NCBI GenBank assembly: GCA_029238515.1 | Contig: JAQWFW010000013.1 | Coordinates: 1-64,000 of the forward strand | Length of the DNA stretch: 64,000 nt | DNA from: Flavobacteriaceae bacterium | GTDB lineage: Bacteria; Bacteroidota; Bacteroidia; Flavobacteriales; Flavobacteriaceae | Direction: 5' to 3' | In this document: positions 1-64,000 of the stretch, in pieces | How the letters are laid out: each line of letters starts with the position of its first letter | Position numbering within the stretch: the stretch's first letter is position 1 | Position numbers and translations under genes: made by a program | Notes under the pieces: generated by a model | The model's database searches: none | Told to the model about the DNA's origin: nothing | The model's input: the letters and a program-made list of their open reading frames with translations, nothing else

Positions 1-2
1 TT

Positions 3-710
3 ATAGCACCACTTAATGCACAGCAAAAAGTAGATTTTCATCCATTAGGGGATTTGGAGGCGGTAGAGAACACGCTTAAAAAAGGAGAAACCTGTGCTGT
101 TATTATTGAATGTATTCAAGGAGTAGGTGGGTTAGATCAAAGTACTACAGCGTTTTGTCAAGGACTAGAAATACTTTGTAAAACTTATGGTGCTGTATTC
201 ATTGCCGACGAGGTGCAATCTGGTTTTGGGCGTAGTGGTGATTTTTTCGCCTTTCAAAAACACGGCATTACGCCACATATTATTTCAATAGCAAAAGGAA
301 TGGGAAATGGTTTTCCAGTCGGGGGTATTTTGATTCATCCAGAGATCGAAGCGTCTTACGGACTTTTAGGAACCACTTTTGGCGGAAATCATTTGGCATG
401 TGCAGCTACTCTTAGTGTTTTAGACGTATTAAAGGGTCAAAATTTGATGAATAATGCACAACAAATGGAGCTCTATTTTAGGGAACTTGCCAAAGATATT
501 CCTCAAATTGTTCAACTTAAGGGTAGAGGTTTGATGCTCGGATTGGAATTTGAATTCCCAGTTGCTGAATTAAGGAAATCACTGCTTTTCAACCATAGGA
601 TATTCACAGGAAGTTCCAAAAACCCAAATTTGATACGCATTTTACCTCCCTTAACGATAAAAAAAGACCACATCGAAACTTTTTTCAGCGCTTTAAAACA
701 AGAATTATGA
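3..710 (+). CDS. argD: Acetyl/succinylornithine aminotransferase, 5' end cut by window
   Basis: PLP-dependent class III aminotransferase of arginine synthesis. It converts N-acyl-glutamate semialdehyde to N-acyl-ornithine with glutamate as amino donor. The reading frame is open to the left edge, so only the C-terminal part (about 235 residues) is visible. The class III signature is clear: FIADEVQSGFGRSG, then the PLP-lysine region SIAKGMGNGFPVGG, then TTFGGNHLACAA. The stop overlaps the next start by 4 bases (ATGA), indicating one operon with translational coupling. The downstream transcarbamylase decides whether the acyl group is acetyl or succinyl; a succinylated pathway is likely (see argF'). 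Confidence 0.93.
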   Translation: MAPLNAQQKVDFHPLGDLEAVENTLKKGETCAVIIECIQGVGGLDQSTTAFCQGLEILCKTYGAVFIADEVQSGFGRSGDFFAFQKHGITPHIISIAKGMGNGFPVGGILIHPEIEASYGLLGTTFGGNHLACAATLSVLDVLKGQNLMNNAQQMELYFRELAKDIPQIVQLKGRGLMLGLEFEFPVAELRKSLLFNHRIFTGSSKNPNLIRILPPLTIKKDHIETFFSALKQEL

Positions 711-1642
711 ATCACTTTTTAAACATCAACAGCATCAAAGACTTGAACAAAACCGTTCAAGATGCTCTTGCATTGAAAGCCAATCCATATGTTTACAGCA
801 GTCTTGGTGCACAAAAGACATTGGTGTTATTATTTTTTAATGCCAGTTTGCGCACACGAATCAGCACAGAATTGGCGGCCAAAAATTTGGGGATGAATGT
901 CATTGTTTTAAATGTCAATGACGCATGGCAATTAGAGTTTGAAGAAGGAGCCGTCATGAATTTACAATCCTCAGAACACATAAAAGAAGCTGCACAAGTT
1001 ATTTCGCAGTATGCGTCAATCATTGGTGTAAGAGCATTTCCAACCTTATCCGACAAAGCAAAGGACCAATCCGAATGGATTTTGAATGCGTTTGCTTCAT
1101 ATGCAACAGCTCCAATAGTTAATATGGAAAGCGCAATTGCACATCCTTTGCAGGGACTTGCAGACGCTATTACAATTTTAGAGCAAAGCAAGAAAAAAAA
1201 GCCAAAGGTTGTACTTTCATGGGCGCCACACCCAAAAGCATTACCCCATGCTGTTGCAAACTCATTTGTGCAAACCATGCAGCGTTTGGAGGTTGATTTA
1301 AGCATTACTCATCCTGAAGGATATGATTTAGACCCTTCAATTGTAAAACATACGCCTGTATCTTATCATCAAAGTGAGGCACTTCAAAATGCCGATTTTG
1401 TGTATGTTAAAAACTGGAGTAGTTTTAATGATTATGGAAAAATTTTAGATCCTAAAGAGGATTGGATGCTAACAAAAACTAAAATTGGTGATGCAAAATT
1501 CATGCATTGCCTGCCAGTTCGTCGAAATGTGGTAGTAGAAGATACAGTACTCGATAGCCCACAATCTTTATGTATCGAACAATCGAACAATCGAACATTC
1601 GCAGCACAAATTGTGCTTAAACAACTTTTAGAATCGTTATGA
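707..1642 (+). CDS. argF': N-succinyl- (or N-acetyl-) ornithine transcarbamylase
   Basis: Transfers a carbamoyl group to an N-acylated ornithine, replacing ordinary ornithine transcarbamylase; cytoplasmic. It is 311 aa, the usual family length. Carbamoyl-phosphate loop FFNASLRTR at about 43-51, HPLQGLAD at 146-153, and the HCLPVRR loop at 267-273, all characteristic of the acylornithine branch. At the position that separates acetyl- from succinyl-specific enzymes (Glu in Xanthomonas, Pro in Bacteroides, by recalled alignment) this protein has Ser89 just before EHIKEA. Ser there was reported to favour N-succinylornithine, so succinyl is the better guess. It overlaps both argD and argB by 4 bases. 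Confidence 0.93.
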   Translation: MNHFLNINSIKDLNKTVQDALALKANPYVYSSLGAQKTLVLLFFNASLRTRISTELAAKNLGMNVIVLNVNDAWQLEFEEGAVMNLQSSEHIKEAAQVISQYASIIGVRAFPTLSDKAKDQSEWILNAFASYATAPIVNMESAIAHPLQGLADAITILEQSKKKKPKVVLSWAPHPKALPHAVANSFVQTMQRLEVDLSITHPEGYDLDPSIVKHTPVSYHQSEALQNADFVYVKNWSSFNDYGKILDPKEDWMLTKTKIGDAKFMHCLPVRRNVVVEDTVLDSPQSLCIEQSNNRTFAAQIVLKQLLESL

Positions 1643-2418
1643 ATCAATCGTTAAGTATCGTAAAAATAGGGGGTCACATTCTTGATGACCCTATAGCCAA
1701 AAAGGACTTTTTAAGTGATTTTTCAAAATTAGAAGGGCTTAAAATTTTGGTGCATGGCGGGGGAAGATCCGCCTCAGCATTAGCCGAACAAATGCAATTA
1801 AACGTTCAGATGGTCAATGGGCGACGCATCACAGATGCCAAAACTCTAGAAGTTATTACAATGGTTTATTCGGGAAAAATCAACACCTCAATTGTGGCTG
1901 AACTTCAAGGATTGAATTGTAATGCAGTTGGGTGTTCTGGTGCAGACGCCAACAGTATACAGTCCGATAAACGTCCTGTTTCTGACATTGATTTTGGTTT
2001 TGTAGGTGATATTCAAGCGGTTAACTCTAGCTATATCTCATTGTTGTTACATGCTGATTTGGTTCCTGTTTTTTCTGCAATTACCCACGATAATAAAGGT
2101 CAATTGCTGAATACTAATGCAGACACCATTGCAGCAACATTAGCCATTGCTTTGGCATCAGAATTTGAAGTTACTTTGTACTATTGCTTTGAAAAGCAAG
2201 GCGTTTTAGAAGACAAAGACATACCATCTTCACTCATTACATCAATCGATCAATCAAGGTATCAAGACCTTTTAACCCAAGGTATTATTTCTGATGGGAT
2301 GTTGCCGAAATTAAAAAATTGTTTTGACGCACTCGAAGGTCAAGTTTCTAAAGTATGTATTGGTCAGCCAAGCATGCTTTCAAGCCATTCCACAAACTAT
2401 ACAACTTTGACGCTATGA
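1639..2418 (+). CDS. argB: N-acetyl/succinylglutamate kinase
   Basis: Amino-acid kinase family enzyme that phosphorylates the gamma-carboxylate of N-acylglutamate, the second step of arginine synthesis. It is 259 aa, typical for the short non-hexameric form; I see no long N-terminal arginine-sensing helix. N-terminal lysine motif IVKIGGHILDD (residues 7-17) and the substrate loop VHGGGRSASALAEQM are present, with NADTIAATLAIAL in the nucleotide-binding half. It lies in the arginine operon with 4-base overlaps on both sides. If argF' uses succinylornithine, this enzyme should act on N-succinylglutamate. Confidence 0.93.
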   Translation: MNQSLSIVKIGGHILDDPIAKKDFLSDFSKLEGLKILVHGGGRSASALAEQMQLNVQMVNGRRITDAKTLEVITMVYSGKINTSIVAELQGLNCNAVGCSGADANSIQSDKRPVSDIDFGFVGDIQAVNSSYISLLLHADLVPVFSAITHDNKGQLLNTNADTIAATLAIALASEFEVTLYYCFEKQGVLEDKDIPSSLITSIDQSRYQDLLTQGIISDGMLPKLKNCFDALEGQVSKVCIGQPSMLSSHSTNYTTLTL

Positions 2419-3482
2419 TAACTATAGATTCTCTTACGAACTCAGCTATAGAATTACTAAAAAATTTGATCGGAACCCCTTCTTTTTCATCTGAAGAAGA
2501 TCCCACTGCTCAACTTTTGGAACAATGGTTTGAAAGCTTCGAAATACCATACCATCGACATCAAAATAATGTTTGGGCAACAAATAAATCTTTCGACACA
2601 ACAAAACCTACACTTTTACTCAATTCTCATCACGACACAGTGAAACCAAACAGCGGTTACACGAAAAACCCTTTTGATGCGCATGTAGAATCTGGCAAAT
2701 TATTCGGACTTGGGAGTAACGATGCTGGGGGTTGCTTGGTATCGCTTTTGGCGACATTTACTTATTTCTATAACAAAGAGTCTTTGAATTATAACCTCGT
2801 GTTCGTAGGTTCTGCCGAGGAAGAAAGCAGTGGTCCAAATGGCCTTAACAGCATGCTTGATGTGATTCCAAAAATTGATGTTGCTATCGTTGGAGAACCA
2901 ACTCAAATGCAATTGGCCATCGCAGAAAAAGGATTAGTTGTTTTTGATGTTGAGGTTTTAGGCACTCCAGGTCATGCAGCACATCCCAATGACAACAATG
3001 CACTTTATAAGGCAATTCCAGTAATGGAGTGGATCAAGAATTATAAGTTTGACAAACACTCTAGTACTTTAGGAAATGTAAAAATGACTCTCACTCAGAT
3101 AAATGCTGGTCAGCAGCACAATGCCATTCCTGCCAAGGTTTCTATGGTTGTCGATATTCGTGTAAATGACTGTTATTCAAATGCTGAGGTGGTAGAAATC
3201 ATTCAAAAACATTTGCCTAATGCTGTAGTCAAGCCACGAAGTACAAATTTGAATTCTTCATCAATTCCAAAAAACCATCCATTAGTTTTGGCGGGTATCG
3301 AGTTGGGTCGAGAAACATACGGATCACCTACCTTATCGGATCAATCTGTATTGAGTTGTCCTTCTTTGAAATTAGGTCCTGGCGACAGTACTCGATCCCA
3401 TACTGCAGATGAGTTTATTTTTTTGGAGGAAATAGAAGAAGGAATCGCATTATACATTCAATTATTAACAAAAATACTTTAA
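2415..3482 (+). CDS. argE: N-acetyl/succinylornithine or -citrulline deacylase, M20 family
   Basis: Zinc-dependent M20 amidohydrolase that removes the acyl group late in the pathway. In organisms with acylornithine transcarbamylase the natural substrate is the N-acylcitrulline. The metal site is visible: LLLNSHHDTVKP (His then Asp), GSNDAGGC (bridging Asp), GSAEEESSGPNG (catalytic Glu pair) and VGEPTQMQ. I chose the ATG at 2415, which overlaps the argB stop by 4 bases as elsewhere in the operon, rather than an in-frame start 60 bases upstream inside argB. This gives 355 aa, normal for the family. Confidence 0.9.
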   Translation: MITIDSLTNSAIELLKNLIGTPSFSSEEDPTAQLLEQWFESFEIPYHRHQNNVWATNKSFDTTKPTLLLNSHHDTVKPNSGYTKNPFDAHVESGKLFGLGSNDAGGCLVSLLATFTYFYNKESLNYNLVFVGSAEEESSGPNGLNSMLDVIPKIDVAIVGEPTQMQLAIAEKGLVVFDVEVLGTPGHAAHPNDNNALYKAIPVMEWIKNYKFDKHSSTLGNVKMTLTQINAGQQHNAIPAKVSMVVDIRVNDCYSNAEVVEIIQKHLPNAVVKPRSTNLNSSSIPKNHPLVLAGIELGRETYGSPTLSDQSVLSCPSLKLGPGDSTRSHTADEFIFLEEIEEGIALYIQLLTKIL

Positions 3483-3485
3483 ACG

Positions 3486-4766
3486 ATGAAACTTTGGGAC
3501 AAAGGAATTTCTATTGACAAAACCATTGAAGCGTTCACGGTTGGTGACGATCGAGCCATAGATTTACATATCGCTGGTTATGATTTACGTGCTTCTTTGG
3601 CACATGCCAAAATGTTAGCACATATAGAAATTTTGGATAAGAATGAGCTCAAACAAGTTGAACTCGCTATTGCCGAACTTGAAAAAGAAATTGAAACTGG
3701 AGCGTTTAAAATTGAAGATGATTTTGAAGATGTACACTCCAAAATCGAGTATGAACTTACTCAGCGTATTGGTGCTGCAGGAAAGAAAATACACACTGCT
3801 CGATCTAGGAATGATCAAGTTCTTGTGGCTCTGCAATTATATTATAAAGACAATTTAGACATTGTTCAAAGACAAATCAAAGTATTGTTTGACACCCTAA
3901 TATCTCTTGCTGACCAGCATAAGTCTGAATTGTTGCCAGGATATACTCATCTCCAAGTGGCTATGCCATCTTCTTTTGGACTTTGGTTTTCTGCCTATGC
4001 AGAAACACTTATAGACGATGTTTTGGTACTACAATCAGCTCAGAAAATCGTGGATCAAAATCCATTAGGATCCGCTGCGGGTTATGGAAGCTCTTTCCCT
4101 ATAGATCGAAAAATGACTACAGACTTATTACAATTCTCTGATTTGAAGTACAATGTAGTGGCGGCGCAAATGGCACGAGGAAAAAATGAACAGATTATTG
4201 CCTCTAGTTTGGGGAATTTAGCATGTACTCTTTCAAAGTTTGCAATGGATATTTGCTTATATATGAGTCAGAACTTTGGATTTATTAGTTTTCCTGAGCA
4301 TTTAACAACTGGAAGTAGCATTATGCCGCACAAAAAAAATCCAGACGTTTTTGAGTTGATTCGTGCAAAATGTAATAGTCTACAAAGTTTATCTTCTCAA
4401 ATACAAATGATGACAAACAACTTGCCAAGTGGTTATCATCGTGATTTTCAATTATTGAAATCTCCTGTTATTTCTGCTTTTGAAACCATCAAAACAGTTT
4501 TGTCCATTTTTGATTATGGATTACAACATATTGAAGTTAAACCAGTAGATTTAGATGATGAAAAGTACAAATATTTGTTTACCGTAGACAGCATAAACGC
4601 TTTGGTACAAAATGGCGCAACTTTTAGAGCGGCCTATAAGGTTGTTGGAGAGCAAGTTCAAAAGGGGACATACGTTTCCGATTCGCGACAACAACACACG
4701 CACATTGGCAGTATTGATCACTTGGCCTTAGATCAAATTAAGGCCAAGTTCCCAAGTTTAGATTAG
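3486..4766 (+). CDS. argH: Argininosuccinate lyase
   Basis: Last step of arginine synthesis: argininosuccinate is split to arginine and fumarate. Fumarase/aspartase superfamily, 426 aa. The superfamily signature GSSIMPHKKNP is at about residue 276, HTARSRNDQV near residue 100 and the helix TAGYTHLQ-type segment PGYTHLQVAMPS near 155. The gene starts 3 bases after argE and closes the operon. Its 3' end overlaps the convergent DUF2490 gene by 4 bases, leaving no space for a dedicated terminator. argC, argG and the first acyltransferase are not in this window and presumably lie upstream. Confidence 0.95.
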   Translation: MKLWDKGISIDKTIEAFTVGDDRAIDLHIAGYDLRASLAHAKMLAHIEILDKNELKQVELAIAELEKEIETGAFKIEDDFEDVHSKIEYELTQRIGAAGKKIHTARSRNDQVLVALQLYYKDNLDIVQRQIKVLFDTLISLADQHKSELLPGYTHLQVAMPSSFGLWFSAYAETLIDDVLVLQSAQKIVDQNPLGSAAGYGSSFPIDRKMTTDLLQFSDLKYNVVAAQMARGKNEQIIASSLGNLACTLSKFAMDICLYMSQNFGFISFPEHLTTGSSIMPHKKNPDVFELIRAKCNSLQSLSSQIQMMTNNLPSGYHRDFQLLKSPVISAFETIKTVLSIFDYGLQHIEVKPVDLDDEKYKYLFTVDSINALVQNGATFRAAYKVVGEQVQKGTYVSDSRQQHTHIGSIDHLALDQIKAKFPSLD

Positions 4767-5443
4767 TCTTCGGACTTGCTTAAATCCGTATTAAAAATCA
4801 AACCAAACTGTAAAAATGTTTTCGCTGTTGTTTGCACTTCTTGACGCAGTAGCCCAACTTGAATGTGTATGTTTTCTGCATACTGATATCCAAAACCACC
4901 GTAAAGTCGATTACGGTCAAAAAAGTTGCGTTTATCATTTATGAATAGTTCGTCATAAACGCCTAAGTACAATGCGCCTGTTTCAATTTTTGGACGATTT
5001 ATTGGTATAAAAAGCATCAATCGGTAGCGAAACCTCATTTTGAAATCATCTTCAATATAGCGTTCTTCTAATCGGTAACGGTGCTCAAATTTTACTCGTC
5101 CAATGGTATTTGATGTTAAAAACTGTTGCCAAATACGATGTTCTTCAACTTCTGGACTTTTACGGTCGGATTCATAATCGTAATTTCCAATATATGCATA
5201 TCCAAATGTTGCAGAGGTATTGGGTTTAAAGTGATAATTCAACCCTGTTCGAAGTAAAAGTTGTTCGACATTTGTTGGACTAATGGTATGATTTCGGTAC
5301 TGTGCTTCGGTGTGAATACTAAATTTTTCACTGATTTTATTGGTGCCAAAATACATAAGCCAGTTCCCTGTATCATTTTGTGCTCCAAGAAACATTGACC
5401 CCCAAAAAAGGAGGCCAATGCATAGTGCTTTTTTCATTCTCAT
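4763..5443 (-). CDS. DUF2490 family outer-membrane protein
   Basis: A 226-residue exported protein with a signal peptide ending near FLGAQ (about residue 22) and alternating aromatic/charged strands typical of a small outer-membrane beta barrel. The opening NWLMYFGTNKISEKF and repeated YRYRLEERY-type strands match the DUF2490 family of Bacteroidota; its function is unknown. A start at either Met1 or Met3 is possible. It is the last gene of a three-gene set (sulP, carbonic anhydrase, this one) and starts 3 bases after the carbonic anhydrase stop, so a link to anion handling is possible but unproven. Confidence 0.8.
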   Translation of the reverse strand: MRMKKALCIGLLFWGSMFLGAQNDTGNWLMYFGTNKISEKFSIHTEAQYRNHTISPTNVEQLLLRTGLNYHFKPNTSATFGYAYIGNYDYESDRKSPEVEEHRIWQQFLTSNTIGRVKFEHRYRLEERYIEDDFKMRFRYRLMLFIPINRPKIETGALYLGVYDELFINDKRNFFDRNRLYGGFGYQYAENIHIQVGLLRQEVQTTAKTFLQFGLIFNTDLSKSED

Positions 5444-5446
5444 GAT

Positions 5447-6073
5447 TTAAAAAAAGTTTACATGACCTGTTTTAATGTCATACATTCCGCCAATAATTTG
5501 AATTGCTCCAGCATCTTCCATGTCTTTTAAAACTTCACTCGATGAGCGGATGTTATCAATAGTCATGAGTACACTTTTCTTAGCAACTTCATTTACAAAA
5601 TCAATATTTGCAGAAGTTCTTTGACTTTCGTCTTGCGGTTCTGTAACGGCTTCTACAGCAGGTTCAATTTTATTAATCAGTGCAGTAAGATTTCCAAGGC
5701 GAGCATGGTCACATGCCCCTTTGACTGCGCCACAAGCCGTATGTCCAAGGACAACAACTAGTTTTGTTCCGGCAAGTTTACAAGCAAATTCCATACTACC
5801 CAGGATATCTTCATTTACGAAATTTCCTGCAATCCTTACGCTGAAAATATCGCCCATTCCTTGATCAAAAATATGTTCAGACGAAACTCTAGAGTCGATA
5901 CAACTCAGTACCGTTGCAAAAGGATATTGTCCTGTACTTGTTTGTTCTACTTGTTTCATGAGATCTCTTTGTACTTGAGCACCATTAACAAATCTTGTAT
6001 TTCCTTCTTTAAGTGCGGCAAGTGCACTTATTGGCGTCATTTGATTTTGTGTGTCTTTAGTATGTGCATTCAT
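5447..6073 (-). CDS. Beta-class carbonic anhydrase
   Basis: Interconverts CO2 and bicarbonate. It is 208 aa with the complete beta-class zinc site: Cys58, Asp60 and Arg62 in VLSCIDSRV, then His111 and Cys114 in GHTACGAVKGA. No signal peptide is apparent, so the enzyme should be cytoplasmic. It lies 33 bases downstream of the SulP transporter gene and is surely co-transcribed. The pairing suggests that imported bicarbonate is equilibrated with CO2 inside the cell, supplying carboxylases and pH balance. The Cys/Asp-Arg/His/Cys set is intact, so there is no sign of inactivation. Confidence 0.94.
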   Translation of the reverse strand: MNAHTKDTQNQMTPISALAALKEGNTRFVNGAQVQRDLMKQVEQTSTGQYPFATVLSCIDSRVSSEHIFDQGMGDIFSVRIAGNFVNEDILGSMEFACKLAGTKLVVVLGHTACGAVKGACDHARLGNLTALINKIEPAVEAVTEPQDESQRTSANIDFVNEVAKKSVLMTIDNIRSSSEVLKDMEDAGAIQIIGGMYDIKTGHVNFF

Positions 6074-6106
6074 TGTGTTTGTATTTTTGTGTTAATATTT
6101 TTTAGA

Positions 6107-7699
6107 TTAAATAGTTGGTCGAAGTTTAAAAAATTCAATAAAACTATCGGGATTTTTCACTATTCCTCTTTCGGATATTAGAGTAATATCGATTGATCTA
6201 TTTTTTGCTTTTAATGAAAAATCATCCAAAATTTCAATGATGTCATAATCCAAAAAACGAGTTTTTCGGACATCAATTTCTAAGGCCGAATCCTTACCGA
6301 TGTGTTCCAATTCTTTTAGGATTGCGCCTTTGTTTATAAAGGTAACTTCTTCTGCAAGTGTCATTTTTATTTTTTGAATACCATTACTTTTGTCTTCCAT
6401 ATGTAGAAAGTGTGAGTTCTGAAAGCTTTTTATCAGAATAACGATAATTCCAACAGCCAGCCCAAGTCCGATACCAACCAAAAGGTCGGTAAAAATAATT
6501 CCTAAAACAGTAACGACAAAAGGTACAAATTGTTTCCACCCTTGAGCGTAAATCGAAAGAAAAAGTTTTGGTTTTGCAAGTTTGTATCCTACAATAAGCA
6601 ATATCGAAGCGAGAACAGACAATGGGATATTATTCAAAAGTCTTGGAATAATCAAAACAGAAAGCAACAATAAAAACCCATGAACAATTGCAGAAGTTTT
6701 TGTTTTTCCTCCAGATTGTATATTTGCTGAACTTCGTACAATTACTTGCGTGATAGGGAGACCTCCAATCAGCCCTGAAACAATGTTTCCTGTGCCCTGA
6801 GCAAAAAGCTCTCTATTGGTTGGCGTAACTCTTTTTCTAGGGTCTAGTTTGTCAGTAGCTTCAACACAGAGCAAGGTTTCTAGACTGGCTACCAATGCGA
6901 TGGTAAATGCTGTAATCCAAATTTCTGGATTTGTAATTTGATTGAAATTAGGTGTTGTAAATTGCCCAAAAAACGAAGATAGATCACCAGGAACAGGTAC
7001 ACTAACAAGCAAGCTAGAGTCTATGCTCCAGAAATCATTTTCTTTGGAAAGTAGATAAAAGATGATTCCAGCGGCAACGGCAACCAAAGGCCCTTGTATG
7101 ATTTGAAAAATCTTGCTCTTTTTGGAAAACACGTTTTCCCAAAGAAGTAAAATTATGAGGCCCAAAACCGCAATGACTGTAGCTCCAGGGCTAATATAGT
7201 TGATGCTGTTGAAGAGTTCAGAAAATGTATTGCCACCATCTGATGCAGCAAATGCAAAGTCGCCTTCTAGAGCTTTATTGTACCCAAAGAAGTGTGGAAT
7301 TTGTTTTAAAATAATAATAATACCAATTCCGGTAAGCATTCCTTTGATGACTGATGATGGGAAATAATAGCCAATGACTCCTGCTTTTAGTGCTCCAAAA
7401 ACAACTTGAATGACCCCACCAAGAACAACAGCAAGTAAGAAGTTTTCGAATCCGCCAAGTGTACCAATTGAGGTCAACACAATAGCTGCTAGACCTGCAG
7501 CAGGACCGCTCACACCAATAGCAGAGCCACTGAGTGCACCAACAATAATTCCCCCAACAATACCAGCGATTAGGCCGGAAAACAAAGGGGCTCCACTAGC
7601 AAGCGCGATTCCTAAACAAAGCGGAAGCGCTACAAAAAATACAACAATGCTTGCCGGGATGTCTGATTTTAAATTTTTAAATGGATTTAAATGATTCAT
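6107..7699 (-). CDS. SulP/SLC26 family anion transporter with STAS domain, probable bicarbonate uptake
   Basis: A 530-residue inner-membrane permease. About the first 400 residues form the hydrophobic transport core (opening DIPASIVVFFVALPLCLGIALASGAP; Gly/Ala-rich helices; GGLPITQVIVRSS near residue 315). Residues about 430-525 form a cytosolic STAS domain (FINKGAILKELEHIG, then VRKTRFLDYDIIEIL). SulP proteins carry sulfate, bicarbonate or other anions. The carbonic anhydrase directly downstream favours bicarbonate, and I see no sulfate-assimilation genes nearby. An inverted repeat upstream (7722-7748) may be a control site. Confidence 0.88.
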   Translation of the reverse strand: MNHLNPFKNLKSDIPASIVVFFVALPLCLGIALASGAPLFSGLIAGIVGGIIVGALSGSAIGVSGPAAGLAAIVLTSIGTLGGFENFLLAVVLGGVIQVVFGALKAGVIGYYFPSSVIKGMLTGIGIIIILKQIPHFFGYNKALEGDFAFAASDGGNTFSELFNSINYISPGATVIAVLGLIILLLWENVFSKKSKIFQIIQGPLVAVAAGIIFYLLSKENDFWSIDSSLLVSVPVPGDLSSFFGQFTTPNFNQITNPEIWITAFTIALVASLETLLCVEATDKLDPRKRVTPTNRELFAQGTGNIVSGLIGGLPITQVIVRSSANIQSGGKTKTSAIVHGFLLLLSVLIIPRLLNNIPLSVLASILLIVGYKLAKPKLFLSIYAQGWKQFVPFVVTVLGIIFTDLLVGIGLGLAVGIIVILIKSFQNSHFLHMEDKSNGIQKIKMTLAEEVTFINKGAILKELEHIGKDSALEIDVRKTRFLDYDIIEILDDFSLKAKNRSIDITLISERGIVKNPDSFIEFFKLRPTI

Positions 7700-7721
7700 G
7701 AGTTTTCAAAAATTATAGTAC

Positions 7722-7748
7722 ATCTTTCTCTGTATAAATAAGAAAGAT
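7722..7748. promoter_or_regulatory. Inverted repeat upstream of sulP
   Basis: ATCTTTCT at 7722-7729 and its exact reverse complement AGAAAGAT at 7741-7748, separated by 11 bases, lie 23-49 bases before the sulP start codon. The spacing suits a dimeric regulator, but the arms are AT-rich and could arise by chance. The sequence is unrelated to the palindrome at the tetR promoter. Confidence 0.25.
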
Positions 7749-7823
7749 ATAAAGTTAAAATAGGTTGTGTAATCTAATTAGTGTGATGGGCTGTAGATTT
7801 CAGCCGATGTGCCTCGAAAAGCT

Positions 7824-8156
7824 TTATGACAGTTGATGTTTTGGAGGAGGGAGAGTAATATCTATGTCTATACTAAGATGGTTTTTTGTATCTATGATTA
7901 GCTGATATTCAGTAAAATAAATCAATTCAGAAGCAATGGTAAATTGTTGATTAAATTCTTTTTTATGTTCTTTTTCTTCAATATCAATTTTATCAGATTC
8001 ACTAGAATCTGATCCATCACTCCATTCTATATTATAGTCTACATCTAATTCAATATTTAGGATAGGAGTCACGATTTGAAATAAGATTGTCGTGACTAGT
8101 ATTCCAGAAGTAATGAAACGGGTAAAGTATTCTTTATATAACAATTTTAATATCAT
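7824..8156 (-). CDS. Small hypothetical membrane-anchored protein, coupled to tetR
   Basis: A 110-residue protein of unknown function. Residues about 12-33 (FITSGILVTTILFQIVTPIL) form one hydrophobic segment, either a membrane anchor or an uncleaved signal. This is followed by an acidic stretch with SDGSDSSESDKIDIEEKEH, and the protein ends in a proline run (LPPPKHQLS). Its start codon overlaps the stop of the TetR gene by 4 bases, so the two are translationally coupled and the protein is a likely regulon member. The 124-base gap before sulP means the SulP operon may or may not be read from the same transcript. I recognise no family. Confidence 0.65.
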   Translation of the reverse strand: MILKLLYKEYFTRFITSGILVTTILFQIVTPILNIELDVDYNIEWSDGSDSSESDKIDIEEKEHKKEFNQQFTIASELIYFTEYQLIIDTKNHLSIDIDITLPPPKHQLS

Positions 8157-8821
8157 TTTAAAGTGTTAAAAACTAAGTTCGTATAAAAGCGGATAATATT
8201 ATTTCTACCCTCTTCTACGTCCGTAAGTGCGGGTAAATGTTCTGCAAAATAACGTTGATGGTGTGCGCCTTCTATTATGGTAGAGACAAGCATATGCGGG
8301 AACTCATAATTAGAATCATACTCTAAAATAAAATCACTAACACGCTGTACAACCTGCTTGTAGACCATATAAAATCCTTTTTCATTTTCGTCATCTACGT
8401 CTTTGTTGTGGTATGCCTTTGAAGATTCTGTGATGATGATTCTGTTGAGTAAAACTTCATTGATGAAAGAAAAATTACTATCTTGTTTGACCTCTGCAAC
8501 CAATAGCTCAATAGACTTTTTTATTTTTTCCTCGGCATTGTTTAAGCTAGAAGTGTGTAAAACAATTTTATAATCCATCCAACTCCAATACCAATTGATG
8601 AGGTATATGACCAGCATATGTTTGTTTGCATAATAGCGATAAATGGAACTTTCGTTAGAACCAATAGCATCGCCTAGTTTTTTAAACGTAAAAGATTCAA
8701 ATCCTAACGTATTTATCATTTCGATACTTTTGGCAATAATGTCTCTCCCAAGTGTCGAAGATTCGGGATCTTTTACAAAAAGAGTGCTTTTGATTTTAAT
8801 TTGAAGGTTTAAATTTTCCAT
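8153..8821 (-). CDS. TetR/AcrR family transcriptional regulator
   Basis: A 222-residue DNA-binding protein. The N-terminal helix-turn-helix is clear: GRDIIAKSIEMINTLGFESF, then TFKKLGDAIGSNESSIYRYYANK at about residues 25-70, with the usual TetR tail of aromatic residues before helix 4. The rest is a divergent ligand/dimer domain. The frame is open further upstream, but ATG at 8821 is preferred. It gives the normal TetR N-terminus, and a TATATTTG promoter box lies 13 bases upstream on the minus strand. A 17-base palindrome overlaps that box, so autorepression is likely. Ligand unknown. Confidence 0.85.
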   Translation of the reverse strand: MENLNLQIKIKSTLFVKDPESSTLGRDIIAKSIEMINTLGFESFTFKKLGDAIGSNESSIYRYYANKHMLVIYLINWYWSWMDYKIVLHTSSLNNAEEKIKKSIELLVAEVKQDSNFSFINEVLLNRIIITESSKAYHNKDVDDENEKGFYMVYKQVVQRVSDFILEYDSNYEFPHMLVSTIIEGAHHQRYFAEHLPALTDVEEGRNNIIRFYTNLVFNTLK

Positions 8822-8833
8822 AGTGTTACCTTG

Positions 8834-8856
8834 CAAATATAATAGTAATACTATTA
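8834..8856 (-). promoter_or_regulatory. tetR promoter -7 box overlapped by a 17-base palindrome (likely operator)
   Basis: On the minus strand TATATTTG (8841-8834) matches the Bacteroidota -7 consensus TAnnTTTG exactly. Directly upstream and overlapping it by two bases is the perfect palindrome TAATAGTATTACTATTA (8840-8856). A repressor bound here would block RNA polymerase. The position, size and symmetry are typical for a TetR autoregulatory operator. No convincing -33 TTTG was seen. The predicted 5' leader is only several bases long. Confidence 0.55.
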
Positions 8857-9420
8857 ATACTTTTAAAAAATATGCTATTTTTTTGTTAAAAAACACCTTT
8901 TTTTTTGACTCAATTTTCCCACTTATTACGTCAGATGGCCACTTATTACATGATCCTTGCATTGTATATTATACTGCTTTATATTTACAGAGTAATTTAA
9001 TATCTTATTACAAAGTTAAATTGGTTAATTGGTAGAGCATCGCTTCGGCGGTGCTTTGCTTTTTTAATTATATGCTAAGTTCTCGCCACTAATCTATGCT
9101 TTTTCGCATACATTAATTGTAAAGTAATTGTTTGCTATTGTACGGGAATATGTATAGGGGTTTTTTCCACAAGTTAAATTAAATTAATACACGCATTTCC
9201 ACTCAATTAATGCTTTTATATGATTAGATTTCATCTATTTTTCATAGAACTTCCAGCTATATAATACAATACCATTAATTGCTTGTATGGTGTTTTATAA
9301 TTATTTGTATGTATTTTGAATGTTAAATTTTATGAATGAATTACATAAAATTTGTATTTTGCAATGCCAACTACAACGATTACATTTATATTTTTATTAA
9401 ATATTATAGTCCATACAAAA
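8857..9420. other. AT-rich intergenic region without a convincing gene
   Basis: About 560 bases between the divergent tetR gene and the glucan-locus regulator. It contains the isolated hairpin terminator at 9032-9065 and several AT-rich repeats such as ACCAT...ATGGT (about 9271-9292). Short open frames here have no coding character. The region probably carries the promoter of the 9421 gene, but I see no exact TAnnTTTG box before it. Confidence 0.6.
9032..9065 (+). terminator. Isolated intrinsic terminator with UUCG tetraloop
   Basis: Stem GCATCGC (9037-9043), loop TTCG, stem GCGGTGC (9048-9054), extendable outward with A-T and wobble pairs to about 9032/9059, followed by six T (9060-9065). 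The loop is a C(UUCG)G type, which is unusually stable. It works in the plus direction, yet no plus-strand gene ends upstream, so it may close a small RNA or be a relic. The bases just before it, 9021-9038, resemble a tRNA D-arm. Confidence 0.6.
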
Positions 9421-12216
9421 ATGAGGTTATTTAACATTTTAGTTTTTTTCCAGGCCGTTTTAGTAGGTTTTGCTCAAGAGCACCCACCAGTAATGGCCTT
9501 TCCTCCAGAATTGTACGGTGCAGCAAACCAAAATTGGAGCATAACACAAACGGAAGACCAAAAGATGTATTTTGCTAACAATTCTGGTCTACTTGAATTT
9601 AATGGCTCTGAGTGGACGCTCCATCCTGTTTCAGACAATTCTATTGTTCGTTCTGTGCAAGCCGATGGACAAAGAGTCTATACTGGAAGCTACATGGATT
9701 TTGGCTATTGGGAGCACGATCAGTTTGGTGCGTTGAAATACCAGTCTTTAGTCAAAACACATAAATTATCAATTTTAGAAGAAGAACAGTTCTGGAATAT
9801 TAAAATTTTAGACGATTGGATATTGTTTCAATCATTATCCAGAATTTATATGATCAATAGCGTTTCCAATCAAACGCGTACCATCGAATCTGACCACGAA
9901 ATATGGAATATATTTAATGTCGATGGGATTATTTATTTTGCCAAAAAAAACAATGGAATTTATAAAATTGTAAACGGCACCGAAGTTTTGGTGACTAGGC
10001 ATCCGAAACTCATATCCTCTCGATTGGTTGGAATTTCTAGTATAGACAACAATTTGCTTTTTATTACCGCTAATCAGGGTTTTTATTTTATTGACAATGG
10101 CACAATTAGGCCATGGAAGTTAAATTTAGATGTAAGTGATCTAACGATTTACAGTGCAAACCAACTAAAAGATGGAAGTTTAGTTTTAGGAACAATATCA
10201 AATGGATTGATTCACATAACTAAAGAAGGGCGTTTAAAATATCGATTGAATTATGAAATGGGGCTTAGCAACAATACTGTTCTATCTATTTTTGAAGATC
10301 AAAAAAACAATATTTGGTTGGGGATGGATATTGGTATAAGCCACGTAAATTTATCCTCAAGATTTAGAGTTTATAACGATGCCAAAGGTCAAATAGGAAC
10401 TGTTTATACTTCAATCATTTACAATGGAGATTTATATCTAGGGACAAATCAAGGTCTCTTTGTAAAATCCAGAAAAAGCTCAGGTGATTTTGATTTTGTT
10501 GAAGGGACTAGTGGTCAGGTGTGGGCGCTAAAGATTATAGATGATCAGTTATTTTGTGGGCACGATTTAGGGACTCTGATTGTAAGTGGTGGAAAAATAA
10601 GAACTAAAATAACTGAAGCCAACGGAACTTGGGACTTTAAAAAGATTAAGCACACAAATTTTATACTCCAAGGGAACTACTCTGGACTTCATGTTTTAGA
10701 AAATAAATTGGGAACATGGAAATACCGCAATAAAGTTCAAGGGTTTGATATTTCTAGCCGTTTCTTCCACTTCGCAGATAAAAGATTGTATGTTAATCAT
10801 GAACTTCGTGGACTATATGCACTAGAGTTATCTGAAGATTTCACAAAAGTTGTACAGTCAAACAATATAGACTCCATAGATTTAGGTTTTGGTTCTAACT
10901 TCATCAATTTCTCAAATAGCTTTTATTACACTTCAGCAAATGGGGTATACAAACTTTCTCTAGCTTCTGGAGAATTTGAAGAAGCTCCAATTATTTCTAA
11001 TATTTTAAACCAATACAACACAACATCCACATTATTAAACGTCAATGCTACAGATCAAGTCAAATGGTGTTTTGCAGACAATAACATTTTACTTTTAAGC
11101 CCTGGTAGTTTGAGTGATAAGCCAAATTTGGAAGAGATTCCAGTATCTATACCTAATTTTAGAAAAGTAGTTGTAGGGTTCGAAAATTTGACAAAAATAA
11201 ATGATACAGATTATTTGTTGGGGTCTTCAAATGGGTATTTTGTGCTTAAAGGTGATGCTTCAAAACAAAACAACGCACAAAAAATTCAAATCAATAGTAT
11301 TGAAGCGAACGTCAACAATGAACCTAAGACACAATTGAGTCTTGCGGAGTCTCCTTCTTTAAACTATAAAAACAACAATTTGAATTTTAGCTACAGTATA
11401 CCTCAATATGGTAACATTGTTGATCTAAACTATGCTCACAAATTGGAAGGATGGTCCGAGGAATGGTCCAATTGGCAACCCCAAAGCACTCAAATGTTTA
11501 AAAATCTACCTTATGGTAAATATGTTTTTAAAGTTAAAGGAAAAATTGGCGGAACAGAAACTACAAATGTGGCAACCTTCCCATTCATCATCAAGCGTCC
11601 TTGGTATTTGTCAAGTGTGGCCATTGCGGTCTATGTGATTTCACTGCTTATCCTTTCCGTATTTATTCATATCATATATAGAAGGTATTACAAGCGCCAA
11701 CAACAAAAACTGTTACTCAAATCCCAAAAAGAAATAGCTCTCAATGAATTGGAAAACAATCAAAAGTTGATGCAACTCAAAAATGAAAAACTAGAGCTAG
11801 ATATCGAAAGTAAGAATCGAGAATTGGCCATTTCTACAATGAGCTTAATCAAGAAAAATGAGTTTTTAAATACAATTAAAACGACCATCAAGGAAGAGAG
11901 TACACCTCTAGGAATAAAAAAGGTCATCAAAATTATTGATAAAAATATCAATAATACAGACGATTGGAAACTCTTTAAAGAAGCATTTGATAATGCAGAT
12001 AAAGACTTCTTGAAACTTATCAAACAGAAACACCCTAAGCTTACGCCTAATGACCTTAAGCTTTGTGCGTATTTAAGATTGAATTTGTCCTCAAAAGAAA
12101 TCGCACCATTACTTAATATATCTCCTAGAAGTGTAGAAGTTAAGCGATATCGTTTGCGAAAAAAGATGGATTTGCCACCAAAAACAAGCTTAGCAAATCA
12201 TATTCTTGAACTGTAG
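9421..12216 (+). CDS. Membrane sensor-regulator: beta-propeller, Y_Y_Y domain, TM, coiled coil, LuxR-type HTH
   Basis: One-protein signal transducer of 931 aa. Signal peptide MRLFNILVFFQAVLVGFAQ, a periplasmic sensor of repeated propeller blades (for example NNIWLGMDIGISHV) and a triple-tyrosine-type beta-sandwich (YAHKLEGWSEEWSNWQ to GKYVFKVKG). One TM helix at about 728-752, a cytosolic coiled coil, and a C-terminal LuxR/GerE-like HTH (LTPNDLKLCAYLRLNLSSKE, ISPRSVEVKRYRLRKKM). There is no histidine kinase or receiver domain, so it differs from the hybrid two-component regulators of Bacteroides. ATG 9421 is chosen over an in-frame 9352 start because it begins the signal peptide. It lies just upstream of susC in the same direction and probably controls this locus. 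Confidence 0.88.
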   Translation: MRLFNILVFFQAVLVGFAQEHPPVMAFPPELYGAANQNWSITQTEDQKMYFANNSGLLEFNGSEWTLHPVSDNSIVRSVQADGQRVYTGSYMDFGYWEHDQFGALKYQSLVKTHKLSILEEEQFWNIKILDDWILFQSLSRIYMINSVSNQTRTIESDHEIWNIFNVDGIIYFAKKNNGIYKIVNGTEVLVTRHPKLISSRLVGISSIDNNLLFITANQGFYFIDNGTIRPWKLNLDVSDLTIYSANQLKDGSLVLGTISNGLIHITKEGRLKYRLNYEMGLSNNTVLSIFEDQKNNIWLGMDIGISHVNLSSRFRVYNDAKGQIGTVYTSIIYNGDLYLGTNQGLFVKSRKSSGDFDFVEGTSGQVWALKIIDDQLFCGHDLGTLIVSGGKIRTKITEANGTWDFKKIKHTNFILQGNYSGLHVLENKLGTWKYRNKVQGFDISSRFFHFADKRLYVNHELRGLYALELSEDFTKVVQSNNIDSIDLGFGSNFINFSNSFYYTSANGVYKLSLASGEFEEAPIISNILNQYNTTSTLLNVNATDQVKWCFADNNILLLSPGSLSDKPNLEEIPVSIPNFRKVVVGFENLTKINDTDYLLGSSNGYFVLKGDASKQNNAQKIQINSIEANVNNEPKTQLSLAESPSLNYKNNNLNFSYSIPQYGNIVDLNYAHKLEGWSEEWSNWQPQSTQMFKNLPYGKYVFKVKGKIGGTETTNVATFPFIIKRPWYLSSVAIAVYVISLLILSVFIHIIYRRYYKRQQQKLLLKSQKEIALNELENNQKLMQLKNEKLELDIESKNRELAISTMSLIKKNEFLNTIKTTIKEESTPLGIKKVIKIIDKNINNTDDWKLFKEAFDNADKDFLKLIKQKHPKLTPNDLKLCAYLRLNLSSKEIAPLLNISPRSVEVKRYRLRKKMDLPPKTSLANHILEL

Positions 12217-12446
12217 AAATCATTATTTTTAAAAAAAAACTATACACAACCCAAACAATGCACTGTTCTGTTACATCATATTACTTTCACTTTAAGTGTT
12301 TGAATTGCTTTATTTAACCTTATAATTGGATTTTTCAAATCTGTTGAAGGTTTTTTTTTCAGATGTATATTTTTTGTAGCGGTCAAAATTAACACCTCTA
12401 CGGATTGTTATGATAATTTTAACAAAAAACAAACAAACCAAATTTT

Positions 12447-15400
12447 ATGAAAAGAATATTTTATTCCTTACTCATTATTGTTTTGTGCTCTTCATATGGA
12501 TTTGCGCAAACGATTTCAGTATCAGGAAATGTAAACTCTAGTGCGGATGGAATGCCTTTACCAGGTGTCAATGTCCTAGTAAAAAACACAAGTAATGGAG
12601 CAGTTACAGATTTTGATGGAAACTTTGCTTTGAGTGGTGTTTCTGAAAATGCTGTTCTTGTTTTCACTTATTTAGGATTCAAGACACAAGAACTCCCTGC
12701 CGCAGCAAACCTTCAAGTGACTTTAGACGAAGACAACGAATCCCTGGATGAAGTTGTTCTTATTGGTTACGGTTCTAAGAGTCGTAAAGATCTTACAGGA
12801 TCCGTTTCGATGATCAAGTCTGAAACTATTGAAAAATTAAAACCTGTTGATGTTGCGCAAGCACTTCAAGGAAGATCTGCAGGAGTTTCTGTAACTACTG
12901 CTTCAGGATCTCCTGGTAGTGGTTTCCGTGTTCTTGTACGTGGTGTAAGTAGTAATGGAAGTAACGACCCTCTAGTTATTGTAGACGGATATGTGGCTTC
13001 AATGAATAGTGTCAATCCTGACGATATTGAGTCACTTACAGTACTTAAAGATGCACAAGCTGCCATCTATGGTATTTTAGGGGCAAATGGTGTTATCTTG
13101 GTCACTACTAAAAGCGGTACCAAAAACACTGCACCAAAAGTGTCATACAATGTGTATTCTGGTATTCAAGAAACCTCAAAAAAATTATCTCTTCTAAATG
13201 GTACAGAATATGCTGCATTATTGAATGAAAGTTATGCGGCTAATGGACAAAGTATTTTATATCCAAACCTCAACAATTTGGAGAACGACAATGACTGGCA
13301 GGATCATCTTTTTGATACAGCTATGATTACAAACCATAATGTGAGTTTGTCTGGTGGTACAGATGCCATCACCTATTATCTAGGCGCTTCGCATTTAGAT
13401 CAAGAGGGTATTATTGCAAGCAACAAGTCGAACTTTAAAAGAGACAACGTAAAGTTAAGTTTAGGTATTGACGTCAATGAGCGTTTGAAAACAACATTAA
13501 ACTTAAACTATTTTGCTAACGAACGTAAAACCATCAATGAATCTGGATTAGGATCTGTATTGTTCAATGCAATAAGCTACTCTCCTTTATATGCTTTGGA
13601 TCAGGAGGATATAAATGGATTTTTTGGAAACGAAATCATTAACCCGTTCTCTCAAATAAGAGACACATATAATTCATATTTTGGGAACAGTATTGAAGGT
13701 AATATCCAATTAGAATACAAAGTTTTGGAGGGCTTAACTGCAACAACACGAATGGGATTCAAAACCTATGACGATAAGGAAAAATCATTCTCTCCAATTG
13801 TAAATTATGGATCTAGTAAAGTTTTTAATACTGACAGAAGTACAGTAAGTCAAAGCAAAGAAGAATTCAATTCTTACACTTGGGATACGTTCATCAATTA
13901 TAAAAAATCATTCTTTGAAGATCATACAGCAGAAGTTACATTAGGTATGGCGGTTACTAAAGACTGGGGTGATGGCTTATTCGCTACGGGATATGATGTC
14001 CCTAACAACTCCTGGGCATTTGCCGATATTGCACTTACCACTGGAACTAACGAGGCGAGAGAAAATAGTTCATACACCTACGACAACCGACTTTTATCTT
14101 ATTTCGCACGTTTGCAATACGACTTTAAAGGCAAATACTTATTATCGGCAATGTTGCGTAGAGATGCCTCCTCGGCCTTTGATAATGATTATAGAGTAGA
14201 TTACTTTAAATCGGCAACTGCAGGTTGGAAAGTTTCAGAAGAATCATTTATGGAAAATGTCTCTTTCATCAATTTCTTAAAGTTAAGAGCATCTTATGGA
14301 ACATTAGGAAACTTAATAGGAAGTGACCTATACAGAGCAACACTTGATGGTGAAGCCACTTATGTATTCGACAATACCCTTACCAATGGTACGGCACTCG
14401 GGCCATTACCTAACCCTGTTGCTTCTTGGGAAACAGCAGAAAAACTAGACTTTGGTTTGGACGCAAAATTATTCGACAATAGACTTGAAATTGTTGCCGA
14501 TTATTTTGTAGAAGATCGTGTAGACTTACTTATTCCAGGATTGGAATTTTCAGGGATTTTAGGAGCAACAGCTCCAGGATCTGGAACACCAATCGTAAAT
14601 GCAGGTACAACTAGAGTAAAAGGGTTGGAGTTTATGGTCAACTACGGCGATGAAATCAATGACAACCTTTCATACAACATAGGATACAACATCACCAACA
14701 TTAATGGCGAAGTCATCTTCATAGAAAAAGACAATGCTCTTGAAGGGGGTTCATTTGGAATCGGTGCATTTAGTCCATCAAGAATGCAAGTTGGACACCC
14801 TATAGGTTCTTTCTATGGATTAAAAACCGATGGTATTTTCCAAACACAAGCTGAAGTTGATGCTCACCCGTCACAATTAGGATTGGGTAATGCAGCACAG
14901 CCAGGAGATTTACGTTTTGTAGATGTGAATGGTGACGGCGAAATAGATGAAAATGACCGTACATTCATTGGGAATCCAATCCCAGAATATATTATGGGAT
15001 TCAATATTGGAATCAACTACAAAAACTTCGATTTCTCTGCTTATGCCTATGCAGAACTAGGGAAAGACATGGTGCGTAACTACGAAAGAGATCAAATAAA
15101 TGTTAATCGATTGGATTATTACTTAGACCGTTGGACAGGTCCTGGGACAAGCAACGAAGTGCCTAGAGCAACAACAGGTGCTACCTCCAACAAGTTATTC
15201 TCAGATTTCTTTGTAGAAGATGCATCTTTTGTACGAATCCAAAACATACAATTAGGATACAGCTTACCAACAAATGCGATAGAAAAAGTAGGAATTTCCA
15301 AATTCAGAATTTACGGATCAGTAAACAATGCCTTTACATTCACAAAATATAAAGGATTTGATCCTGCAGCAACCACTGGCGATGCCATTGGTGGTGGAAT

Positions 15401-15461
15401 CGACCCTGGATTTTATCCAGTCACAAGACAATATTTATTAGGACTTAATATTTCATTTTAA
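12447..15461 (+). CDS. susC: SusC-like TonB-dependent outer-membrane transporter
   Basis: Outer-membrane importer for oligosaccharides, 1004 aa. Signal peptide ending at YGFAQ (residue 21), an N-terminal carboxypeptidase-regulatory-like fold (VSGNVNSSADGMPLPGVNVL to VFTYLGFKTQE), the SusC linker DEVVLIGYGS at about 107, a plug domain (KPVDVAQALQGRSAGV to VLVTTKSG) and a C-terminal barrel ending in ...LLGLNISF with terminal Phe. It pairs with the SusD gene 11 bases downstream. The 230 bases upstream are AT-rich; a TATTTTTTG near 12368 is close to the -7 consensus with one extra base, so the promoter is uncertain. Beta-1,3-glucan fragments are the likely cargo, inferred from the neighbouring glycosidases. 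Confidence 0.95.
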   Translation: MKRIFYSLLIIVLCSSYGFAQTISVSGNVNSSADGMPLPGVNVLVKNTSNGAVTDFDGNFALSGVSENAVLVFTYLGFKTQELPAAANLQVTLDEDNESLDEVVLIGYGSKSRKDLTGSVSMIKSETIEKLKPVDVAQALQGRSAGVSVTTASGSPGSGFRVLVRGVSSNGSNDPLVIVDGYVASMNSVNPDDIESLTVLKDAQAAIYGILGANGVILVTTKSGTKNTAPKVSYNVYSGIQETSKKLSLLNGTEYAALLNESYAANGQSILYPNLNNLENDNDWQDHLFDTAMITNHNVSLSGGTDAITYYLGASHLDQEGIIASNKSNFKRDNVKLSLGIDVNERLKTTLNLNYFANERKTINESGLGSVLFNAISYSPLYALDQEDINGFFGNEIINPFSQIRDTYNSYFGNSIEGNIQLEYKVLEGLTATTRMGFKTYDDKEKSFSPIVNYGSSKVFNTDRSTVSQSKEEFNSYTWDTFINYKKSFFEDHTAEVTLGMAVTKDWGDGLFATGYDVPNNSWAFADIALTTGTNEARENSSYTYDNRLLSYFARLQYDFKGKYLLSAMLRRDASSAFDNDYRVDYFKSATAGWKVSEESFMENVSFINFLKLRASYGTLGNLIGSDLYRATLDGEATYVFDNTLTNGTALGPLPNPVASWETAEKLDFGLDAKLFDNRLEIVADYFVEDRVDLLIPGLEFSGILGATAPGSGTPIVNAGTTRVKGLEFMVNYGDEINDNLSYNIGYNITNINGEVIFIEKDNALEGGSFGIGAFSPSRMQVGHPIGSFYGLKTDGIFQTQAEVDAHPSQLGLGNAAQPGDLRFVDVNGDGEIDENDRTFIGNPIPEYIMGFNIGINYKNFDFSAYAYAELGKDMVRNYERDQINVNRLDYYLDRWTGPGTSNEVPRATTGATSNKLFSDFFVEDASFVRIQNIQLGYSLPTNAIEKVGISKFRIYGSVNNAFTFTKYKGFDPAATTGDAIGGGIDPGFYPVTRQYLLGLNISF

Positions 15462-15472
15462 AATAGAGCACA

Positions 15473-17179
15473 ATGAAAAAAACAAATAAAAACATAGTAT
15501 TAATTGTAGTGGGAACCCTGCTTACCTTTGGACTCTATTCTTGTACAGATAAGTTCTTAGATCAGGAAGAAAACTACCTTATTGATTCAGAAAGTTATTT
15601 TAATTCTGAAGAAGACTATTACTTGGCACTTGTAGGTGCTTATGACTTGTTACAAGCAACATACGTGAATAATTTATTGGGGGAAATTGCTTCCGATAAC
15701 ACTTTATGTGGTGGCGAAAGCGCAACAGATGTGATTGGATTTCAACAAATTGATGACATGACACACACGCCAATAAATAATAACTTGAGAGATATTTGGA
15801 ACTGGATGTTTGCAGGAGTAAAAAGAACCAACTATTTTTTAGAATTCCAAAATAAAACGGATTTTGAAGGACGAATTCGCATGGTTGCGGAAGTACGTTT
15901 CTTACGTGCCTATTTCCACTTCGAATTAGTCAAATGGTTTGGAGGTATACCCATCAAAAACTACGCAGATGCACTTGCTGGAGGAGGAAAGCGTTTTTCA
16001 CCTGGAGATGAAACCTCTATTCCAAGATCTTCGGCAGCACAAGTTTATGCACTCATAGAAAGTGATTTAACTTTTGCTGTGAATAATCTTGATTACTCCG
16101 CACCTCAAACAGGTAGAGTAGCAAAAGGCGCAGCACAAGCATTACTTGGGAAAGCTTATTTATACCAAGAAAAGTTTGTTCAAGCAGCGAATGTTTTAGA
16201 TGATCTTATTGAATCTAATGCGCACGCCCTAGTTCTTAATTACTCAGATATATTCGAACTTAGTGGTGAAAACAGTGTAGAATCTGTTTTTGAAATACAA
16301 TACTCAGACGGTGAAGGTGCTGGATTTGAATGTCTACAATGTAGTGAAGGAAATGTAGCCGTAGGATTTATGGGCATCAGAAACCCATCTTATTTGTACA
16401 ATAATACTGCCCAACCAGCATTGGACGGTGAACCAGCTCCAGAAACAACAGTTGGGGAATTAGAGGATATTCTTCTCAGTACTGAAATAGGTCCGTTATT
16501 TGATGGGGGTTATAGCTTTAACGTGCCAACACAGGAAGCTGTAGATGCTTTTGAAGCAGGAGATTTAAGAAAAGCGGTTTCCGTTGAAGATATTCAAGAA
16601 TTGGCTGATCAAATCTTGGCCGTTGAATTTACAGATGATGCGGATGGAACTGTAACTGGAATAGATGAAGATGACCCTAATTATCCAGGAAAATACACAT
16701 TAGATTACACTTGGGTTGAAGGTTTTGAACATACCGGCTATTACAATAGAAAGTATCTTCCTAGAAGAGGAGATCAAAACATTGGTGATCCAAACTTGAC
16801 CAATCCAAACAACTACAGAGCCATTCGTTATGCCGATGTGTTATTGATGGCTGCTGAAGCGCACAACAGAGGCGGTTTGGACGAAGCCAAAGCATTGGGC
16901 TACTTAAATCAAGTTAGAAAACGTGCATTTTGTGGAGACGACCCAAGTTGTGTTTACAATCCAATCTCTCCTTCAGGTGCGGCATTAACAGATGCTATTA
17001 TTGAAGAAAGACGCTTGGAGTTAATGGGTGAAGGACACCGTTTCTTTGACCTCGTACGTACAGGAAGAGCTCAGCAAGCAATTGATGGGTTTGTGCCTGG
17101 AAAGCATGAATTATTCCCAATTCCTTTTCAAGAAATTCAATTTTCTGCAGGTAACTGGGCTCAAAATCCAAATTATTAA
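15473..17179 (+). CDS. susD: SusD/RagB family surface glycan-binding lipoprotein
   Basis: Lid-like lipoprotein that captures glycan at the SusC pore. It is 568 aa. The signal peptide ends in a lipobox with Cys at about residue 24 (FGLYSCTDKFLDQ). SusD helical repeats are visible (VRFLRAYFHFELVKWFGGIP near 150; RYADVLLMAAEAHNR near 460; EERRLELMGEGHRFFDLVRTG near 520). The last is the strongly conserved C-terminal SusD motif. It directly follows susC and precedes two more lipoproteins, so the products probably form one surface complex. Confidence 0.95.
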   Translation: MKKTNKNIVLIVVGTLLTFGLYSCTDKFLDQEENYLIDSESYFNSEEDYYLALVGAYDLLQATYVNNLLGEIASDNTLCGGESATDVIGFQQIDDMTHTPINNNLRDIWNWMFAGVKRTNYFLEFQNKTDFEGRIRMVAEVRFLRAYFHFELVKWFGGIPIKNYADALAGGGKRFSPGDETSIPRSSAAQVYALIESDLTFAVNNLDYSAPQTGRVAKGAAQALLGKAYLYQEKFVQAANVLDDLIESNAHALVLNYSDIFELSGENSVESVFEIQYSDGEGAGFECLQCSEGNVAVGFMGIRNPSYLYNNTAQPALDGEPAPETTVGELEDILLSTEIGPLFDGGYSFNVPTQEAVDAFEAGDLRKAVSVEDIQELADQILAVEFTDDADGTVTGIDEDDPNYPGKYTLDYTWVEGFEHTGYYNRKYLPRRGDQNIGDPNLTNPNNYRAIRYADVLLMAAEAHNRGGLDEAKALGYLNQVRKRAFCGDDPSCVYNPISPSGAALTDAIIEERRLELMGEGHRFFDLVRTGRAQQAIDGFVPGKHELFPIPFQEIQFSAGNWAQNPNY

Positions 17180-17190
17180 AAACTTAGACG

Positions 17191-19248
17191 ATGAAAACAA
17201 TAAAATATTTATTTAGTTTATGTCTCGTTGTAGCAACTGTTTTGAGCTGCGTCGATGATGAAAAAAATGTAAACTTAAGTGATGTTCAAGCGCCAACTGC
17301 GCTAGAACTGAGGTTTGATGTTACACAAGACAATACTGGGTTGGTGACCCTCACCCCAACCGCAGAAGGGGCAATATCTTTTGATATCACATTAGGAGAC
17401 GACACACCCGAAGCTTTAGAAGTTGAAAATGGTGCGAATGCCCAGCATACCTATGAAGAAGGGGTGTATACTGTAACGGCTACGGCCTATGGTATTACGG
17501 GCCTTTCTACTACACTGAGCCAAGAATTAGTGGTGTCTTTTCAAGCACCTGAAAATCTTGTAGTAACTGTTGAAAATGATTTATCTCAGTCAAAACAAGT
17601 CAATGTTACCGTTGAAGCGGATTATGCCATTACTTTTGATGTCTATTCAGGCGAATCAGGAAATAATGATCCTGTATCAGCCAACATTGGAGACACTGCG
17701 GCTGTGCAATACAATGAAGCAGGGATTTATGACATCACTATTGAAGTAAAAGGTGCTGCTATTGAAACAACAACATACGTTCAAGAAGATTTTGAAGTCA
17801 CAGAAATTTTAGCACCTACAACACCTGCACCAACGCCACCTAATCGGCAAGCAGATGATGTAGTTTCTATTTTTAGTAATGCCTACACGAATGTTACACT
17901 TGACGAACTTCCAACAACTTGGTCTGCTGGAGGTTTTGCAGCTACAACAATTGGAACTGATGATGTTTGGAAGCTCACACAATTGGATTTCCTTGGGATG
18001 GTTTCTAATTATGCCAATGGGATAGATTTATCACAAATGGAAACCATGCACATAGACTACTGGGTACCAGACAATGTAACTAGTGAACTTCTGGTCAAAA
18101 TAGTAAACACTGTTGATGGCGGAGAGGACATCGAATCATTAGGAACTACAGTTGCTGGATCTTGGCAGTCAGTTGAGATTGATATGACTGAATTTGACAC
18201 TGGTGGGGACTTGACAAATAGAGAGAAAATTACTCAGATTCTCATAGACTATGATCAGGTGCCTGCGGGAGTTGCTTCAATTGTGTATGTAGATAATTTT
18301 TATTTCTACAAACAACCAGCAAACTCAACGGCTCAAGTAATTACTTTTGAAGGGGGATTAGAATTTTCCTCTTTTGAAGGTGGAGATATTGGTGTTGTTG
18401 CCAATCCTGACACAAATGGAAATACTTCTAGTTCTGTAGCCAGAATGATTAAAGGTGCAGGTGCAAATTATGCTGGATCAAAAATTACTCTTGCATCACC
18501 GTTTGATTTTAGTTCATCATCTACCGTTAGTTTGAAAATATGGTCGCCAAGAGTTGGACTAAATCTATTGATGAAATTTGAAGATGATGTACTATGGCCA
18601 AACACTACAGGGTCAGCTGAAATCACAGCTACAACCACTGTTGCTAACCAATGGGAGACACTAACGTTTGACCACTCTGGAATAAGCTCTAGCGTTGATT
18701 GGTACAACATGGTACTCATCATGGACAATGGTACTTCAGGCGATGGTTCTGCAAACTATACGATATACTTAGACGATATCTCAACTAGTCCAGTGCTCGA
18801 TTTTGAACCAGAATATTCTGACCTAACTTCTTTTGAAGGAGGAGTGTTAAGCGTTGTTGCTAATCCTGATACTAATGGTAATACATCTGGTAGTGTTGCA
18901 AAAATGGTTAAGGGATCGGGCGCAAATTATGCTGGATCAAAAATTACTGTTCCAGCGCCATTTAATATAAATTCAGCAACCGTAACAGTGAAAGTATGGT
19001 CGCCGAGAGTTGGACTAAATCTATTGATGAAATTTGAAGATGATGCATTATGGCCAAACACTACAGGGTCAGCTGAAATTACAGCGACAACCACTGTTGC
19101 CAACCAATGGGAAACCTTGACGTTCAATCATTCAGGGATTAGTGATAGCGTCGATTGGTACAACATGGTCCTCATCATGGATAATGGCACTTCAGGCGAT
19201 GGTTCTGCAAACTACACGATTTACTTAGACGATATAACAATAAATTAA
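17191..19248 (+). CDS. Multimodular surface glycan-binding lipoprotein (PKD-like plus repeated CBM-like modules)
   Basis: A 685-residue lipoprotein (lipobox Cys near residue 20, ATVLSCVDD) without a catalytic signature. It has two PKD/Ig-like segments at about 30-210, and a proline linker (APTTPAPTPPNR). A first beta-sandwich at about 219-376 contains VVSIFSNAYTNVTLDELPTT, of the sort attached to flavobacterial laminarinases. Two further near-identical modules follow at about 392-530 and 545-685. It lies directly after susD, where SusE/F-type glycan-binding proteins sit in such loci. The inferred role is to hold beta-glucan at the cell surface. Ligand binding by the duplicated modules is a guess from architecture. 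Confidence 0.8.
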   Translation: MKTIKYLFSLCLVVATVLSCVDDEKNVNLSDVQAPTALELRFDVTQDNTGLVTLTPTAEGAISFDITLGDDTPEALEVENGANAQHTYEEGVYTVTATAYGITGLSTTLSQELVVSFQAPENLVVTVENDLSQSKQVNVTVEADYAITFDVYSGESGNNDPVSANIGDTAAVQYNEAGIYDITIEVKGAAIETTTYVQEDFEVTEILAPTTPAPTPPNRQADDVVSIFSNAYTNVTLDELPTTWSAGGFAATTIGTDDVWKLTQLDFLGMVSNYANGIDLSQMETMHIDYWVPDNVTSELLVKIVNTVDGGEDIESLGTTVAGSWQSVEIDMTEFDTGGDLTNREKITQILIDYDQVPAGVASIVYVDNFYFYKQPANSTAQVITFEGGLEFSSFEGGDIGVVANPDTNGNTSSSVARMIKGAGANYAGSKITLASPFDFSSSSTVSLKIWSPRVGLNLLMKFEDDVLWPNTTGSAEITATTTVANQWETLTFDHSGISSSVDWYNMVLIMDNGTSGDGSANYTIYLDDISTSPVLDFEPEYSDLTSFEGGVLSVVANPDTNGNTSGSVAKMVKGSGANYAGSKITVPAPFNINSATVTVKVWSPRVGLNLLMKFEDDALWPNTTGSAEITATTTVANQWETLTFNHSGISDSVDWYNMVLIMDNGTSGDGSANYTIYLDDITIN
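18364..19245 (+). repeat. Tandem in-frame duplication of a ~140-residue module
   Basis: Units at about 18364-18780 and 18823-19245, offset by 459 bases, encode two almost identical modules (both start with SFEGG and end in ANYTIYLDDI). The core around 18541-18640 and 19000-19099 is nearly identical at the DNA level (for example ACACTACAGGGTCAGCTGAA in both), with mostly synonymous changes elsewhere. This fits a fairly recent duplication, or continued gene conversion. Confidence 0.9.
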
Positions 19249-19260
19249 TTTCAAGAAATT

Positions 19261-20229
19261 ATGAAAAATTTAAAATATTTATCAATACTATTTCTTTCCA
19301 TGCTTGTAGTTACTGCATGTGAAGAAAATGACCATGAGTTTGGACCAATTGTCACTCCAACAAACTTAGGGGTTAATGCTGTAATCATTGGTTTAGACGC
19401 TGATAATCCATATGGTGATGGCGATGGAAATGTTACTTTTACAGCTACTGCTGATAATGCTTTAGCATACCAGTTTGATTTTGGTGATGGAAAGTCGGCA
19501 ACAGTGTCCTCAGGGGTATACACACACACCTATACAAAATCTGGAGTTCACCCTTACACGGTGATTATAAGTGCTGTAGGAACCGCAGGAGTGCTATCGA
19601 GTACAACAGTAGATGTCGAAGTGTTTTTCTCCTTTGTAGATGAAGAAGCCGAAACCTTTTTGGCTGGAGGATTAGACGTAGGTGATACCAAAACATGGGT
19701 TTGGGCATCTGATATCCCACTTCATGTTGGCTTAGGACCAGTTACCGATGATTATGGAAATGGCGAGTTTGCTTTTGAGGCCTGGTGGAATTCCATTGGA
19801 CCAAATGATGCTGAAAAATCCTGTATGTATACCAACGAATTTGTGTTTACGCAAACCGCTGATGGGATGACTTTTGAGCAAACTGTTGGTCCTGCGTTTG
19901 TGCCAGGGACCTACGCAAGCATTATTGGTCTTGCTGGTGATGTGTGTCACGACGAATCTGAAATCTCTACAATGTTTGGTGTTAAAAATGTTTCATTTTT
20001 ACCATCAACTTCGAAAGCTGCCTTGGAAGGTTCATATGGTGAGGATGCGGCAGGAGTTCCAATTCCATACCGTGGAACAAGCTTTGATATCTCTGATGGT
20101 GGTTTTATGGGATGGTATGTAGGCGATGTCGTGTATGATATCATTTCCATCACAGCGAATACAATGCATGTACGTTGTATCCAAGAAGGCGGCGGCTTTG
20201 CATGGTATGCAAGATATAAATCTGAATAA
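19261..20229 (+). CDS. PKD-domain surface lipoprotein of the glucan locus
   Basis: A 322-residue lipoprotein with lipobox Cys near residue 20 (LVVTACEEND). Residues about 35-125 are a PKD domain (VTFTATADNALAYQFDFGDG to YTHTYTKSGVHPYTV). The remaining ~190 residues form an unrecognised, aromatic-rich beta domain (TWVWASDIPLHVGLGP, FAFEAWWNSIGPND), which could be a glycan-binding module. It has no glycosidase motif. It is followed directly by an intrinsic terminator and so closes the susCD transcript. The PKD domain is related to the one at the N-terminus of the next gene's GH16 enzyme. Confidence 0.8.
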   Translation: MKNLKYLSILFLSMLVVTACEENDHEFGPIVTPTNLGVNAVIIGLDADNPYGDGDGNVTFTATADNALAYQFDFGDGKSATVSSGVYTHTYTKSGVHPYTVIISAVGTAGVLSSTTVDVEVFFSFVDEEAETFLAGGLDVGDTKTWVWASDIPLHVGLGPVTDDYGNGEFAFEAWWNSIGPNDAEKSCMYTNEFVFTQTADGMTFEQTVGPAFVPGTYASIIGLAGDVCHDESEISTMFGVKNVSFLPSTSKAALEGSYGEDAAGVPIPYRGTSFDISDGGFMGWYVGDVVYDIISITANTMHVRCIQEGGGFAWYARYKSE

Positions 20230-20242
20230 TCGAATATTTACT

Positions 20243-20273
20243 AGAGGCAGATATTTTTTATCTGCCTCTTTTT
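20243..20273 (+). terminator. Strong intrinsic terminator inside the glucan locus
   Basis: Perfect 11-base-pair stem AGAGGCAGATA (20243-20253) and TATCTGCCTCT (20259-20269) with a five-T loop, followed by T. It separates the binding/transport genes from the hydrolase genes; GH16 starts 13 bases after it. Read-through or partial termination would give more transporter than enzyme mRNA. Confidence 0.9.
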
Positions 20274-20285
20274 ATCTCTTTTACA

Positions 20286-21416
20286 ATGAAAAATAAAACC
20301 TTTTACTTAATATTTAGTATCATTTTTTGCTTTTCGGCACTAAATTTTTCTTGTTCATCTGGCGGAGACGGAGGAGGTGGCGGTAATGATAATGACGGAA
20401 CAGAGCAAATTATTCCTTCAAATCTTGTCGTTAATGTTACTATTCAAGGACAAGATCCCCAAAATCCAAATGGGGATGGTTCAGGACAATTTTCGGTTAC
20501 GGCTACAGCTACAAATGCAGTAGAATATGGATTTAAAGTAGGAAGCAGCCCTACAGAAACTAATAATACAACAGGTGTATTTTCATATACACTTACTGAT
20601 GCAGGTACGAATCAATTTCAACTCTACGTTTATGCGTATTCAAGCACCGACGATAGAATCAGTAAGGTTAACAATTTAACAGTTTATGTTGAAGGAAACG
20701 GTGGTTCAGGGAACAACGATGTTTTAGTATGGTCAGACGAATTTGATGGTACAGGAGCAATTGACTCCTCCAAATGGACTACAGAAACCGGAGGCGGTGG
20801 ATGGGGTAACCAAGAGGTTCAAATTTATACTTCAAGTACAAACAATGTTAAGAGAGAAGGAGGAGTCCTAAAAATAAAAGCGATTAAAGAATCAAACGGA
20901 ACTTACTCTTCTGCACGCATCAAAACTCAAGATAAATTTGAGTTTAAGTACGGCCGTGTTGAAATCCGTGCAAAACTACCTTCAGCACAAGGGACTTGGC
21001 CAGCATTATGGATGTTAGGCGCAAATTTCCCAGAAAATGGAGTTGGGTGGCCGCAATGTGGAGAGATCGACATTATGGAACAATTTCAAAATAAAAATAA
21101 GGTAAAATCAACTTTACATTGGAAGTTATCTAGTGGAGAACGAGGCGAATACGGACAAGAAACCAATAACACTACATCAACCGATTGGCATATTTATTCC
21201 ATAAATTGGACAGAAACAAGTATTAAATCATTCTTAGATGGTAATCAATTCTTTTCGATGGATATTGATGGATCTGGAATTGCTCCTTATTTTCCATTTA
21301 ATAAAGAATTCTTTTTCATTTTTAACATAGCCATGGGGGGCACGTTGGGCGGTGAAATTGACCCGGCCTTCACGCAAGATACTATGGAAGTAGATTATAT
21401 CAGGGTATATCAATAA
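20286..21416 (+). CDS. GH16 endo-beta-1,3-glucanase (laminarinase-like) lipoprotein with PKD domain
   Basis: Secreted glycoside hydrolase of 376 aa. Lipobox Cys near residue 23 (LNFSCSSGGDGGGGG), a glycine-rich spacer like those of surface-exported flavobacterial lipoproteins, a PKD-like domain (about 40-140), then a GH16 catalytic domain (about 145-376). Catalytic motif CGEIDIMEQ places nucleophile Glu260, Asp262 and acid/base Glu265. WPALWMLG and the ending VDYIRVYQ fit the laminarinase group of GH16. The expected reaction is internal cleavage of beta-1,3-glucan at the cell surface. Mixed-linkage glucan is an alternative substrate. It starts an enzyme cluster with GH3 one base downstream. 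Confidence 0.92.
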   Translation: MKNKTFYLIFSIIFCFSALNFSCSSGGDGGGGGNDNDGTEQIIPSNLVVNVTIQGQDPQNPNGDGSGQFSVTATATNAVEYGFKVGSSPTETNNTTGVFSYTLTDAGTNQFQLYVYAYSSTDDRISKVNNLTVYVEGNGGSGNNDVLVWSDEFDGTGAIDSSKWTTETGGGGWGNQEVQIYTSSTNNVKREGGVLKIKAIKESNGTYSSARIKTQDKFEFKYGRVEIRAKLPSAQGTWPALWMLGANFPENGVGWPQCGEIDIMEQFQNKNKVKSTLHWKLSSGERGEYGQETNNTTSTDWHIYSINWTETSIKSFLDGNQFFSMDIDGSGIAPYFPFNKEFFFIFNIAMGGTLGGEIDPAFTQDTMEVDYIRVYQ

Positions 21417-21417
21417 A

Positions 21418-23679
21418 ATGATTAAAGCCAATTTAACATTTTTCACAATAATTGGTTTTTTTGTGCTCAATTCTTGTGGTACTAACCAAAAAAATGACCA
21501 ACTCGATCAGCGCGTGAATGCCTTATTGGCACAAATGACACTTGAGGAGAAAGTCGGTCAAATGAATCAATATTCAAGTTTTTGGGACATCACAGGACCG
21601 ATACCTAAAGAAGGTTCAGCTGCAAAACAATACGACCAATTAAAAAAGGGACTAGTTGGGTCAATGCTCAACGTTCGTGGCGCTGAAAACGTCCGTAAAC
21701 TTCAAAAAATTGCAGTAGAAGAAACCCGTTTAGGGATTCCACTAATTTTTGGATTTGATGTAATTCACGGCTTTAAAACCATTAGTCCTATTCCTTTAGC
21801 AGAAGCAGCAAGTTGGGATTTAGAAGCCATAGAAACTTCAGCTAGAATAGCGGCAACTGAAGCCGCTGCTGCAGGCATCAATTGGACATTCGCTCCCATG
21901 GTCGATATCTCAAGAGATGCACGTTGGGGACGTGTCATGGAAGGCGCAGGAGAGGACCCTTATTTAGGTTCAAAAATTGCTTTTGCAAGAGTAAAGGGCT
22001 TTCAGGGCGATGATCTTTCAGCTCCAACAACCATAGCTGCTTGTGCCAAACACTTTGCAGGTTATGGATTCCCCGAAGCAGGAAAAGAATATAATACAGT
22101 TGACATAGGGACTCAAACCTTGCACAATATGGTTATGCCTCCATTTAAGGCAACCATTGATGCCGGTGTTCGAACTTTTATGAATTCATTTAGTCAACTC
22201 AACGGTATTCCAGCAACAGGAAGCAAATATCTTCAGCGTACGCTACTAAAAGAACAATGGAATTTTGATGGTTTTGTGGTATCCGATTGGGGCTCAATTG
22301 AAGAGATGGTCGAGCATGGTTATGCCGATGATGCCAAACAAGCGGCCCAAATTGCTGTAGAGGCAGGATCCGATATGGATATGCAATCTCTCGCTTATAT
22401 CGATCACTTAATTGATTTAGTCAAATCTAGTGCAGTACCTGAAACACTTATAGACGATGCTGCAAGAAGAATATTACGTGTAAAATTTGAGCTTGGGCTT
22501 TTTGATGATCCTTACAAATACTGTAACGCTGAACGTGAAAAGTCTACAATTGGCCACGAAAAATTTCAAGAAGTGACTTTAGAAATGGCCAAAAAGTCAA
22601 TAGTGCTTTTAAAAAATAAAAATCAACTTTTACCACTAAAAAAGAAAGGATTAAATATAGCGCTTATTGGTGATCTTGCAGATGACAAAACAAGTCCACT
22701 CGGTAATTGGATTTTAGCTGCAGATACTAATTCAGCGGTTTCAGTTCTTGAAGGAATGAAGGCATACGAGGGAAATAACCTTGAATTTTCTGTGGGCGTC
22801 AAGCTCCATACTGGAGTATTAGAATTTGCCAAAGAATTAAATATTAATACTTCAGATAAAAGTGATTTTACAGCCGCATTGAACCTTGCCAAAACTGCAG
22901 ATGTTGTAGTGATGGTTTTAGGAGAACATGGTTTTCATAGCGGAGAAGGAAGAAGTAGAACGCAGCTTGGATTACCAGGGCTACAGCAAGAACTTTTAGA
23001 ACAAGTTTTTAAAGTTAACCAAAACATTATTCTCGTACTCAATAATGGTAGACCACTCGTGTTGGATTGGGCAGATCAGCACATTCCAGCTATTGTTGAA
23101 GCTTGGCAGTTAGGAACACAAAGCGGAAACGCCATTGCGCAGGTGTTGTATGGCGATTACAACCCAAGTGGTAAACTTCCAATGTCGTTTCCTAAATCTA
23201 TAGGTCAAGTGCCCATTTATTACAATTACAAAAGCACAGGGAGGCCAACTTTACCATCACCTGATGAAGTATTTTGGACGCATTATCAAGATGAACAAAA
23301 TGCACCACTTTATCCTTTTGGATACGGCCTGAGCTATACCACTTTTGCATATAGTAATCTAAAAATTAATAGTCAAAATGACACATCAATTGATGTTAGT
23401 GTGGAAGTTACAAACACAGGGAATGTTCAGGGTAATGAGGTCGTTCAGTTGTATGTAAAAGATCATTTTGCAAGACCTACACAACCCATAAAAAGTCTTA
23501 AAGGGTTTGAATTAGTTGATTTAAATCCTAATCAAACCAAAACAGTACATTTCACGCTTGCCGAAGCTGAACTAGGGTTTTATGATAATGATGGAAAATT
23601 TATAGTACAACCCGGTGATTTTTCTATATATGTTGGAGGAGATTCCACAACAGAACTTAATACCAAATTTAAATTATGA
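21418..23679 (+). CDS. GH3 beta-glucosidase, lipoprotein
   Basis: Exo-acting enzyme of 753 aa that releases glucose from the non-reducing end of beta-gluco-oligosaccharides. Lipobox Cys near residue 20 (FVLNSCGTN). N-terminal (alpha/beta)8 domain with KHFAGYG (residues about 220) and nucleophile Asp290 in FDGFVVSDWGS, alpha/beta sandwich domain (VVMVLGEHGFHSGEGRSRTQ with the likely acid/base Glu), then a C-terminal fibronectin-like domain (VEVTNTGNVQGNEVVQLYV). Length and order are those of full GH3 enzymes. It overlaps the next GH16 by 4 bases, so both are made together; probably periplasmic-facing or surface-bound. Confidence 0.94.
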   Translation: MIKANLTFFTIIGFFVLNSCGTNQKNDQLDQRVNALLAQMTLEEKVGQMNQYSSFWDITGPIPKEGSAAKQYDQLKKGLVGSMLNVRGAENVRKLQKIAVEETRLGIPLIFGFDVIHGFKTISPIPLAEAASWDLEAIETSARIAATEAAAAGINWTFAPMVDISRDARWGRVMEGAGEDPYLGSKIAFARVKGFQGDDLSAPTTIAACAKHFAGYGFPEAGKEYNTVDIGTQTLHNMVMPPFKATIDAGVRTFMNSFSQLNGIPATGSKYLQRTLLKEQWNFDGFVVSDWGSIEEMVEHGYADDAKQAAQIAVEAGSDMDMQSLAYIDHLIDLVKSSAVPETLIDDAARRILRVKFELGLFDDPYKYCNAEREKSTIGHEKFQEVTLEMAKKSIVLLKNKNQLLPLKKKGLNIALIGDLADDKTSPLGNWILAADTNSAVSVLEGMKAYEGNNLEFSVGVKLHTGVLEFAKELNINTSDKSDFTAALNLAKTADVVVMVLGEHGFHSGEGRSRTQLGLPGLQQELLEQVFKVNQNIILVLNNGRPLVLDWADQHIPAIVEAWQLGTQSGNAIAQVLYGDYNPSGKLPMSFPKSIGQVPIYYNYKSTGRPTLPSPDEVFWTHYQDEQNAPLYPFGYGLSYTTFAYSNLKINSQNDTSIDVSVEVTNTGNVQGNEVVQLYVKDHFARPTQPIKSLKGFELVDLNPNQTKTVHFTLAEAELGFYDNDGKFIVQPGDFSIYVGGDSTTELNTKFKL

Positions 23680-24455
23680 TGTTGTTTAGAATTTTACTTA
23701 TACTGTCTTTTGCATTTATCACAAAAACTAGTGATAACCCTGGAAAGCGAATGATATTTACAGAAGATTTTGAACAATCTTTTTTGGATTTAAATCGTTG
23801 GAATTATGAGTTAGGGGACGGATGTCCTAATCTTTGTGGATGGGGTAATAAAGAATACCAACACTATACAAAAGAAAATATTTTTGTACGTGATGAAAAG
23901 CTTATTATCAAAGCTACAAAAGAGGGCGACCAGTATTTTTCAGGCCGTATCACGACCAAAGATAAAATGGAGTTTCAATACGGCACAGTTGAGGTCAAAG
24001 CAAAACTTCCTCAAGGATTAGGAGTTTGGCCAGCAATTTGGATGCTTGGGCACGATATAGACAATAATGTTTGGCCAAATTGCGGAGAAATTGACATTAT
24101 GGAATACGTTGGGAGAATGCCTGGTAAAATCCATACCACATTGCACACTCAAGACAGTTATGGTGTTTCAAAAAACACAAAAATTACAACTTTAGAAGAT
24201 ATTGAAAATGGCTTTCATGTGTATAAAATGCAATGGAACGAACATCAAATTCAATTTTCTATTGACGATAATGTAGTTTATACCTTTGCACCTACAAAAA
24301 AAACAGAAGAAATTTGGCCTTTCGACAAACCGTTTTACTTGATTTTGAATTTAGCTGTAGGCGGATATTTTGGTGGATTCGAGGTTGACGATTCTGTTTT
24401 TCCACAAGAGTTTGTAATCGATTATATCAAGGTTTACAAAGATTCTAATCTTTAA
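23676..24455 (+). CDS. Second GH16 endo-beta-1,3-glucanase, no lipobox
   Basis: A 259-residue enzyme: an N-terminal hydrophobic export signal (LLFRILLILSFAFITK-like, about 20 residues) without a cysteine, then a single GH16 domain. Catalytic motif CGEIDIMEY with Glu138, Asp140 and Glu143; WPAIWMLG and the final DYIKVYK are present. It has no PKD or CBM module, unlike the first GH16, so it is probably free in the periplasm and trims imported oligosaccharides. Start may be the first or second ATG. The 3' end overlaps the convergent waaA gene by 11 bases, so any terminator lies inside coding sequence. Confidence 0.9.
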   Translation: MMLFRILLILSFAFITKTSDNPGKRMIFTEDFEQSFLDLNRWNYELGDGCPNLCGWGNKEYQHYTKENIFVRDEKLIIKATKEGDQYFSGRITTKDKMEFQYGTVEVKAKLPQGLGVWPAIWMLGHDIDNNVWPNCGEIDIMEYVGRMPGKIHTTLHTQDSYGVSKNTKITTLEDIENGFHVYKMQWNEHQIQFSIDDNVVYTFAPTKKTEEIWPFDKPFYLILNLAVGGYFGGFEVDDSVFPQEFVIDYIKVYKDSNL

Positions 24456-25689
24456 GCAAAAAGTTTTTTACTTTTTCTAGAATTGCGGTTGAAGCACCTT
24501 TGTTGTTTGCAACATAGACTCCGTTTTTTTGTCCACAATTTTTTCTATGCTTTTCATCTTTGATTAATCCATCTAATACATTGTTCAAATCAGCAGAATT
24601 TTTGACACTAAAAAGGCCTCCATCTTGTAGCATTTCTTTTGCTTCAGGAAATTTTTGATAATTTTTCCCAATAATAATAGGGATGCCAAAAACTGCTGCT
24701 TCAAGCGTATTGTGCAATCCACTTGTTCCCATACCACCGCCAATGTAAGCTATGTCGGCATAGCTGTAAACTTTAGACAATAGCCCTATAGTATCGACAA
24801 TAAAAACCTGTTTTTCAGCCAGTGTTTCTTCTTTATAATTTGAATATAAGACCGCTTTGGAGCCCAAAGCGTCCTTCAGTTTTTGTATTTTTTGCTTTTG
24901 AATTAGATGAGGAGCAATGATAAATTTGATTGATTTTGGAGCATTTTGTATGTATGGAATCAATACCTGTTCGTCTTCAAACCAAGTACTTCCAGCAACA
25001 ATGCACAGTTTGCCATTTTTAAAATCTTCAATAAACGGAAGAGTGTTGTCTTGCTTTAATTGATTTGATACACGATCAAATCTAGTGTCTTTTGCTATTG
25101 TAATGTTTTGATAACCAATATTTTGTAATAATTTTTTTGATTCAATATTTTGAGTAAATATATGATCAAAACAAAAAAACAGACGCTTCCATTGTTTGCC
25201 ATAAAATTTAAAAAAGTACTGATCAGGCCGTAACAATGCCGAAATTAAAACAACTTTAGCGGTGTGATTTTTTAAAGCTTTTAAATAATTAGGCCACAAT
25301 TCATATTTCACAAAAACGACAAGTTTGGGATCTGTCAATTGAAGAAATTTATGCACCTTTTTCTTGGTATCCAAAGGAAGATATACTGTAATTGGTGTGA
25401 TTGGATTTTCTTTTCGAATTTCGTAGCCAGATGGTGAAAAAAAAGAAAGCACAATTTTTGTCTCTGGATTTTTTGCCTTTAGTTGCTCAAATACTGGTAA
25501 GCCCTGCTCATACTCGCCCAATGAAGCGCAATGAAACCAAAAAACATCATCACCTTTTTGAATATGCTTTTGAAGAATTTTAAAAGTATTTTGACGTCCA
25601 TCAATACCTTTTTTTAGCTTCGTATTAAAACGCCCAAACACTGGAAGCAATAAACGTACTAGTTCAGTAACAAAATTATAGATGGCCAT
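24445..25689 (-). CDS. waaA: 3-deoxy-D-manno-octulosonic acid transferase (Kdo transferase)
   Basis: Adds Kdo from CMP-Kdo to the lipid A precursor at the inner-membrane cytosolic face. It is 414 aa, typical for WaaA. The GT30-type N-terminal half shows DGRQNTFKILQKHI and FWFHCASLGEYEQGLPVFEQL (catalytic Glu in LGEYEQ). The C-terminal half has VDTIGLLSKVYSYADIAYIGGG and GLHNTLEAAVFGIPII, the sugar-nucleotide site. The ATG at 25689 is taken rather than the TTG one codon earlier. It stands alone, divergent from the DegT gene. Confidence 0.93.
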   Translation of the reverse strand: MAIYNFVTELVRLLLPVFGRFNTKLKKGIDGRQNTFKILQKHIQKGDDVFWFHCASLGEYEQGLPVFEQLKAKNPETKIVLSFFSPSGYEIRKENPITPITVYLPLDTKKKVHKFLQLTDPKLVVFVKYELWPNYLKALKNHTAKVVLISALLRPDQYFFKFYGKQWKRLFFCFDHIFTQNIESKKLLQNIGYQNITIAKDTRFDRVSNQLKQDNTLPFIEDFKNGKLCIVAGSTWFEDEQVLIPYIQNAPKSIKFIIAPHLIQKQKIQKLKDALGSKAVLYSNYKEETLAEKQVFIVDTIGLLSKVYSYADIAYIGGGMGTSGLHNTLEAAVFGIPIIIGKNYQKFPEAKEMLQDGGLFSVKNSADLNNVLDGLIKDEKHRKNCGQKNGVYVANNKGASTAILEKVKNFLLKD

Positions 25690-25740
25690 CAATGCGCTTT
25701 AATTTATAACAAAAATACATTCTTTATCTTAATTTTAGCA

Positions 25741-25768
25741 TTTGCCCATCGCTATTTTTGTATTTTTG
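25741..25768 (+). promoter_or_regulatory. Candidate promoter with two tandem -7 boxes
   Basis: TTTG at 25741-25744 is followed after 16 bases by TATTTTTG at 25761-25768, an exact TAnnTTTG match. A second identical TATTTTTG directly precedes it (25753-25760). The start codon of the DegT gene is at 25809. The duplicated box could allow two start sites. Confidence 0.45.
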
Positions 25769-25808
25769 TGGTGCACAGAATGGATGTGTTATCAATCAAA
25801 ATAACGCT

Positions 25809-26960
25809 ATGAAAAAAATACAAATGGTTGACCTTGAAGGTCAATACGCACCTATAAAAGATGAAGTTAATTCTTCTATTCAAGAAGTTATAGATACAGC
25901 TGCCTTCATCAATGGCCCAAAAGTCAAAGCGTTTCAAGCAAATCTTGAGGCCTACTTAAATGTAAAATATGTGATTCCATGTGCCAATGGTACCGATGCC
26001 CTTCAAATTGCTATGATGGGACTTGGGTTGAAACCTGGCGATGAGGTGATTACAGCAGATTTCACATTCGCCGCCACCGTCGAAGTTATTGCGCTATTAG
26101 GACTTACTCCTGTGCTTGTTGATGTAGATCCAGAATATTTCAATATAGATATTGATGCTATAAAAAAGGCCATCACACCAAAAACCAAAGCAATTGTTCC
26201 TGTGCACTTATTTGGTCAATGCGCCAACATGGATGCCATTATGGAAATCGCCAAAGCACATAATTTGTTTGTAATTGAAGATAATGCTCAAGCCATTGGT
26301 GCAACATACACGTCACTTAATGCATCTAAAGCTAAAGCCGGGACAATTGGTCATGTTGCTTCAACTTCTTTTTTCCCATCTAAAAATTTAGGATGCTATG
26401 GAGATGGAGGTGCGATTTTCACTAACGATGATGATCTGGCGCATACTATTCGTGGTATTGTCAATCACGGGATGTACGAACGTTACCATCACGATGTAGT
26501 TGGTGTAAATTCAAGGTTGGATTCTATACAAGCAGCAGTTTTAGACGCGAAACTCCCACATTTAGATAACTACAATAAAGCGCGACAAAGCGCTGCTAGA
26601 AAATACAATTTAGCGTTCAAAAATCATCCAAATATAGAGACACCAAAAGCTGGAAATGGATGTAAAACCATTTGTGACAACTGCGATTGCCATGTTTTTC
26701 ATCAATATACTTTAAAGATTAAAAACGCCGATCGAGATGGTTTGGTGGCGCATTTGAATGCCAAAGGAATTCCTTGTGGGGTGTATTATCCTATTCCTTT
26801 GCACAAACAAAAAGCATATCAAGATGAGCGTTATAATGATGCAGATTTTCAAGTTACTAACCAGCTTTCAAAAGAAGTCATTTCACTCCCCATGCATACC
26901 GAATTAGACGACGATCAGATAGAGTTTATCACCGCTTCTGTATTATCGTTTTTAACCTAA
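25809..26960 (+). CDS. DegT/DnrJ/EryC1/StrS family sugar aminotransferase
   Basis: PLP-dependent enzyme of 383 aa that transfers an amino group to a keto-sugar nucleotide, usually for surface polysaccharide or LPS O-chain sugars. PLP lysine is Lys192 in SFFPSKNLGCYGDGGA. CANGTDALQIA (59-69) and VIEDNAQAIGA (155-165) are family motifs, and YYPIPLHKQKAY lies near the C-terminus. The start at 25809 (MKKIQMVDLEGQY) is the usual family N-terminus. A Cys-rich insert at 285-295 (CKTICDNCDCH) is unusual and could bind metal. The waaA neighbour suits a role in envelope glycans; the exact sugar is unknown. Confidence 0.9.
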   Translation: MKKIQMVDLEGQYAPIKDEVNSSIQEVIDTAAFINGPKVKAFQANLEAYLNVKYVIPCANGTDALQIAMMGLGLKPGDEVITADFTFAATVEVIALLGLTPVLVDVDPEYFNIDIDAIKKAITPKTKAIVPVHLFGQCANMDAIMEIAKAHNLFVIEDNAQAIGATYTSLNASKAKAGTIGHVASTSFFPSKNLGCYGDGGAIFTNDDDLAHTIRGIVNHGMYERYHHDVVGVNSRLDSIQAAVLDAKLPHLDNYNKARQSAARKYNLAFKNHPNIETPKAGNGCKTICDNCDCHVFHQYTLKIKNADRDGLVAHLNAKGIPCGVYYPIPLHKQKAYQDERYNDADFQVTNQLSKEVISLPMHTELDDDQIEFITASVLSFLT

Positions 26961-26970
26961 ATTTTTAATC

Positions 26971-28248
26971 ATGAAAAAATTAATTTTAATCTTATGTTTT
27001 ATACAAATGGTTGTGGTTTCGGCCCAAGATATTTATTTGCATTGCGGCCAACTTATTGACACAGAAAAAGGTAAAGTACTTACCAAAAAAACAATTATTG
27101 TTTCTGGAAAAACAATTAAATCCATACAAGATGGATATGTGGATTCTGAAAACACCTTAGACATTGTTGTTGATTTAAAATCAAAAACAGTGATGCCTGG
27201 ATTAATCGACATGCATGTCCATATTGAAAATGAATATAACCCTGCGCGTTATATGGATCAATTCACGGCCAATGAGGCTGATGTGGCATTCAAATCCGTT
27301 AATTATGCAGAAACAACCCTTGTGGCTGGATTCACTACAGTTCGAGATCTTGGCGGAACAGGTGTTAATATTGCTTTGAGAAACGCTATTAATAACAACA
27401 CGATTGTTGGACCAAGAATTTTCACCGCAGGAAAAGCTATTGCCACCACCGGAGGTCATGCCGATCCAACAAATGGAAGAAAAAAACTTCTAATGGGCGA
27501 TCCAGGGCCAGAACAAGGCGTGATCAACAGTCCAGATGAAGCTCGAAAAGCTGTGCGCCAACGTTACAAAAATGGCGCAGATAATATCAAAATCACAGCT
27601 ACTGGAGGTGTTTTGAGTGTGGCAAAAAATGGACAGAATCCACAATTTACAATTGAGGAAGTGAAAGCGATTTGTGAAACGGCTAAAGATTATGGAATGA
27701 TTATAGCGGCTCATGCCCATGGTGATGAGGGGATGCAACGCGCCGTAATTGGTGGAGTTACAACCATAGAACATGGTACTAAAATGAGTACAAAGACTAT
27801 GGACTTGATGAAGGAATATGGCACATATTTCGTCCCTACAATTACCGCCGGAAAAGCCGTGGCTGAAAATGCTAAAATTGAAGGGTTTTATCCAGAAATT
27901 ATTGTTCCAAAGGCCTTAGAAATAGGACCAAAAATCCAGAGTACTTTTGCCAAAGCGTACAAAAGAGGTGTGCCCATCGCATTTGGTACAGATGCAGGTG
28001 TTTTTCCTCACGGACAAAACGCAAAAGAATTTGGGTATATGGTTGAGGTAGGTATGCCCGCTATGGAGGCCTTACAGTCGGCAACAATTACAAACGCAAA
28101 AGTTCTTGGGCTAAGCGACCAGCTGGGACAGATTAAACCCAATTATATTGCAGATATTATTGCTATTGATGTTAATCCACTGGAAGATATTTCAACCATG
28201 GAGCGCGTGCAATTTGTAATGAAAGAGGGTAAAATTTACAAAAACTAG
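26971..28248 (+). CDS. Exported metal-dependent amidohydrolase (prolidase/imidazolonepropionase-like)
   Basis: A 425-residue hydrolase with a signal peptide (ending VVVSAQ, residue 19), so periplasmic or secreted. The binuclear metal site is complete: His82/His84 in GLIDMHVHIE, probable carboxylated Lys207 in NIKITATGG, His248/His250 in AAHAHG, His268 in IEHGT, Asp341 in FGTDAG. Relatives cleave X-Pro or other dipeptides or cyclic amides; the substrate cannot be told from sequence. It begins 10 bases after the DegT gene, so the two may share a transcript. It ends 12 bases from the convergent lspA. Confidence 0.88.
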   Translation: MKKLILILCFIQMVVVSAQDIYLHCGQLIDTEKGKVLTKKTIIVSGKTIKSIQDGYVDSENTLDIVVDLKSKTVMPGLIDMHVHIENEYNPARYMDQFTANEADVAFKSVNYAETTLVAGFTTVRDLGGTGVNIALRNAINNNTIVGPRIFTAGKAIATTGGHADPTNGRKKLLMGDPGPEQGVINSPDEARKAVRQRYKNGADNIKITATGGVLSVAKNGQNPQFTIEEVKAICETAKDYGMIIAAHAHGDEGMQRAVIGGVTTIEHGTKMSTKTMDLMKEYGTYFVPTITAGKAVAENAKIEGFYPEIIVPKALEIGPKIQSTFAKAYKRGVPIAFGTDAGVFPHGQNAKEFGYMVEVGMPAMEALQSATITNAKVLGLSDQLGQIKPNYIADIIAIDVNPLEDISTMERVQFVMKEGKIYKN

Positions 28249-28260
28249 GTTCTGGCTAAC

Positions 28261-28743
28261 TTATTTTTTTTCTTTTTGTTTGTATGAAGCAATGATGAGT
28301 AGAATCATACCTATTGTAACGGATAAATCAGCAACATTGAAAATTCCTGTTTGTGCAAATCCAAAGTCCATAAATAAAAAATCGGTTACAGACCCATAAA
28401 GAAATCGGTCATATAAATTCGCAATTCCACCGCCTGCAACACAGCTAAATCCGATGACAGACAAGGAGTCCAAATGCTTATTGGTGAAAAGATAATACAA
28501 CACAACACTAAGAACGATAACTGGTAAAATGAGAAGGAAAATGAGTTTTATTGTGGGGTGAGAATCACTTCCCATTCCCAAAAATGCCCCTGAGTTTTCA
28601 ACATTCATCAATTGTAAAAACTCACCAACAATTTCAGTACGTGATCCAGCAGTGACTTCTGTTCTCACAATGTGCTTCGTGTATTGGTCTAAGCCAATAT
28701 TTAATACTACTAAAAACAGGATGAATGTTATTCTTTTATTCAT
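28261..28743 (-). CDS. lspA: Lipoprotein signal peptidase (signal peptidase II)
   Basis: Inner-membrane aspartyl protease that removes signal peptides from prolipoproteins, such as the several lipoproteins of the glucan locus. It is 160 aa with four hydrophobic segments. Catalytic aspartates are Asp112 (GGGIANLYDRF) and Asp139 (IFNVADLSV). The conserved NVENSGAFLG segment near residue 47 is also present. It follows fabD by 4 bases and is the last gene of the thyA-folA-fabD-lspA minus-strand set. Confidence 0.94.
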   Translation of the reverse strand: MNKRITFILFLVVLNIGLDQYTKHIVRTEVTAGSRTEIVGEFLQLMNVENSGAFLGMGSDSHPTIKLIFLLILPVIVLSVVLYYLFTNKHLDSLSVIGFSCVAGGGIANLYDRFLYGSVTDFLFMDFGFAQTGIFNVADLSVTIGMILLIIASYKQKEKK

Positions 28744-28747
28744 AAAT

Positions 28748-29635
28748 CTATAATTCTAAAGCAGCACCACTGGTGTTCACTTCTCTATTTATTTTTCTCA
28801 TGAGTCCTTGCAAAACTTTTCCTGGACCTACTTCAATAAAATGTTGAGCACCATCAGCAATCATTTGCTCAACGGATTGAGTCCATCGAACTGGTGAAGT
28901 GAGTTGTGCAATCAAATTTGTTTTAATTTCAGCGGTATCTTGAACGGCATTAGCTGTAACATTTTGATAAATTGGACAGCTCGGAGTATTGAATATTGTT
29001 TGTTCAATGGCTGATGCCAATTGTTCGCGTGCAGGTTCCATCAATGGTGAATGAAATGCACCGCCAACAGGCAGTACCAATGCTCTGCGTGCTCCTTTTT
29101 CTTTTAAAATTTCACATGCTGCATGGATGGCTTCAATAGCACCAGAAATTACCAATTGCCCTGGGCAATTATAATTTGCTGCTACAACAACCCCTTGAAT
29201 TTCTGCGCAAACAGATTCTACCACTTCATCTCCTAATCCTAGAACAGCAGCCATAGTTCCCTCTGTAGAATTACAAGCTTTTTGCATGGCATCGGCACGT
29301 TGCGCAACGAGTTTTAGTCCGTGCTCAAAGCTTAAAGTATTGTTGGCAACCAAAGCTGAAAATTCGCCTAAAGAATGACCGGCAACCATTTCTGGCTTGA
29401 ATTGTTCACCCATACTTTTAGCCAAAATTACCGAATGTAGAAAAATGGCAGGTTGTGTCACGTTTGTTTGTTTTAAGTCTTCTGCACTTCCTTCAAACAT
29501 GATTTTTGTAATGTCAAAACCTAAAATCGAATTGGCTTCCTCGAATAGAGATTTAGCAACCGATGATTGTTCGTAAAGGTCTTGCCCCATTCCGGGAAAT
29601 TGAGCACCTTGTCCTGGAAAAATATATGCGTTCAT
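28748..29635 (-). CDS. fabD: Malonyl-CoA:ACP transacylase
   Basis: Loads malonyl onto acyl carrier protein for fatty acid synthesis; cytoplasmic. It is 295 aa, close to the E. coli length. Opening FPGQGAQFPGMG, nucleophile Ser88 in GHSLGEFSAL, and the second catalytic residue His in GGAFHSPLM near 197. The C-terminus has EVGPGKVLQGL. It sits between lspA (4 bases) and folA (27 bases) and is co-directional with both. Confidence 0.95.
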   Translation of the reverse strand: MNAYIFPGQGAQFPGMGQDLYEQSSVAKSLFEEANSILGFDITKIMFEGSAEDLKQTNVTQPAIFLHSVILAKSMGEQFKPEMVAGHSLGEFSALVANNTLSFEHGLKLVAQRADAMQKACNSTEGTMAAVLGLGDEVVESVCAEIQGVVVAANYNCPGQLVISGAIEAIHAACEILKEKGARRALVLPVGGAFHSPLMEPAREQLASAIEQTIFNTPSCPIYQNVTANAVQDTAEIKTNLIAQLTSPVRWTQSVEQMIADGAQHFIEVGPGKVLQGLMRKINREVNTSGAALEL

Positions 29636-29662
29636 CTAAAGTTTATTTTTAAGTTTGAATTT

Positions 29663-30169
29663 TTATCGCCTTGTATATGTTATAAAACTAAAATCAAAGG
29701 CGTGTTTGTCGTCTTTTTTTATGTGTTCGTTATATGTTTCTTCCCATTGATTTAAATCTAGTTCTGGAAAGAATGTATCGCCTTCAAAATGGGCATGAAC
29801 CCGTGTAAGCTCAATACAGTCGGCAAAAGCTAATGCTTGTTTGTATATTTCTCCACCACCAATAATATAGGGTTGTTCGTCTTTTTTTGTTAGTTCAATG
29901 GCTTTCTTTAGCGAATTTACAACCAAAACACCTTCTGGAGCTTTGTAATCCTTTTGCCTTGTGATGACCACATGAGTTCTGTTGGGTAAAGGTCTAGGAA
30001 AACTTTCGAATGTTTTTCGTCCCATAATAATATGGTGTCCAGAAGTTAGGGACTTGAAACGTTTCAAATCCAAGCTTAAGTTCCAAATCAAATCATTGTC
30101 TTTACCAATTACTTGGTTTTCTGATACAGCCACAATGATGGTCAGTATTTGTTGTTTTGCTTTATTCAA
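29663..30169 (-). CDS. folA: Dihydrofolate reductase
   Basis: Reduces dihydrofolate, which thymidylate synthase next door produces. About 168 aa. Motifs: IIVAVSENQVIGKDNDLIW (substrate/NADPH N-terminal loop), HHIIMGRKTFESFPRPLPNR, and PYIIGGGEIYKQAL. No ATG is available at the N-terminus. The frame runs from a TTG at 30190, but that TTG is the end of a TATTTTTG promoter-like box, so the TTG at 30169 (start of NKAKQQILTIIVAV) is preferred. Start assignment is uncertain; the product is not. Confidence 0.92.
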   Translation of the reverse strand: MNKAKQQILTIIVAVSENQVIGKDNDLIWNLSLDLKRFKSLTSGHHIIMGRKTFESFPRPLPNRTHVVITRQKDYKAPEGVLVVNSLKKAIELTKKDEQPYIIGGGEIYKQALAFADCIELTRVHAHFEGDTFFPELDLNQWEETYNEHIKKDDKHAFDFSFITYTRR

Positions 30170-30187
30170 TAGATTAAACTTAGTCCG

Positions 30188-30195
30188 CAAAAATA
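30188..30195 (-). promoter_or_regulatory. Candidate -7 promoter box for folA
   Basis: TATTTTTG on the minus strand matches TAnnTTTG and lies between the thyA stop (30212) and the proposed folA start (30169). No clear -33 element at standard spacing was seen. It would give folA-fabD-lspA a promoter separate from thyA. Confidence 0.3.
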
Positions 30196-30211
30196 GCGTT
30201 TTCAGTTGAAA

Positions 30212-31036
30212 TTATATAGCAACTTTTCCTTTGATGTGTGGGTGTGGATCATAATCAACCAAAGTAAAGTCTTCAAAAGTAAAGTCAAATATATTACTTA
30301 CATCTGGGTTGAGCACCATTTTGGGCAACGGGCGTGGAACTCTTGATCGTTGCAATTCGAGTTGTTCTATATGATTGTTATAAATATGCGCATCACCAAA
30401 AGTATGTACAAAATCTCCAGCTTCATATCCACAAACTTGTGCCATCATCATTGTAAATAGAGCATAGGAAGCAATATTGAAAGGTACACCCAGAAAGATG
30501 TCTGCGCTACGCTGATAAAGCTGACAAGATAATTTTCCCTTGTGCACATAAAATTGGAAAAAGGCATGACAGGGGGGAAGTGCAGCTTTTCCGTCTGCTA
30601 CATTTTCTGAAAATGATTTTGAAGTGTCGGGCAAAACGGATGGATTCCATGCCGAAACGAGCATACGTCTGCTGTCTGGATTTGTTTTTAGTGTTTCGAT
30701 TATTGATTTTATTTGATCAATGTCATCGCTGTTCCAATTTCGCCATTGATGTCCATATACAGGTCCTAAATCGCCATTTTCATCGGCCCATTCGTTCCAA
30801 ATACGCACTCCATTTTCTGTCAAATATTTAGTATTGGTATCTCCTTTCAGAAACCATAGTAATTCGTATACAATGGATTTTAGATGTAGTTTTTTTGTAG
30901 TTACCATTGGAAAACCTTCACTCAAATCAAAGCGCATTTGGTATCCGAAAACACTTTTTGTACCTGTGCCAGTACGATCTCCTTTTTCATTTCCGTGCTC
31001 TAAAACGTGGTTTACTAAGTCCAGATATTGCTTCAT
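30212..31036 (-). CDS. thyA: Thymidylate synthase (ThyA type)
   Basis: Methylates dUMP to dTMP with methylene-tetrahydrofolate, yielding dihydrofolate for the adjacent FolA. It is 274 aa. Catalytic Cys156 in [13 protein letters not shown], phosphate-binding [10 protein letters not shown] (about 123-132), and the conserved [18 protein letters not shown] helix. It is upstream of folA by 42 bases (to the proposed start). The thyA-folA pairing is common in bacteria. Confidence 0.97.
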
Positions 31037-31131
31037 AAAAACGGTTAATTATTACAGTTTAAAAATAATTAATGCAGCAATGAATGTAAAGCATCAAAGA
31101 GCAATAATTTGAAAAGTTATCAACGGATTTA

Positions 31132-32523
31132 TTATCCTATAATTAGCCCTGCAATAGTTGCTGAAAGTAAAGAGGCAATGGTGCCTCCAATAAGAGCTTT
31201 CATGCCTAATTCTGAAAGTGTTTTTCTCTGTCCTGGCGCCAAAGAGCCAATACCTCCAACTTGAATGCCTATAGACGCAAAATTGGCAAAACCACAAAGC
31301 ATATATGTGGCCATAATGATGGACTTTTCGTATTTGAGATGAACCAATGCCAAAGGGTCTTTAAGATCAGCAAGTTGAATATATCCTACAAATTCGCTAG
31401 CTGCGAGTTTTATCCCTAAAAGTTGTCCCATGAGTGCCATATCTTCCTTTGCAATTCCAATGAGCCACATTAGTGGAGCAAAAGCATAACCAAGTATAAA
31501 TTCTAATGAAAATTCCTGATAAGGTGTATTGGATTGAACCCATTCATTTAGTCCTCCAAAATCGCCAATCCACCCTAAAATGCCATTTATCATGGCGATA
31601 AATGCTAAAAATACCAAAAGCATAGCACCTATATTGAATGCAAGTTTCAAACCTTCTGTGGTTCCATTTGCAATAGCATCAAGGATGTTTGATCCTACTT
31701 TTTCTTGAGAAACAACAACATCATTGTCGATGGCTTCTGATTGTGGATATAAAATTTTTGAAATAACAATCGCTCCCGGTGCAGCCATTACAGATGCTGT
31801 CAAAAGATGCTTAGCATAGTACTGACGGAGAATTTCATCTTCGCCACCCAAAAATCCAATGTATGCGGCCAGAACCCCACCCGCAACAGTGGCCATTCCG
31901 CCAATCATCACTAAAAGTATTTCGGAACGGTTCATTTTTTCTAAATAGGCCTTAATCATTAGGGGAGCTTCCGTTTGCCCCAAAAAGATATTTCCAGCGA
32001 CACTTAAACTCTCTGCTCCTGAAACTTGTAAAAGTTTTGTAAGAAGCCATGCGAATATTTTTACTACTTTTTGAATCACACCCAAATAAAATAAAACAGA
32101 AGTTAATGCGGAAAAGAAAATAATTGTTGGGAGAATTGAAACCGCAAAAGTATTGAGCGATGCTTCTATTTTTCCTGTCGAAAATGCTGCAAATAAAAAC
32201 TCTGTTCCTTTTTGAGTAAAATCGAGAACTGCAAGAAAGATGTTTCCGATGCCTTTAAATATTTTTTGTACGAATTCAACCTTCAAAACAGCAATAGCCA
32301 ACAACAGTTGAGCACTCAATCCAAACCCTACTGTCCTCCAATTGATGGCTCTTCTGTTTGTACTTAATGCTATTGCTATTGCCAAGAGAACGACCATGCC
32401 CAGAACCCCTCTCAGTAAACTATCTAAGCTAAAACCTTGACTTTCAATTATTTGTGATGCATTTGCTTGTGCAAAAAGCGAAGGGCTGTTGAGTGCAAAA
32501 AGTAGTGCAATGGCTTTAGTCAT
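31132..32523 (-). CDS. nupC: Concentrative nucleoside transporter (NupC/CNT family)
   Basis: Na+- or H+-coupled nucleoside symporter in the inner membrane, 463 aa with many hydrophobic segments. CNT hallmarks are GQTEAPLMIKAYLEKMNRSE (substrate/cation region near 185-205) and GFANFASIGIQVGGIGSLAP near the C-terminus. An N-terminal extension that looks like a signal peptide (LFALNSPSLFAQ) precedes the first core helix, a feature seen in flavobacterial members. It lies upstream of thyA and 12 bases downstream of the BFN gene, so nucleotide salvage and thymidylate synthesis genes are grouped. Confidence 0.92.
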   Translation of the reverse strand: MTKAIALLFALNSPSLFAQANASQIIESQGFSLDSLLRGVLGMVVLLAIAIALSTNRRAINWRTVGFGLSAQLLLAIAVLKVEFVQKIFKGIGNIFLAVLDFTQKGTEFLFAAFSTGKIEASLNTFAVSILPTIIFFSALTSVLFYLGVIQKVVKIFAWLLTKLLQVSGAESLSVAGNIFLGQTEAPLMIKAYLEKMNRSEILLVMIGGMATVAGGVLAAYIGFLGGEDEILRQYYAKHLLTASVMAAPGAIVISKILYPQSEAIDNDVVVSQEKVGSNILDAIANGTTEGLKLAFNIGAMLLVFLAFIAMINGILGWIGDFGGLNEWVQSNTPYQEFSLEFILGYAFAPLMWLIGIAKEDMALMGQLLGIKLAASEFVGYIQLADLKDPLALVHLKYEKSIIMATYMLCGFANFASIGIQVGGIGSLAPGQRKTLSELGMKALIGGTIASLLSATIAGLIIG

Positions 32524-32534
32524 ATGTATTGTGC

Positions 32535-33152
32535 TTATCGTTTTGAAATTTCATCTCTAATTTTTGCTGCAACTTCATAGTTTTCATCAGAAACGGCTTT
32601 TTGTAGCAAATCCTCAAGTTCGGCTAAAGATAGATTTTTATAATCGTTTTGTTCGTCTATATTTTTTTCTGAAGCATCTGAGGGAACTTCTTCAAATACT
32701 AGAGCATCATCACTTTTTTCTACATCTTCTTCAGGGTTAATTTTTAGAATGATTCCTGCTTTTTCTAGAATATTTTTATAAGTGAAAATAGGTGCAGAAA
32801 AGCGTAAAGCAAGTGCAATTGCATCGCTTGTACGCCCATCAATAATTTCTTCTTTTCCGTTGCTTTCACATATTAGTGATGCATAAAATACGCCGTCTAC
32901 AAGTTTATGGATAATAACTTGTTTGACTATAATATTGAATCGGTCAGAAAAATTCTTGAATAAGTCGTGGGTTAATGGTCTAGGTGGGCGAATATCTTTT
33001 TCTAGAGCAATTGCAATGGATTGTGCTTCAAATGCGCCAATCACGATAGGCAACTTTCGTTCACCGTCTACTTCACTGAGAATCAATGCATAAGCACCGC
33101 TTTGTGTTTGACTGTAAGAAATACCCTTTATGTTAAGACGAACTAAACTCAT
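32535..33152 (-). CDS. Bifunctional nuclease (BFN/DUF151) family protein with UVR motif
   Basis: A 205-residue cytoplasmic protein. Residues about 1-140 are a BFN/DUF151 domain (LPIVIGAFEAQSIAIALE, GRTSDAIALALRFSAPIF). A Lys/Glu-rich linker follows, then a UvrB/UvrC-like UVR helix pair (SLAELEDLLQKAVSDENYEV AAKIRDEI, residues about 172-203). Some family members have been assigned nuclease activity, but the physiological role in Bacteroidota is unknown. It starts the nupC-side transcript and is separated from etfA by about 110 bases that hold a probable terminator. Confidence 0.85.
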   Translation of the reverse strand: MSLVRLNIKGISYSQTQSGAYALILSEVDGERKLPIVIGAFEAQSIAIALEKDIRPPRPLTHDLFKNFSDRFNIIVKQVIIHKLVDGVFYASLICESNGKEEIIDGRTSDAIALALRFSAPIFTYKNILEKAGIILKINPEEDVEKSDDALVFEEVPSDASEKNIDEQNDYKNLSLAELEDLLQKAVSDENYEVAAKIRDEISKR

Positions 33153-33228
33153 TATTGTTCTAACAAATAACAGTTTTAATTCCTAAAATACCAAACTTAA
33201 TCCTCTAAGTTTTAATAAATTGAATCAA

Positions 33229-33254
33229 AAAATCAATTGTAAAATATTGATTTT
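33229..33254 (-). terminator. Probable AT-rich terminator after etfA
   Basis: Nine-base inverted repeat AAAATCAAT (33229-33237) and ATTGATTTT (33246-33254), 8-base loop. On the minus strand the second arm runs into TTTTTTG. It is placed just after the etfA stop. The low GC content makes it weak. Confidence 0.4.
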
Positions 33255-33262
33255 GAAACACA

Positions 33263-34219
33263 TTAGCTATTTTGAGCTTTAAATGTTTTTAGTTTTTCGA
33301 TTAATTTTGGAACAACTTCAAAAGCATCTCCTACAATGCCATAATCTGCGGCTTTGAAAAATGGTGCTTCAGGATCGGTATTGATAACGACTTTCACTTT
33401 AGATGAATTTATCCCTGCCAAATGTTGTATCGCTCCTGAAATTCCAATAGCAATATAAAGGTTACTTGCCACGGGTTTGCCAGTTTGGCCAACGTGCTCA
33501 CTATGAGGTCTCCAGCCCAAATCCGATACTGGTTTCGAACACGCTGTTGCTGCACCAAGGACGTCTGCCAATTCTTCTATCATACCCCAGTTTTCAGGAC
33601 CTTTCAATCCTCGACCAGCCGAAACTACGGTTTCTGCATCTGCTATAGAAACTTTGTTGGCCGCTTTATCTACGTTTTCAACACTTATTTCAGAAGAAGT
33701 GATTGATGGTGAAAATGATTCAACTTCTAGAGAAACGGATTGTTCAACAAGGCCAAAGGCATTGTTGGATAGCCCTATAACTTTCACTTCCGTTGTGATT
33801 TCTGTTTCGCAAAACGCTTTATTGCTAAAAACACTTCTTTTCACAACAAATGGTTGAGTGCTTTTAGGAATTTCAACGACATTTGGTACATAACCAGCAT
33901 CCAACCCAACAGATAGCATTGGCGCTAAATAGCGGCTATCTGCGCTGCTGCTCAGCACAACCACATTGGCCTGTTCCTTTTGTGCAGCTTGAACAAGGAT
34001 ATCAGCATAGATTTTTGCATTGAATTGTTCGGAATGGTTTACACTCAAAACTTTATCTACACCAAAAGTTCCTAGTGGGGTGCAGTCTTTTGTATTGAAC
34101 ACAACAGCGTTTAAATTTGTGTTTAAGGCATTTGCAACAGCACGGCCATAGGATGCAACTTCTAATGCTGCTTTTTTAAATGCTCCATTTTCAGATTCTA
34201 TATATACGAGTACGGACAT
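33263..34219 (-). CDS. etfA: Electron transfer flavoprotein alpha subunit
   Basis: Carries electrons from acyl-CoA dehydrogenases and similar flavoenzymes to the respiratory chain. It is 318 aa. The C-terminal FAD-binding domain is well conserved: VSAGRGLKGPENWG, then PVSDLGWRPHSEHVGQTGKPV and YIAIGISGAIQHLAG, with INTDPEAPFFKAADYGIVGD. It follows etfB after 11 bases and forms the heterodimer with it. No bifurcating-type extra motifs were noted, so an ordinary fatty-acid oxidation role is likely. Confidence 0.96.
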   Translation of the reverse strand: MSVLVYIESENGAFKKAALEVASYGRAVANALNTNLNAVVFNTKDCTPLGTFGVDKVLSVNHSEQFNAKIYADILVQAAQKEQANVVVLSSSADSRYLAPMLSVGLDAGYVPNVVEIPKSTQPFVVKRSVFSNKAFCETEITTEVKVIGLSNNAFGLVEQSVSLEVESFSPSITSSEISVENVDKAANKVSIADAETVVSAGRGLKGPENWGMIEELADVLGAATACSKPVSDLGWRPHSEHVGQTGKPVASNLYIAIGISGAIQHLAGINSSKVKVVINTDPEAPFFKAADYGIVGDAFEVVPKLIEKLKTFKAQNS

Positions 34220-34230
34220 GTTTTTTTGTT

Positions 34231-34977
34231 TTAAATGACTTTTGCTTCGTTGTGCAAAAGATCAATAAGTTCATCAATATTTTCGGCTTCTACCATTTTG
34301 ATAGCGCCTTTAGGTGCTGGTTTTTCATACTTCAACGTTGTGGAAGTTGTTTGCTGACTAGATGGTTCAAGTACAGTTAAGGGTTTTTTTCTTGCCATCA
34401 TTATTCCACGCATGTTTGGGATTTTCAAATCGCTTTCTTCAACAAGTCCTTTTTGTCCTCCAATGACTAGTGGTAAACTACTTGTGAGGGTTTCTTTTCC
34501 ACCGTCAATTTCACGAACAGCGGTTGCGGTGTTGTTTTCAATTTCTAAAGAAATACAGTTATTGACAAAGCTTGCGCCGAGTTCTGCAGCCATCATACCT
34601 GGAACCATACCTCCGTTGTAATCTATAGACTCTCGACCTGCAATGATTAAATCGTAATGACCTTCTTTTGCAACTTTTGAGAGTTCTTTGGCTACTGCAT
34701 AACCGTCGGTTGCAGGTGTATTGACTCTAAACGCAGCATCGGCACCAATAGCCAACGCTTTTCTGAGTGTAGATTCTGTCTCAGGTCCACCAACATTAAT
34801 TACATCTACAGATGCATTTTGCTTTTCTTTAAACCACATGGCTCTTGTTAGGCCAAATTCATCATTTGGATTAATGACAAATTGAACGCCGCTGGTGTCG
34901 AATGCTGTGTTGTCGTTTGTGAAATTTATTTTTGATGTGGTGTCTGGGACATGACTGATGCATACTAATATTTTCAT
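34231..34977 (-). CDS. etfB: Electron transfer flavoprotein beta subunit
   Basis: Partner of EtfA that binds AMP. It is 248 aa. Opening MKILVCISHVPDTTSKINF, FVINPNDEFGLTRA, the family segment AGRESIDYNGGMVPGMMAAELG, and near the C-terminus MRGIMMARKKPL. First gene of the etfBA pair, divergent from pdhB across a 148-base spacer containing a perfect 24-base palindrome. A TTTTTTTG box (35030-35023, minus strand) could be its -7 element. Confidence 0.96.
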   Translation of the reverse strand: MKILVCISHVPDTTSKINFTNDNTAFDTSGVQFVINPNDEFGLTRAMWFKEKQNASVDVINVGGPETESTLRKALAIGADAAFRVNTPATDGYAVAKELSKVAKEGHYDLIIAGRESIDYNGGMVPGMMAAELGASFVNNCISLEIENNTATAVREIDGGKETLTSSLPLVIGGQKGLVEESDLKIPNMRGIMMARKKPLTVLEPSSQQTTSTTLKYEKPAPKGAIKMVEAENIDELIDLLHNEAKVI

Positions 34978-35036
34978 TATTTGGGTGTTTTAGTGTTCCA
35001 ATTAATTATTTGGACGAAGGTACAAAAAAAGTTCAT

Positions 35037-35060
35037 ATTTCCTATGCATGCATAGGAAAT
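35037..35060. promoter_or_regulatory. Perfect 24-base palindrome between etfB and pdhB
   Basis: ATTTCCTATGCA (35037-35048) is followed immediately by its reverse complement TGCATAGGAAAT (35049-35060), with no mismatch and no spacer. It lies 60 bases from the etfB start and 66 bases from the pdhB start. Relative to the candidate -7 boxes it would cover the upstream promoter region of etfB and lie upstream of the pdhB promoter. It is best explained as an operator for a dimeric regulator of central or fatty-acid metabolism; the regulator is not identified. Confidence 0.6.
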
Positions 35061-35098
35061 TTTAAACAAATGATGTAATTATTATTGTACATTATTCT

Positions 35099-35106
35099 TA
35101 TTTTTG
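35099..35106 (+). promoter_or_regulatory. Candidate -7 promoter box for pdhB
   Basis: TATTTTTG is an exact TAnnTTTG match 19 bases before the pdhB start codon. No TTTG at the standard upstream distance is present, so the promoter may need an activator, possibly at the palindrome 35037-35060. Confidence 0.4.
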
Positions 35107-35125
35107 CCCCATCAAAAATTAGTGA

Positions 35126-36103
35126 ATGAAAACAATTCAATTTAGAGAAGCAATTTGTGAAGCCATGAGCGAAGAGATGCGCCGTGATGAAAGCATTTAT
35201 TTGATGGGCGAGGAAGTTGCCGAATACAATGGTGCGTACAAAGCATCTAAAGGGATGCTTGACGAGTTTGGCGAAAAGCGTGTTATTGATACACCTATTG
35301 CAGAGCTTGGTTTTGCGGGTATAGCTGTAGGATCTACAATGACAGGCAACAGGCCTATTGTGGAGTTCATGACTTTTAATTTCTCATTAGTTGGGATTGA
35401 TCAAATCATAAATAATGCTGCTAAAATCAGACAAATGTCCGGAGGTCAGTTCAAATGCCCAATAGTCTTCAGAGGCCCAACAGCTTCTGCAGGCCAGTTA
35501 GCGGCAACACACTCACAAGCATTTGAAAGTTGGTATGCCAATTGCCCAGGATTAAAAGTGATTGTCCCATCTAATCCATATGACGCAAAAGGACTTTTGA
35601 AAGCAGCCATACGTGACGATGACCCAGTTATTTTTATGGAAAGTGAGCAAATGTACGGTGATAAAGGGGAAGTTCCAGAAGGTGAATATGTTTTGCCAAT
35701 TGGAGTTGCTGAAATCAAACGTGCGGGATCGGATGTGACTGTTGTTTCTTTTGGAAAAATCATCAAAGAAGCCTACAAAGCTGCTGAAGATTTAGATAAA
35801 GAAGGTATTTCATGTGAAATCATTGATCTTAGAACAGTACGGCCATTAGATATCAATTCAATCTTAGAATCTGTCAAGAAAACCAATCGATTGGTTATTT
35901 TGGAGGAAGCTTGGCCCTTTGGGAATGTTTCTACAGAAATCACATATCAAGTGCAACAAAAAGCTTTTGATTACCTCGATGCACCGATTATAAAAATCAA
36001 TACAGCCGATACACCAGCTCCTTATTCTCCTGTTTTGTTAGAAGAATGGTTGCCAAATAGTGACGATGTGGTCAAAGCTGTAAAGAAAGTATTATATAAA
36101 TAA
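35126..36103 (+). CDS. pdhB: Pyruvate dehydrogenase E1 component, beta subunit
   Basis: Thiamine-diphosphate E1 beta subunit of 325 aa. Opening FREAICEAMSEEMRRDESIYLMGEEV; GKRVIDTPIAE-like segment GEKRVIDTPIAELGFAGIAVG; HSQAFESWYANCPGLKVIVPSNPYDAKGLLKAAI; and EEAWPFGNVSTEI near the C-terminus. Branched-chain keto acid E1 beta is a close relative, but the sequence fits the flavobacterial pdhB type. The E1 alpha and E2 genes are not adjacent, as is usual for this group. It is divergent from etfBA. Confidence 0.93.
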   Translation: MKTIQFREAICEAMSEEMRRDESIYLMGEEVAEYNGAYKASKGMLDEFGEKRVIDTPIAELGFAGIAVGSTMTGNRPIVEFMTFNFSLVGIDQIINNAAKIRQMSGGQFKCPIVFRGPTASAGQLAATHSQAFESWYANCPGLKVIVPSNPYDAKGLLKAAIRDDDPVIFMESEQMYGDKGEVPEGEYVLPIGVAEIKRAGSDVTVVSFGKIIKEAYKAAEDLDKEGISCEIIDLRTVRPLDINSILESVKKTNRLVILEEAWPFGNVSTEITYQVQQKAFDYLDAPIIKINTADTPAPYSPVLLEEWLPNSDDVVKAVKKVLYK

Positions 36104-36159
36104 AACAAGGGGCCCAAAATAAGTCAAAAAATAGGTTTTTCTATTCTTATTCATTTCAT

Positions 36160-36167
36160 TACATTTG
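36160..36167 (+). promoter_or_regulatory. Candidate -7 promoter box for hppA
   Basis: TACATTTG, an exact TAnnTTTG match, lies 29 bases before the hppA start codon in the 93-base gap after pdhB. The -33 element is unclear (a T-run at about 36136-36140). Confidence 0.4.
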
Positions 36168-36196
36168 TGGCCTTTAAAATCAATTAAAACTATATT

Positions 36197-38563
36197 ATGG
36201 AATCAATGATGATATACATGCCGATTGTAATGGCAGTATTAGGACTAGTTTACATGTGGACGAAGCAGTCTTGGGTTATGAAGCAAGACGCAGGAGACGG
36301 TAAGATGAAAGAAATTTCTGACTATATCTACGAAGGTGCTTTAGCATTTTTAGGGGCAGAATATAGACTGCTCTCAATTTTTGTTTTGATAGTAAGTATA
36401 GCACTTGCGGCAGTATCATTTATTATTCCAACAACACACATACTTATTGTAGTCGCTTTTATTTTTGGTGCTATCTTTTCTGCATTTGCAGGAAATATCG
36501 GAATGAAAATCGCTACAAAAACTAATGTTAGAACTACCCAAGCAGCAAAAACAAGTCTTCCCAATGCACTAAAAATTTCTTTTGGTGGTGGAACCGTAAT
36601 GGGTCTTGGTGTTGCTGGTCTTGCAGTTTTAGGGCTAACTGTATTTTTTATAATTTTCTTTCATTTCTTTATGGATGGTCAATGGACCAACACAATGGAT
36701 ATGACTATTGTTCTTGAAACACTTGCTGGATTTTCACTTGGTGCTGAGTCTATTGCACTTTTTGCTCGAGTAGGTGGAGGTATTTACACCAAAGCTGCAG
36801 ATGTTGGCGCTGATTTGGTAGGAAAAGTTGAGGCAGGAATTCCTGAAGACGACCCTAGAAACCCAGCAACAATTGCCGATAATGTTGGTGATAACGTTGG
36901 AGATGTAGCCGGAATGGGTGCAGATTTATTTGGTTCATATGTTGCAACTGTTCTTGCGGCGATGGTCCTTGGCAACTATGTGATCAACGATATGGGTGGA
37001 AGTATTTCAGATAACTTTGGTGGAATTGGCCCAATTTTATTACCAATGGCCATTGCAGGTGCCGGAATAATTATCTCTATTATAGGAACGTTATTAGTAA
37101 AAATTAAAAGTAATGAAGCTAAGGAAGCTCAAGTTATGGGCGCACTTAACAAAGGGAATTGGACTTCAATTATTCTTGTAGCCATTTCTTGCTTTGGACT
37201 TGTAACATGGATGTTGCCCGAAACCATGCAAATGGAATTTTTTGGCGAAGGTTTGCAAGAAATATCATCAATGCGTGTGTTTTATGCTACTTTAGTTGGA
37301 CTTGTTGTTGGCGCGGTTATTTCTTCAGTAACTGAATACTACACAGGACTTGGTAAATCACCAATTCTAAAAATCGTACAACAATCGAGTACCGGTGCAG
37401 GAACAAATATCATTGCAGGTTTAGCAACAGGAATGATTTCAACATTTCCATCAGTACTATTGTTTGCTGGTGCCATTTGGGCCTCTTACGGTTTTGCTGG
37501 TTTTTACGGAGTAGCTTTAGCGGCTTCAGCAATGATGGCAACCACAGCTATGCAGTTGGCAATCGATGCTTTTGGACCAATTTCTGACAACGCTGGTGGT
37601 ATTGCTGAAATGAGTGAACAAGAACCCATTGTACGTGAACGTACAGATATATTAGATTCAGTAGGAAATACAACTGCTGCTACAGGAAAAGGATTTGCGA
37701 TTGCTTCTGCAGCATTAACCTCTTTAGCATTATTTGCAGCCTATGTTACTTTTACCGGGATCGACGGGATTAATATTTTTAAAGCTCCTGTTCTTGCCAT
37801 GCTTTTTGTTGGTGGAATGGTGCCTGTGGTATTCTCTGCTCTTGCGATGAATGCTGTTGGAAAAGCAGCCATGGAAATGGTACAAGAAGTGAGACGTCAA
37901 TTCAAAGAAATTGCAGGCATCATGGAAGGTACTGGTACTCCAGAATACGACAAATGTGTTGCGATTTCAACGCAAGCCTCACTTAAGGAGATGATGTTGC
38001 CTGGATTATTGACAATAGGCTTTCCGCTTATCATAGCTTTTGTTCCCATGATTTTCGGTATGGATTCATTAGCCATTGCCGAAATGCTTGGAGGTTATAT
38101 GGCAGGTGTTACAGTTTCTGGTGTGCTTTGGGCAATTTTCCAAAACAACGCTGGTGGAGCATGGGACAATGCCAAAAAATCTTTTGAAGCAGGGGTAGAA
38201 ATTAATGGAGAAATGACCTATAAAGGTTCTGATGCCCACAAAGCAGCAGTAACTGGGGACACTGTAGGTGATCCATTCAAAGACACTTCTGGACCTTCCA
38301 TGAATATTCTTATCAAACTTACTTGTCTTATTGGATTAGTAATTGCCCCAATTTTAGGGGGGCATTCAGAAGAAGCAACTGCAATGACAACTCAAGAAGT
38401 TGAATTGAATGTTTCAATTGATGCAGAATATGCTACAGCAAGCATTACAACTGTTACAGCCGAAAATGGTGTTGAAACAATTGTAGAAAAATCATATTAC
38501 GGAACGGAGGATGAAGTTGAAAAACTTTTAGAAGAAAGAATAAAAGAAGTTACAAAAAAATAA
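36197..38563 (+). CDS. hppA: Membrane-bound ion-pumping pyrophosphatase, K+-dependent type
   Basis: Integral membrane pump of 788 aa that uses pyrophosphate hydrolysis to export H+ and/or Na+. The substrate site is clear: GGGIYTKAADVGADLVGKVE (about 195-214), DDPRNPATIADNVGDNVGDVAGMGADL, and later DNAGGIAEMSEQ and KAAVTGDTVGDPFKDTSGPS. The segment GNTTAATGKG has Ala where K+-independent pumps carry Lys, indicating the K+-dependent subclass. About 60 hydrophilic residues follow the last membrane helix, an extension beyond the usual end of the family. A bidirectional terminator lies just downstream. Confidence 0.96.
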   Translation: MESMMIYMPIVMAVLGLVYMWTKQSWVMKQDAGDGKMKEISDYIYEGALAFLGAEYRLLSIFVLIVSIALAAVSFIIPTTHILIVVAFIFGAIFSAFAGNIGMKIATKTNVRTTQAAKTSLPNALKISFGGGTVMGLGVAGLAVLGLTVFFIIFFHFFMDGQWTNTMDMTIVLETLAGFSLGAESIALFARVGGGIYTKAADVGADLVGKVEAGIPEDDPRNPATIADNVGDNVGDVAGMGADLFGSYVATVLAAMVLGNYVINDMGGSISDNFGGIGPILLPMAIAGAGIIISIIGTLLVKIKSNEAKEAQVMGALNKGNWTSIILVAISCFGLVTWMLPETMQMEFFGEGLQEISSMRVFYATLVGLVVGAVISSVTEYYTGLGKSPILKIVQQSSTGAGTNIIAGLATGMISTFPSVLLFAGAIWASYGFAGFYGVALAASAMMATTAMQLAIDAFGPISDNAGGIAEMSEQEPIVRERTDILDSVGNTTAATGKGFAIASAALTSLALFAAYVTFTGIDGINIFKAPVLAMLFVGGMVPVVFSALAMNAVGKAAMEMVQEVRRQFKEIAGIMEGTGTPEYDKCVAISTQASLKEMMLPGLLTIGFPLIIAFVPMIFGMDSLAIAEMLGGYMAGVTVSGVLWAIFQNNAGGAWDNAKKSFEAGVEINGEMTYKGSDAHKAAVTGDTVGDPFKDTSGPSMNILIKLTCLIGLVIAPILGGHSEEATAMTTQEVELNVSIDAEYATASITTVTAENGVETIVEKSYYGTEDEVEKLLEERIKEVTKK

Positions 38564-38580
38564 ACTTCTTTATCCGCTAT

Positions 38581-38617
38581 AAAAAAACCACATTGAATTT
38601 CTCAATGTGGTTTTTTT
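38581..38617. terminator. Bidirectional intrinsic terminator between hppA and the kinase gene
   Basis: AAAAAAACCACATTGA (38581-38596), loop ATTTC, TCAATGTGGTTTTTTT (38602-38617): a 16-base-pair perfect stem with A-run and T-run ends, functional on both strands. It lies between the convergent ends of hppA and the deoxynucleoside kinase gene. Confidence 0.92.
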
Positions 38618-38638
38618 ATTTTGTGATGATTTGTATTC

Positions 38639-39253
38639 TTAAAAAAGGCCGTTTATTTCAGCATCAATTTTATTGATAATTCCGCCGAGATCTTCTTTAT
38701 TTTCTACAAAGTCTAAATCATCCACATCAATGATAAGCAATCGCCCTTTGTTGTAGCCATGAATCCAAGCTTCATAGCGCTCGTTCAGTCGGCTCAGGTA
38801 ATCTATACTAATCGAGTTTTCATAATCTCTCCCACGTTTATGAATTTGATTGACTAGATTTGGAATAGAACTACGTAAATAAATAAGCAAGTCTGGTGCT
38901 TCGACCAAGCTTTCCATTAAATTGAACAAAGAGCTATAATTATCAAAATCCCTATTGGTCATCAGCCCCATTGCGTGTAAGTTTGGCGCAAAAATATTTG
39001 CATCTTCATAAATGGTTCGGTCTTGAATAATGTCCTTACCGCTTTTACGAATTTGTAAAACTTGACGAAACCTGCTGTTTAAAAAATAAACTTGAAGATT
39101 AAAACTCCAACGCTCCATTTGATTGTAAAAATCATCCAAATAAGGATTGTCCACAACGTCTTCCAGCTGTGCTTCCCATTTGTAATGTTTTGCCAATAAT
39201 TGGGTTAATGTTGTTTTTCCAGCGCCAATATTTCCTGCAATTGCAATGTGCAT
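38639..39253 (-). CDS. Deoxynucleoside kinase
   Basis: Phosphorylates deoxynucleosides for salvage (deoxyadenosine/deoxyguanosine kinase type). It is 204 aa. P-loop GNIGAGKT at residues 7-14, QDRTIYED (DRS/DRT-type substrate motif) near residue 83, and RGRDYENSISIDYLSRLNERYEAWI, which includes the lid arginines. It complements NupC uptake seen elsewhere in the window. It follows the upstream exported-protein gene after 3 bases on the same strand. Confidence 0.92.
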   Translation of the reverse strand: MHIAIAGNIGAGKTTLTQLLAKHYKWEAQLEDVVDNPYLDDFYNQMERWSFNLQVYFLNSRFRQVLQIRKSGKDIIQDRTIYEDANIFAPNLHAMGLMTNRDFDNYSSLFNLMESLVEAPDLLIYLRSSIPNLVNQIHKRGRDYENSISIDYLSRLNERYEAWIHGYNKGRLLIIDVDDLDFVENKEDLGGIINKIDAEINGLF

Positions 39254-39256
39254 AAT

Positions 39257-40039
39257 TTAATGTTTTATAAGTTGGTAGTGGTGAAGAAATTCGCCGTCAT
39301 AAATATACAAGGTTTGATTCATTACAAAAAACTGTTTAATTAAATTTTTTGGAATTTCTAAAACTTGAAATTCATCACTATTTGAGAATTTGTAGTAGAG
39401 GTCATTGTTTTTTTGGAACAACAACACGTTATTCAAAACACTAAACCCATTGAAAGATTCATGCTTTATTTTTTGAACCAAACTCCCAGTGTAATTAAAT
39501 TGAAAAAAATAAGATGGTGTAAGGGCATAAACATTGTTGTAATCACTTTCTATAGCCAATACTTGTTCGCCCAGAGGCAAAGTAGTCAGTCTAGTGCTGT
39601 TTATTTCATAATCAAATAATTCAAGCTCAAGAGTTAATGCATTGAATACCCAAAATGTGGTGTCGCTGCCCAATGCAATATTGTTGACCAAACGAACAGG
39701 GCTAATCATATTGAAATTTAATTCAAACAATTCTGCAAGACGATTGTCTAACAATATAACTGTATTTTGAGCCTTGTGAAGCACTGCAATTTTGAGTGTA
39801 TTGAAAATTTGAACTTGATCAATTTCTCCAAATTGTAAATTGCTGTACGACAAAACATTCTCTTTTTTCTTTTTGTAAAGTGTTTTGTTTTTAATGTAGT
39901 ACAGTGCTTCAAAACTATCTATACCTACAAATTGGGTCCAGTCTGCCGTAGTTTTTTTTAAAAAACGAACCTCTAATGATTTTTGGGCATACACTGTAGT
40001 CGCGCACAAAAATAGCATTAAGACACTTAATTTTTTCAT
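39257..40039 (-). CDS. Exported protein of unknown function, possible beta-propeller
   Basis: A 260-residue protein with signal peptide MKKLSVLMLFLCATTVYAQ. The body has short strand pairs of the type FEALYYIKNKTLYKK, LYIYDGEFLHHY and DTTFWVFNALTLELELFDY, which suggest a beta-propeller or repeated beta fold; no family was recognised. Start at 40039 is preferred over an in-frame start 30 bases upstream because it begins the signal peptide. It precedes the deoxynucleoside kinase gene by 3 bases, so both are probably co-expressed, though no functional link is apparent. Confidence 0.7.
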   Translation of the reverse strand: MKKLSVLMLFLCATTVYAQKSLEVRFLKKTTADWTQFVGIDSFEALYYIKNKTLYKKKKENVLSYSNLQFGEIDQVQIFNTLKIAVLHKAQNTVILLDNRLAELFELNFNMISPVRLVNNIALGSDTTFWVFNALTLELELFDYEINSTRLTTLPLGEQVLAIESDYNNVYALTPSYFFQFNYTGSLVQKIKHESFNGFSVLNNVLLFQKNNDLYYKFSNSDEFQVLEIPKNLIKQFFVMNQTLYIYDGEFLHHYQLIKH

Positions 40040-40143
40040 CGTCTGAAAAGTACAAAAAAAAATATTCAATTTTTGTTACATTTTTCAAATAGAGTCGTTC
40101 TATTTAAACTGCACAAATATTCTAAACTTAAATTTAATTTATC

Positions 40144-40992
40144 ATGAACACATTATTTAGACTTGTTGTCCTTCTTTTATGCTCTACCTTTTCACTCTTT
40201 GCACAAGATTTTCAAGGGGTAGCAACCTACAAAACGCAACGTAAGTTGGATATTAAAATTGACAGCACCCAAGTTGGTGGTGGAGAAATGCAAAAACAAA
40301 TTATGGATATGCTAAAGAAAGAATTCCAAAAAACCTACATTCTTTCGTTTGATAAAAACACCTCTATTTATAAGGAGGATGAAGCACTGGCAGCACCATC
40401 TGCTGGAGGAGCTATGATGGTAGTTTCATCTTTAGGAGGTTCTGGAACATTGTTTAAGGATATAAAAAATCAGTCATTTACAAACCAGCTGGAAACTTTT
40501 GGAAAGCAATTTGTAATTAAAGACCGTTTGAAACCAATTAAATGGGTGTTGCATAGCGAAACTAAGAATATTGGTAATTACACTTGCTATAAGGCAACTT
40601 ACACAAAGGAAATAGAAGAAATGTCAATGATGACATTTAGCAGTAGTGAAGATGATAATAAAGGTGAGGATTCAAACGAGTTACTTGAGATGAAAACCAC
40701 AACTGTAACAGCATGGTATACGCCACAAATCCCAGTAAGCAATGGACCGGAAAGTTATCAAGGTCTACCAGGGCTAATTTTGGAAGTCAACGACGGAGAA
40801 TTAACAATTTTATGTAGTAAAATTACTCTAAACCCAAAGAAAACATTAGAAATAGCAGAACCCAAAAAAGGAAAAGAAGTTACCCAGCAAGAATATGATG
40901 ATATTATGGAGAAAAAGATGGAAGAGATGAGTGAACAGTATAGAGGGCGAGGGGCGGACGAAAATGCTATTGAGATTCGTATTGGTGGATGA
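40144..40992 (+). CDS. GLPGLI family exported protein (first copy)
   Basis: A 282-residue protein with signal peptide ending in FSLFAQ (residue 20). It carries the defining family motif GLPGLILEVNDGELTILCSKI near residue 205, after TAWYTPQIPVSNGPESYQ. N-terminal DFQGVATYKT and the central LSFDKNTSIYKEDEAL are also family features. The C-terminus is highly charged and ends with EQYRGRGADENAIEIRIGG. GLPGLI proteins are restricted to Bacteroidota and have no established function. It stands 75 bases before a paralog and upstream of a TonB-receptor-like gene. Confidence 0.88.
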   Translation: MNTLFRLVVLLLCSTFSLFAQDFQGVATYKTQRKLDIKIDSTQVGGGEMQKQIMDMLKKEFQKTYILSFDKNTSIYKEDEALAAPSAGGAMMVVSSLGGSGTLFKDIKNQSFTNQLETFGKQFVIKDRLKPIKWVLHSETKNIGNYTCYKATYTKEIEEMSMMTFSSSEDDNKGEDSNELLEMKTTTVTAWYTPQIPVSNGPESYQGLPGLILEVNDGELTILCSKITLNPKKTLEIAEPKKGKEVTQQEYDDIMEKKMEEMSEQYRGRGADENAIEIRIGG

Positions 40993-41035
40993 TTCCTTTT
41001 GTGAATAATTTAACGCTATCATATTAAACAAAATG

Positions 41036-41043
41036 TAAATTTG
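41036..41043 (+). promoter_or_regulatory. Candidate -7 promoter box for the second GLPGLI gene
   Basis: TAAATTTG, an exact TAnnTTTG match, lies 24 bases before the start codon at 41068, in the gap after the first GLPGLI gene. No well-spaced -33 TTTG was found. The second GLPGLI gene and the receptor gene may have their own transcript. Confidence 0.35.
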
Positions 41044-41067
41044 TAGCACATTCAAAACAACCGATAA

Positions 41068-41925
41068 ATGACTTTTAAGCGCAGTATTATTTTTACACTT
41101 CTAATCTGTAGCGCATTTGTTTTTGCGCAAGATTTTCAAGGCAAAGCATATTATTTTTCAAAAACTAGTCCTGATATGGATAGTTGGGGTGGGCAACAGA
41201 TGAGTGAAGCACAAAAGAAACAAATAGCGGAGCGAATGCGTAGTATGTTTGAGAAAACTTACATTTTGACTTTTGACAAAGAAGCTTCTATTTTTAAAGA
41301 AGAAGAAGTTTTAGAAGCGCCAGGACAAAAAGGATTTGGTATGTGGGGGAGTAGTTTCTCTGCTGGACCGCAATACAAAAGTGTCAAAACGCAACAATTC
41401 ATTCAAGATCAAGAATTTTTTGGAAGACAATTTTTGATTACTGATTCATTGCAAAAATTGGAATGGAAGCTTGGTTCAGAAACCAAGCAAATCGGACAAT
41501 ACTTATGCATGAAAGCAACAGCTGTCAAAACTGTAGACGAATTTGATTGGCGAAGTATGCGTAAAAAAGACCGAAAAAAAGAAAATAAAACCACACAAAA
41601 AGATGATGCAAAATCATCTGCTGTTTCTGATGAAATTGAAGTTCCAAAAACTATCGAAGTTACAGCATGGTATACTCCTCAAATCCCTGTGAATCAAGGG
41701 CCTGGAGAGTTTTGGGGATTGCCTGGACTAATTCTTGAAGTTAATGCTGACCAAACAACAATTTTGTGTAATAAAATTACTTTAAATCCTCAAGAAAAAA
41801 TCAAAATTCAAGCTCCAGAAAAGGGGAAAGTCATCTCTCGTGCTGACTATAATGCCACTGTAAAGCAAAAAATGAAGGAAATGCGAGAAATGTACCGTGG
41901 TCGCGGAAACAAAAGACAAAAATAA
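41068..41925 (+). CDS. GLPGLI family exported protein (second copy)
   Basis: A 285-residue paralog of the upstream gene, with signal peptide ending FVFAQ (residue 20). It shares DFQGKAYYF, YILTFDKEASIFKEEEVLE, TAWYTPQIPVNQGPGEFWG, GLPGLILEVNADQTTILCNK and the ending MREMYRGRGNKRQK. The middle has a Lys/Asp-rich insert (KKDRKKENKTTQKDDAKSS). Similarity runs along the whole length, indicating a tandem duplication followed by divergence. It is 27 bases upstream of the receptor-like gene, so it is probably co-transcribed with it. Function unknown. Confidence 0.88.
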   Translation: MTFKRSIIFTLLICSAFVFAQDFQGKAYYFSKTSPDMDSWGGQQMSEAQKKQIAERMRSMFEKTYILTFDKEASIFKEEEVLEAPGQKGFGMWGSSFSAGPQYKSVKTQQFIQDQEFFGRQFLITDSLQKLEWKLGSETKQIGQYLCMKATAVKTVDEFDWRSMRKKDRKKENKTTQKDDAKSSAVSDEIEVPKTIEVTAWYTPQIPVNQGPGEFWGLPGLILEVNADQTTILCNKITLNPQEKIKIQAPEKGKVISRADYNATVKQKMKEMREMYRGRGNKRQK

Positions 41926-41952
41926 TTACCAATTTACATCTAAATTAAAGTA

Positions 41953-44664
41953 ATGAAATATTATTTAAGCACCCTTATATTGTTCGTTTGTGGACTGTCT
42001 TTTTCTCAAGTAAAACTCGAGGGTAAAGTTAAAGATTCATTGGGCAATCCCTTAGAATTAGCCAATGTTATTGCCATTAATAAAGCTACCAATGCCTTAG
42101 ATTCCTATGGCATAACAAACGATGAAGGGAAGTATCGTCTGGATTTAAAAAAAAATACAGCATATTCAATCCAAGTCAGTTACATTGGGATGAAATCCAT
42201 GACACAGTCTTTAGAAACTGGAGTGTCTAATGCTATTCAAAATTTTACATTACAAGAAGATAATGCTTTGGAAGAAGTGGAGTTGACCTATGAAATGCCA
42301 GTCACAATTAGTGGTGACACGTTGGTGTATAATGCAGACTCTTTCAACAAAGGTACTGAACGAAAACTGCAAGACGTTTTAGAAAATTTACCAGGTGTAG
42401 AAATTAACGATGATGGCCAAGTAGAAGTTGAAGGTAAAGTGGTTTCTAAGCTTATGGTTGAAGGCAAAGATTTTTTCGATGGGGACACTAAACTAGCCAC
42501 GAAAAATATTCCATCAAATGCTGTTGATAAGGTACAGGTTTTAAAAAATTATTCCGAAGTGAGTCAGCTTGGAGGAGTAACAAATAATCAGAATAATGTT
42601 GCCATCAACATTAAGCTAAAAGAGGGCAAAAAGAACTTTTGGTTTGGAAATGTCACAGCTGGTGCTGGAGATTCGGATGCCGAATCGCTTTATTTGGCAC
42701 AGCCCAAACTTTTTTATTACAGCCCAGATTACAGCATCAATTTTATTGGTGATTTGAATAATATTGGCGAAGTGGCTTTCAGTCGAAGAGACTATTTTAA
42801 TTTTACAGGAGGGTTTAAAAGACCAAGTTTGAGTAGTGGGACAAATATCAATTTAGGGAGTAATGACATTGGGTTTTTGACGCTTCAAAATGAACGTGCA
42901 AAAGACATCAACACAAAATTTGGTGCTACAAATTTTAGTTGGTCGCCAAAAAGCACACTAGATTTTGGCGGTTTTGCTATTTTTTCAAACAGTAGAAATG
43001 AATTGCAAGAGAACCGTTCCATTCAATACACCGATCCGGATCTTGGAATTCCAGACGAAACGACGGAAAGCAATACAATACAAGAAAATAATTTGGGGAT
43101 GTTGAAGTTATCTACTAAATATCAACCTAATGCAAACAATCAACTGGAATATGAAATCTTTGGTCAGATGTCCAAAAGTGAACAAGACCAGCGCTTTTTC
43201 TCGTCTATTAATAATGCTATAGATCAGTTGGAAGAAACCACACCATTTAATTTTAATCAAAAACTTAATTATTATTATACACTTGATGAAAACAATATTT
43301 TTGCTTTAGAGGCACAACACGTCATCAAGGATGAAGACCCTTTTTATAATGCGATTTTGCAGGATAAGCTTAGCTATGGGGGAACTGCAGCAAATTTGGG
43401 ATTAGACGACACTCAGAGTAATTATAATCTGGCTCAAGAAAAGCGTATAAAATCGAATCAATTGGACGCCAAACTAGACTACTGGCATATCCTCAATAAA
43501 AGAAGCAATATCAATTTCACACTAGGAACTATCCTAAGTCATCAAAAATTTGATTCCAATATTTTCCAATTTTTAGATAATGATAACCGCTTTGATACCT
43601 CACCAATTATTGCTGATGGAACAGATGTTAATGCTATTGATTATAATTTTTCTGATATTTACTTAGGCCTTCACTACCGCCTCAAAACTGGGATTTTCAC
43701 CATTACACCAGGTGTTTCTGGGCATATTTACAATGTAAACAATACACAATTTGGTCAAAAAGTAACCGATAATTTTTTCAGATTTTTACCGGATTTAAAC
43801 ATCATTGTACAGCTCAAAAAGAGTGAAACACTCAATCTAAATTACAGCATGCAAACACAGTTTACTGACGTTTCTAATTTTGCTAGCGGATTGGTTCTTA
43901 ATAATTATAATGCTTTGTTTTCTGGAAATCCAGAGCTTGAAAGCGCTCTGTCTCACAACTTAAGTTTGTTTTATTATAGCTTTAATATGTTCAATTACAC
44001 GAATGTCTTTGCGAGCATCAATTACAACAAAAGCATTGATAATATTCGTACTGAGTCTATTTTTCAACCTGGTAGTGTGATTCGCGTGTCTTCGCCATTT
44101 AATTCGCCTTTTGCTGATGAAAGTGTAAATGCAAATGGGCGTTTTCAGCGTACGTTTGGAAAAATTCGTGGAACTCTTAGAGCGAATTTTAATTACTCGA
44201 AATTCAATCAGTTTGTACAAAATCGCCGTTCTATAAATGAGAATTTTTCGCAAACATATAGAGCGCAAGTGCGCACCAATTTCCGTACAGCACCCAATTT
44301 GGATTTAAGCTATCGTTATTCTATACAAGACAATAATTTAGGTCAGAATAGCACCAAGTTTTTCACAAAAAGTCCAACGGTAGAATTGGATGCTTATATC
44401 TTAAAAGCATTTACATTCAGAACAGATTATTCATACAATGATTTTAGTGATGAAAATGGCACGATTAATACCTTTGAATTTTGGAATGCATCATTGTCTT
44501 ATCGAAAAGATGAAGACGCCAAGTTTGAGTATGAGGTTAAAGCTACAAACTTATTGGATACCCGAGCGCAAAACCAAAGTAGTGCAGGGAACATTTCGGT
44601 GAGTGCAACGGAGTATTTTATTCAACCGCGTTATATTACGTTTCGTGTGCGTTACGAGTTGTAA
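41953..44664 (+). CDS. TonB-dependent-receptor-like outer-membrane protein
   Basis: A 903-residue outer-membrane protein. Signal peptide ending in LSFSQ (residue 19), a carboxypeptidase-regulatory-like domain (VKLEGKVKDSLGNPLELANV to IQVSYIGMKSM, about 20-80), a plug-like domain (KGTERKLQDVLENLPGVEIN to VQVLKNYSEVSQLGG), and a long barrel rich in aromatic strands. The end is FRVRYEL, not a classic terminal Phe/Trp. No SusD partner is present. The two GLPGLI genes upstream suggest a functional set in envelope transport or processing, with unknown substrate. Confidence 0.85.
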   Translation: MKYYLSTLILFVCGLSFSQVKLEGKVKDSLGNPLELANVIAINKATNALDSYGITNDEGKYRLDLKKNTAYSIQVSYIGMKSMTQSLETGVSNAIQNFTLQEDNALEEVELTYEMPVTISGDTLVYNADSFNKGTERKLQDVLENLPGVEINDDGQVEVEGKVVSKLMVEGKDFFDGDTKLATKNIPSNAVDKVQVLKNYSEVSQLGGVTNNQNNVAINIKLKEGKKNFWFGNVTAGAGDSDAESLYLAQPKLFYYSPDYSINFIGDLNNIGEVAFSRRDYFNFTGGFKRPSLSSGTNINLGSNDIGFLTLQNERAKDINTKFGATNFSWSPKSTLDFGGFAIFSNSRNELQENRSIQYTDPDLGIPDETTESNTIQENNLGMLKLSTKYQPNANNQLEYEIFGQMSKSEQDQRFFSSINNAIDQLEETTPFNFNQKLNYYYTLDENNIFALEAQHVIKDEDPFYNAILQDKLSYGGTAANLGLDDTQSNYNLAQEKRIKSNQLDAKLDYWHILNKRSNINFTLGTILSHQKFDSNIFQFLDNDNRFDTSPIIADGTDVNAIDYNFSDIYLGLHYRLKTGIFTITPGVSGHIYNVNNTQFGQKVTDNFFRFLPDLNIIVQLKKSETLNLNYSMQTQFTDVSNFASGLVLNNYNALFSGNPELESALSHNLSLFYYSFNMFNYTNVFASINYNKSIDNIRTESIFQPGSVIRVSSPFNSPFADESVNANGRFQRTFGKIRGTLRANFNYSKFNQFVQNRRSINENFSQTYRAQVRTNFRTAPNLDLSYRYSIQDNNLGQNSTKFFTKSPTVELDAYILKAFTFRTDYSYNDFSDENGTINTFEFWNASLSYRKDEDAKFEYEVKATNLLDTRAQNQSSAGNISVSATEYFIQPRYITFRVRYEL

Positions 44665-44676
44665 ATAAAAGAAATT

Positions 44677-45933
44677 TTAAAGACCAAAAGCAGTTTTAAT
44701 GGCTGCTACGTAATCCAGTTTTTCCCAAGTGAAAAGTTCTACATCCAACACCCGTTTTTTACCATTGGGCAGGTAAAATACTTTTTCTACAGTTTCGTTT
44801 GTACGTCCCATATGGCCATAGGCCGCAGTTTCGCTGTACATTGGTGTACGAAGTTTTAGCCGCTGTTCTATTGCCGCTGGGCGCAGGTCAAAGAGTTCCA
44901 TAATTTTTTGTGCAACAGCACCATCGTTGAGGTTCACATTGGCCGTACCATAAGTATCCACAAAAACACCCATAGGTTCTGCTACACCAATCGCATAACT
45001 CACTTGTACCAAAATCTCAGAACACACGCCAGCAGCTACCATATTTTTGGCAATATGCCGCATGGCATAAGCCGCAGAGCGGTCTACTTTACTTGGATCT
45101 TTACCCGAAAATGCACCTCCACCATGAGCGCCTTTTCCACCGTAAGTATCTACAATAATCTTACGTCCTGTGAGACCTGTATCCCCATGAGGACCACCAA
45201 TTACAAACTTCCCTGTAGGATTGATGTGATAGGTAATGTCATCATTAAAAAGGGCTTGAGTTGCTTTTGGTAATTTGGCAATTACTCGAGTAATTAAAAT
45301 CGTTTTGATGTCTTTTTCAATGGTATGGAGCATTTCTTTTTCGTCATTAGAAAACTCATCATGTTGTGTTGAAATTACAATAGAGTCAATACGTAATGGA
45401 ACATTATCGTCGCTGTATTCGATAGTCACCTGGCTTTTCGAATCAGGTCGGAGGTAAGTGATGTCTTTGTGTTCATGACGTAGCGCAGCAAGTTCTTTCA
45501 GAATACGATGTGAAAGGTCTAATGCCAGAGGCATAAAGTTTTCGGTTTCATTAGTAGCATAGCCAAACATCATACCTTGGTCGCCAGCGCCTTGGGCTTC
45601 AGGGGTCTCTTTGTCTACCCCTCTATTTATATCGTCCGATTGCTCATGAATGGCAGAAAGTACGCCACACGAATTGCCATCAAACATATACTCGCCTTTA
45701 GTATAGCCAATTTTGTTGATGGTATCTCGGGCAATTTTCTGTACATCCAAATATGTTCTGGATTTGACTTCACCAGCCAAAATGACTTGCCCAGTCGTTA
45801 CCAAGGTTTCACAAGCCACTTTGGATTGTGGATCAAAAGCCAAAAAATGATCAATAATTGCATCGCTAATTTGATCAGCAACTTTATCTGGGTGTCCCTC
45901 GGAGACGCTTTCGGATGTAAATAAATAACTCAT
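44677..45933 (-). CDS. metK: S-adenosylmethionine synthase
   Basis: Makes SAM from methionine and ATP; cytoplasmic. It is 418 aa. Motifs: [20 protein letters not shown] (ATP/methionine site near the N-terminus), [33 protein letters not shown], and [11 protein letters not shown]. Start is the ATG at 45933; a TTG two codons earlier is less likely. Its leader carries a SAM-II-like riboswitch (45983-46035) and a complementary downstream element, so expression is probably controlled by its own product. The 3' end faces the receptor-like gene with 12 bases between. Confidence 0.97.
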
Positions 45934-45959
45934 AATCAAATGGTTATGAGGAAAAATAA

Positions 45960-45996
45960 GTGCAACAAGCTAAAGGGATTGGTACTGCTTTAGCTT
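45960..45996 (-). promoter_or_regulatory. Putative expression platform of the metK riboswitch
   Basis: On the minus strand the aptamer's 3' core AAGCTAAAG (45996-45988) is followed, after 12 bases, by its exact complement CTTTAGCTT (45975-45967). The next six bases GTTGCA (45966-45961) are complementary to TGCAAC in the aptamer (46013-46008). Forming this helix would break the ligand pocket, so the two folds are mutually exclusive. A U-rich stretch (45956-45952) follows. Which fold lowers expression cannot be told from sequence alone. Confidence 0.6.
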
Positions 45997-46035
45997 TTTT
46001 TTGTGAGGTTGCAATCAGATCAAATTTATCCTCGT
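45983..46035 (-). ncRNA. SAM-II type riboswitch in the metK leader
   Basis: Minus-strand order: stem GAGG (46033-46030), loop beginning ATAAATTTGATCTG, conserved GATTGCAA, closing stem CCTC, an A-rich link, then GCTAAAGC and CAG. It matches the SAM-II arrangement as I recall it: a P1 stem with a loop ending in ATTGCAA, then a 3' strand GCTAAA that forms a pseudoknot; here CTG in the loop can pair with CAG after GCTAAAG. SAM-II riboswitches are known from alphaproteobacteria and Bacteroidota methionine/SAM genes. A promoter box just upstream and metK just downstream fit. A covariance-model search would settle it. Confidence 0.75.
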
Positions 46036-46047
46036 TATATAATGGGG

Positions 46048-46055
46048 CAAATTTA
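46048..46055 (-). promoter_or_regulatory. Candidate -7 promoter box for metK
   Basis: TAAATTTG on the minus strand is an exact TAnnTTTG match placed so that transcription would begin a few bases before the riboswitch stem at 46035. A T-run replaces a clear -33 TTTG. Confidence 0.5.
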
Positions 46056-46138
46056 GAGATAATAATGTGAAAAAAAAATCTTTCATCCGCTAATATGATT
46101 TAACAGGCATAATTAATTAGATTTACACCATATTTGAT

Positions 46139-47233
46139 ATGCTAAAACACGCGCTTACATATATATTTTTTGGGTTGATGTTCATTAGCCATGCACAAAA
46201 ACACAATTCCTTTAGTTACATAGATTTAAATGTCTATACAGGAAATATTGCACGTCATAACGACAACATTGCCCATTTGATTCAAGAACACCCCAATGGT
46301 TTGATTTTGGGTTGGAACAAGCGTGTTTCTGGTGAAAAAGCATGGCATCAGCGTTACAATTACCCAGAATTTGGCGCATCTTTTAGTGCGCAAAACTTTA
46401 ATAATACAACTTTGGGTAATGCCTATGGATTACATGCACATTGTAATTTTTATTTCTTGAAACGGCGTCTAATGTTGCGTATTGCTCAAGGAGTATCTTA
46501 TGTAACCAACCCATATGACAAATATGAAAACCCTAAAAATATTGCTTTTGGCTCACATCTATTGAGCGGAACCTATTTAATGCTCAATTATGCACGCCCT
46601 AAATTGTTTGGTGCTGTGGGAATTCAAGCTGGTGTGACATTGTTGCATTTATCTAATGCAAGTATAAAAGCACCAAATACAAGCATCAATACTATAGCGC
46701 TTAATATTGGTCTAACTGCAGCGCTAAACGGAGCATCTGATTATATCAACAATCCACCTACCGAACAAGACATTGAGCGTCGTATTCGTTATGGTTTTGT
46801 GTTTAAAACTGGGCTCAACCAAAGTGATGTGGTTGGGAGTCCGCAATTCCCATTTTATATATTTTCTGTATTCGCAGAAAAGCAACTCACAAACAAGAGT
46901 TTAATTTTGTTTGGGGCAGAGTATTTTAATTCTAAATTTCTAAAAGAATATATTTACTATCAAAGCGTTGCTTATCCTGAAAATCAAATCAGCAATGATT
47001 TGGATTACAAACGAGTAGGGATTTATTTAGGCCACGAATTATTATTTGGGCGATTTTCATTGCAGATGCAATTGGGTTATTATATTTATGCTCCTTTTGA
47101 TTTTGAAGGACGAGTATACAATCGTATTGGAATGAAACATTATTTATCAGACCAATGGTTTGTTGGCGTTACTTTAAAATCTCATGTAGCAAAAGCTGAA
47201 GCACTAGAATTTGGCGTTGGAATTAGGTTATGA
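46139..47233 (+). CDS. PagL-like acyloxyacyl hydrolase / lipid A deacylase family protein
   Basis: A 364-residue exported protein with signal peptide ending LMFISHAQ (residue 20). The body has outer-membrane barrel features and resembles flavobacterial proteins annotated as acyloxyacyl hydrolase. A His-x-Ser arrangement (LLHLSNASIKAPNTSIN, about 179-195) matches the catalytic His and Ser spacing of PagL-type deacylases. The third residue was not identified with certainty. The likely role is lipid A acyl trimming in the outer membrane. The stop overlaps the next gene by 4 bases. Confidence 0.72.
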   Translation: MLKHALTYIFFGLMFISHAQKHNSFSYIDLNVYTGNIARHNDNIAHLIQEHPNGLILGWNKRVSGEKAWHQRYNYPEFGASFSAQNFNNTTLGNAYGLHAHCNFYFLKRRLMLRIAQGVSYVTNPYDKYENPKNIAFGSHLLSGTYLMLNYARPKLFGAVGIQAGVTLLHLSNASIKAPNTSINTIALNIGLTAALNGASDYINNPPTEQDIERRIRYGFVFKTGLNQSDVVGSPQFPFYIFSVFAEKQLTNKSLILFGAEYFNSKFLKEYIYYQSVAYPENQISNDLDYKRVGIYLGHELLFGRFSLQMQLGYYIYAPFDFEGRVYNRIGMKHYLSDQWFVGVTLKSHVAKAEALEFGVGIRL

Positions 47234-47976
47234 AAAAAATAGTATTAAATAGTATTCTTTTATTTGTCTTGGCTTGCGCTGAAGACCATGCTCCCGATTG
47301 TATTCAAAAGGGCGGTAGTCGCTTATCTGTTGAATACAATCTTGATGCCTTTAATCAAATTTTAGTTAATGAAAACATTGAATTAACCATACAAGAAGGG
47401 TCAAATTACCATATCAAAATTGAGGCGGGAGAACACCTGATTTCAGATGTGAATTTTACAATAAATGAAGGATTACTCGCTCTAACAGACAATAATCAAT
47501 GCAACTGGCTACGTAGTTATCAACCCACAAAAATTACAGTGACTACCCCTAGTCTTCACCAAATAAGAAGCAACACTCAATACCTTATTAGATCGGCAGG
47601 AGTATTGAGTTATCCAGATTTAAAATTAGTATCAGAAAATTTTAATCAAGATCAAATCAGTTTGGGGGATTTCGATTTAGAAATCAACAATCAAAGTTTA
47701 AGTGTTTTATCCAACAATCTCTCTCAATTTTTTATCTCAGGGCATACCGAATCTCTTTTTGTTGGTTTTTATTCAGGAACCACAGCGTTTTTTGGCGACA
47801 ATCTAATTGCGCAAAACATAACAGTTTCGCATCGGAGTAGCCATGACATTAGGGTGCATCCCATACAATCGCTTAGTGGAGAATTGCGCGGTGTTGGAAA
47901 CTTAATATCTGTAAAAACGCCGCCCATTGTAGATGTAGTCCAACTTTATTCGGGGACACTTATTTTTACAGATTGA
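47230..47976 (+). CDS. DUF2807 (head GIN domain) lipoprotein
   Basis: A 248-residue lipoprotein with lipobox Cys near residue 16 (LFVLACAED). The rest is a repetitive beta fold: FNQILVNENIELTIQEGSNY HIKIEAG followed by ITVTTPSLHQIRSNTQY and further short strands, matching the DUF2807 putative adhesin-like family. Function is unknown. The start overlaps the PagL-like gene by 4 bases, so the two proteins are made together and may act in the same envelope process. Confidence 0.8.
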   Translation: MKKIVLNSILLFVLACAEDHAPDCIQKGGSRLSVEYNLDAFNQILVNENIELTIQEGSNYHIKIEAGEHLISDVNFTINEGLLALTDNNQCNWLRSYQPTKITVTTPSLHQIRSNTQYLIRSAGVLSYPDLKLVSENFNQDQISLGDFDLEINNQSLSVLSNNLSQFFISGHTESLFVGFYSGTTAFFGDNLIAQNITVSHRSSHDIRVHPIQSLSGELRGVGNLISVKTPPIVDVVQLYSGTLIFTD

Positions 47977-48016
47977 TTGAAAGCAATTCAGAAATCATTA
48001 AAAAAATTAGATATTT

Positions 48017-48040
48017 ATCAATTAAAGCTTGATTTTTTTT
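48017..48040 (+). terminator. Possible terminator after the DUF2807 gene
   Basis: Short stem ATCAA (48017-48021) and TTGAT (48029-48033) followed by a run of eight T. The stem is only five pairs, but the position between two transcription units is suitable. Confidence 0.4.
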
Positions 48041-48088
48041 AGAATAAATGAAAACTGAGCATGAATTTCAAAAAATATTAGATTGAAT

Positions 48089-48118
48089 TTTGTTTTGATT
48101 AAAAAATATCTACTTTAG
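48089..48118 (+). promoter_or_regulatory. Candidate promoter of the aromatic amino acid operon
   Basis: TTTG at 48089-48092, 18 bases, then TACTTTAG at 48111-48118, which differs from TAnnTTTG at one position. The leader peptide start is 19 bases further on. The same TACTTTAG box with a TTTG 19 bases upstream precedes the MazG-like gene. Confidence 0.5.
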
Positions 48119-48137
48119 CGCAGTAATAAAAATAACA

Positions 48138-48215
48138 ATGAAAAATTTAGGTTACACATTTTATAGCTGGTATTATTTCTTTTTTAATAAAAGAGTCGAG
48201 GCCTTGTATGTGTAA
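48138..48215 (+). CDS. Aromatic-rich leader peptide of the phenylalanine/tyrosine operon
   Basis: A 25-codon open frame (start 48138, stop TAA at 48213) whose product contains YTFYSWYYFFF at residues 6-16: nine aromatic residues among eleven, covering Tyr, Phe and Trp. Tyr, Phe and chorismate-derived amino acids are exactly what the downstream enzymes make. It is followed by overlapping antiterminator and terminator pairings. It matches the layout of the E. coli pheL leader without sequence similarity. The peptide itself probably has no role; ribosome stalling on its codons would be the sensor. Confidence 0.82.
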   Translation: MKNLGYTFYSWYYFFFNKRVEALYV

Positions 48216-48248
48216 TTTTCAACAATAAATTTCAATTTGAGTCTCGAT
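48195..48248 (+). promoter_or_regulatory. Antiterminator pairing of the aromatic attenuator
   Basis: GTCGAGGC (48195-48202), inside the last codons of the leader peptide, can pair with GTCTCGAT (48241-48248): six Watson-Crick and two G-U pairs in a row. The second segment is also the 5' arm of the terminator. A ribosome stalled on aromatic codons (48153-48185) leaves the first segment free and lets the antiterminator form; a ribosome at the stop codon (48213) covers it. Confidence 0.68.
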
Positions 48249-48270
48249 GTAAACATCGGGATTTTTTTTT
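48242..48270 (+). terminator. Attenuator terminator before pheA
   Basis: Stem TCTCGATG (48242-48249) and CATCGGGA (48254-48261), loop TAAA, followed by nine T (48262-48270) that end exactly at the pheA start codon. One G-U pair; otherwise perfect. It lies inside an operon leader rather than after a gene, which marks it as an attenuator. Confidence 0.85.
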
Positions 48271-49092
48271 ATGATAAAAAAAGTCGCCATACAAGGAATA
48301 AAAGGGTCATTTCATCATTTGGTCACACAAAATTATTTTGCAACTCCAGTAGAAATAGAACCTTTGTTGACATTCAACGAAGTTGTTGCTTGCCTAACCT
48401 CAAATAAGGTTGATGCAGCAGTAATGGCGCTCGAAAACTCTATTGCAGGGTCTATTATTCCAAACTATGCCCTTATTGATGCCAACGACTTGCATATCAC
48501 TGGTGAATACTATTTGGATGTTCAACACCATTTAATGGCACTCTCTGGGCAAGAAATTGCAGACATCAAAGAAGTGTACTCTCATCCTATGGCTTTGTTG
48601 CAGTGTAAGGTCTTTTTTGATCAATACCCACATATCAAATTGGTAGAAGATGCTGATACGGCGGAATCCGCAAAAAGAATCCATGATGAACAACTCAAAG
48701 GGGTTGCAGCAATTGCGAGTTCGTCTGCGGCAGAGATTTACCAATTAAATGTTTTGGCCGAAAGTATACAGACCATCAAACATAATGAAACACGTTTTGT
48801 AACTGTAGAACGCCAGTCAAATACATCTACAAAAATAAATAAGGCCTCTTTAAAATTTTTATTGGATCACAAACGTGGAAGTTTGGCGGCAATGCTCAAT
48901 GTGATGAGTGATTGTAAAATGAATCTAACCAAAATACAATCCTTACCAAAAATTGATACCCCCTGGAAATATGCATTTTTTGTGGATGTTACTTTTGATG
49001 CTTATGAGGATTATGAAAAAGCGACATCAGTTATGAACATCATGGCCGAAGAATTTAAAGTACTTGGTACTTATAAAAATGCAAAACAATGA
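48271..49092 (+). CDS. pheA: Prephenate dehydratase
   Basis: Converts prephenate to phenylpyruvate on the phenylalanine branch. It is 273 aa: a catalytic domain (opening KKVAIQGIKGSFHH; ALENSIAGSI near 54; conserved NETRFVTVER near 171-180, the Thr-Arg-Phe motif) followed by an ACT domain (FLLDHKRGSLAAML to the end) for feedback by phenylalanine. It lacks a chorismate mutase part, which is instead fused to DAHP synthase at the end of this operon. The start codon abuts the attenuator U-run, so no Shine-Dalgarno is possible. It overlaps the aminotransferase by 4 bases. Confidence 0.94.
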   Translation: MIKKVAIQGIKGSFHHLVTQNYFATPVEIEPLLTFNEVVACLTSNKVDAAVMALENSIAGSIIPNYALIDANDLHITGEYYLDVQHHLMALSGQEIADIKEVYSHPMALLQCKVFFDQYPHIKLVEDADTAESAKRIHDEQLKGVAAIASSSAAEIYQLNVLAESIQTIKHNETRFVTVERQSNTSTKINKASLKFLLDHKRGSLAAMLNVMSDCKMNLTKIQSLPKIDTPWKYAFFVDVTFDAYEDYEKATSVMNIMAEEFKVLGTYKNAKQ

Positions 49093-50234
49093 GTAGAGTT
49101 GCACGTCGTTTACATACTGTTGAAGAATACTATTTTTCCAGAAAATTAAAGGAAGTTAGAACCCTTATTTCGGAAGGTGCGGCTGTAATTAATCTAGGGA
49201 TTGGTAGTCCTGATTTGCCCCCAGATCCATCTGTAGTTTCTGCTCTTGAACAGAGTCTTTCAGATCCCAGTGCACACAAGTACCAAAGCTATCAAGGTTT
49301 GCCGGAACTCAGAAAAGCCATTTCTAGTTTTTACAAAAAAAACTACAATGTTTTGCTCGATGCAGAAACTGAAATTCTGCCTCTAATGGGTAGTAAAGAA
49401 GGCATCATGCATATATCTATGGCTTACCTCAATGAAGGAGATGCTGTTTTGATTCCAAATCCTGGATATCCTACCTACAGTTCGGTTACAAAACTAATGG
49501 GGGCAACGCCTATTTTTTATGATTTGAAAGCTGAATCACAGTGGCAACCTAATGTTTCAGTTTTAGAACAACAAGACCTGTCCAAGGTAAAACTCATGTG
49601 GATTAATTATCCGCATATGCCTACAGGCGCACTAGACTCAAAAGATCATTTGAGAGCATTAGTCGAATTTGCAAATAAACATGATATTCTGCTTGTTAAT
49701 GACAATCCGTATAGTTTTATTTTGAATGACAACCCCAAGAGCATTTTTAACATCGAAGGTGCCAAAGATGTGTGTTTGGAGCTAAATTCTTTGAGTAAAA
49801 GTTTCAACATGGCTGGTTGGCGTGTTGGGATGCTTTCTGGGACAGCTCAGCACATTACCAATGTTATCAAAGTGAAAAGCAATATGGATTCAGGAATGTT
49901 TTATGGCATTCAAAAAGGGGCTATTGCAGCATTAAATTCTTCAAAATCGTGGTTTGCCAATTTAAATGCGATTTATACTAAAAGACGTGCTTTGGTATGG
50001 CAATTGGCAGCTCAATTGGGCTGTACTTTTGATCAACATACAGCTGGGATGTTTGTATGGGCTAAGCTACCTGAAGGACTTGATGCAGAACAATTCATTG
50101 ACACCCTTCTAATTGAAAAAAATATTTTTATAGCCCCTGGGACTATTTTTGGATCCAATGGACAGGGCTATGTCCGTTTTTCATTGTGTGCCTCTGAAGA
50201 AGTCATTAACGAAGCTATAAAACGTACAAGATGA
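49089..50234 (+). CDS. Class I/II aminotransferase, probable aromatic/aspartate type
   Basis: A 381-residue PLP enzyme of fold type I. PLP lysine is in LNSLSKSFNMAGWRVGM (about 235-250), with GSPDLPPDPSV near the N-terminus, NPGYPTYSSV, and the C-terminal arginine in VRFSLCASEE. The operon position between prephenate dehydratase and prephenate dehydrogenase points to amination of phenylpyruvate and hydroxyphenylpyruvate. Other amino acids are possible, since family specificity is broad. It overlaps both neighbours by 4 bases, indicating strict co-translation. Confidence 0.9.
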   Translation: MSRVARRLHTVEEYYFSRKLKEVRTLISEGAAVINLGIGSPDLPPDPSVVSALEQSLSDPSAHKYQSYQGLPELRKAISSFYKKNYNVLLDAETEILPLMGSKEGIMHISMAYLNEGDAVLIPNPGYPTYSSVTKLMGATPIFYDLKAESQWQPNVSVLEQQDLSKVKLMWINYPHMPTGALDSKDHLRALVEFANKHDILLVNDNPYSFILNDNPKSIFNIEGAKDVCLELNSLSKSFNMAGWRVGMLSGTAQHITNVIKVKSNMDSGMFYGIQKGAIAALNSSKSWFANLNAIYTKRRALVWQLAAQLGCTFDQHTAGMFVWAKLPEGLDAEQFIDTLLIEKNIFIAPGTIFGSNGQGYVRFSLCASEEVINEAIKRTR

Positions 50235-51082
50235 AGAATGTTTATATCATAGGAACAGGGCTCATTGGAGGTAGTTTTGCGTTGAATTTAAAAGCAATAA
50301 ACCCCGATGTTATCATTCATGGTATAGACAACAACAACGAACATTTGTCTGAAGCTTTGGCATTAGGATTGATAGATCAAAAGGCAACGCTAAAACATAT
50401 TGTAAATGCTGACCTTGTCGTGCTAGCAATCCCTGTAAACGCCACCTTGGAATTACTTCCTGCCGTCTTGGATTTACTACCGTCACAAGGAATTGTTATT
50501 GATATGGGCTCTACTAAAGCAGCCATTTGTCAGGCCGTAGATACTCATCCTAATCGTTCACGGTTTTTGGCAAATCACCCAATAGCGGGAACAGAATTCT
50601 CTGGTCCAAAAGCTGCACATCAAAGTTTATTTTTTAATAAGACCAATATTATTTGTGATCTTGAAAAAACAAATGAGAAAGCAGCAAAAGCAATGATAGA
50701 AGTTTTTGAAGCGATGGGTATGAATATTCGTTACATGGATGCGACGGAGCACGACAAACATATTGCTTATGTTTCCCATCTATCACACATTAGTTCTTTT
50801 ATGCTCGGTAAAACAGTTATTGATAAAGAGAAAAATGAGCGTAATATTTTTGATATGGCAGGCAGTGGATTCGAATCGACCGTACGACTAGCCAAAAGTT
50901 CACCCGAAATGTGGGCGCCTATTTTTGAGCAAAACAAAGCCAATGTAATTGAAACACTCAATGAATATATTCAAAACCTAAATCATTTTAAGACACTGAT
51001 GGAGTCAGACAATTTTGAAGCCATTCGAAACGAAATGAAAAATACAAATCACATAAAAACAATTTTAAAAGGAATTTCTTAA
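50231..51082 (+). CDS. tyrA: Prephenate dehydrogenase
   Basis: NAD(P)-dependent oxidative decarboxylation of prephenate to 4-hydroxyphenylpyruvate on the tyrosine branch. It is 283 aa. Rossmann motif VYIIGTGLIGGSFA at residues 4-17, IDMGSTKAAI near 96-105, the HPIAGTEFSGP substrate loop near 117 and the helix HDKHIAYVSHLSH near 177. No chorismate mutase or ACT domain is fused. It overlaps the aminotransferase by 4 bases and is followed 12 bases later by the DAHP synthase-chorismate mutase gene. Confidence 0.94.
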   Translation: MKNVYIIGTGLIGGSFALNLKAINPDVIIHGIDNNNEHLSEALALGLIDQKATLKHIVNADLVVLAIPVNATLELLPAVLDLLPSQGIVIDMGSTKAAICQAVDTHPNRSRFLANHPIAGTEFSGPKAAHQSLFFNKTNIICDLEKTNEKAAKAMIEVFEAMGMNIRYMDATEHDKHIAYVSHLSHISSFMLGKTVIDKEKNERNIFDMAGSGFESTVRLAKSSPEMWAPIFEQNKANVIETLNEYIQNLNHFKTLMESDNFEAIRNEMKNTNHIKTILKGIS

Positions 51083-51094
51083 AACCAACACACT

Positions 51095-52177
51095 ATGGAA
51101 AATAGTAAACAATTAGGTACATGGTTAGATGATTTACAATTAAATCACCCCCTTGTTATAGCAGGACCATGTAGTGCAGAAACAGAAGAACAAGTGCTAA
51201 AAATCGCACACGAACTTAAAAATTCCGATGTCAGTTATTTTCGCGCTGGTATTTGGAAACCCCGTACTCGTCCAGGGAATTTTGAAGGCGTTGGCGCTTT
51301 GGGGCTCAAGTGGCTTCAGAAAGTAAAAGCCGAAACAGGACTCAAAACAGCTACGGAAGTGGCCAACAGAGCACATGTCGAACTGGCCCTTGAGCACGAC
51401 ATTGATTTGCTCTGGATTGGCGCACGTTCAACAGTAAGCCCGTTTATTGTTCAAGAAATTGCAGATGCTTTAGAGGGTACAGATAAAATCGTGTTGATAA
51501 AAAATCCTGTCAATCCAGATCTTGCACTATGGCTAGGCGCCGTAGAACGATTGGCTTCTGCAAACATCAAAAATTTAGGAGTAATTCATAGAGGGTTTTC
51601 AACCTATGAAAAATCAAAATATAGAAATAATCCAGAATGGCAATTGGCGATTGAGTTACAAACAAGGTTTCCAGATTTACCACTTATCAATGATCCTTCC
51701 CACATTACTGGGAAGCGTGATATGGTCTTCGATGTTTGTCAAACAGCATTGGATTTAAACTTTGATGGATTAATGATTGAAACTCATTTTGATCCAGATA
51801 ATGCATGGAGTGATGCTGCACAACAAATCACACCTGAAACATTGATCCAATACACCAAAGATTTGAAAATTCGTAACGTAAGTACCACAGAAGCAGATTA
51901 CACTACAGAACTTCAAAATCTTCGTGCACAAATTGATGTAGCGGATAATCAACTCTTAGAAACTTTAGGTAAACGAATGAAAGTTGCCGAAGCCATTGGT
52001 GCACTGAAAAAAGAAAAAAATGTAGCCGTACTACAAAGTAAGCGCTGGAACGAAATCTTGGGCAAAATGGTTTTGGAAGGGGAACAACACAACCTCAGTG
52101 AAGAGTTTATTCTTAAACTTTTTAAGGCGATACACCAAGAGTCAATTAATCATCAAAAGCAAATTTTGAAAGGATAA
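51095..52177 (+). CDS. Bifunctional DAHP synthase / chorismate mutase (type II)
   Basis: A fusion of 360 aa. Residues about 1-265 are a DAHP synthase of the KDO8P-synthase-like type (LVIAGPCSAETEEQVLKIA, FRAGIWKPRTRPGNFEGVG, LINDPSHITGKRD). Residues about 270-355 are an AroQ helical chorismate mutase (LRAQIDVADNQLLETLGKRM KVAEAIGALKK). It catalyses the first step of the shikimate pathway and the conversion of chorismate to prephenate, so it supplies the substrate for pheA and tyrA in the same operon. The fused mutase may also sense prephenate for feedback, as reported for related fusions. A terminator follows 3 bases after the stop. Confidence 0.93.
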   Translation: MENSKQLGTWLDDLQLNHPLVIAGPCSAETEEQVLKIAHELKNSDVSYFRAGIWKPRTRPGNFEGVGALGLKWLQKVKAETGLKTATEVANRAHVELALEHDIDLLWIGARSTVSPFIVQEIADALEGTDKIVLIKNPVNPDLALWLGAVERLASANIKNLGVIHRGFSTYEKSKYRNNPEWQLAIELQTRFPDLPLINDPSHITGKRDMVFDVCQTALDLNFDGLMIETHFDPDNAWSDAAQQITPETLIQYTKDLKIRNVSTTEADYTTELQNLRAQIDVADNQLLETLGKRMKVAEAIGALKKEKNVAVLQSKRWNEILGKMVLEGEQHNLSEEFILKLFKAIHQESINHQKQILKG

Positions 52178-52180
52178 AAA

Positions 52181-52207
52181 AAGGGTGCATTTGCACCCTT
52201 CTTTGTT
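52181..52207 (+). terminator. Terminator of the aromatic operon
   Basis: AAGGGTGC (52181-52188), loop ATTT, GCACCCTT (52193-52200), then CTTTGTT. Perfect 8-pair GC-containing stem directly after the DAHP synthase stop codon; the trailing T-run is interrupted. Confidence 0.78.
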
Positions 52208-52278
52208 ACTCTAAATTAAACTTCAATCCATAATAAAAAGAAATTTGTTTCTTTGTGTTGGTAACGATGTTTTTTAAT

Positions 52279-53229
52279 ATGACAGGAACGGTTTATAAAT
52301 CGACAGGCAGTTGGTATACAATCAAAGCTTTGGATGGTACTTTTTTTGAGTGCCGAATCAAGGGTAAATTCCGTATGAAAGGCATCAAAAGCACCAATCC
52401 TGTTGCGGTAGGGGATGTGGTTGATTTTGACTTAGAAACAAGTAATAATAAAGAGACAGGTGTGATAAAAACCATTCACCCACGGAAAAATTATATTGTA
52501 CGAAAGTCAGTAAATCTTTCCAAACAAACTCATATTATTGCCAGTAATATTGACCAAGTTTTCTTATTGGTTACAATAGATAATCCACCTACATTTACAA
52601 GTTTTATTGATCGCTTTTTGGTGACCGCTGAGGCCTACGGAATTACTTCTGTTTTGCTGTTCAATAAAATGGATGTTTATGATGAAAACATCATAAATAT
52701 TGTCGAGAATTTAATTCAGGTTTATTCCAAAATAGGGTATGAATGTTTGAAAATTTCTGCTAAAAAAGGGGATAATTTAGCTCCAATAAAAGCAAAAATG
52801 AAGAACAGAACAAGTATGTTTTCTGGTCATTCGGGCATTGGAAAATCAACTCTAGTGAATGCTATTGAACCCGCTTTAAATTTAAAAACAAAAGCCATTT
52901 CTGAACTTCATCAACAAGGGCAACACACCACTACATTTGCAGAAATGTTTGATTTGAGTTTTGACGCGCGTATCATTGACACTCCAGGAATTAAAGGTTT
53001 TGGTGTGGTCGATATGGAAGCTGCAGAATTGGATCAATATTTTCCAGAGTTATTTAAATTAAAAACAAACTGTAAATTTCACAATTGCCAACATGTTCAT
53101 GAACCCAAATGTGCTGTAAAGCAAGCAGTTGAATCTGGAGAAATAGCACCATCACGTTACAAATCCTATTTGCAAATTTTGGAAGGCGAAGATGCTCATT
53201 ACCGAACCGATTCATACAATGTTGAATGA
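52279..53229 (+). CDS. rsgA: Ribosome small subunit-dependent GTPase A
   Basis: Circularly permuted GTPase that helps mature the 30S subunit. About 316 aa: N-terminal OB fold (KGKFRMKGIKSTNPVAVGDV), then G4 FNKMD, G5, G1 P-loop GHSGIGKSTLVNAI, G3 DTPGIKGFG, and a C-terminal zinc finger (NCKFHNCQHVHEPKCAVK, Cys/Cys/His/Cys). The start at 52279 (MTGTVYKSTGSWY) is the usual family N-terminus; starts at 52267 (ATG) and 52255 (GTG) are open in the same frame. It overlaps dtd by 4 bases. Confidence 0.94.
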   Translation: MTGTVYKSTGSWYTIKALDGTFFECRIKGKFRMKGIKSTNPVAVGDVVDFDLETSNNKETGVIKTIHPRKNYIVRKSVNLSKQTHIIASNIDQVFLLVTIDNPPTFTSFIDRFLVTAEAYGITSVLLFNKMDVYDENIINIVENLIQVYSKIGYECLKISAKKGDNLAPIKAKMKNRTSMFSGHSGIGKSTLVNAIEPALNLKTKAISELHQQGQHTTTFAEMFDLSFDARIIDTPGIKGFGVVDMEAAELDQYFPELFKLKTNCKFHNCQHVHEPKCAVKQAVESGEIAPSRYKSYLQILEGEDAHYRTDSYNVE

Positions 53230-53678
53230 GAGCAGTTGTTCAAAGAGTGTCAGAGGCCAGTGTTGCTATAAATGGTAAAATTGAAGGTAAAATCACTTCT
53301 GGAGTATTGATTTTTTTAGGGATTATAGCCGAAGATACCTCAGCAGATATTCAATGGCTAAGTAAAAAAATTTCAAATCTTAGGATTTTTAGCGATAAAG
53401 AAGGCCAAATGAATCTATCGCTTAAGGATCAAAATGGAGAAGCATTAGTAATCAGTCAATTTACATTGCATGCACAAACCAAAAAAGGGAACCGCCCGAG
53501 TTATATAAAAGCTGCACAACCAGAAATTGCAATGCCTCTGTATGAGCAGTTTATAAGTCAATTGGAAGAAGATTTAGGAAAGGAGATTCAATCAGGAATT
53601 TTTGGCGCAGACATGAAGGTTTCCCTTTTAAATGATGGTCCAGTAACCATAATAATAGACACCAAAAACCGTGAATAA
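53226..53678 (+). CDS. dtd: D-aminoacyl-tRNA deacylase
   Basis: Removes D-amino acids (and glycine) wrongly attached to tRNA. It is 150 aa, the typical length. Opening MRAVVQRVSEASVAINGK, active-site VISQFTLHA near 78, and the substrate-binding NDGPVTIIID near 138, which includes the cis Gly-Pro motif. It overlaps rsgA by 4 bases, giving a translation-quality pair. Confidence 0.95.
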   Translation: MRAVVQRVSEASVAINGKIEGKITSGVLIFLGIIAEDTSADIQWLSKKISNLRIFSDKEGQMNLSLKDQNGEALVISQFTLHAQTKKGNRPSYIKAAQPEIAMPLYEQFISQLEEDLGKEIQSGIFGADMKVSLLNDGPVTIIIDTKNRE

Positions 53679-53704
53679 CTGTGCTTTAATTTTGGAATAT
53701 ATTA

Positions 53705-53735
53705 TTTGATATCAACAGTACATTAATTACTTTAG
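53705..53735 (+). promoter_or_regulatory. Candidate promoter of the MazG-like gene
   Basis: TTTG at 53705-53708, 19 bases, TACTTTAG at 53728-53735 (one mismatch to TAnnTTTG), 25 bases before the start codon at 53760. The same -7 variant occurs before the aromatic operon. Confidence 0.45.
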
Positions 53736-53759
53736 TATAAGTTAAAAAAAGAATTGATA

Positions 53760-54086
53760 ATGAACATTCAAAACGCACAAGAAACGGTCGATCAATGGAT
53801 AAAAACTCATGGGGTTCGTTATTTCAATGAATTGACCAATATGGCACAGCTTACAGAAGAAGTAGGAGAGGTCGCACGCATTATTGCGCGCCGCTACGGG
53901 GAGCAAAGCGAAAAAGAAAGTGACAAAACGAAAGATTTAGGAGAAGAATTGGCTGATGTTCTTTTTGTAGTATTGTGTTTAGCCAATCAAACAGGAATAA
54001 ACCTACAGGCAGCTTTTGACAAAAAATTAGACCTTAAAACTAAGCGGGATCATGAGCGACATCACACCAATAAAAAATTAAAATAG
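53760..54086 (+). CDS. MazG-like nucleotide pyrophosphohydrolase
   Basis: A 108-residue all-alpha NTP pyrophosphatase-like protein. Metal-binding acidic motif TEEVGEVARIIARR (EExxE type) is followed by DLGEELADVLFVVLCLANQ (ExxD). Small single-domain MazG proteins remove unwanted or damaged nucleoside triphosphates; the substrate here is unknown. ATG 53760 is chosen; a TTG two codons earlier is in frame. It is 2 bases upstream of aroA and so probably shares its transcript. Confidence 0.87.
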   Translation: MNIQNAQETVDQWIKTHGVRYFNELTNMAQLTEEVGEVARIIARRYGEQSEKESDKTKDLGEELADVLFVVLCLANQTGINLQAAFDKKLDLKTKRDHERHHTNKKLK

Positions 54087-54088
54087 CA

Positions 54089-55309
54089 GTGCAAATTTTT
54101 CTAAAAAAATCAAAAATAAGTGCCTTTTCTGAGCTAAAAATCACAGGATCAAAAAGTGAATCAAATAGAGTTTTATTGTTACAAGCTCTTTATGAAGGGT
54201 TGACCATCAGTAATTTATCAAACTCAGATGACAGTCAATTGATGCAGAAAGCAATTGCTTCCAAAGATGATACAGTCGATATTCATCATGCAGGCACAGC
54301 TATGCGTTTTCTTACAACATATTTTGCTACACGTGTTGGTAAAAGTACAACTTTGACGGGTTCTGAAAGAATGCAAGAACGTCCCATTAAAATATTGGTA
54401 GATGCGCTAAATTCTCTAGGCGCTTCCATATCGTACACAAAAAAGGAGGGCTACCCTCCACTTTTGATTCAAGGAAAGGCACTATCTAAAATTGTAGTAC
54501 GCTTAAAAGCCAACGTCAGTAGCCAATACATTTCTGCACTATTACTTATTGCACCAACACTACAGCATGGATTGACTCTACATTTGGAAGGAGAAATTAC
54601 ATCCACTCCATACATCGATATGACTCTTTCTTTACTCAGTGATTTGGGGGTACAATCCACTTTTGAATCAAACACCATCACAGTACAACCTTTTAGTGGG
54701 CTTGTGGATAAAAAATTTACAGTAGAATCAGACTGGTCCTCAGCGTCATATTTTTACAGCATTGTCGCTTTGAGCCCTGTGGGTACACAAATCAATATTT
54801 CGGCTTATAAACCAAATAGTTTACAGGGAGATGCAGTTTTGAAAGACATTTATCAAAAATTAGGGGTAGAAAGTACTTTCGAAAGTACAGTATTGTCTCT
54901 AAAAAAAGCAAACACACCTTTGATAAAAAAACTGACTTTAGATTTGGCCAATGCGCCAGATATTGCACAAACTATTGCTGTGACGTGTTTAGGACTTCAA
55001 TTAGATTGTGATTTGACAGGACTTCACACCTTAAAAATTAAAGAAACCGATCGATTGGTAGCGCTTCAAAATGAAATAAAAAAACTCGGAACATCAATTG
55101 AAATTACAAACGATAGTTTGCATTTAAAATCACCGTCTTTACTTCGTTCAGGGGTGCACATCGCAACGTATAACGACCACCGTATGGCCATGGCATTTGC
55201 ACCACTTGCACTAAAAACTACGCTTTATATTGATGATGCTGAAGTCGTTTCTAAATCTTATCCAGACTTTTGGAAAGACCTCTCTGCACTTGGCTTTGAA
55301 ATGAATTAA
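54089..55309 (+). CDS. aroA: 3-phosphoshikimate 1-carboxyvinyltransferase (EPSP synthase)
   Basis: Shikimate-pathway step six: joins phosphoenolpyruvate to shikimate-3-phosphate. It is 406 aa, slightly shorter than E. coli (427). Motifs: GSKSESNRVLLLQAL (N-terminal shikimate-phosphate site), HAGTAMRFLTTYFA (PEP site, LxxAGTAxR type), SSQYISALLLIAP, and the C-terminal KETDRLVAL and YNDHRMAMAFA. It begins with GTG, 2 bases after the MazG-like stop. It lies outside the attenuated operon, so its control is probably different. Confidence 0.94.
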   Translation: MQIFLKKSKISAFSELKITGSKSESNRVLLLQALYEGLTISNLSNSDDSQLMQKAIASKDDTVDIHHAGTAMRFLTTYFATRVGKSTTLTGSERMQERPIKILVDALNSLGASISYTKKEGYPPLLIQGKALSKIVVRLKANVSSQYISALLLIAPTLQHGLTLHLEGEITSTPYIDMTLSLLSDLGVQSTFESNTITVQPFSGLVDKKFTVESDWSSASYFYSIVALSPVGTQINISAYKPNSLQGDAVLKDIYQKLGVESTFESTVLSLKKANTPLIKKLTLDLANAPDIAQTIAVTCLGLQLDCDLTGLHTLKIKETDRLVALQNEIKKLGTSIEITNDSLHLKSPSLLRSGVHIATYNDHRMAMAFAPLALKTTLYIDDAEVVSKSYPDFWKDLSALGFEMN

Positions 55310-55331
55310 ATAAAAATAAACATCCAATTAC

Positions 55332-55363
55332 TTGACAACCCCTATTTCGCGGTTGTATATTTG
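55332..55363 (+). promoter_or_regulatory. Promoter of queA
   Basis: TTG at 55332-55334 (within CTTGAC), 21 bases, then TATATTTG at 55356-55363, an exact match to TAnnTTTG, 24 bases before the queA start. This is the best-formed promoter in the window. Confidence 0.6.
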
Positions 55364-55387
55364 CAACTTGTAAAAAACAAACAATAA

Positions 55388-56437
55388 ATGAAATTATCAC
55401 ACTTTAATTTTGAATTGCCAGACCATCTTTTGGCAAAATACCCATCTGAGCATAGAGATGAAGCACGTTTAATGGTCTTGAATCGTGAAAAACAGACCAT
55501 CGAACACAAATATTTTAAAGATCTCATCGATTATTTTGACGAAGAAGATGTGATGATTTTGAACAACACTAAAGTATTTCCAGCACGTCTTTTTGGAAAC
55601 AAAGAAAAGACAGGAGCGCGCATCGAAGTATTTTTGCTTAGAGAGCTCAATGCAGAGCAACGATTGTGGGACGTTTTAGTAGATCCAGCACGAAAAATTA
55701 GAATTGGAAATAAGCTATATTTTGGGGATGACGAGAGTTTGGTTGCTGAGGTTATAGACAACACCACATCAAGAGGGCGAACACTTCGTTTTTTGTTTGA
55801 TGGATCTTATGAAGAATTTAGAACGAAGCTCAATGAGCTTGGGCAAACTCCACTACCTAAATACATTGGGCGAGATGTTGAACCCGAAGATGAAGAACGC
55901 TATCAAACTATTTATGCCAAAAATGAAGGTGCTGTAGCAGCGCCAACAGCGGGTCTACACTTTTCCAAACACCTTTTAAAGCGTTTAGAAATCAAAGGAA
56001 TCAATTTTGCAGAAGTTACACTTCATGTCGGTTTAGGAACGTTTAATCCTGTCGAGGTAGAGGACCTTTCTAAGCATAAAATGGATAGTGAAGAAATCAT
56101 CATCGACGAGCCAGCAACTCAAACCATCAATAAAGCTTTAAAAGAAAAACGTCGAATTTGTGCAGTCGGAACTACAGTTATGCGTTCTATTGAAAGTTCA
56201 GTTTCGTCTAGCGGCACCTTGAACGAATTTTCTGGTTGGACCAATAAATTTATTTTCCCACCTTTCGATTTTTCAATTGCAAACTGTATGATTACAAACT
56301 TTCATACACCAAAATCAACACTTCTTATGATGACTTCAGCTTTTGGAGGATACGATTTTGTGAAAAGAGCATATGAAGAAGCAGTAAAAGAGGAATATAA
56401 ATTTTACAGTTATGGCGATGCCATGTTAATCTTATAA
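55388..56437 (+). CDS. queA: S-adenosylmethionine:tRNA ribosyltransferase-isomerase
   Basis: Makes epoxyqueuosine in tRNA from preQ1 tRNA and the ribosyl part of SAM. It is 349 aa. Motifs: [24 protein letters not shown] at the N-terminus, [12 protein letters not shown] near 55, [10 protein letters not shown] near 183, [13 protein letters not shown] near 212, and [17 protein letters not shown] near 307. It is a single-gene transcript with its own promoter upstream and a terminator downstream. Confidence 0.97.
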
Positions 56438-56443
56438 CGACAC

Positions 56444-56467
56444 AAAGCCTCATTTGAGGCTTTTTTT
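56444..56467 (+). terminator. Intrinsic terminator after queA
   Basis: AAAGCCTC (56444-56451), loop ATTT, GAGGCTTT (56456-56463), T-run to 56467. Perfect stem; seven consecutive T at 56461-56467. rlmN starts 18 bases later, so little room is left for a separate promoter. Confidence 0.9.
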
Positions 56468-56484
56468 AAACCAAATACGTTCAA

Positions 56485-57525
56485 TTGAGCATTTCAAAAA
56501 AGGATATTCGCGCATTGTCTAAAGAGCAACTTATGGCTTTTTTCTCTGAAAATGGTGAACAAGCATTTCGGGGCAAGCAAGTATATGAATGGCTTTGGAA
56601 AAAGGGTGTGCATCAGTTTGAGGACATGACCAACCTCTCCAAAGAAACGCGTCAGTTCTTGGAAGAATCATTCAGTATCAATCATATAGAAGTTGATACC
56701 ATGCAACGCAGCAAAGACGGAACACTTAAGAATGCTGTTCGATTGCACGATGGTTTGATTGTCGAATCTGTTTTGATTCCAACCCCAAAACGCACCACTG
56801 CCTGTGTATCGTCCCAAGTAGGCTGTAGCTTGGATTGTAAGTTTTGTGCTACCTCCAGATTGAAACGTATGCGCAACTTGAACCCTGACGAAATTTATGA
56901 CCAAGTCGTAGCTATAGATAAACAAAGCCGACTTTATTACAACAAAAAACTCACGAACATTGTATTTATGGGTATGGGTGAACCCTTGATGAATTACAAT
57001 AATGTTTTGAAGGCAATCGATAAAATCACATCTGATGAGGGCCTTGGCATGTCGCCTAAACGCATTGTGGTTTCAACTTCAGGAATTCCGAAAATGATTA
57101 GAAAAATGGCTGAGGATGAGGTTAAATTCAATCTAGCTGTTTCCTTACACTCAGCAATCGACGAGGTGCGCACTCAAATTATGCCATTCAATGAAACATT
57201 TCCTTTGAAAGATTTGCGAGAAGCCCTTCAATTTTGGTATACCAAAACGAAACGCAGAATTACGTACGAATATGTAGTTTGGGAAGGCATCAACGACACT
57301 ACAAAAGACATTTTGGCGTTGATTGATTTCTGTAAATTTGCTCCAAGCAAAGTGAATCTTATAGAATACAACCCCATAGATGATGGGATTTTTCAGCAAG
57401 CCAAAACTTCTGCTATAGAAAAATATGTTTCTATGCTAGAGGCCAAAAATATAACGGTTACTGTTCGACGATCAAGAGGAAAAGATATTGATGCTGCTTG
57501 CGGACAATTGGCTAACAAAGCATAA
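56485..57525 (+). CDS. rlmN: 23S rRNA (adenine2503-C2) methyltransferase
   Basis: Radical SAM enzyme that methylates C2 of adenine 2503 in 23S rRNA and adenine 37 in some tRNAs. It is 346 aa. Iron-sulfur cluster Cys114, Cys118 and Cys121 in GCSLDCKFCATS; the radical-forming catalytic Cys339 in IDAACGQL at the C-terminus; FMGMGEPLMNYNNV in the SAM site. The start is a TTG at 56485; the next ATG would remove the conserved KKDIRALSKEQL N-terminus. Product identity is clear. Confidence 0.95.
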   Translation: MSISKKDIRALSKEQLMAFFSENGEQAFRGKQVYEWLWKKGVHQFEDMTNLSKETRQFLEESFSINHIEVDTMQRSKDGTLKNAVRLHDGLIVESVLIPTPKRTTACVSSQVGCSLDCKFCATSRLKRMRNLNPDEIYDQVVAIDKQSRLYYNKKLTNIVFMGMGEPLMNYNNVLKAIDKITSDEGLGMSPKRIVVSTSGIPKMIRKMAEDEVKFNLAVSLHSAIDEVRTQIMPFNETFPLKDLREALQFWYTKTKRRITYEYVVWEGINDTTKDILALIDFCKFAPSKVNLIEYNPIDDGIFQQAKTSAIEKYVSMLEAKNITVTVRRSRGKDIDAACGQLANKA

Positions 57526-57537
57526 CTTCAAACTACT

Positions 57538-58575
57538 TTATGGTGCTGGATTTGGTATTTTTGCATGAATTTCATTGATTCTTGCTAATGTATCTTCACA
57601 CAATTTTGTTTCTATACTATTGATGTTTTCTTCTAGTTGCACCAATGTTGTTGCTCCAATAATATTGCTTGTTACAAAAGGGCGCTGATTCACAAATGCC
57701 AAAGAAAGTGTTGTGAGCGATATCCCTAAATCTTCAGCTAAAGCCAAATACGCTTTTGTTGCTTCAGTAGATTGTGCACTGCTGTAACGCGCAAATCGAG
57801 GAAATAGCTTTAATCGAGCATTTTCACTAGCAGTACCAGTAATGTATTTTCCAGAGAGAACACCAAAAGCTAGTGGCGAATACGCTAGCAACCCCATGTT
57901 TTCACGGAGTGAAATTTCTGCCAAATCCCCTTCAAAAACTCTATTGAGTAATGAATATGCATTTTGAATGGTGCTGATTTTTGGTAAATTATCTTTCCGG
58001 ACTTCTTCGATGTAGCGCATACTGCCCCAACCTTTTTCGTTGGACAGCCCATATGCCATAATTTTTCCAGCGGCTACCAATTTATTTAATTCGTGAAGAA
58101 CTTCATTAAAATTATCTGACCAAGGATCATTTGGACTGGGTTTGAAATCTCTAACCCCAAAAGTATTGGTTTGTCTTTCTGGCCAATGCAATTGATACAA
58201 ATCGATGTAATCTGTTTGTAATCTTTTGAGCTCTAGTTCAATAGCCTCCTGAATTGATGTACCACTAAAACCTGTTGTTCGAATATGTGCTGTATAATCT
58301 CCTGGGCCAGCAACTTTGCTCGCAATGACGACTTGATCTCTATTGTTTCGTGCTTTTAGCCAATTACCAATAATTTCACTTGTACGCCCTTGTGTTTCTT
58401 TGGAGGCAGGAACGGGATAAAGCTCTGCTGTATCTAAAAAATTTATACCACGATCAAGTGCATAATCCATTTGTGCAAAACCCTCATCTTCAGTGTTTTG
58501 GTTGCCCCATGTCATTGTGCCAAGGCAAATTTTACTTACTTTGATGTTGGTATTTGGTAAATTGGTGTACTCCAT
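57538..58575 (-). CDS. Aldo/keto reductase (Tas-like)
   Basis: NAD(P)H-dependent oxidoreductase of 345 aa with a TIM-barrel fold. The catalytic tetrad is visible: Asp in INFLDTAELYPV, Tyr (LYPVP), Lys in VIASKVAG and His in LYQLHWPERQ. NADP-binding NIIGATTLVQLEENI is near the C-terminus. The sequence resembles the E. coli Tas group, with an insertion near ELYPVPASKETQGRTSEIIG. Physiological substrate unknown. It shares one base with the upstream OmpA-type gene stop (TAATG), so the two are co-translated. Confidence 0.9.
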   Translation of the reverse strand: MEYTNLPNTNIKVSKICLGTMTWGNQNTEDEGFAQMDYALDRGINFLDTAELYPVPASKETQGRTSEIIGNWLKARNNRDQVVIASKVAGPGDYTAHIRTTGFSGTSIQEAIELELKRLQTDYIDLYQLHWPERQTNTFGVRDFKPSPNDPWSDNFNEVLHELNKLVAAGKIMAYGLSNEKGWGSMRYIEEVRKDNLPKISTIQNAYSLLNRVFEGDLAEISLRENMGLLAYSPLAFGVLSGKYITGTASENARLKLFPRFARYSSAQSTEATKAYLALAEDLGISLTTLSLAFVNQRPFVTSNIIGATTLVQLEENINSIETKLCEDTLARINEIHAKIPNPAP

Positions 58576-59534
58576 TAGTTGTTATTCAAAAGTTTTGAAA
58601 TTTCATCAAGTTTTGGGGTCAAAACCACTTCAATTCGTCTATTTTTTGCTTTCCCTTCTTTTGTTTTGTTGGTAGCAATTGGTGCAAATTCACCACGACC
58701 AGCAGCTGTTAAATTTTCTAGATTGATGTTTTTGTTTTCACTTAAAATCGCAATAATAGCAGTAGCTCTTTTGGTAGATAAATCCCAGTTGTTTGCCACT
58801 TGCCCTCCTGAAGAAAAAGGAACATTATCGGTATGTCCTTCAATCAGAACGGCGATTTCTGGATTTTCCCCAAGCACATTTCCGAGTTGCATGATAGCTT
58901 TTTTTCCTTCAATTCCTACAGCCCAGGATCCCGACTTAAAAAGCAGTTTATTTTCCATAGAAACATACACCTTTCCATCGCGTTGTTCTATGGTTAACCC
59001 TTTTCCTTCAAATGCTGTTAAAGCATTAGAAATTGCGTTTTTTAAATTTGTCATGGCTTGGTCTTTTGCAGAAATCAAAGCTTCAAGCTCTGCGATACGT
59101 TGGGCACGTTCTTGCATGTCTGCTTCGAGACGCATCAAGCGTTCATTCTCTGCAGCAAGTGCTTGTTCCTTAGCTTCGAGTTGTGCCAAAAGCTCTCTGT
59201 TTTTTTGGGCATTTTCTTCAATCGATTTTGAACTGTTTTGTTCAAGTGCTGTATAGGCCGCGTCCAAATTGTCGTATTTTTTTTGAAGTGCAGCAACCTC
59301 TTGCGTCAACCGATCACGCTCCGATTGAACTTCGTCATATGATGCTTGTAAGGTCACCAATTGTTGTTCTAGTTCTTTTTTCTGAAGCATTTCTTGATCG
59401 TTATTTCCAGATAATTCATCATAATCAGATTTAAGATTACTGTATTTACTTTCAAGTTCTTTATAAAGTTTAGAGGACACACATGAGGATGTCGTTAGTG
59501 TAATTACAGATAAAAAAATGAAACGTTTAAGCAT
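58575..59534 (-). CDS. OmpA-family peptidoglycan-binding lipoprotein with long coiled coil
   Basis: A 319-residue envelope protein. Lipobox Cys near residue 18 (TLTTSSCVSSK), a coiled coil of about 150 residues (ELEQQLVTLQASYDEVQSER and following, Glu/Leu-rich), and a C-terminal OmpA-like domain (about 195-310: LFKSGSWAV, IEGHTDNVPFSSGGQVANNW, NRRIEVVLTPK) that binds peptidoglycan. It is probably anchored in the outer membrane, with the coiled coil bridging to the wall. It sits between xth and the aldo/keto reductase on the minus strand; the reductase start overlaps its stop by one base. Confidence 0.9.
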   Translation of the reverse strand: MLKRFIFLSVITLTTSSCVSSKLYKELESKYSNLKSDYDELSGNNDQEMLQKKELEQQLVTLQASYDEVQSERDRLTQEVAALQKKYDNLDAAYTALEQNSSKSIEENAQKNRELLAQLEAKEQALAAENERLMRLEADMQERAQRIAELEALISAKDQAMTNLKNAISNALTAFEGKGLTIEQRDGKVYVSMENKLLFKSGSWAVGIEGKKAIMQLGNVLGENPEIAVLIEGHTDNVPFSSGGQVANNWDLSTKRATAIIAILSENKNINLENLTAAGRGEFAPIATNKTKEGKAKNRRIEVVLTPKLDEISKLLNNN

Positions 59535-59545
59535 AATTTTTATTT

Positions 59546-60310
59546 TTAGTGATTTAATTCTAATAATACAGGGCAGTGATCGCTATGGACTGCCTCCGAT
59601 AGTATAACGGCTCTTTTTATTTTTTCTTTTAAAGGATTTGCAACTAAAGTATAATCTAAACGCCAACCTTTGTTGTTTGCTCTAGCATTGGCTCTGTAAC
59701 TCCACCAGCTATATTGGTGAGGAGCTTTGTTCAATTCGCGAAAAGCATCAACAAAACCGCTGTTTAAAAAATCAGTCATCCAAGCACGTTCCTCAGGCAA
59801 AAACCCTGAGACATTTTTGTTACGTACTGGATCGTGAATATCTATAGCTTCGTGACAAATATTGTAATCGCCACAAATCACAAGATTGGGAATCTCTTTT
59901 TTTAATTTATCAATATAGATTTTTAGCAGATCCATGTATTCAAATTTGTGTTCCAAACGCTGAATATTGGTACCTGATGGCAAATACATGCTCATTATAG
60001 AAACGCCTGAAAAGTCTGCGCGGATGTTTCGCCCCTCAAAATCCATAGATTCAATTCCAGTGCCAAAAACTACATTTTCTGGTTTTGTTTTAGACAAAAT
60101 CGCAACTCCACTGTATCCTTTTTTTTGAGCACTAAACCAGTAGTTATAAGCGTATCCTGCTGACTCAAAAAGACTCAAGTCCAGCTGATCTTCTTGTGCT
60201 TTTATTTCTTGTAAACAAACCACATCTGGATCGGTTGCGACGAGCCATTCCAAAAAACCTTTTTTTAGTGCTGCTCGGATTCCATTGACGTTGTAGGAGA
60301 CTATTTTCAT
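59546..60310 (-). CDS. xth: Exodeoxyribonuclease III / AP endonuclease
   Basis: Base-excision repair nuclease of 254 aa. Motifs: IVSYNVNGIRAALKKG (metal Asn), VVCLQEIKAQEDQ (metal Glu), YSGVAILSK, CGDYNICHEAIDIHDP (Asp/Asn pair), RLDYTLVA, and the C-terminal SDHCPVLLEL (catalytic Asp-His). The catalytic set is complete. It is 11 bases upstream of the OmpA-type gene and starts 111 bases from the divergent large outer-membrane gene. Confidence 0.96.
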   Translation of the reverse strand: MKIVSYNVNGIRAALKKGFLEWLVATDPDVVCLQEIKAQEDQLDLSLFESAGYAYNYWFSAQKKGYSGVAILSKTKPENVVFGTGIESMDFEGRNIRADFSGVSIMSMYLPSGTNIQRLEHKFEYMDLLKIYIDKLKKEIPNLVICGDYNICHEAIDIHDPVRNKNVSGFLPEERAWMTDFLNSGFVDAFRELNKAPHQYSWWSYRANARANNKGWRLDYTLVANPLKEKIKRAVILSEAVHSDHCPVLLELNH

Positions 60311-60421
60311 AGAATGGATTGATATTTTAGCTAAAGTAATTAAAGCCTTACTTTTACACTAAATAATTTTTAGAGTTTTATAGAAAACTATCAACAAAAT
60401 ATTTTTATCTTTTTTTAGTTT

Positions 60422-63400
60422 ATGCTAAGCATGCACAGGTTCTACATTTCTGTACTTTTATTTTCATGTTCTTATGTCATGGCACAAGGAACAAAAGGCT
60501 TGTTTCAAACAAAAAAAATACAAACCGATAATTCTATTGTTTTGGATAGTGTGAGTATCAATCCGTCTTATTTTAAGGTTTTGGATGCCAACGGTAAAGT
60601 ACTTGATTCGACGCTATACTCGATAGATTTCAAAAAAGCTGTTTTAAGATTTGAAGATGCTTCTATTGTTACAGATTCCGTAGAGGTATCTTATTTAAAT
60701 TACCCTGATTTTTTAACAAAGACCTACAAACAGATAGATGAATCTGTGATTGTAAATTCCTCAGGTACATTGCGTCAATTGTATCAATTGTCTGAACCCA
60801 ACAATAACCAAGATATCATTCCATTTGATGGGCTGACGACCTCTGGTAGCATTGCTCGAGGTGTTACTATTGGCAACAATCAAAATTCTGTATTGAACAG
60901 CGAATTAGACTTGCAAATTAGTGGTAAAATAAGTGATAAAATTACCCTTAGAGCGTCTATTCAGGATGCCAATATACCTCTTCAGCAAAGTGGGTATTCT
61001 CAGCGTTTAGATGAGTTCGATCAAGTTTTTATAGAAGCTTTTACAGATCAGTGGGCTTTACGGGCTGGGGACATCGATTTGGTAGATAACAACTCATATT
61101 TTGGGGCATTTTCAAAACGTGTCCAGGGGTTATCTGTAAATTCAACATTTAAACACCAAAATGCGACAACAACAGCTTTTGCCTCTGGGGCATTGGTACG
61201 CGGGCAGTTTGTGACGAGTCAGTTTGTTGCACAAGAAGGTAACCAAGGGCCGTACAAGCTTAAAGGGCCAAATAACGAATTGTTTGTTTTGGTTGTTTCT
61301 GGAAGTGAAACAGTTTATGTAAATGGTGTAGCTCTTGAGCGTGGTGCGACAAAAGATTACATAATTGATTATAATGCAGGAGAAATTATTTTTAACCCAA
61401 CTTATCCCATCACTTCGGAAATGCGTATTACTGTTGATTACCAATATAGTGAGCGTAACTATACAAGATTTGTTGGCTATGCGGGTGCCAAATATAATTC
61501 TGAACATTTAAAATTAGGAGTGTCATTTTACAACGAAAATGATTTAAAAAATCAACCACTTCAGCAAAATCTAAATTCAAATCAGGCAGAAGTATTGGCC
61601 AATGCAGGTGATGACTCTTCCCTTATGATTGCTCCTTCTGAAACTCCAGCAGAGTTTAGTGAAAATAGAATTTTATACAAAAAGGAAGTCGTTGGGGGCG
61701 AGGAAGTTTATGTGTTTTCGAATAATTCTGAAGATAATTTATTTCAAGTCAATTTTTTGTTTGTAGGTGAACAACAAGGAGATTATGAATTGTCAAATTC
61801 AAGTACAATTTCGAATATTTATGCCTATGTACCACCAATTTCAGGGCAAAAACAAGGTAGTTATGCGCCTATTGTTCAATTGGTAGCGCCAGTGCAATTG
61901 CAACTAGCAGTTTTGAATGGCTCATATGTTCCAAGTGAGAAAACAATGATAGATTTTGAATTGGCAACAAGTAAAAATGATTTGAATTTATTTTCTTCAA
62001 TTTCGGATGATGATAACGATGGTCTTGCTGCTCGATATGCTTTAAATCAACATGTATTCAAGACTCAAAAAGGGTGGCAAATGCGTGTTGCTTCTGAGCT
62101 TGACTATATCCAAAAGAATTTTAGAAATTTGGAGGTTTTATACAACCCAGAATTTAATCGTGATTGGAATTTAGAACAACCTACAGGGAATCAAATTGTA
62201 GCGAATTTTGGGGATCAATCATTGATAACTGCTGGGACAACTTTTAGTGATGCCAATTTAAATCAAATAGACTATCAATTTCAGCACCTCAATTTTTCAG
62301 AGGAGTTTAATGGAAACCGTCATATTTTAAATTCAAAACTAGGCCTCAAAAATCTTGAATTTAGAACTTATTCGAGTATTTTGAATACTGATGGGACTCG
62401 TTCAAAATCTACATTTTTTCGTTCACTTTCTCAACTCAAATATGATGTAGGATCGTTTTGGCCTGGTATAAAATTTTCCACTGAGCAAAACGAAATTACG
62501 CAACACCCCACAAATGAATTGGATCTTCAAAGTCAAAAGTTTAGTGCATACGAAGCATTTGTGGGAATAGGCGATTCTACAAACGTTTTTTTAAAAGTAG
62601 GATACATCAAGAGACTCAATGACAGTGTGCAGAGCAACCAACTCAAACGTATCAATACCTCGGACACCTATTATTTGAATACACAAGTCGTTAAGAATCA
62701 AAATTCCAATTTAAGTGTGTATGCCAATTATCGCGTGTTTAGACCTGAAGATGAGCAGAAAGCGCAACAAAAAACACTTAATTCGCGATTGTTTTTTGGT
62801 CAAAAGTTTGCCCAAAATTTGGTGCAGTGGCAAACGGTTTATGAAACCAGTTCTGGACGACTTCCTCAGCAGGAATTTACCTATGTTGCTGTTGAACCAG
62901 GACAAGGTAGTTTTGTTTGGTTCGATTATAATAATAACGGTATTCAGGAACTTGAAGAATTTGAAGTCGCTCAGTTTCAAGATCAAGCAGCTTATATTCG
63001 CGTACTTTTGCCCAACCAAGTTTATATACGAACACATCAAAATCGTCTGAGTCAAACCCTTACTTTTGATCCTATTCAATGGCGTGGGTCTTCTGATAAA
63101 ACCAAAAGTTTTTGGTCTCATTTTTATAATCAAACTACTTTTTTGATAGACCGAAAGCAACGCAATGTAGGTCAAAATATAAGTTTGAATCCATTTCAAT
63201 CCAATTTTGAAGACCAATTGGCATTGCAGTCCAATTTTCGCAATCAATTGTTTTTTAATAGAGGGAAGCAATATTATACAGTATCCTATATTTTCTCTGG
63301 TTCTGAGCTACAGAATGTTCTTTCTTTTGGAACTATTGCCCAAAAAGGATATGCTCATCAATTAAATTTTACCCATAAGATTCAACAACAATGGCTTTTG

Positions 63401-63868
63401 AATCTTCAAGCTAATTTTGATAATAATAAGTCTGAAAGCGAAAACTATTCTTCCAAAAATTTTGATTTGGATGAGTTTTCATTGTACCCTAAAATTTCAT
63501 ATTTATTGGACGATAACAAACGTTTTGATGTTTTTTATCAATTCCAAAATTTGGACAATTTGATTCGTGCTAAAGAACAATTAAAACAACATAAATTGGG
63601 TGTTTCTGCAATGATGACTAAAAATCAAAAGGCATCTGTGTCAGCCGAGTTCAACTATTTTTCAAATATTTTTCAAGGCGATGCAAATACTCCAGTTGCT
63701 TATCAAATGATGGAAGGACTTCAGCCGGGCACAAACTTTACTTGGTCATTGATTGCTCAAAAAAAACTGACAAAATATTTAGATTTAAACCTCAATTATT
63801 TTGGGAGAAAAAGTGAAAACAGCCGTACAATTCATACGGGAACCGTTCAACTCAAGGCCTATTTTTAG
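60422..63868 (+). CDS. Very large outer-membrane protein of unknown function
   Basis: A 1148-residue exported protein with signal peptide ending SYVMAQ (residue 21 from the first ATG; a second ATG is 9 bases later). The N-terminal 300 residues contain beta modules, including the recurring surface-protein motif YIIDYNAGEIIFNPTYPITS EMRITVDYQYS (about 316-346). The remaining part is a long run of amphipathic strands with many aromatics, ending GTVQLKAYF, which suits a large outer-membrane barrel. FVWFDYNNNGIQELEEFE near 835 resembles a calcium-binding loop. No TonB box or plug was recognised. Function is unknown. Confidence 0.75.
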   Translation: MLSMHRFYISVLLFSCSYVMAQGTKGLFQTKKIQTDNSIVLDSVSINPSYFKVLDANGKVLDSTLYSIDFKKAVLRFEDASIVTDSVEVSYLNYPDFLTKTYKQIDESVIVNSSGTLRQLYQLSEPNNNQDIIPFDGLTTSGSIARGVTIGNNQNSVLNSELDLQISGKISDKITLRASIQDANIPLQQSGYSQRLDEFDQVFIEAFTDQWALRAGDIDLVDNNSYFGAFSKRVQGLSVNSTFKHQNATTTAFASGALVRGQFVTSQFVAQEGNQGPYKLKGPNNELFVLVVSGSETVYVNGVALERGATKDYIIDYNAGEIIFNPTYPITSEMRITVDYQYSERNYTRFVGYAGAKYNSEHLKLGVSFYNENDLKNQPLQQNLNSNQAEVLANAGDDSSLMIAPSETPAEFSENRILYKKEVVGGEEVYVFSNNSEDNLFQVNFLFVGEQQGDYELSNSSTISNIYAYVPPISGQKQGSYAPIVQLVAPVQLQLAVLNGSYVPSEKTMIDFELATSKNDLNLFSSISDDDNDGLAARYALNQHVFKTQKGWQMRVASELDYIQKNFRNLEVLYNPEFNRDWNLEQPTGNQIVANFGDQSLITAGTTFSDANLNQIDYQFQHLNFSEEFNGNRHILNSKLGLKNLEFRTYSSILNTDGTRSKSTFFRSLSQLKYDVGSFWPGIKFSTEQNEITQHPTNELDLQSQKFSAYEAFVGIGDSTNVFLKVGYIKRLNDSVQSNQLKRINTSDTYYLNTQVVKNQNSNLSVYANYRVFRPEDEQKAQQKTLNSRLFFGQKFAQNLVQWQTVYETSSGRLPQQEFTYVAVEPGQGSFVWFDYNNNGIQELEEFEVAQFQDQAAYIRVLLPNQVYIRTHQNRLSQTLTFDPIQWRGSSDKTKSFWSHFYNQTTFLIDRKQRNVGQNISLNPFQSNFEDQLALQSNFRNQLFFNRGKQYYTVSYIFSGSELQNVLSFGTIAQKGYAHQLNFTHKIQQQWLLNLQANFDNNKSESENYSSKNFDLDEFSLYPKISYLLDDNKRFDVFYQFQNLDNLIRAKEQLKQHKLGVSAMMTKNQKASVSAEFNYFSNIFQGDANTPVAYQMMEGLQPGTNFTWSLIAQKKLTKYLDLNLNYFGRKSENSRTIHTGTVQLKAYF

Positions 63869-63924
63869 CTTTTTGTTTGGTATAGTTTTTGTTATATGTG
63901 AGCTGTAATTTAAATCTACCTACT

Positions 63925-64000
63925 ATGAAAAAACTACTGTTATTCCTTCTTGTTTTAAGCTCAATTCAATTCTCAATTGCCCAAACTGAAACTCAATTAC
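63925..64000 (+). CDS. Start of an exported protein, cut by window end
   Basis: ATG at 63925 begins MKKLLLFLLVLSSIQFSIAQ, a clear signal peptide with cleavage after AQ, followed by TETQL at the edge. Only 25 residues are visible, so nothing can be said about function. It is co-directional with and 56 bases after the large outer-membrane protein gene. Confidence 0.75.
   Translation, partial: MKKLLLFLLVLSSIQFSIAQTETQL

Follow-up and report, generated by a model that had tools for sequence, protein, structure and literature searches.

Why should a short open reading frame crowded with aromatic codons stand just upstream of the genes for phenylalanine and tyrosine synthesis in a flavobacterium? 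The locus lies in a stretch of 64,000 nucleotides (contig JAQWFW010000013.1, positions 1 to 64,000, of Flavobacteriaceae assembly GCA_029238515.1), which was analysed at its full length and is called the window here. A preliminary description, made from the letters alone, had seen in it a 25-codon frame with YTFYSWYYFFF at residues 6–16, an antiterminator pairing of 48195–48202 with 48241–48248, and a location 5′ of pheA, an aminotransferase gene, tyrA and a DAHP synthase/chorismate mutase gene. All of this holds: the sequence and the ORF listing agree on a frame from the ATG at 48138 to the TAA at 48213–48215, its translation gives the same aromatic run, and the antiterminator strands form 8 bp, including two G–U pairs. 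The terminator that it had placed at 48242–48261 is also present, with its nine T, but is slightly larger than described, and its 3′ arm extends into the T tract (Table 1). Our reading, which we hold with high confidence, is that the locus is a ribosome-mediated transcription attenuator of a Phe/Tyr operon, set by charged aromatic tRNAs and above all by those for Phe and Tyr. It combines the features that define this class of element: an open reading frame with codons for the end products, an intrinsic terminator 5′ of the first gene, a mutually exclusive antiterminator whose strands co-vary, and a geometry in which, by spacing and folding, a ribosome at the control codons frees strand 2 and one at the stop codon covers it.

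Table 1. Elements of the leader, the RNA switch and the operon, in window coordinates.
Feature	Position	Strand	Sequence, basis or remark
Promoter-like TTG-N18-TACTTTAG	48090..48118	+	Putative; read from the sequence
Leader peptide ORF	48138..48215	+	25 codons, encodes MKNLGYTFYSWYYFFFNKRVEALYV; from sequence and ORF listing
Strand 1 of 1:2 hairpin (protector or pause)	48152..48159	+	TTACACAT; leader codons 5–8; partner 48208–48215
Control codons/stall zone (Y T F Y S W Y Y F F F)	48153..48185	+
Strand 2, antiterminator 5′ strand	48195..48202	+	GUCGAGGC
1:2 hairpin 3′ strand	48208..48215	+	ATGTGTAA; holds the stop codon
Intrinsic terminator hairpin, strands 3 and 4	48239..48264	+	11 pairs; folding and motif scan
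Strand 3, antiterminator 3′ strand and terminator 5′ arm	48241..48248	+	GUCUCGAU
T tract	48262..48270	+	Nine T, from the sequence; pheA begins at the next base, 48271
pheA, prephenate dehydratase	48271..49092	+	NCBIfam, below curated cut-off
Class I/II aminotransferase	49089..50234	+	Best models LL-diaminopimelate aminotransferase-like, none above cut-off
tyrA, prephenate dehydrogenase	50231..51082	+	NCBIfam; sole operon protein above curated cut-off
DAHP synthase/chorismate mutase fusion	51095..52177	+	NCBIfam, below curated cut-off
Terminator-like hairpin at operon end	52181..52200	+	Motif scan

A chance frame next to a chance hairpin can be rejected. A frame with nine aromatic residues in 11 arose 5 times in 20,000 simulated 300-nt stretches of the same composition, the terminator has a folding energy of −12.8 kcal/mol (z −4.6 relative to shuffled sequences, 0 of 200 of which are equally stable) and is recovered by a motif scan independently of folding, and terminator and antiterminator lie in register. 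Among related leaders, 67% of the codon differences within the last eight control positions either leave the residue unchanged or replace one aromatic residue with another, against 21% expected; the split is 37% synonymous and 30% aromatic exchange, with 12% and 9% expected, among close leaders whose pairs are not independent. We read this pattern as a coding signal. Phe and Tyr exchange freely, which argues that both are read as one signal.

The codon content points the same way. In a collection of 163 leaders, many of them found with a covariance model and hence biased towards it, ATG is the start codon in 160, Phe codons occur in all 163 and Tyr codons in 162, while Trp codons occur in 100 and in just 5 of the 26 leaders from outside the family Flavobacteriaceae. 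The Phe and Tyr codons are the conserved part of the leader, and Trp an optional one. Trp has, moreover, its own leader element, before trpE: the one Bacteroid-trp-like RNA of this genome (L218, G000:C18:6186-6293) lies 5′ of trpE, scores 47.5 bits against a cut-off of 49, and has the leader MNNTKQNTWWWTTRFQQS (WWW). The earlier suggestion that the whole aromatic pool is sensed therefore calls for refinement: the evidence favours sensing of Phe and Tyr together over sensing of all three amino acids. One could go further and suppose that phenylalanine alone is sensed, as by pheL of Escherichia coli, with the Tyr and Trp codons as passengers; Phe is indeed the commonest control residue, FFF often stands closest to strand 2, and an order-level relative, L177, has leaders without Tyr. 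We consider this unlikely, however, given that at least two Tyr codons are found in 160 of the 163 leaders, that a Tyr codon falls inside the 12–30 nt stall zone in 161, and that aromatic-for-aromatic swaps are over-represented.

For the RNA switch, evidence in favour of attenuation comes from the strands themselves. Across the 163 leaders, antiterminator strands pair with their own partners at a mean of −11.7 kcal/mol, compared with −8.6 kcal/mol for swapped partners, and none of 5000 permutations does as well; in a thinned set of 33 dissimilar leaders, 20,000 rounds of partner swapping gave no pairing as good. In the control with a shuffled strand 2, 95% of leaders reach p ≤ 0.05. The coordinated versions of the antiterminator include GAGAC/GTCTC, GGGAC/GTCCC, GAGGC/GCCTC, GCGGGA/TCCCGC and AGGACT/AGTCCT, as well as GCCGGGAC/GTCCCGGC and GAGCGGTC/GACCGCTC, and the terminator arms co-vary likewise; as strand 3 is common to both helices, such coordinated changes are changes of three strands. 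It is the wider set that provides this signal; among the nearest 40 relatives the antiterminator strands hardly vary, and co-variation is uninformative there. A comparison of relatives was one of the checks on which the preliminary description had staked its proposal, and the proposal came through it, with leader and pairing conserved and coordinated changes in both stems.

The 1:2 hairpin, which that description had not mentioned, has 94.7% of its cells paired across the 40 near relatives and two pairs changed on both sides, a weak co-variation in close relatives. Further upstream, the candidate −7 box at 48111–48118, about 20 nt 5′ of the leader start, has one mismatch to the Bacteroidota consensus TAnnTTTG taken from PMC9723704, and TTTACTTTAGC is retained at the equivalent place in close relatives; transcription would be expected to start near 48124.

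Between the last aromatic codon and the point where pairing of strand 2 begins lies a gap with a median of 10 nt (5–95% range 8–12), and of 9 nt in the window; its standard deviation across the thinned set is 2.7 nt, compared with 7.7 nt for shuffled arms. A gap of 8–12 nt is what one expects if a stalled ribosome holds the last aromatic codon in its A site and leaves strand 2 just free. On the output side, the T tract abuts the pheA start codon in the window and in several relatives, as it might if the hairpin masked the pheA initiation region and were opened by the leader ribosome, that is, if control were translational. We regard such masking as very improbable. The distance from terminator to pheA ranges from 0 to over 300 nt and reaches about 500 nt in two repeat-inserted Gelidibacter-like loci with the attenuator intact, which argues for control of transcription rather than for masking of the start; a long T run, needless for a masking hairpin, is moreover retained in nearly all loci.

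Folding calculations suggest how transcription attenuation could operate. When the edge of the ribosome is set at 48192 and the transcript reaches 48258, the ground state is the antiterminator; with the edge at 48228, where a ribosome at the stop codon would place it, the terminator is the sole structure able to form; and with no ribosome, the terminator conformation is preferred by about 10 kcal/mol. Once complete, the terminator outdoes the antiterminator by about 3 kcal/mol even in the presence of a stalled ribosome, and the switch must therefore work kinetically. In the mechanism that we propose, the leader would be translated by a ribosome trailing RNA polymerase, the close coupling of the two in Bacteroidota being an assumption of the model. 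If translation were slow at the aromatic codons, the front edge of the ribosome would halt just short of strand 2, which would be free to pair with strand 3 and delay the terminator until the polymerase had entered pheA. A ribosome reaching the stop codon would instead cover strand 2, letting strands 3 and 4 pair, and transcription would stop at the T tract, just 5′ of the pheA start codon. Without translation, the 1:2 hairpin and the terminator would be preferred, giving a default off state. We infer from these elements that transcription does terminate here, that starvation lifts the block and that Phe and Tyr are the amino acids that count; the ribosome-mediated attenuation put forward earlier is supported by conservation, strand co-variation, ribosome-sized spacing and folding alike.

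Taken by itself, the pairing architecture would be compatible with another sensor, such as a tRNA- or metabolite-binding riboswitch or a T-box, with the open reading frame incidental. This deserves hardly any credence, as no Rfam family matches the locus, there is no space for an aptamer, the frame is conserved together with its aromatic codons, and their spacing from strand 2 is ribosome-sized. Equally implausible is a leader peptide that acts as a small functional protein: its C-terminal KRNETLYV is conserved in the near group, but this conservation is explained by the overlap of the codons concerned with strand 2 and the 1:2 strand, and several relatives stop earlier or encode other residues while retaining the RNA pairing.

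Since the model itself supplied many of the 163 leaders, our claims about frequency rest only on sets of loci picked by PheA similarity alone, ignoring the leader; taxonomic breadth follows the kinship labels attached to the genomes. In these, an aromatic leader followed by a terminator is present at 41 of 44 pheA loci of relatives (29 of 30 in the subset read first), the attenuator being absent at L027, L166 and L176, and at all 80 loci of named Flavobacteriaceae, in one of which, L239, it is sited further upstream. Other families of the same class have it at 8 of 10 pheA loci; in other classes of the phylum, whose PheA is mostly of a divergent type, it is found at only 2 of 19, a group that doubles as a negative control on how the device was detected. 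A covariance model (R1) built from 29 leaders and searched blind to the genes had matches with E ≤ 0.01 in 230 of 249 family genomes, the weakest of them possibly stray terminators, and with E ≤ 1e-6 in about 200. It also matched 21 genomes outside the family, where 19 of the 20 loci read lay directly 5′ of pheA. The genome of the window gives a single strong match (E 1.5e-22; the next 0.0096); its secondary matches were rejected as further attenuators, with E of at least 0.0096, several covering the terminator end only, and none of the stretches fetched around them holding a protein of the Phe/Tyr operon. On the sequences compared, the attenuator looks like an old and widespread regulator, preceding the operon through most of the class sampled.

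Several loci depart from the common arrangement. At L177 (G059:C25:18600-19700, about 20–420), three tandem Phe-rich leaders, MKHITENKAFSFEAFFFNRKTQA, MNNLVSTFRFFGFFFFRKEGAMS and MNQNTQQNFSFFGFFFFKWKSEAVD, each followed by a terminator, precede pheA and may form a series of three attenuators; PheA is matched only in part at this locus, with one internal stop codon. In the Gelidibacter-like L010 (about 990–1470) and L239 (about 815–1195), head-to-tail repeats carrying GAGTTCGAAGAACGAAATAAAAT and a CCCGCC hairpin lie between the attenuator and pheA. L187 (G342), L315 (G293) and L317 (G404) are the sole other-class genomes found with a pheA attenuator; their PheA is of the closer type, with 38–44% identity to that of the class, a hint that operon and attenuator were acquired jointly by horizontal transfer.

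What the attenuator would control is more than the last steps to phenylalanine and tyrosine. The aminotransferase may, from its operon context, have an aromatic role. In six genomes (two of them single-contig, and the window's own genome included), the operon gene is the sole DAHP synthase gene detected: each genome has one other PF00793 match, which in the window's own genome is a KDO8P synthase, and no type II DAHP synthase was found in the same six. All three aromatic amino acids therefore appear to depend on the transcript. We lean, if only slightly, towards a broader interpretation, in which one ancient attenuator, present in the ancestor of most of the class, takes Phe and Tyr for a single signal and, because the sole DAHP synthase is under its control, sets carbon entry into the whole aromatic pathway, and in which the strictly retained 8–12 nt spacing reflects a close coupling of ribosome and polymerase, in the leader at any rate, without Shine-Dalgarno initiation. 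In Bacteroidota, where Shine-Dalgarno-free initiation brings the coupling of transcription and translation into question, the attenuator could provide a direct reporter for it. The element is also a candidate Rfam family, with which hundreds of leader peptides now unlisted would gain an annotation, and a possible control point for engineering aromatic production.

Leader-peptide attenuation is textbook knowledge in Proteobacteria and Actinobacteria and, to our knowledge, has barely been studied in Bacteroidota. The preliminary description likewise knew of little experimental work on such attenuators in this phylum. Transcriptome mapping in Flavobacterium psychrophilum (PMC9723704) reported a structured, transcribed 5′ element that precedes pheA, is conserved among further genera of the family and has no Rfam match; in a separate passage it reported 'strong clues' that leader peptides attenuate amino acid operons. 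The main text of that paper gives no mechanism or leader for pheA specifically. The element belongs to the same gene and family as ours, and the Flavobacterium pheA loci examined here carry the attenuator. The mechanism is thus known, the pheA element has been seen before, and the idea has a precedent in the family. The leader, the anatomy of the switch, the mixed Phe/Tyr run and the class-wide distribution were not found in the literature searched, subscription papers lying outside the search; new here are the evidence at the level of mechanism, the mixed Phe/Tyr control run and the breadth.

In Rfam, the pheA leader has no match at the gathering score, nor at E up to 10, and none of the Phe_leader (RF01859), Bacteroid-trp (RF01692), T-box or riboswitch models matches the pheA locus. 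Elsewhere in the window, a SAM-II riboswitch (RF01726, 60 bits) lies at 45980–46039 on the minus strand, directly 5′ of metK (44677–45939, minus strand). Bacteroid-trp RNA resembles our attenuator as a leader-peptide-like element of Bacteroidota 5′ of an aromatic operon, but it is Trp-specific and sited at trpE. With the E. coli pheL–pheA system, the flavobacterial locus shares a leader of end-product codons and a mutually exclusive antiterminator and terminator, placed 5′ of pheA. The pheL leader has Phe codons only, whereas the flavobacterial one mixes Phe and Tyr, with Trp in some, and the operon behind it adds tyrA, the aminotransferase and the sole DAHP synthase. E. coli has separate, feedback-controlled DAHP synthase isoenzymes; a mixed Phe/Tyr run placed over the sole DAHP synthase would be a regulatory logic unlike theirs.
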